From NCBI GenBank assembly GCA_020216805.1, contig JAIWNN010000040.1, positions 1-14,776 on the forward strand: a stretch of 14,776 bases of DNA, in the 5' to 3' direction. Of the stretch, positions 1-14,776 are shown in pieces; position 1 is the first letter of the stretch, and every line of letters starts with the position of its first letter. Made by a program: the position numbers and the translations under genes. Source of the DNA: Desulfarculus sp. Lineage in GTDB: Bacteria > Desulfobacterota > Desulfarculia > Desulfarculales > Desulfarculaceae. The notes beneath the pieces were generated by a model. The model saw only the letters and a program-made list of their open reading frames with translations, was not told where the DNA came from and did not search any database.

Positions 1-612
1 GAGCGGATTTTCGCGGTCATTTTTCTTCATCCAGGCCACCATCGAGGCCCCGCCCTTGCTCACCAGGCCGCCGTAACGGTAGCCCTGGCGTTCCAGACGC
101 AGCAGGGTCTCGCGGTTGATGCCGCAGTGCACGGCCATGAAGCTGATGCCGTCGGCGCACTGACGTTCGATGAGGTCGAAAAGCATCTCCGCGTCCAGCT
201 TGCCCGGGTCGCCGTACTTTCGCTCGGCCTCGGCAAACGCCTGGTAAAGCGGCACGTTGCCCACCGGCAGTTCCACCGCCGCCAGGACCTCGCGCCGCAC
301 CAGGTCCAGATCGCCGCCCACGCTCAGCTCCATCAGGGTGTCGGCCCCGGCGGCCTGGGCGGCCCGGGCCTTGTCCACCTCGGCCGCCACGTCGCAGATG
401 TCGGTGCTGGTGCCGATGCTGGCGTTGACCTTGGTGGCCAGCCCCCGGCCGATGCCCACCACCCGGGCTGGGCGGTTGCTGTTCAGGGGCACCACGATCT
501 GACCATCGACGATGCGCTGGCGCACCAGCTCCGGCTCCAGGCCCTCGACCTCGGCGATGGTCCGCATCTCCTGGCTGATCTGTCCGGCCTTGGCTATCTC
601 CAAAATGCCCAT
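1..612 (-). CDS. bzaF: ThiC-family radical SAM enzyme, probably BzaF (5-hydroxybenzimidazole synthase); partial, C-terminus outside window
   Basis: 204 N-terminal residues are visible and the frame runs off the left edge. The start ATG (610-612) has an AGGAGG-like site at 621-625, 8 nt upstream. Recognisable ThiC-family stretches are VNASIGTSTD, LSVGGDLDLVRREVL, VGNVPLYQA, MAVHCGINRETLLRL and GLVSKGGASM, ending in KKNDRENPL. The radical SAM cysteine cluster of this family lies near the C-terminus and is not in the window. ThiC converts aminoimidazole ribotide (AIR) to the thiamin pyrimidine HMP-P; the paralogue BzaF converts AIR to 5-hydroxybenzimidazole, the lower ligand of anaerobic cobamides. 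I prefer BzaF because the leader is a cobalamin riboswitch with a terminator, whereas thiC normally carries a TPP riboswitch. Family membership is secure; the choice BzaF over ThiC is inference from regulation. The short N-terminus, lacking the extension of E. coli ThiC, fits the ~430-residue anaerobe type, which includes both enzymes. Confidence 0.85.
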   Translation of the reverse strand, partial: MGILEIAKAGQISQEMRTIAEVEGLEPELVRQRIVDGQIVVPLNSNRPARVVGIGRGLATKVNASIGTSTDICDVAAEVDKARAAQAAGADTLMELSVGGDLDLVRREVLAAVELPVGNVPLYQAFAEAERKYGDPGKLDAEMLFDLIERQCADGISFMAVHCGINRETLLRLERQGYRYGGLVSKGGASMVAWMKKNDRENPL

Positions 613-692
613 GCCAAATTCCTCCGCTCTGGCACAATGCTGACCCGGCGACCCACCACGGACCCGGTGCGCCCACCGACGCACCAGGCGGG

Positions 693-740
693 AAACAAAA
701 AAGGCAAATCCCCGATCCTTGTTTGGATCGGGGATTTGCC
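693..740 (-). terminator. Intrinsic terminator of the cobalamin riboswitch expression platform
   Basis: A perfect 16-bp inverted repeat (703-718 with 725-740, 6-nt loop) is followed on the minus strand by a U-rich tract (complement of 693-702). It lies between the B12 aptamer and the ThiC-family start codon, so it is placed to stop the transcript when cobalamin is bound. It is the strongest terminator in the window. Confidence 0.9.
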
Positions 741-763
741 ATCTCCCTCCACCGGGCTCGACA

Positions 764-970
764 AGGGGCGGCAGGTCTTCTGGCTGGTGGATCGTCCTAC
801 TCCCCGCGCCTTCCCGTCAGCCTTGGGCCTCACAAAGGCCGTGACCGGCAGTGGCTTCCTCGCGGGTTTCGTCCCCACTCACAGCGGCGGGTCCGCGCCG
901 GATTCGCACCGGCTTCCCTCGAGCGCCCCCGCCAGGGGGCGACCGTCCCTCGGGCTAGATTGTCGCCCCC
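764..970 (-). ncRNA. Cobalamin (B12) riboswitch
   Basis: Reading the minus strand, the B12-box core lies at 882-920, with GAAGCCGGTGCGAATCCGGC followed by CCGCCGCTG. A GGGAAGG segment lies at about 809-815, and the conserved 3' part AGCCAGAAGACCTGCC lies at 770-785. The closing helix P1 can form between 964-969 (GGGGCG) and 765-770 (CGCCCC). These are the hallmarks of the adenosylcobalamin-class aptamer. A promoter lies directly upstream and an intrinsic terminator directly downstream, so a transcriptional OFF switch for the ThiC-family gene is the simplest reading. Confidence 0.93.
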
Positions 971-971
971 A

Positions 972-1000
972 TCTATAACAGAGCCCCGGATGGCGGTCAA
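972..1000 (-). promoter_or_regulatory. Sigma-70-type promoter for the cobalamin riboswitch transcript
   Basis: The minus strand shows TTGACC (995-1000), a 17-nt spacer and TATAGA (972-977). Transcription would start near 965, at the 5' edge of the aptamer. The -35 box abuts that of the opposite promoter (1001-1006). Confidence 0.65.
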
Positions 1001-1030
1001 TTGCCAGGCACGCAGGAATGGCGTTATGAT
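1001..1030 (+). promoter_or_regulatory. Candidate promoter for the PAS histidine kinase
   Basis: TTGCCA (1001-1006), an 18-nt spacer and TATGAT (1025-1030). It lies back to back with the riboswitch promoter, and the two -35 boxes are adjacent without a gap. Strength is uncertain from sequence alone. Confidence 0.45.
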
Positions 1031-1073
1031 ATCCAAGAGACAAGCCGTCGCCCCGCGCCTCCGAAACGCGAAT

Positions 1074-1078
1074 GGAGG
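1074..1078 (+). promoter_or_regulatory. Shine-Dalgarno site deciding the kinase start
   Basis: GGAGG at 1074-1078 sits 5 nt before an in-frame GTG at 1084. The upstream ATG at 1072 has no such site and overlaps this motif, so GTG 1084 is preferred. Confidence 0.5.
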
Positions 1079-1083
1079 CCAGA

Positions 1084-3753
1084 GTGCCCGACACGCCCAC
1101 TTTGCTGGCTTCGGCCGACGACCTGCGGCAACTGGGTCGGTTCCTGGCCGGCTCGCCCATCGCTTTCGCCGCCATCCACGAGGATGGCCGCCTCCTAACC
1201 TGCAATCAGGCCTTCTGTGACTTGCTGGGCTACTCCCTGCCCGAAATCGGCGAGCACAATCTCCTCACCCAGCTCACCCCGCCCCCCTGGCGTGACGCGA
1301 CCCGCCAGGCCCACGACCGCCTGCGGGCCGGGGGTCCGCCCCAGCCTTTTGAGAAGGAATTCCTGCGCCGGGACGGCGAGACGGTGCCGGTGGAGCTGTT
1401 CGTGCATCAGGTGGTGGACCAGGTCAGCGGGGAGCGCTTCTTCTGGTCCTTCGTCACCGACATCAGTGACCGCCGCCGGGCCGAGGCCCGCATCCGGGAG
1501 GGCGAGGCCCGCTATCGGGCCATGGTGGAGGCCATCGAGGGTCTGGTCTATGTCTGCTCCCAGGACCAGCGCATCGAGTTCATGAATCAGAGGCTCATCG
1601 ACCGCCTGGGACGCGACGCCACCGGCGAGCCCTGCCATCAGGCCCTGCCCGACCTGGAACCTGCCATCCCCCCCGGGGTGGAACAGGCGGTGCTGCGCGG
1701 CGAGACCATGCGCTGGGAGGCCCACAGCCCCCGGGACGGACGCTGGTTCTACGTGGTCAACACCCCCATCGTGCATCTGGACGGCAAAGTGTCCACCCAA
1801 GCGGTGCTCAGCGACATCACCGCCCGCAAGCAGGCCGAGCAAGCCCTGAAGGAGAGCGAGCAGCAGTTCCGCACCCTGACCGAGACCGCGGCCAGCGCCA
1901 TCCTGATCATCCAGGACGAACGCTTCCGCTACAGCAATCCGGCCGCCTCGGCCCTTTGCGGCTACAGCCCGGAGGAGATCAGCCAGTTTCATTTCCTGGA
2001 CCTGGTCCATCCCGAGCATCGGGACCTGGTGCAAAAGCGCCACGCCGCCCGCCTGCGCGGGGAAAGGGCTCCCACCCGCTATCAGTTCCGCATCCTGACC
2101 AAATCGGGCGATTCGCGTTGGATCGACTTCACTGCCGGCTTCATCGAGTACCAGGGCCGTCCGGCGGTGCTGGGCACCGCGTTGGACGTGACCGAGCAGC
2201 GCCTGGCCATGGAAACCCTGCTCAACTCCGAGCGCCGCCTGGCCGACCTGATCAACTTCCTGCCCGACCCGGCCTTCGCCATCGACGTGCACGGCCGGGT
2301 CATCGCCTGGACCCGGGCCATCGAGGAGCTGACCGGGGTGCGCGCGGAGGACATGATGGGCAAGGGCGACTACGAATACGCCCTGCCCTTCTACGGTCAA
2401 CGACGGCCGGTGTTGGTGGATCTGTGCCTGCATTGGGACGAGGAAAGTGCGCGGCGCTACCCATTCATCACCCGCGACAACCACACCCTGCTCACCGAGG
2501 TGGAGGTGCCCCGCCTGCGGCCGGGAGGGGTGGTGCTCTGGGCCAAGGCCACCCGGCTCTACGACTCCCAGGGTGGGGTGGTGGGAGCCATCGAGACCAT
2601 CCGCGACATCACCGCCCACAAGCGCCTGGAGACCGAACTGCGCGATTTGGCCGAAAAACGCCAGGCTCTGGTCAACAGCCTGCCCCTGGGGGTGATCAGC
2701 GTGGACGACCAGTTCCGAATCACCGAGCTCAACGCCCAAGGCGAGGTTATCCTGGGCATCAGCCAGGAACAGGCCCTGGGGCGTCACTGCTGGGAGGTGC
2801 TCAAGGGCGCGCCCTGCCACGACCGCTGCCCCATTCGCAACGTCCTGGCCGGACGCGAGGATTTCGCCCCCATGGAAACCGTCATCCACCACCCCCAGCG
2901 GGGGCCGGTGCCGGTGCGGCTGTCGGCGGCACGACTGCAGGACGCCGCGGGGCGCACCATCGGCGGGGTGGAAGTGTTCCAGGACATCAGCGAAATCAAG
3001 GCCCTGGAGCGGGAGCGCGGCAACATTGTCTCCATGTTCGCCCACGACATGAAGTCGCCCCTGGTCAGCATCCAGGGCTTCGCCCTGCGCCTGTTGAGCG
3101 AGGCCGCCCGCTCCGGCGGCGAGCGCCAGACCAAGTATCTGGACATCATCCGCAAGGAGGCGGCCAAGCTGGAAGCCCTGGTCAACGACTTTTTGGACTT
3201 CTCCCGCCTGGAGCTGGGCCGCCTGACCCTCAACTTCAGCGCCACCGACCTGACCAAGGAGCTGTTGGAGCTGGTGGAGGTATATCAGGAGCGCTTCGAC
3301 CAGGCCGGCATCAGCCTGACCGCCAATCTGGACGAGAACCTGCCGGTGATCGAGGCCGACGCCCCCCGCCTGCGCCGGGTCTTCACCAATCTTTTGGAGA
3401 ACGCCCTGAAGTACTCCACCGGCGGCACCGCGGTCAGGGTGGAGGCCGAGCAGTCCGACAGCGAGATCCTGGTGCGGGTGCGGGACCAGGGCATCGGCAT
3501 CGCGGCCGAGGAACTGCCCTTCATCTTCGACGTCTTCTACCGGGGCAAGAACAAGGGCCAGCGTCAGGGCCACGGCCTGGGCCTGGCCGGAGCCGAGGCC
3601 ATCGTGCGCGGCCACGGCGGCCGAGTGCTGGTGGCCAGCGAGCTGGGCAAGGGCTCGGTCTTCACCGTGGCCCTGCCCAAGCGCCGGCCCGAGCCGGTCC
3701 CGGCCCCGCCAATCCCCCCGCCTCCGGCCGGTCCGCTCCCTCCCGCGGCGTGA
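1084..3753 (+). CDS. Cytoplasmic multi-PAS sensor histidine kinase (five PAS domains)
   Basis: 889 residues from GTG 1084 (893 from ATG 1072). Five PAS-type modules follow one another at roughly 10-130, 140-250, 258-378, 386-518 and 524-640. The first four end in the usual linker pattern (VTDISDRRRAE, LSDITARKQAE, ALDVTEQR, IRDITAHKRLE) and the fifth in FQDISEIKALE. Next comes a HisKA helix with phosphoacceptor His654 (FAHDMKSPLVSIQG), then a HATPase domain at about 755-865 with the N box (NLLENALKYS), G1 (DQGIG), F box (FDVFYRG) and G2 (GHGLGLA). All kinase motifs look intact. No membrane segment or signal peptide is visible, so it should sense a cytoplasmic cue. PAS5 carries C569-x8-C578-x3-C582. 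The tail is proline-rich. No response regulator lies next to it, so its partner is unknown. A thin 41-bp gap separates it from the rRNA methyltransferase gene downstream. Confidence 0.92.
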   Translation: MPDTPTLLASADDLRQLGRFLAGSPIAFAAIHEDGRLLTCNQAFCDLLGYSLPEIGEHNLLTQLTPPPWRDATRQAHDRLRAGGPPQPFEKEFLRRDGETVPVELFVHQVVDQVSGERFFWSFVTDISDRRRAEARIREGEARYRAMVEAIEGLVYVCSQDQRIEFMNQRLIDRLGRDATGEPCHQALPDLEPAIPPGVEQAVLRGETMRWEAHSPRDGRWFYVVNTPIVHLDGKVSTQAVLSDITARKQAEQALKESEQQFRTLTETAASAILIIQDERFRYSNPAASALCGYSPEEISQFHFLDLVHPEHRDLVQKRHAARLRGERAPTRYQFRILTKSGDSRWIDFTAGFIEYQGRPAVLGTALDVTEQRLAMETLLNSERRLADLINFLPDPAFAIDVHGRVIAWTRAIEELTGVRAEDMMGKGDYEYALPFYGQRRPVLVDLCLHWDEESARRYPFITRDNHTLLTEVEVPRLRPGGVVLWAKATRLYDSQGGVVGAIETIRDITAHKRLETELRDLAEKRQALVNSLPLGVISVDDQFRITELNAQGEVILGISQEQALGRHCWEVLKGAPCHDRCPIRNVLAGREDFAPMETVIHHPQRGPVPVRLSAARLQDAAGRTIGGVEVFQDISEIKALERERGNIVSMFAHDMKSPLVSIQGFALRLLSEAARSGGERQTKYLDIIRKEAAKLEALVNDFLDFSRLELGRLTLNFSATDLTKELLELVEVYQERFDQAGISLTANLDENLPVIEADAPRLRRVFTNLLENALKYSTGGTAVRVEAEQSDSEILVRVRDQGIGIAAEELPFIFDVFYRGKNKGQRQGHGLGLAGAEAIVRGHGGRVLVASELGKGSVFTVALPKRRPEPVPAPPIPPPPAGPLPPAA

Positions 3754-3794
3754 GACCAGGGGCGAGGTCGGCTCCGGCGTGCTAGACTGCCGCC

Positions 3795-5078
3795 ATGAAA
3801 CTAGAACCAACCGCCGCCAGCCACGACTCGCGCCCACCCGGCGCCGCCAATTTGGAACGGCGCGTCAAGCGTCAGGCCTGGGCTCCGGAGCACGACCTGT
3901 TCGCCGTCACCGCCCCCGGTCTGGAACCGGTCTGCGCCCACGAGTTGCTCAACTTGGGAGCCGAGGAGGCCCGGGCCACCCCGGGCGGGGTGCTGTTTCG
4001 CGGCCGCCTGGACTCGCTCTACGCCGCCAACCTCTGGCTGCGCACCGCCGGCCGGGTGCTGTTGCGGCTCAAGGACTTCCGGGTGCGGACCTGGGAGGAT
4101 CTGCTGCGCCAGGCGGCGGCCGTGCCCTGGGAGGTCTGGTTGGAGGCCGGGGCCCAGGTCAGGGTGCGGGTGAGCCTGCGCCAATCCAACCTGCGCCACG
4201 AGGGACGCATCGCCGAGGAGGTCTTCCAGGCCGCGTCCAACCGCCTGGCCTCCCTGGGCCTGAAGCCTCCCCGCCTGATCGGTGGCGAAGGCCGAGAGGG
4301 TGAGGAGGACGACGGTGGGGACCAGACCGAGGGGCCCAGCGCCGGCGGCGACCAGCCGGCGCAGACCATCCTGGTGCGCGGGGTGGACCGCCGGGCCAGC
4401 TTGAGCCTGGACGGCAGCGGCGCCCACCTGCACCGCCGGGGCTACCGCCTGGCCCCCGGGCCGGCCCCTTTGCGCGAGGATCTGGCCGCGGCCCTGCTGA
4501 TCCTCTGCGACTACACCGGCGACCAGCCCCTGCTGGACCCCTTTTGCGGGGCCGGGACCCTGGCCATCGAGGCCGGCCTGATCGCCCGCCGCCTGGCCCC
4601 GGGTCTGGCGCGCGACTTCGCCTTCAGCGACTGGCCCAGTTTCCGCGAGCCCACCTGGCGCCATCTGCGCAAACAGGCCCAGGCCGCCGCCCTGCCCGCC
4701 CCGCCGCAGCCCATCCACGCCCGGGACGTCTCGGCTCCGGCCCTGGAGGCCTGCCGGGCCAACGCCCGCCGCGCCGGCCTGGAGGGCCAGGTCGAGATCC
4801 AGCGGGCGGACTTCTTCAACGCCGACCCGCCCCCCGGGCCGGGGCTGGTGGTCATCAATCCGCCCTTCGGCCATCGCCTGGGCAGCGTGCGCCAGGCCGC
4901 CGACCTGGCCAAACGCATCGGCTGGCGCCTGCGTCTGGCCTACCCCGGTTGGCGGGTGGGGTTGGTTCTCTACCGGCCGGAATGGGCCGCCGATCTGGGC
5001 CTGGCCCAGGCGCGGACCCTGGCCGCGCCCCATGGCGGGCTCAAGATCAGCCTGCTCTGCGGGGAGGTGCCGGGCTGA
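3795..5078 (+). CDS. THUMP-domain class I rRNA (guanine-N2) methyltransferase, RlmL/YpsC-like
   Basis: 427 residues. The N-terminal half starts with the family pattern LFAVTAPGLEPVCAHELLNLGA and continues as a ferredoxin-like/THUMP RNA-binding region to about residue 160. The C-terminal half is a Rossmann methyltransferase: SAM motif I LLDPFCGAGTLAIEAG at 246-261 and the catalytic NPPFG at 355-359 (NPPY/F motif of base N-methyltransferases). The family methylates G in 23S rRNA (E. coli RlmL makes m2G2445); this is a single-methyltransferase version like B. subtilis YpsC, without the second RlmK half. Between THUMP and catalytic domain is a Gly/Glu/Asp-rich insert (about 163-188) that looks like a disordered linker. 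No good Shine-Dalgarno site precedes the ATG, so translation may depend on readthrough from the kinase gene 41 bp upstream. Exact target base is inferred, not shown. Confidence 0.88.
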   Translation: MKLEPTAASHDSRPPGAANLERRVKRQAWAPEHDLFAVTAPGLEPVCAHELLNLGAEEARATPGGVLFRGRLDSLYAANLWLRTAGRVLLRLKDFRVRTWEDLLRQAAAVPWEVWLEAGAQVRVRVSLRQSNLRHEGRIAEEVFQAASNRLASLGLKPPRLIGGEGREGEEDDGGDQTEGPSAGGDQPAQTILVRGVDRRASLSLDGSGAHLHRRGYRLAPGPAPLREDLAAALLILCDYTGDQPLLDPFCGAGTLAIEAGLIARRLAPGLARDFAFSDWPSFREPTWRHLRKQAQAAALPAPPQPIHARDVSAPALEACRANARRAGLEGQVEIQRADFFNADPPPGPGLVVINPPFGHRLGSVRQAADLAKRIGWRLRLAYPGWRVGLVLYRPEWAADLGLAQARTLAAPHGGLKISLLCGEVPG

Positions 5079-5093
5079 GCCGGCCGCGCCAGC

Positions 5094-5591
5094 CTACCAG
5101 ATCTCGCGGGGGCGCTGCTCCATCAGGTCGTAGCCGTGCATGCGGGCCAGGTCGTCCTGAACGGCGTGAAAACGCTTGGCGATGACCAAGGTCAGGTTGC
5201 GCATGAAGATGTAGCCGATGCGGGGGTGGTCGTCGAACAGCCTAAGAAGCTCCTGGCGGTCCAGGCGGTAGAAGGCGCAACGGGTGCTGACGCAATAGCT
5301 GGACAGGGTGTAGCGGTGGGGCGGAACCAGGGCCGACCAGCCGAAGGTGTCTCCGGCCTTGACCTTGGTGATGGTCATGTCCGGGCCGCTCTCGCGCCCG
5401 GGCATCTCAAAACGCAGTTCTACGTCGCCTTCTTTCAAAAAAAACAGATCGTTGGCCTCATCCCCCTCCCGGCCGATCAGTTCATCCCGCAGCCGGCTGT
5501 CGGGCCGGCAGCAGGCGGTCAGGCGGGAGAGCTCTTCCACGCTCAGGCCCCGGCAGACCTCCACCGAGGCCAGGAAAACCAAGTCGGACAT
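5094..5591 (-). CDS. Stand-alone cyclic-nucleotide-binding-type (Crp-like) domain protein
   Basis: 165 residues from the ATG at 5589-5591, chosen because AGGGAGG lies 5 nt upstream (5597-5603); an ATG 24 nt further upstream lacks such a site. The N-terminus LASVEVCRGLSVEELSRLTACC and the beta-roll part (GREGDEANDLFFLKEGDVEL, then GDTFGWSALVPP) match the cNMP-binding fold. Only a short helical tail (FMRNLTLVIAKRFHAVQDDL) follows; there is no DNA-binding HTH as in Crp/Fnr and no kinase or channel part. In the phosphate-binding cassette the usual Glu after FG is replaced by Trp (GDTFGWSAL), so cAMP binding is doubtful and the ligand is unknown. It is convergent with the methyltransferase gene (16-bp gap). 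A weak upstream promoter may lie in 5640-5720, after the aminotransferase terminator, but I cannot place it firmly. Confidence 0.85.
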   Translation of the reverse strand: MSDLVFLASVEVCRGLSVEELSRLTACCRPDSRLRDELIGREGDEANDLFFLKEGDVELRFEMPGRESGPDMTITKVKAGDTFGWSALVPPHRYTLSSYCVSTRCAFYRLDRQELLRLFDDHPRIGYIFMRNLTLVIAKRFHAVQDDLARMHGYDLMEQRPREIW

Positions 5592-5596
5592 CTTCG

Positions 5597-5603
5597 CCTC
5601 CCT
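5597..5603 (-). promoter_or_regulatory. Shine-Dalgarno site deciding the start of the cNMP-domain gene
   Basis: The minus strand reads AGGGAGG, 5 nt before the ATG at 5589-5591. It supports the shorter start over the one at 5613-5615. Confidence 0.6.
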
Positions 5604-5761
5604 GGCTGGGCCCAATGCCGCGGGCCGCTTCAGCCTGACTTCTAATTTACATCCTTCCGCTTGTGCGTTTGAATCAGAAAATCACCGGACAGGAGGCGAT
5701 TATTGTAGGCGGGGTCGGGCCCGGGCCTTTTGGGGGCCTGGATCCTCTTCGGGCCGACATG

Positions 5762-5797
5762 AAAAAAGCCCGGCCGGGGAGTCGTTCCCGGCCGGGC
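5762..5797 (-). terminator. Intrinsic terminator after the aminotransferase gene
   Basis: An 11-bp G+C-rich stem (5768-5778 with 5787-5797) is followed on the minus strand by six U (complement of 5762-5767). It lies about 26 bp past the aminotransferase stop codon and isolates it from the cNMP-domain gene transcribed in the same direction. Confidence 0.88.
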
Positions 5798-5822
5798 GTG
5801 TTTTCAGGCTGTCGGGGCCGGA

Positions 5823-7016
5823 TCAGGCCAGCTTGGCCAGACCCTCCTCCAGGCGGTCCATGCCCTTGGCGATGAGCTCCTGGGAGGTGGCGAAGGAGAA
5901 GCGCACGCAGGCGTCCTCGCCAAAGGCCGCGCCGGGCACGGTGGCGATGTGGGCCTCTTCCAGCAGATAGGCCGAGAGGTCCACCGAGCCCTGGATCACC
6001 TTGTCGCCCCATTTCTTGCCGAAGTAGGCCGAGAGGTTGGGGAAGACATAGAAGGCCCCGCCGGGGTTGGGGCAGGTGACGCCCTTCATGGCCGCCAGGC
6101 GACCCACGATGTAGCCCCGCCGGCGCTCGAACTCGGCCCGCATCTTCTCCACCTCGTCCTGGGGGCCGTTGATGGCCTCGACGGCGGCCTTCTGGGCGAT
6201 GGCGGTGGGATTGCTGGTGGACTGGCTCTGGATCTTGGCGCAAGCCTTGATGATCGGGGCCGGGCCGGCCATGTAGCCGATCCGCCAGCCGGTCATGGCG
6301 TAGGCCTTGGACACGCCGTTCAAGGTCACGGTGTGGGCGAAGATCTCGTCCCCCAGCGAGGCGGTGGAGACGAACTTGCGCCCGTCGAACAGGATCGGCT
6401 CGTAGATCTCGTCGCTGATGATGATCACGCCCTTTTTGGCGCAGATCTCGGCGATGGGCTTGAGCTCATCGGCCGAATACACCCCGCCGGTGGGGTTGCT
6501 GGGCGAGTTGATGAAGATGGCCTTGGTCCGGGGGGTGATGGCCGCCTCCACCTGCTCCGGGCGCAGCTTGAAGTCGTCCGCCTCCTGGGTGGGCAGCACC
6601 ACCGGAACGCCGCCGGCCAGGATCACCATCGGGGGATAGCTCACCCAGTAGGGCGCGGGCACGATCACCTCGTCGCCCTCGTTGACCAGGGCCTGCATCA
6701 GCAGGTAGCTGGAGTGTTTGCCGCCCACGTTGATGATCACCTGGTCCAGGCCGTAGGTCAGGCCGTTGTCGCGTTTGAACTTCTCCACCACCGCTTTTTT
6801 GAGCTCGGGCAGACCATCGGCCGGGGTGTAGCCGTGATAGCCATCGTCGATGGCTTTCTTGGCCGCGGCGCAGATGTGGGCCGGGGTGCGGAAGTCGGGC
6901 TCACCCACGCCGAAGCTGATGACGTCGACGCCTTCGGCCTTGAGGGCCTTGGCCTTGGCGTCCACCGCCAGGGTGGGAGAGGGCTGGATGCTCATGACGC
7001 GACGGGCGAGTTCCAT
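5823..7016 (-). CDS. aspC: Pyridoxal-phosphate aspartate aminotransferase (class I, bacterial type)
   Basis: 397 residues, the usual length for the Bacillus/Thermus-type subgroup (Igamma). It transfers the amino group between aspartate and 2-oxoglutarate, linking oxaloacetate to amino-acid synthesis in the cytoplasm. Visible family signatures are FGVGEPDFRTP near residue 36, the SNPTGG loop binding PLP, the SDEIYEPI aspartate pair, the PLP Schiff-base Lys237 in NGVSKAYAMTGWRIGY, and the carboxylate-binding Arg372 in VRFSFA. The start ATG has GGAGG about 5 nt upstream. It has its own promoter and terminator, so it is probably a single-gene unit. A related prephenate or other class I aminotransferase activity cannot be excluded from sequence alone. 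Confidence 0.93.
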   Translation of the reverse strand: MELARRVMSIQPSPTLAVDAKAKALKAEGVDVISFGVGEPDFRTPAHICAAAKKAIDDGYHGYTPADGLPELKKAVVEKFKRDNGLTYGLDQVIINVGGKHSSYLLMQALVNEGDEVIVPAPYWVSYPPMVILAGGVPVVLPTQEADDFKLRPEQVEAAITPRTKAIFINSPSNPTGGVYSADELKPIAEICAKKGVIIISDEIYEPILFDGRKFVSTASLGDEIFAHTVTLNGVSKAYAMTGWRIGYMAGPAPIIKACAKIQSQSTSNPTAIAQKAAVEAINGPQDEVEKMRAEFERRRGYIVGRLAAMKGVTCPNPGGAFYVFPNLSAYFGKKWGDKVIQGSVDLSAYLLEEAHIATVPGAAFGEDACVRFSFATSQELIAKGMDRLEEGLAKLA

Positions 7017-7081
7017 TGGTCCTCCTGCCAGGAATTGTGGCCGGTTGGTGGGGACGGCTCTACGCCGTAACGGGCCGAATA

Positions 7082-7110
7082 CGATTACCCAGAGCGGTGG
7101 GATTTGTCAA
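7082..7110 (-). promoter_or_regulatory. Promoter for the aspartate aminotransferase gene
   Basis: The minus strand has TTGACA (7105-7110), a 17-nt spacer and TAATCG (7082-7087). The -35 is perfect and the -10 imperfect. It lies in the gap between the pilZ stop codon and the aminotransferase start, with a leader of about 60 nt. Confidence 0.55.
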
Positions 7111-7121
7111 GCGAGGAGAAG

Positions 7122-7502
7122 TCACTCCAGGATTTCGAAGGCCGGGGTGGCGAATTCCTGCTCCGCCTGGTCCGGATCCGGGGCGTTGAGCAGCACCAGC
7201 TTGCGCAGGTGGCGGTAGGTCTCGGCGTCCATTGAGACAAAGTCGATGGCCGCGCCCTCGGGGGTGACCCGCACCACCCGGCCCTCCATGCGCAGCACCG
7301 GGGTGTCCTCCCCCTCCCCCGCCAGATGCACCACCAGCGAGCAGACCTGGCCTGGTTGCAAGGGCAGATCGCCCAGGACCGACAACCCCTTGTGGCTGAG
7401 GTCGCGGCTCTCCACGTCCATGATGCGGGCCCCCGTGGCCTGGATGTCCACCTGGGTGTGGAAATTGACCCGCGTGCGGCGACGGCGGTTGGCGTCAGTC
7501 AT
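7122..7502 (-). CDS. Single-domain PilZ protein (cyclic di-GMP receptor)
   Basis: 126 residues from the ATG at 7500-7502, chosen because GAGG lies 6 nt upstream (7509-7512); the ATG at 7514 lacks one. Both c-di-GMP signatures of the PilZ family are present: RxxxR as R7-R11 (within RRRRTR) and the (D/N)xSxxG motif as D34-L-S36-H-K-G39. The rest (GQVCSLVVHL, RMEGRVVRVTPEGAAIDF) fits the six-strand PilZ beta barrel, and the tail is short and acidic. No partner domain is fused, so it probably acts by binding another protein once c-di-GMP is bound, for example in motility or surface polysaccharide control. It is transcribed divergently from thi4 and followed by the aminotransferase gene, which has its own promoter. 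Confidence 0.87.
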   Translation of the reverse strand: MTDANRRRRTRVNFHTQVDIQATGARIMDVESRDLSHKGLSVLGDLPLQPGQVCSLVVHLAGEGEDTPVLRMEGRVVRVTPEGAAIDFVSMDAETYRHLRKLVLLNAPDPDQAEQEFATPAFEILE

Positions 7503-7508
7503 GGCGAA

Positions 7509-7512
7509 CCTC
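7509..7512 (-). promoter_or_regulatory. Shine-Dalgarno site deciding the pilZ start
   Basis: The minus strand reads GAGG, 6 nt before the ATG at 7500-7502. The upstream ATG (7512-7514) overlaps it and has no site of its own. Confidence 0.5.
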
Positions 7513-7542
7513 ATCGGTTGGCGATTGTCCGAATCTTTTTAG

Positions 7543-7571
7543 ACTATAGCAGGGACCCAAAACCGGCACAA
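7543..7571 (-). promoter_or_regulatory. Promoter for the PilZ gene
   Basis: The minus strand has TTGTGC (7566-7571), a 17-nt spacer and TATAGT (7543-7548). It lies divergent from the thi4 promoter, whose -35 begins at 7593. Confidence 0.6.
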
Positions 7572-7592
7572 TCATCTTGCCGGCGCCCATGG

Positions 7593-7622
7593 TTGACATC
7601 CCGGCCCGGCCTGGCATATGCT
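7593..7622 (+). promoter_or_regulatory. Promoter of the TPP riboswitch-thi4 transcript
   Basis: TTGACA (7593-7598), an 18-nt spacer and TATGCT (7617-7622). Transcription would start near 7629, about 13 nt before the TPP aptamer. Confidence 0.65.
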
Positions 7623-7641
7623 TGGGTCCAAATTCAGGCAT

Positions 7642-7732
7642 GCTGGGGGAGCCACAAACGGCTGAGAGTACGCCCGGTGGTCGGGTGTAGACCCCTTGAA
7701 CCTGTTGGGTAATTCCAGCGCAGGGAAGCAGC
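7642..7732 (+). ncRNA. TPP riboswitch (THI element)
   Basis: The conserved core is present in order: GGGGGAGCC, GGCTGAGAGTA (7660-7670), then CCTTGAACCTGTTGGGTAAT and CCAGCGCAGGGAAGC (7715-7729). The closing helix P1 can form from GCTG (7642-7645) and CAGC (7729-7732). It senses thiamin pyrophosphate and sits directly upstream of thi4, a thiamin-thiazole gene, as expected. Confidence 0.97.
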
Positions 7733-7824
7733 CGTCGCTCCTTTGGTCGGAGTTTCAAGGGGCCGGTTTCCCACGCGGAAGCCGGCCCCTAAGCCTTTGG
7801 CGGCCGGCGGAAGGGAGCAAGATC
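7733..7824 (+). promoter_or_regulatory. thi4 leader with probable anti-Shine-Dalgarno expression platform
   Basis: The segment GCTCCTTT (7737-7744), right after the aptamer, can pair over 8 bp (one G-U) with AAGGGAGC (7811-7818), the ribosome-binding site of thi4. It can instead fold locally, CTCC (7738-7741) with GGAG (7749-7752). Between them a 12-bp hairpin (7758-7769 with 7779-7790) brings the ends together. This hairpin has no U-tract, so translational control is more likely than termination. The pairing scheme is inference. Confidence 0.5.
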
Positions 7825-8607
7825 ATGCTGGACGAGGTCATCATCACCAGGGCCATCATCAACCGCTATCTGGAGAAGCTCAACGACCACCTGGAGGTCG
7901 ACGTGGCCATCGTGGGCGGCGGTCCGGCCGGCCTGGTGGCGGGCTACCACCTGGCCAAGGCCGGGTGCAAGACCGCCCTGTTCGAGCGCAAGCTCTCCAT
8001 CGGCGGCGGCATGTGGGGCGGCGGCATGATGATGAACGAGATCGTGGTCCAGGAGGAGGCCAAGCGTCTCCTGGACGAGGTGGGGGTGACCACCCGGGAG
8101 TTCCAGCCCGGTTACTACACCGCCGGCAGCGTGGAGTGCGTCAGCGCCCTGACCTTCGCGGCGGTCAAGGCCGGGCTGACGGTCTTCAACCTGGTCAGCG
8201 TGGAGGACGTGATGCTGCGCGACCAGCGGGTGGTGGGCCTGGTGATCAACTGGACCGCGGTGGAGATGGGCGGCCTGCACGTGGACCCCCTTACCATCCG
8301 GTCGCAATACACCATCGACGCCACCGGCCACGCGGCCGAGGTGGTCAACGTCATCGGCCGCAAGGTGGACGCGGAGCTGAACACCAAGACCGGCAAGTTC
8401 GTGGGCGAGCGCTCGCTCTGGGCCGAGGTGGCCGAGAACCACACCCTGGACAACACCCGCGAGGTCTTCCCCGGGGTCTACACCGCCGGCATGTGCAGCA
8501 ACGCCACCTTCGGCTCCTACCGCATGGGGCCGGTCTTCGGCGGGATGCTCTTGAGCGGCGAGAAGGCGGCCCAACTGGTGGGCCAGCGGCTGCGCGCCGG
8601 CGACTAG
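7825..8607 (+). CDS. thi4: Thi4-type thiazole synthase (sulfide-dependent ADP-thiazole synthase)
   Basis: 260 residues. The ATG at 7825 is chosen because GGGAG lies 7 nt upstream and the TPP riboswitch occupies the earlier in-frame region. The FAD/NAD-binding Rossmann motif is [21 protein letters not shown] from about residue 28, followed by [18 protein letters not shown], a Thi4 signature, and the C-terminal glycine-rich dinucleotide part [12 protein letters not shown]. Thi4 builds the thiazole of thiamin from NAD and glycine plus sulfur. Eukaryotic suicide Thi4 donates sulfur from a Cys; in the aligned segment here (MGGLHVDP) that position is His152, as in the methanogen enzymes that use free sulfide catalytically with Fe(II). 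This implies an anaerobic, sulfide-rich cytoplasm. A ribose-1,5-bisphosphate isomerase annotation is sometimes given to archaeal relatives but does not fit the TPP riboswitch. Confidence 0.93.
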
Positions 8608-8627
8608 GCCTCGATCTCCCCCAAAGC

Positions 8628-8665
8628 AAGACCGCCCTCGCCCTGGCCGGCGGGGGCGGTCTTTT
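8628..8665 (+). terminator. Intrinsic terminator after thi4, probably shared with convergent glgC
   Basis: A 10-bp stem (8628-8637 with 8654-8663) ends in TTTT (8662-8665) on the plus strand. On the minus strand the same hairpin is followed by TTGCTTTG, so it may also stop glgC transcription, less strongly. Confidence 0.8.
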
Positions 8666-8689
8666 GATGCCCCTGATTGCCGGCGCGGC

Positions 8690-9967
8690 TCAGCTCCCGA
8701 AGAACCCCTTGGGGATCACGGTGATGCCGCGCTCGGTGACGGTGAAGCGCTTGCGGTCCTCCACCGGGTCGAAACCGATGCGGGTGTCGTCGGGGATGAA
8801 GTTGTGCTTGTCGATGATGGCCTTCTTGATCCGGCAGCGCCGCCCCACCACCACGTCGTCCAGGATCACGCTCTCGTCCACCTCGGCATAGGAGCGCACG
8901 ATCACGTTCACGCCCAGCACCGAGTTGCGCACCAGGCCGGAGATGATGCAGCCCAGGCTGACCAGGGAGTCCAGGGCCTTGCCGGCCCGGGGCGGGGTCT
9001 CGCGCTCGCCCTGGAAGACGAACTTGGCGGGTGGATATTGCTGCAGGTGGGTGCGGATGGGCCATAACTCCCCATAAAGGTTGAAGTACGGATCAACTCC
9101 GCACAAATCCATGTTGGCGTTCCAATAGGAGTCCAGGTTGCCCACGTCGCGCCAGTAGCCGCTGTCGCGGGTGCGCCCCTCGTGGACCCGCTCCCGCTTG
9201 CCGTCGGGCTGGGTGACATAGGTGAAGTCGCTGATGGCGTTCATGGCCCGGTAGGGATAGGCCTTGACCTGGTAGCGGCCCAACAGGCCGGGGATGATGT
9301 CGTGGCCGAAGTCGGTGCCGGTCGCCTCGTGGAGCACGTCGAGCATCACCTCCTTCTTGAACAGGTAGATGCCCATGCTGGCCAGGGTGCGCTCCGGATC
9401 GCCGGGCATGGGCGCGGGATCCTCCGGCTTTTCCTGGAATCCCTGGACGTTGAACTGGTCGTCCACCTCCAGCACGCCATAGGTCTTGGCCGCCAGACGG
9501 CGGTCCACCTCGATGACGCTGATGGAAACGTCGGCCCCGGTCTCCTCGTGATGCCGGCGGAAGCGGGCGTAATCCATCTTGTAGACGTGGTCGCCGCTCA
9601 GGATCAGGATGTGGCTCAAGAGGGGGTCGCGCTGGATCAGATAGGCGTTCTGGCGCACCGAGTCGGCGGTGCCCTTGTACCAGTGCTCGCCCAGGCGCAT
9701 CTGGGGGCTGACGATGCGCAGGTAGTGGCCCAGGTCGTAGGAGAAGATGTTCCATCCAGCCTCCAGGTGGTCCACCAGGGACTGGCTCTTGTACTGGGGC
9801 AGGACCATCAGCTTGTAGATGTTGCTGTTGATGCAGTTGCTGAGGGTGATGTCGATCAGGCGGTAGTGTCCGCCAAAGGGCACCGAGGGCTTGGAGCGGT
9901 CCAGGGTCAGCGGGCTCAGGCGCTCGCCCTTGCCACCCGCCATGATGATGGCCAGGATGTCCTTCAT
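8690..9967 (-). CDS. glgC: Glucose-1-phosphate adenylyltransferase (ADP-glucose pyrophosphorylase)
   Basis: 425 residues, close to E. coli GlgC (431). It makes ADP-glucose from ATP and glucose-1-phosphate, the committed step of bacterial glycogen synthesis, in the cytoplasm. The nucleotidyltransferase signature IMAGGKGERLSPLT is at residues 8-21, followed by SKPSVPFGG, YRLIDITLSNC, GTADSVRQN and SGDHVYKMDY. Later come FQEKPEDPAP and DVGNLDSYWNANMDL, and a left-handed beta-helix C-terminus (about residues 340-410: GVNVIVRSYAEVDESVILDD). The ATG overlaps the stop codon of the upstream membrane-protein gene by 4 nt (ATGA), so translation is likely coupled. It is the last gene of a three-gene leftward unit. 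No glgA or glgB is visible nearby. Confidence 0.96.
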   Translation of the reverse strand: MKDILAIIMAGGKGERLSPLTLDRSKPSVPFGGHYRLIDITLSNCINSNIYKLMVLPQYKSQSLVDHLEAGWNIFSYDLGHYLRIVSPQMRLGEHWYKGTADSVRQNAYLIQRDPLLSHILILSGDHVYKMDYARFRRHHEETGADVSISVIEVDRRLAAKTYGVLEVDDQFNVQGFQEKPEDPAPMPGDPERTLASMGIYLFKKEVMLDVLHEATGTDFGHDIIPGLLGRYQVKAYPYRAMNAISDFTYVTQPDGKRERVHEGRTRDSGYWRDVGNLDSYWNANMDLCGVDPYFNLYGELWPIRTHLQQYPPAKFVFQGERETPPRAGKALDSLVSLGCIISGLVRNSVLGVNVIVRSYAEVDESVILDDVVVGRRCRIKKAIIDKHNFIPDDTRIGFDPVEDRKRFTVTERGITVIPKGFFGS

Positions 9968-11139
9968 TGGCTTCGCTCTCCGGGCGACGGTTCAGGTCTC
10001 TCCTTATCGTAACCGATGGGAGCCGGGTTCGGTTGATTGGTTGCGCGGTTGTCGCAGAATTCCGGGGCCAGGAAGTAGCGTTGGTACACGTCCACCAGCG
10101 AGAGCAGCATGGCCAGCACCAGCGGCCCCAGGATCAGGCCCAAGAGGCCGAACAAGGCCAACCCCCCCAGCACGCTGAAAAAGGTGAGCAAGGGATGGAT
10201 GGCCCCCGCGCCACCCAGCAGCCGAGGGCGCAGGATGTTGTCGGACACGGTGCCGGTGACCAGGCACCAGAGCGCCACCCCCAGGGCCTGGCCCCAATGC
10301 CCCAGCACCAACAGGTAGATGCCGGCCGGCAGCCAGACCAAGGCCGTGCCCACGATGGGCACCACCGAGGCGAAGATCATCACCGTGCCCCAGAAGGGCG
10401 CGTTGGGCACCCCGAAGACCCAGAACCCCAGGCCGCAGCCCAGGCCCTGCAACAGGGCCAGGACCACGGTGCCCTTGAGGGTGGTCTGCAACGAGGCCAG
10501 GAAGTCGTCGCGGATGCGCTGGTTCAGCTCCTTGGGCAGGGGCGAGAGGGCCAGCAGGCTGTCGCCCATGCGATGGCCGTCCATGAACAGGTAAAAGGTC
10601 ACGAACAGGATCAGGGCGAAGTTGACCACTAGGTTGGTGAAGCCCTTCAACAAGCTGGCCAGGTTGGAGTAGAGCAGGTTGCTGACCTGGCGCACCCATT
10701 CGCCCACGTTCTTGATGATGTCGTTCTGGTCGAAGCCCAGGTGCTGCTTGGCCCAGTCCAGCCAGGGACCCAGGCTGCCCACCCCCTGGTCGAACAGCTT
10801 CTCCAGTTGCTCGCTGCTGAGTTGGTGGCTGACCAAGTTGTAGAGGTCAAGAGCCTGGCTGGTGATGACCCCGGCCATCAGGAACATGGGCAGCACCACG
10901 CTGATGCCGATGAACAGGCAGGACAGGGCCGAGGCCAGGGTCCGGCGGCCGCGCACCAGGCGCAACAGCAGTTCATAAAGAGGGCTGGCCACCACCACCA
11001 GCACCACCGCCAGAAAGATCGGCACCAGGTAGGGCTCCACCAAGCGGTAGGCCAGGTAGAGCACGAACAGAATGCAGGCGGCGAAGAACCACCGACTCCA
11101 GGTGGTGGAAAAGGTCAGGTCGCCTTTGGCGTCGGCCAT
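9964..11139 (-). CDS. AI-2E/PerM-family membrane transporter
   Basis: 391 residues from the ATG at 11137-11139, which has a GGGGG stretch about 5 nt upstream and lies 2 nt after the nitrilase stop codon. A longer in-frame version would run into the nitrilase gene and has a Gly/Pro-rich N-terminus that looks non-coding. The layout is the family's: two or three membrane spans near the N-terminus (about residues 15-85), a soluble middle part (about 90-170), then about five spans. The C-terminal signature is DNILRPRLLGG followed by HPLLTFFSVLGGLALFG and LLGLILGPL. The tail is hydrophilic. Members have been linked to autoinducer-2 export and to Na+/H+ antiport, so the substrate is not predictable. 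It sits between nitrilase and glgC with tight spacing, suggesting one transcript. Confidence 0.87.
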   Translation of the reverse strand: MADAKGDLTFSTTWSRWFFAACILFVLYLAYRLVEPYLVPIFLAVVLVVVASPLYELLLRLVRGRRTLASALSCLFIGISVVLPMFLMAGVITSQALDLYNLVSHQLSSEQLEKLFDQGVGSLGPWLDWAKQHLGFDQNDIIKNVGEWVRQVSNLLYSNLASLLKGFTNLVVNFALILFVTFYLFMDGHRMGDSLLALSPLPKELNQRIRDDFLASLQTTLKGTVVLALLQGLGCGLGFWVFGVPNAPFWGTVMIFASVVPIVGTALVWLPAGIYLLVLGHWGQALGVALWCLVTGTVSDNILRPRLLGGAGAIHPLLTFFSVLGGLALFGLLGLILGPLVLAMLLSLVDVYQRYFLAPEFCDNRATNQPNPAPIGYDKERPEPSPGERSQ

Positions 11140-11141
11140 GC

Positions 11142-11960
11142 CTACCCCCTGCTCCAGGCCGCTGGCAGCAGCCGGGCCAGTTGCGCGGTGTCCAGCCGCT
11201 GACGGATCTCCTCCCGGCGCTGGGGATCGATCTCGGCCACGGCCAGGCCCACCCCCTCGGGGCAGCGGGCCAGGACCTGGCCCCAGGGGTCCACGATCAT
11301 GGCCGAGCCAAAGCTGACCCGCTCCTGGCCGTGGTCGCCCCACTGGGCCCCGGCCAGCAGGTGGCACTGGTTGTCCAGGGCCCGGGCCTTGAGGAGCAAC
11401 TCCCAATGGTCACGGCCGGTGGCCAGGGTGAAGGCGCTGGGCGCGGCCAGGATCTCGGCGCCCTTGAGCCGCAGCCGGCGGTAGAGCTCCGGGAAGCGTA
11501 GGTCGAAGCAGATGCTCATCCCCAGCCGGCCCAGGGGGGTGTCGGCCAGGGCCAGGCGCCGGCCCGGGACCACCAGGCGCGATTCCAGCCAGGCCGGCTG
11601 GCCCGGCAGGGCCAGGTCGAAGAGATGGATCTTGCGGTAGACCGCCACCAGCCGGCCCTGATCGTCCAACAACGGCGAGGTGTTGTAGGTCTTCCCCCCC
11701 GGCCCCTTCTCGGCCAGGCTTCCCCCCACGATCCACAGACCCAGCCGCCGGGCCTGGTCGGCCAAAAAGGCCAGGGTGGGGCCGTTGAGGGGCTCGGGGT
11801 GGGGGTGGGGCTGACCCTCGGGCACCAGGCAGGCGAAATGCTCCGGCAGCACCGCCAGACGCGCGCCTTGGGACGCGGCCTGGGCCAAAAGCGACGCGGC
11901 CTGTTCCAGGTTGGCGGCGCGGTCGCGCCCGGAGTTCATCTGCAGCACCGCGGCTTTCAT
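11142..11960 (-). CDS. Nitrilase-superfamily carbon-nitrogen hydrolase (Nit/omega-amidase-like)
   Basis: 272 residues from ATG 11958-11960 (MKAAVLQMNSG, the usual family N-terminus). The catalytic triad is complete: Glu40 in AVLPEHF, Lys110 in YRKIHLFD, Cys151 in MSICFDLRFPELYR. The YRKIHLFD and CFDLRFPEL contexts resemble the Nit1/Nit2 amidase branch (deaminated glutathione amidase or omega-amidase), which cleaves side-chain amides from small metabolites; this sub-branch is inference. A perfect TATAAT lies only 7 nt before this ATG, so the start at 11969 would fall inside the -10 box and the mRNA is probably leaderless. It is the first gene of the nitrilase-PerM-glgC unit. No Shine-Dalgarno site precedes the ATG. 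Confidence 0.9.
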   Translation of the reverse strand: MKAAVLQMNSGRDRAANLEQAASLLAQAASQGARLAVLPEHFACLVPEGQPHPHPEPLNGPTLAFLADQARRLGLWIVGGSLAEKGPGGKTYNTSPLLDDQGRLVAVYRKIHLFDLALPGQPAWLESRLVVPGRRLALADTPLGRLGMSICFDLRFPELYRRLRLKGAEILAAPSAFTLATGRDHWELLLKARALDNQCHLLAGAQWGDHGQERVSFGSAMIVDPWGQVLARCPEGVGLAVAEIDPQRREEIRQRLDTAQLARLLPAAWSRG

Positions 11961-11967
11961 GGCGCCC

Positions 11968-11997
11968 ATTATAGGGCCAAAACCGGCCGCCGCCCAA
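11968..11997 (-). promoter_or_regulatory. Promoter for the nitrilase-PerM-glgC operon
   Basis: The minus strand has TTGGGC (11992-11997), an 18-nt spacer and a perfect TATAAT (11968-11973). The expected start point, about 7 nt downstream, falls at 11960-11961, on or next to the A of the nitrilase ATG. Confidence 0.6.
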
Positions 11998-12020
11998 GTC
12001 CAAAGCCGGCCCCGACGCGG

Positions 12021-12049
12021 TTGCCCCCGGCAGGGGCCTGTGTTAGCAT
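12021..12049 (+). promoter_or_regulatory. Candidate promoter for the GAF-HisKA gene
   Basis: TTGCCC (12021-12026), a 17-nt spacer and TAGCAT (12044-12049), divergent from the nitrilase promoter. Both boxes match the consensus only partly. Confidence 0.4.
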
Positions 12050-12110
12050 GGCTAGGCTCGGGCCAAGGCCCGAAGGTGGGGATTGCCTTGATCCCAGGCG
12101 GGGTGGTCGG

Positions 12111-12962
12111 ATGCTCTCCAGTCAAGAAGTGGCCGAGCTGTTGGAGCTGGCCCGGCGCAACGAGGAGATCCAGCACCGCTTGGACGAGGTGGAGGAGTTC
12201 CTCCTGGCCCACCACGATCTGGCCGGACTGCTGCGCCACCTTTGCCGCAAGATCGCCCAAGTCTACCAGCTGGAAATGGCGACCCTGGTCCTGGACGCCG
12301 AGCAGCCACGGTTGCGCCAGACCCTGGAGGGCTACCCGGCCTGCGACCTTCCGCAGGGGGTCTTCACCCAGCCGCGCAAGGAGTTGCGCCTGCTGCTGGG
12401 CGACCTGGAGCGTCCCTTCCTCAGCAACCGCCCCACTCCCGAACTGCGTCAGTGCTTCTTCCCCGGCGCCACCTTCCTGGGCTCCCTGGCGGTGATGCCG
12501 CTCTGGGTGCGGGGCGAGTTCCTGGGCTGCCTGAACCTGGGCTCGGAGTCCATGCAACGCTATCAGCCCGGCCTGGAAACCCATTTTCTGGAGCGCCTGG
12601 GACGCAAGACCGCCGCCGGCCTGGACGCCGCCCTCATTTTGGAGCAGGCCCGGGGCCTGGAGCGGCGCGAGGCCGCGGTGGAGATGGCCGGGGCGGCCTG
12701 CCACGAGCTGGCCCAACCCCTGACCACCCTCACCCTGCAGATCGAGGTGCTCCTGCGGGCGATGCCGGCCAGCGACCCCCTGAGCGAAAAGCTGCGCGCG
12801 GTGTTGGCCAACGCCGAGCGCCTGGGCGAGCAGGTCCAGCGCATCGGCCAGGTCAAGAACTACGTCACCCGGCCCTACGCTCAGGGCCTGCGCATCATCG
12901 ACATGGAGGCCGCCTGCGACCCGCCGGGTCAAAACCTTCGCGCCGAGGAGGAGTTGGCATGA
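12111..12962 (+). CDS. GAF-domain protein with a HisKA phosphoacceptor helix but no ATPase domain
   Basis: 283 residues from ATG 12111; a weak G-rich site precedes it. An N-terminal coiled segment (EVAELLELARRNEEIQHRLD) leads into a GAF-like/DUF484-like domain (about residues 20-170), with features such as LAVMPLWVRGEFLGCLNLGS. Then comes a helix with a typical H-box, AACHELAQPLTTLTLQIEVL, with candidate phosphoacceptor His198 and a second helix to about residue 250. Only 85 residues follow His198, too few for a HATPase domain; N, G1 and G2 boxes are absent, and the next gene begins at the stop codon, leaving no room for a remnant. It may be a phosphotransfer or dimerising sensor that uses another protein's kinase activity, or a decayed kinase. 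The stop overlaps the HIT gene start by 4 nt (ATGA), so the two are probably co-translated. Confidence 0.8.
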   Translation: MLSSQEVAELLELARRNEEIQHRLDEVEEFLLAHHDLAGLLRHLCRKIAQVYQLEMATLVLDAEQPRLRQTLEGYPACDLPQGVFTQPRKELRLLLGDLERPFLSNRPTPELRQCFFPGATFLGSLAVMPLWVRGEFLGCLNLGSESMQRYQPGLETHFLERLGRKTAAGLDAALILEQARGLERREAAVEMAGAACHELAQPLTTLTLQIEVLLRAMPASDPLSEKLRAVLANAERLGEQVQRIGQVKNYVTRPYAQGLRIIDMEAACDPPGQNLRAEEELA

Positions 12963-13378
12963 GCGAAGACTGCATCTTCTGCCAAATCGTGAACAAGAAG
13001 ATCCCCGCCTTCCGCATCTACGAGGACGAGCGCAGCCTGGCCATCGCCGACATCAACCCCGTGACCGAGGGGCACGTGTTGGTGCTGCCCAAGAACCACG
13101 CCGCCACCCTGATGGAGCTGACCCCGGGCGACATCGCGGCGGTGCACCAGGCCAGCCAGAAGGTGGCCCAGGCCCTGATGAAGTCGCTGAAACCGGGTGG
13201 AATCGCGGTGTTGCAGCTCAACGGGGCCGCCGCCGGCCAGGTGGTGATGCACTATCACATCCACCTGATTCCCCGCAACCCGCCCAAAGACAATATCAAA
13301 TTTCTGAACTGGGAGATCAAGCCCGGGGACATGAAGGCCATCGAAAAGACCGCCGCCAAGATCAAGGAGGCCTTCTAG
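12959..13378 (+). CDS. HIT-family (histidine triad) nucleotide hydrolase
   Basis: 139 residues. The histidine triad is H98-Y-H100-I-H102 (MHYHIHLIPR), and the N-terminal CIFCQIVNKKIPAFRIYEDE is the usual start of HinT/Hit-like proteins, with the CxxC often seen in the metal-binding subgroup. These cytoplasmic enzymes hydrolyse nucleoside phosphoramidates or dinucleoside polyphosphates via a covalent nucleotidyl-His intermediate; the natural substrate is unknown here. GGAGG lies 7 nt before the ATG (within the end of the preceding gene). The 4-nt overlap with the GAF-HisKA gene suggests a two-gene unit. Confidence 0.92.
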   Translation: MSEDCIFCQIVNKKIPAFRIYEDERSLAIADINPVTEGHVLVLPKNHAATLMELTPGDIAAVHQASQKVAQALMKSLKPGGIAVLQLNGAAAGQVVMHYHIHLIPRNPPKDNIKFLNWEIKPGDMKAIEKTAAKIKEAF

Positions 13379-13398
13379 CCGGCCGCACCTGGCCGACA

Positions 13399-13427
13399 TT
13401 GACACCCTCCGGCGGGTTGGGTACAGT
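13399..13427 (+). promoter_or_regulatory. Strong promoter for fabD
   Basis: TTGACA (13399-13404), a 17-nt spacer and TACAGT (13422-13427). The start point would be near 13434, giving a leader of about 67 nt that contains the hairpin at 13452-13482. Confidence 0.7.
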
Positions 13428-13451
13428 AATTCCCTTAGGTTGCGCCTATTC

Positions 13452-13482
13452 CCCCCTGCTGCCTCGACGGGGCGGCAGGGGG
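13452..13482 (+). promoter_or_regulatory. Leader hairpin between the fabD promoter and start codon
   Basis: A 12-bp stem (13452-13463 with 13471-13482, one G-U pair, 7-nt loop) is followed by only TTT and then the ribosome-binding region (GAGGAA, 13491-13496). The U-tract is short, so it may be an attenuator, an mRNA stabiliser or a protein-binding site. It cannot be the terminator of the HIT gene alone, because it lies downstream of the fabD promoter. Confidence 0.5.
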
Positions 13483-13500
13483 TTTGATGAGAGGAACGGC

Positions 13501-14427
13501 ATGGCCCAGATTGCGGTGGTGTTTCCCGGCCAGGGCTCCCAGTACGTCGGCATGGGCCAGGCCTTTTGCGAGGCCTCGGCCCAGGCGCGGGAGATCATGG
13601 CCCAGGCCGAGGCCATCAGCGGGCTGCCCATCGGCCGCCTGTGCCTCGAGGGCCCCCTGGACGAGCTGACCCTGACTGTCAATCTCCAGCCGGCGGTGGT
13701 GGCGGTGGACCTCTGCGCCTGGCTGGCCCTCCAGGCGGCCGGGGTGGCTCCGGTGGCCGTGGCCGGCCACAGCCTGGGCGAGTACCCCGCCCTGGTGGCG
13801 GCCGGAGCCATCAGCGCCGAAAAGTGCCTGGAACTGGTGAGCCTGCGCGGCCGGCTGATGGACCGCGAAGCCAACGCCAACCCCGGGGCCATGGCCGCGA
13901 TCATGGGGCTGGCGCCCGAGGACGTGGCCCAACTCTGCATCGACGCCGGCGGGGTGGTGCAGCCGGCCAACTACAACACCCCCCAGCAGACCGTGATCAC
14001 CGGCGCGGCGGCGGACGTGGCCCAGGCCAGCGCCCTGGCCAAGGAGCGCGGGGGCAAGGCCATCCCCTTGAAGGTCTCCGGGGCCTGGCACAGCCCCCTG
14101 ATGGCCCAGGCCGGGGTGGAGATGAAGGCCGCCCTGGCCGACGTGGAGTTCGCGCCCCTGACCTGCCTCCATGTCCCCAACTTGAGCGGCGAGCCCACCC
14201 GGGACCCGGCCCAGGCCAAAGATCAGCTCCGGGACCAGCTCACCAGTCCGGTGCGCTGGGTGCAGACCGTGGCGGCGCTGGTGGCGATGGGGGTGGACAC
14301 CTTCATCGAGGCCGGGCCCAAGAACGTGCTCAAGGGCCTGATCCAGAAATCCGCGCCGGAGTCGGTGCGCGTGTTCAACGTCGAGGACCCGGCCAGCCTG
14401 GAAAAGACCCTGGCCGAGTTGGGCTGA
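13501..14427 (+). CDS. fabD: Malonyl-CoA:acyl carrier protein transacylase
   Basis: 308 residues, the normal length (E. coli FabD is 309). It moves malonyl from CoA to acyl carrier protein to supply fatty-acid elongation. The start MAQIAVVFPGQGSQYVGMG is canonical, with GAGGAA 4 nt before the ATG. The nucleophile is Ser91 in GHSLGEY, the partner His197 in AWHSPLM, and the conserved Arg is in SLRGRLM; the NYNTPQQTVITG loop is also present. Other fab genes are not in the window; this copy stands before a ferredoxin gene, not in a fabHDG cluster. Confidence 0.96.
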   Translation: MAQIAVVFPGQGSQYVGMGQAFCEASAQAREIMAQAEAISGLPIGRLCLEGPLDELTLTVNLQPAVVAVDLCAWLALQAAGVAPVAVAGHSLGEYPALVAAGAISAEKCLELVSLRGRLMDREANANPGAMAAIMGLAPEDVAQLCIDAGGVVQPANYNTPQQTVITGAAADVAQASALAKERGGKAIPLKVSGAWHSPLMAQAGVEMKAALADVEFAPLTCLHVPNLSGEPTRDPAQAKDQLRDQLTSPVRWVQTVAALVAMGVDTFIEAGPKNVLKGLIQKSAPESVRVFNVEDPASLEKTLAELG

Positions 14428-14453
14428 TGCGCCCACAGCGAGGAAACGGCAAC

Positions 14454-14684
14454 ATGGCTTTGGTGGAGATCCTCTCCGAGCGCTGCAAGGGCTGCGGCCT
14501 GTGCGTGCAGGCCTGCCCCAAGCAGAACCTGTCCATCGGCGACAAGTTCAACGCCTCGGGCTACAACTACGTGGTGTGGAACGACCAGGGATGCACCGGG
14601 TGCGCCTTTTGCGCCGAGCTTTGTCCGGACATCGCCATCCGGGTCTACCGGCCCAAGAAGGAAAAGCAGGCCCATAAAGCCTGA
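14454..14684 (+). CDS. korD: Two-cluster 4Fe-4S ferredoxin, likely delta subunit of 2-oxoacid:ferredoxin oxidoreductase (KorD-like)
   Basis: 76 residues. Two [4Fe-4S] motifs are intact: C11-x2-C14-x2-C17-x3-C21-P and C47-x2-C50-x2-C53-x3-C57-P. The N-terminus VEILSERCKGCGLCVQACPK and the spacing between clusters match KorD/VorD subunits, which pass electrons from a thiamin-pyrophosphate 2-oxoacid decarboxylating core to ferredoxin. The ATG at 14454 is preferred (GAGG about 10 nt upstream); an alternative ATG at 14427 overlaps the fabD stop. The alpha and beta subunits would be expected just downstream, but the 92 bases after the stop show no gene start. A free ferredoxin is possible. Confidence 0.85.
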   Translation: MALVEILSERCKGCGLCVQACPKQNLSIGDKFNASGYNYVVWNDQGCTGCAFCAELCPDIAIRVYRPKKEKQAHKA

Positions 14685-14776
14685 CCCGGCCCCGCGCGGA
14701 GCGCGCCCCCACCCACGGGACGGCGCGGACCGCGCGGCGCTGGGCTTGGCCCGGGCGGACGCATCCGGCGCGCGCG
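14685..14776. other. Extremely G+C-rich tail without a recognisable gene
   Basis: The last 92 bases are far richer in G+C than the rest, with short repeats of GCGCGG and CCGCGCGG. No start codon with a plausible reading frame or terminator is visible. It could be an intergenic region before the next kor gene, or a poorly assembled contig end. Confidence 0.4.

Follow-up and report, generated by a model that had tools for sequence, protein, structure and literature searches.

The locus described here raises the question of what a ThiC-family gene does behind a cobalamin riboswitch, i.e., whether it belongs to thiamin synthesis or to the anaerobic synthesis of a cobamide lower ligand. The window, by which we mean the whole stretch of 14,776 nt analyzed, corresponds to an entire contig (G000:C134) of a Desulfarculus assembly comprising 1.83 Mb in 171 contigs and estimated as 55% complete. 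At its left end, a ThiC-family frame (Pfam ThiC, E 4.3e-69) opens with an ATG and is still open at the contig edge (position 1), covering 204 of about 435 codons (Table 1). The 3' half of the gene was not found in the assembly, where the sole other ThiC match is a complete gene. An earlier note had proposed that the gene body is of the ThiC family, that the leader consists of a B12 aptamer with a terminator, and that the product is probably BzaF. These observations were confirmed by the Pfam and Rfam matches and by folding, and the interpretation is most likely right as well, supported by clade placement, active-site residues and a separate ThiC, from which we infer the enzyme activity itself. 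Three outcomes were named in the note as refuting it, and none of them was observed: the protein groups apart from ThiC, another copy exists in the genome, and thiamin genes do not follow bzaF in the relatives scanned.

Table 1. Coordinates of the features in the window
Feature	Position	Strand	Basis or remark
bzaF, 5' part (204 codons), putative 5-hydroxybenzimidazole synthase	1..612	-	cut by contig end; search, tree and residue evidence
Ribosome binding site GGAGGA, 7 nt before the ATG at 612	620..625	-	read from sequence
Intrinsic terminator (expression platform): stem 740-703, U-rich tail 702-693	693..740	-	folding and terminator scan
Cobalamin (B12) riboswitch aptamer, RF00174	753..962	-	Rfam match
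TPP riboswitch, 56.2 bits	7635..7743	+	precedes Thi4-family gene

The aptamer lies on the strand of the gene, 140 nt from its start codon, and spans the whole RF00174 model (1-189) with 96.7 bits, versus a gathering score of 31.5. The terminator is a perfect stem of 16 pairs with a 6-nt loop and the tail TTTTTTGTTT. One terminator-like site was counted between 560 and 1100, versus a mean of 0.5 in shuffles; this count is by itself unremarkable, and the stem length is what stands out. The fold energy of the leader is 3.7 standard deviations below that of 100 shuffles. The earlier note was also correct in reporting a true TPP riboswitch in the same window, behind which a Thi4-family gene is found, the two together occupying 7635-8607.

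A search with the fragment matched 22 of 40 relatives, with one or two ThiC-family matches per matched genome. Sixteen of the 40 have a copy 73-93% identical to the fragment, whereas the remaining matches, of the ThiC type, are 36-47% identical over it. Two matches were obtained in 16 relatives, with one of each type in 15 of these and two ThiC-type matches on different contigs in G010. The closest relative is the congener G005, whose protein is 93% identical over the fragment. For the phylogeny, frames other than the window fragment with fewer than 330 aligned residues were removed, as were duplicate sequences, and a quick tree was calculated from 76 of the 148 rows kept, together with four plasmid ThiC proteins. 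In this tree of 80 proteins, calculated without BzaA, BzaB and GSU3005 sequences, the fragment falls inside a 52-row clade (SH-aLRT 100, stem of 1.44 changes per column), where it adjoins G005; the outgroup is not coherent, with the Thermus ThiC apart from the other three, and the root is uncertain. The fragment thus stands apart from ThiC, and its placement within ThiC is rejected at a cost of 48 log-likelihood units (p-AU 0.0002; quick tree of 73 rows, with seven long-branch rows omitted, one of them from the clade). One locus assigned to the genus of the window (L042, genome G003) encodes a BzaF only about 75% identical to that of the window, and its contig copy (L052) groups with another genus, a possible transfer or misplacement.

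The source genome has a true ThiC in addition to the bzaF fragment. This complete gene, on contig 84, is the only other ThiC match there and is preceded by thiDN (ThiD and ThiN domains) and by a TPP aptamer, which is located before thiDN and farther upstream of ThiC. Across 20 loci with short flanks, TPP aptamers were found before ThiC in only two.

Active-site residues were compared between 96 clade members and 51 ThiC proteins. The AIR and SAM contacts, as listed for Arabidopsis ThiC in PMC4389238, were mapped through conserved motifs with spacing matching the published numbers (N228/G230, D383/R386 and S342/R343/G344). Position 228 is S in 96/96 clade members and N in 51/51 ThiC proteins, position 343 is K in 96/96 versus R in 51/51, and position 383 is N in 96/96 versus D in 51/51; according to that source, N228 and D383 are AIR contacts and R343 is a SAM contact in solved ThiC. 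In the window fragment, positions 228 (S) and 343 (K) are both clade-type, and position 383, past the contig end, is N in G005. The clade and ThiC do not differ at Y286, H322, S342, R386, E422, E489 and the Caulobacter Cys474, while at L259 conservation extends to 95 of the 96 clade members. As a possible BzaF marker, the catalytic Cys474 of Caulobacter ThiC was expected to differ, yet it is kept in 96/96 clade members and was discarded for that use. Sixteen columns (N228S, R343K, D383N and 13 others) are at least 95% uniform yet different between the groups, and the four of them inside the window are all clade-type; at 80% uniformity, the window has nine discriminating columns, eight clade-type and one ThiC-type. 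The C-terminal 4Fe-4S cysteine motif reads CTMCGKFC in G005, and its counterpart in the fragment lies past the contig end. The cluster motif is CX2CX3C in L003 (9784-11082) and in clade proteins such as G005, and CX2CX4C in plant and Caulobacter ThiC. The clade resembles ThiC in family, in the phosphate-contact residues and Cys474 and presumably in substrate. A tentative idea, which we hold to be rather doubtful, is that N228S, R343K and D383N act as a switch steering the radical cascade on AIR to 5-hydroxybenzimidazole and not to the thiamin pyrimidine.

The arrangement of the leader recurs in related genomes. Using Rfam, an aptamer was located next to the gene for 13 of the 16 relatives. As for the remaining three, L037 shows a cut aptamer at the contig end, the contig of L046 ends 70 nt upstream of the gene, and bzaF of G014 is separated from its aptamer by a 15.8-kb insert carrying an integrase. 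In this last genome (L044 8893-8923, L204 8709-8733), leader sequence following the aptamer recurs at both insert ends, 13 nt of it exactly; the integrase is phage-type, and the riboswitch leader may be an attachment site. For the named clade loci, a model (R1) was built from 14 aptamers; its computed structure is crude (36 pairs), and it works mostly by sequence. With R1, 68 of the 78 loci were found to have a same-strand aptamer no more than 600 nt upstream, and setting aside loci with 250 nt or less of upstream sequence gives 68 of 76. Two Collinsella loci (43% identity) were excluded from the 78, and four of the 68 aptamer loci (L052, L053, L054 and L061) share their contigs, judging by length, with sequences of the R1 building set. 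No aptamer was found by R1 upstream of ThiC in 55 ThiC loci, where most flanks extend ~1.5 kb at most and a few duplicates are included (e.g., L022 and L049), and a single one was located downstream of its ThiC gene. A hand-written B12-box pattern (27/97 clade rows, 0/51 ThiC rows) was dropped, as it missed the Rfam-positive L050 and L051. With 68 of the 78 clade loci having the aptamer immediately ahead of the gene, cobalamin-aptamer control is normal for the BzaF clade, and the arrangement in the window is an ordinary one in its bacterial group. Terminator-like hairpins were found in only 7 of 14 leaders (in most, 300 nt were scanned without a located start codon), and control is therefore not always by termination. 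In six of eight Geobacteraceae-type loci the aptamer lies 4.4-5.3 kb upstream, whereas in the window bzaF is the first gene after an aptamer and a terminator of its own. For Geobacter, PMC545781 describes a large cobalamin locus under the control of B12 elements. No description of a bzaF with its own aptamer was found in the part of the bzaF and riboswitch literature covered, to which the founding 2015 work does not belong.

Genes of cobamide synthesis accompany several clade members. Eight clade genes from genomes placed in one family with a record titled Geobacteraceae are 69.5-72.3% identical to the nearest full-length relative of the window gene. In the tree, they group with a Desulfuromonas assembly and Geothermobacter hydrogeniphilus; the copy of the titled record itself (L149) is found elsewhere in the clade, apart from these eight. 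It is through these Geobacteraceae-type genes that the window gene resembles the BzaF of Geobacter sulfurreducens (GSU3005), which makes 5-hydroxybenzimidazole (PMC7726332), and that of Geotalea daltonii (Geob_0543). For the latter, the order cobU-cobT-cobS-cobC-cbiA-bzaF beside cbiMNQO is given in PMC13119186. Locus L192, the annotated one among the eight, runs cobA-like, cobT, cobS, cobC, cbiA, bzaF, cbiC-like, cbiD, cbiET and cbiG-like, where the cobA, cbiC and cbiG assignments fall below curated cut-offs; thus, the published order from cobT to bzaF recurs (the reference proteins being compared by description) and the next genes, cbiC-like and cbiD in L192, differ.

In the scanned relatives, the genes downstream of bzaF are cobT, a methyltransferase, TerC or a PfkB-kinase group, with no thiamin genes; those of the window gene itself lie past the contig end. 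Directly downstream is cobT in L041 and L045, whereas in L039 cobT is separated from bzaF by an O-methyltransferase; a methyltransferase-DUF2284 fusion follows in L042, TerC is next in L036 and L038 (scanned congeners), and G005 has a small uncharacterized protein and then a PfkB kinase. Three congeners that were scanned (G001, G002 and G005) showed no cobamide gene immediately after bzaF. After bzaF, L035 (232-2383) encodes a small protein, a PfkB kinase, a small protein and a thioesterase-like protein (families assigned in L035), and similar runs occur in L043, L044, L050 and L051. A Methyltransf_2 protein comes directly after bzaF in L039 (8402-9454), L042 (7534-9276) and L046 (2222-3883), fused to DUF2284 in the latter two. 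This bzaF-linked O-methyltransferase is a candidate for a non-orthologous BzaC making 5-methoxybenzimidazole. Among 30 relatives (a set without G018, whose L046 has a similar gene), the L039 methyltransferase has counterparts at the bzaF loci of G003 (64% identity) and G021 (43%). In the same search, a close copy was not found in the source genome or G005, where the best matches reach 32%, and plain 5-hydroxybenzimidazole is therefore predicted as the ligand, the source genome being incomplete.

The source genome contains three further cobalamin aptamers, one of which precedes a cbiK-btuCDF-like-cbiA set and another a TonB receptor. A search for cobT gave no match in this assembly, which is 55% complete; G005 has one. 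As an aerobic alternative, BluB was considered and rejected, since 0/40 relatives pass the cut-off; the best match in the source genome, a nitroreductase-family gene, scores 109 bits versus a cut-off of 150.

In some genomes only the BzaF-type copy was found. The 15 genomes behind named loci comprise 11 with two ThiC-family matches and four with one, the single copy being BzaF-type in three of the four (Desulfopila aestuarii, Desulfamplus magnetovallimortis and a Thermoleophilia assembly). For G004 and G066 (L199), too, a copy of the BzaF type was obtained but a true ThiC was not, and the same holds for the matches in G046, G049 and G053 (loci L150, L148 and L147). Such genomes may have no HMP synthesis of their own, the other copy may be missing from the assembly, or the enzyme may serve both pathways.

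Based on sequence evidence, the gene is best explained as bzaF, a predicted single-gene anaerobic 5-hydroxybenzimidazole synthase in an uncultured Desulfarculus relative, to which we give a probability of about 0.9, because of the identity within one family, the clade and AU test, the residue changes, the cobamide operons and the aptamers. The absent 3' half, the lack of a cobT match, the ThiC cut-offs passed and the BzaF-type-only genomes count against it. The last two points, together with the retained Cys474, would suit a second thiamin ThiC under cobalamin control, or an enzyme serving both pathways: the top scores come from ThiC models, full-length clade proteins exceed the curated NCBIfam cut-offs (566-573 versus 410 and 523-539 versus 460), and the fragment, being cut, reaches 229 bits of the 410. 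No BzaF model occurs among the curated profile matches of the fragment and the clade proteins. However, the tree and AU test, the changes at AIR and SAM contacts, the position of clade members in cobamide operons and the true ThiC with a TPP riboswitch in the same genome all speak against a thiamin role, which we regard as improbable.

Membership of the same superfamily and a BzaB match of the fragment (215 bits) could also point to one half of a BzaA/BzaB pair. As described in PMC8123684 and PMC6461909, BzaA and BzaB of Moorella and Eubacterium are likewise ThiC-like 5-hydroxybenzimidazole enzymes, but they are encoded by two genes, whereas the 22 matched relatives have one or two matches each with no tandem clade pair seen, and with the BzaB model (TIGR04386) four full-length relatives reach 498-511 bits, below its cut-off of 700; half of such a pair is thus very unlikely. 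Least probable of all, to the point of being hardly credible, is an accidental position of a riboswitch controlling something else. The other cobalamin aptamers of the source genome would allow for it, but the strand and distance to the start codon, the recurrence in relatives and named loci, and the absence upstream of ThiC (in flanks of mostly ~1.5 kb at most) argue for a functional link to the gene.

With bzaF as the preferred reading, plentiful cobamide would bind the aptamer, the terminator would form and bzaF would be switched off, and under scarcity transcription would read through the terminator into bzaF. BzaF would then convert AIR (aminoimidazole ribotide) by radical SAM chemistry, most likely to 5-hydroxybenzimidazole, which CobT and CobS would attach as the lower ligand, the end product probably being 5-hydroxybenzimidazolyl cobamide. 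As for ThiC, the differences extend to regulation, with a cobalamin aptamer at the window gene versus a TPP aptamer.

The case adds another probable BzaF to an already known family, mostly labelled ThiC in databases: among 120 protein matches listed, three carry the name 5-hydroxybenzimidazole synthase, and all others with a name are called ThiC or phosphomethylpyrimidine synthase. By combining regulation, tree and active-site residues, a gene mostly called thiC is assigned to cobamide lower-ligand synthesis. The uniform active-site differences are the part deserving follow-up, as this residue set offers a simple means of distinguishing between BzaF and ThiC in genome data and a point of departure for understanding how two homologues make different products from one substrate.
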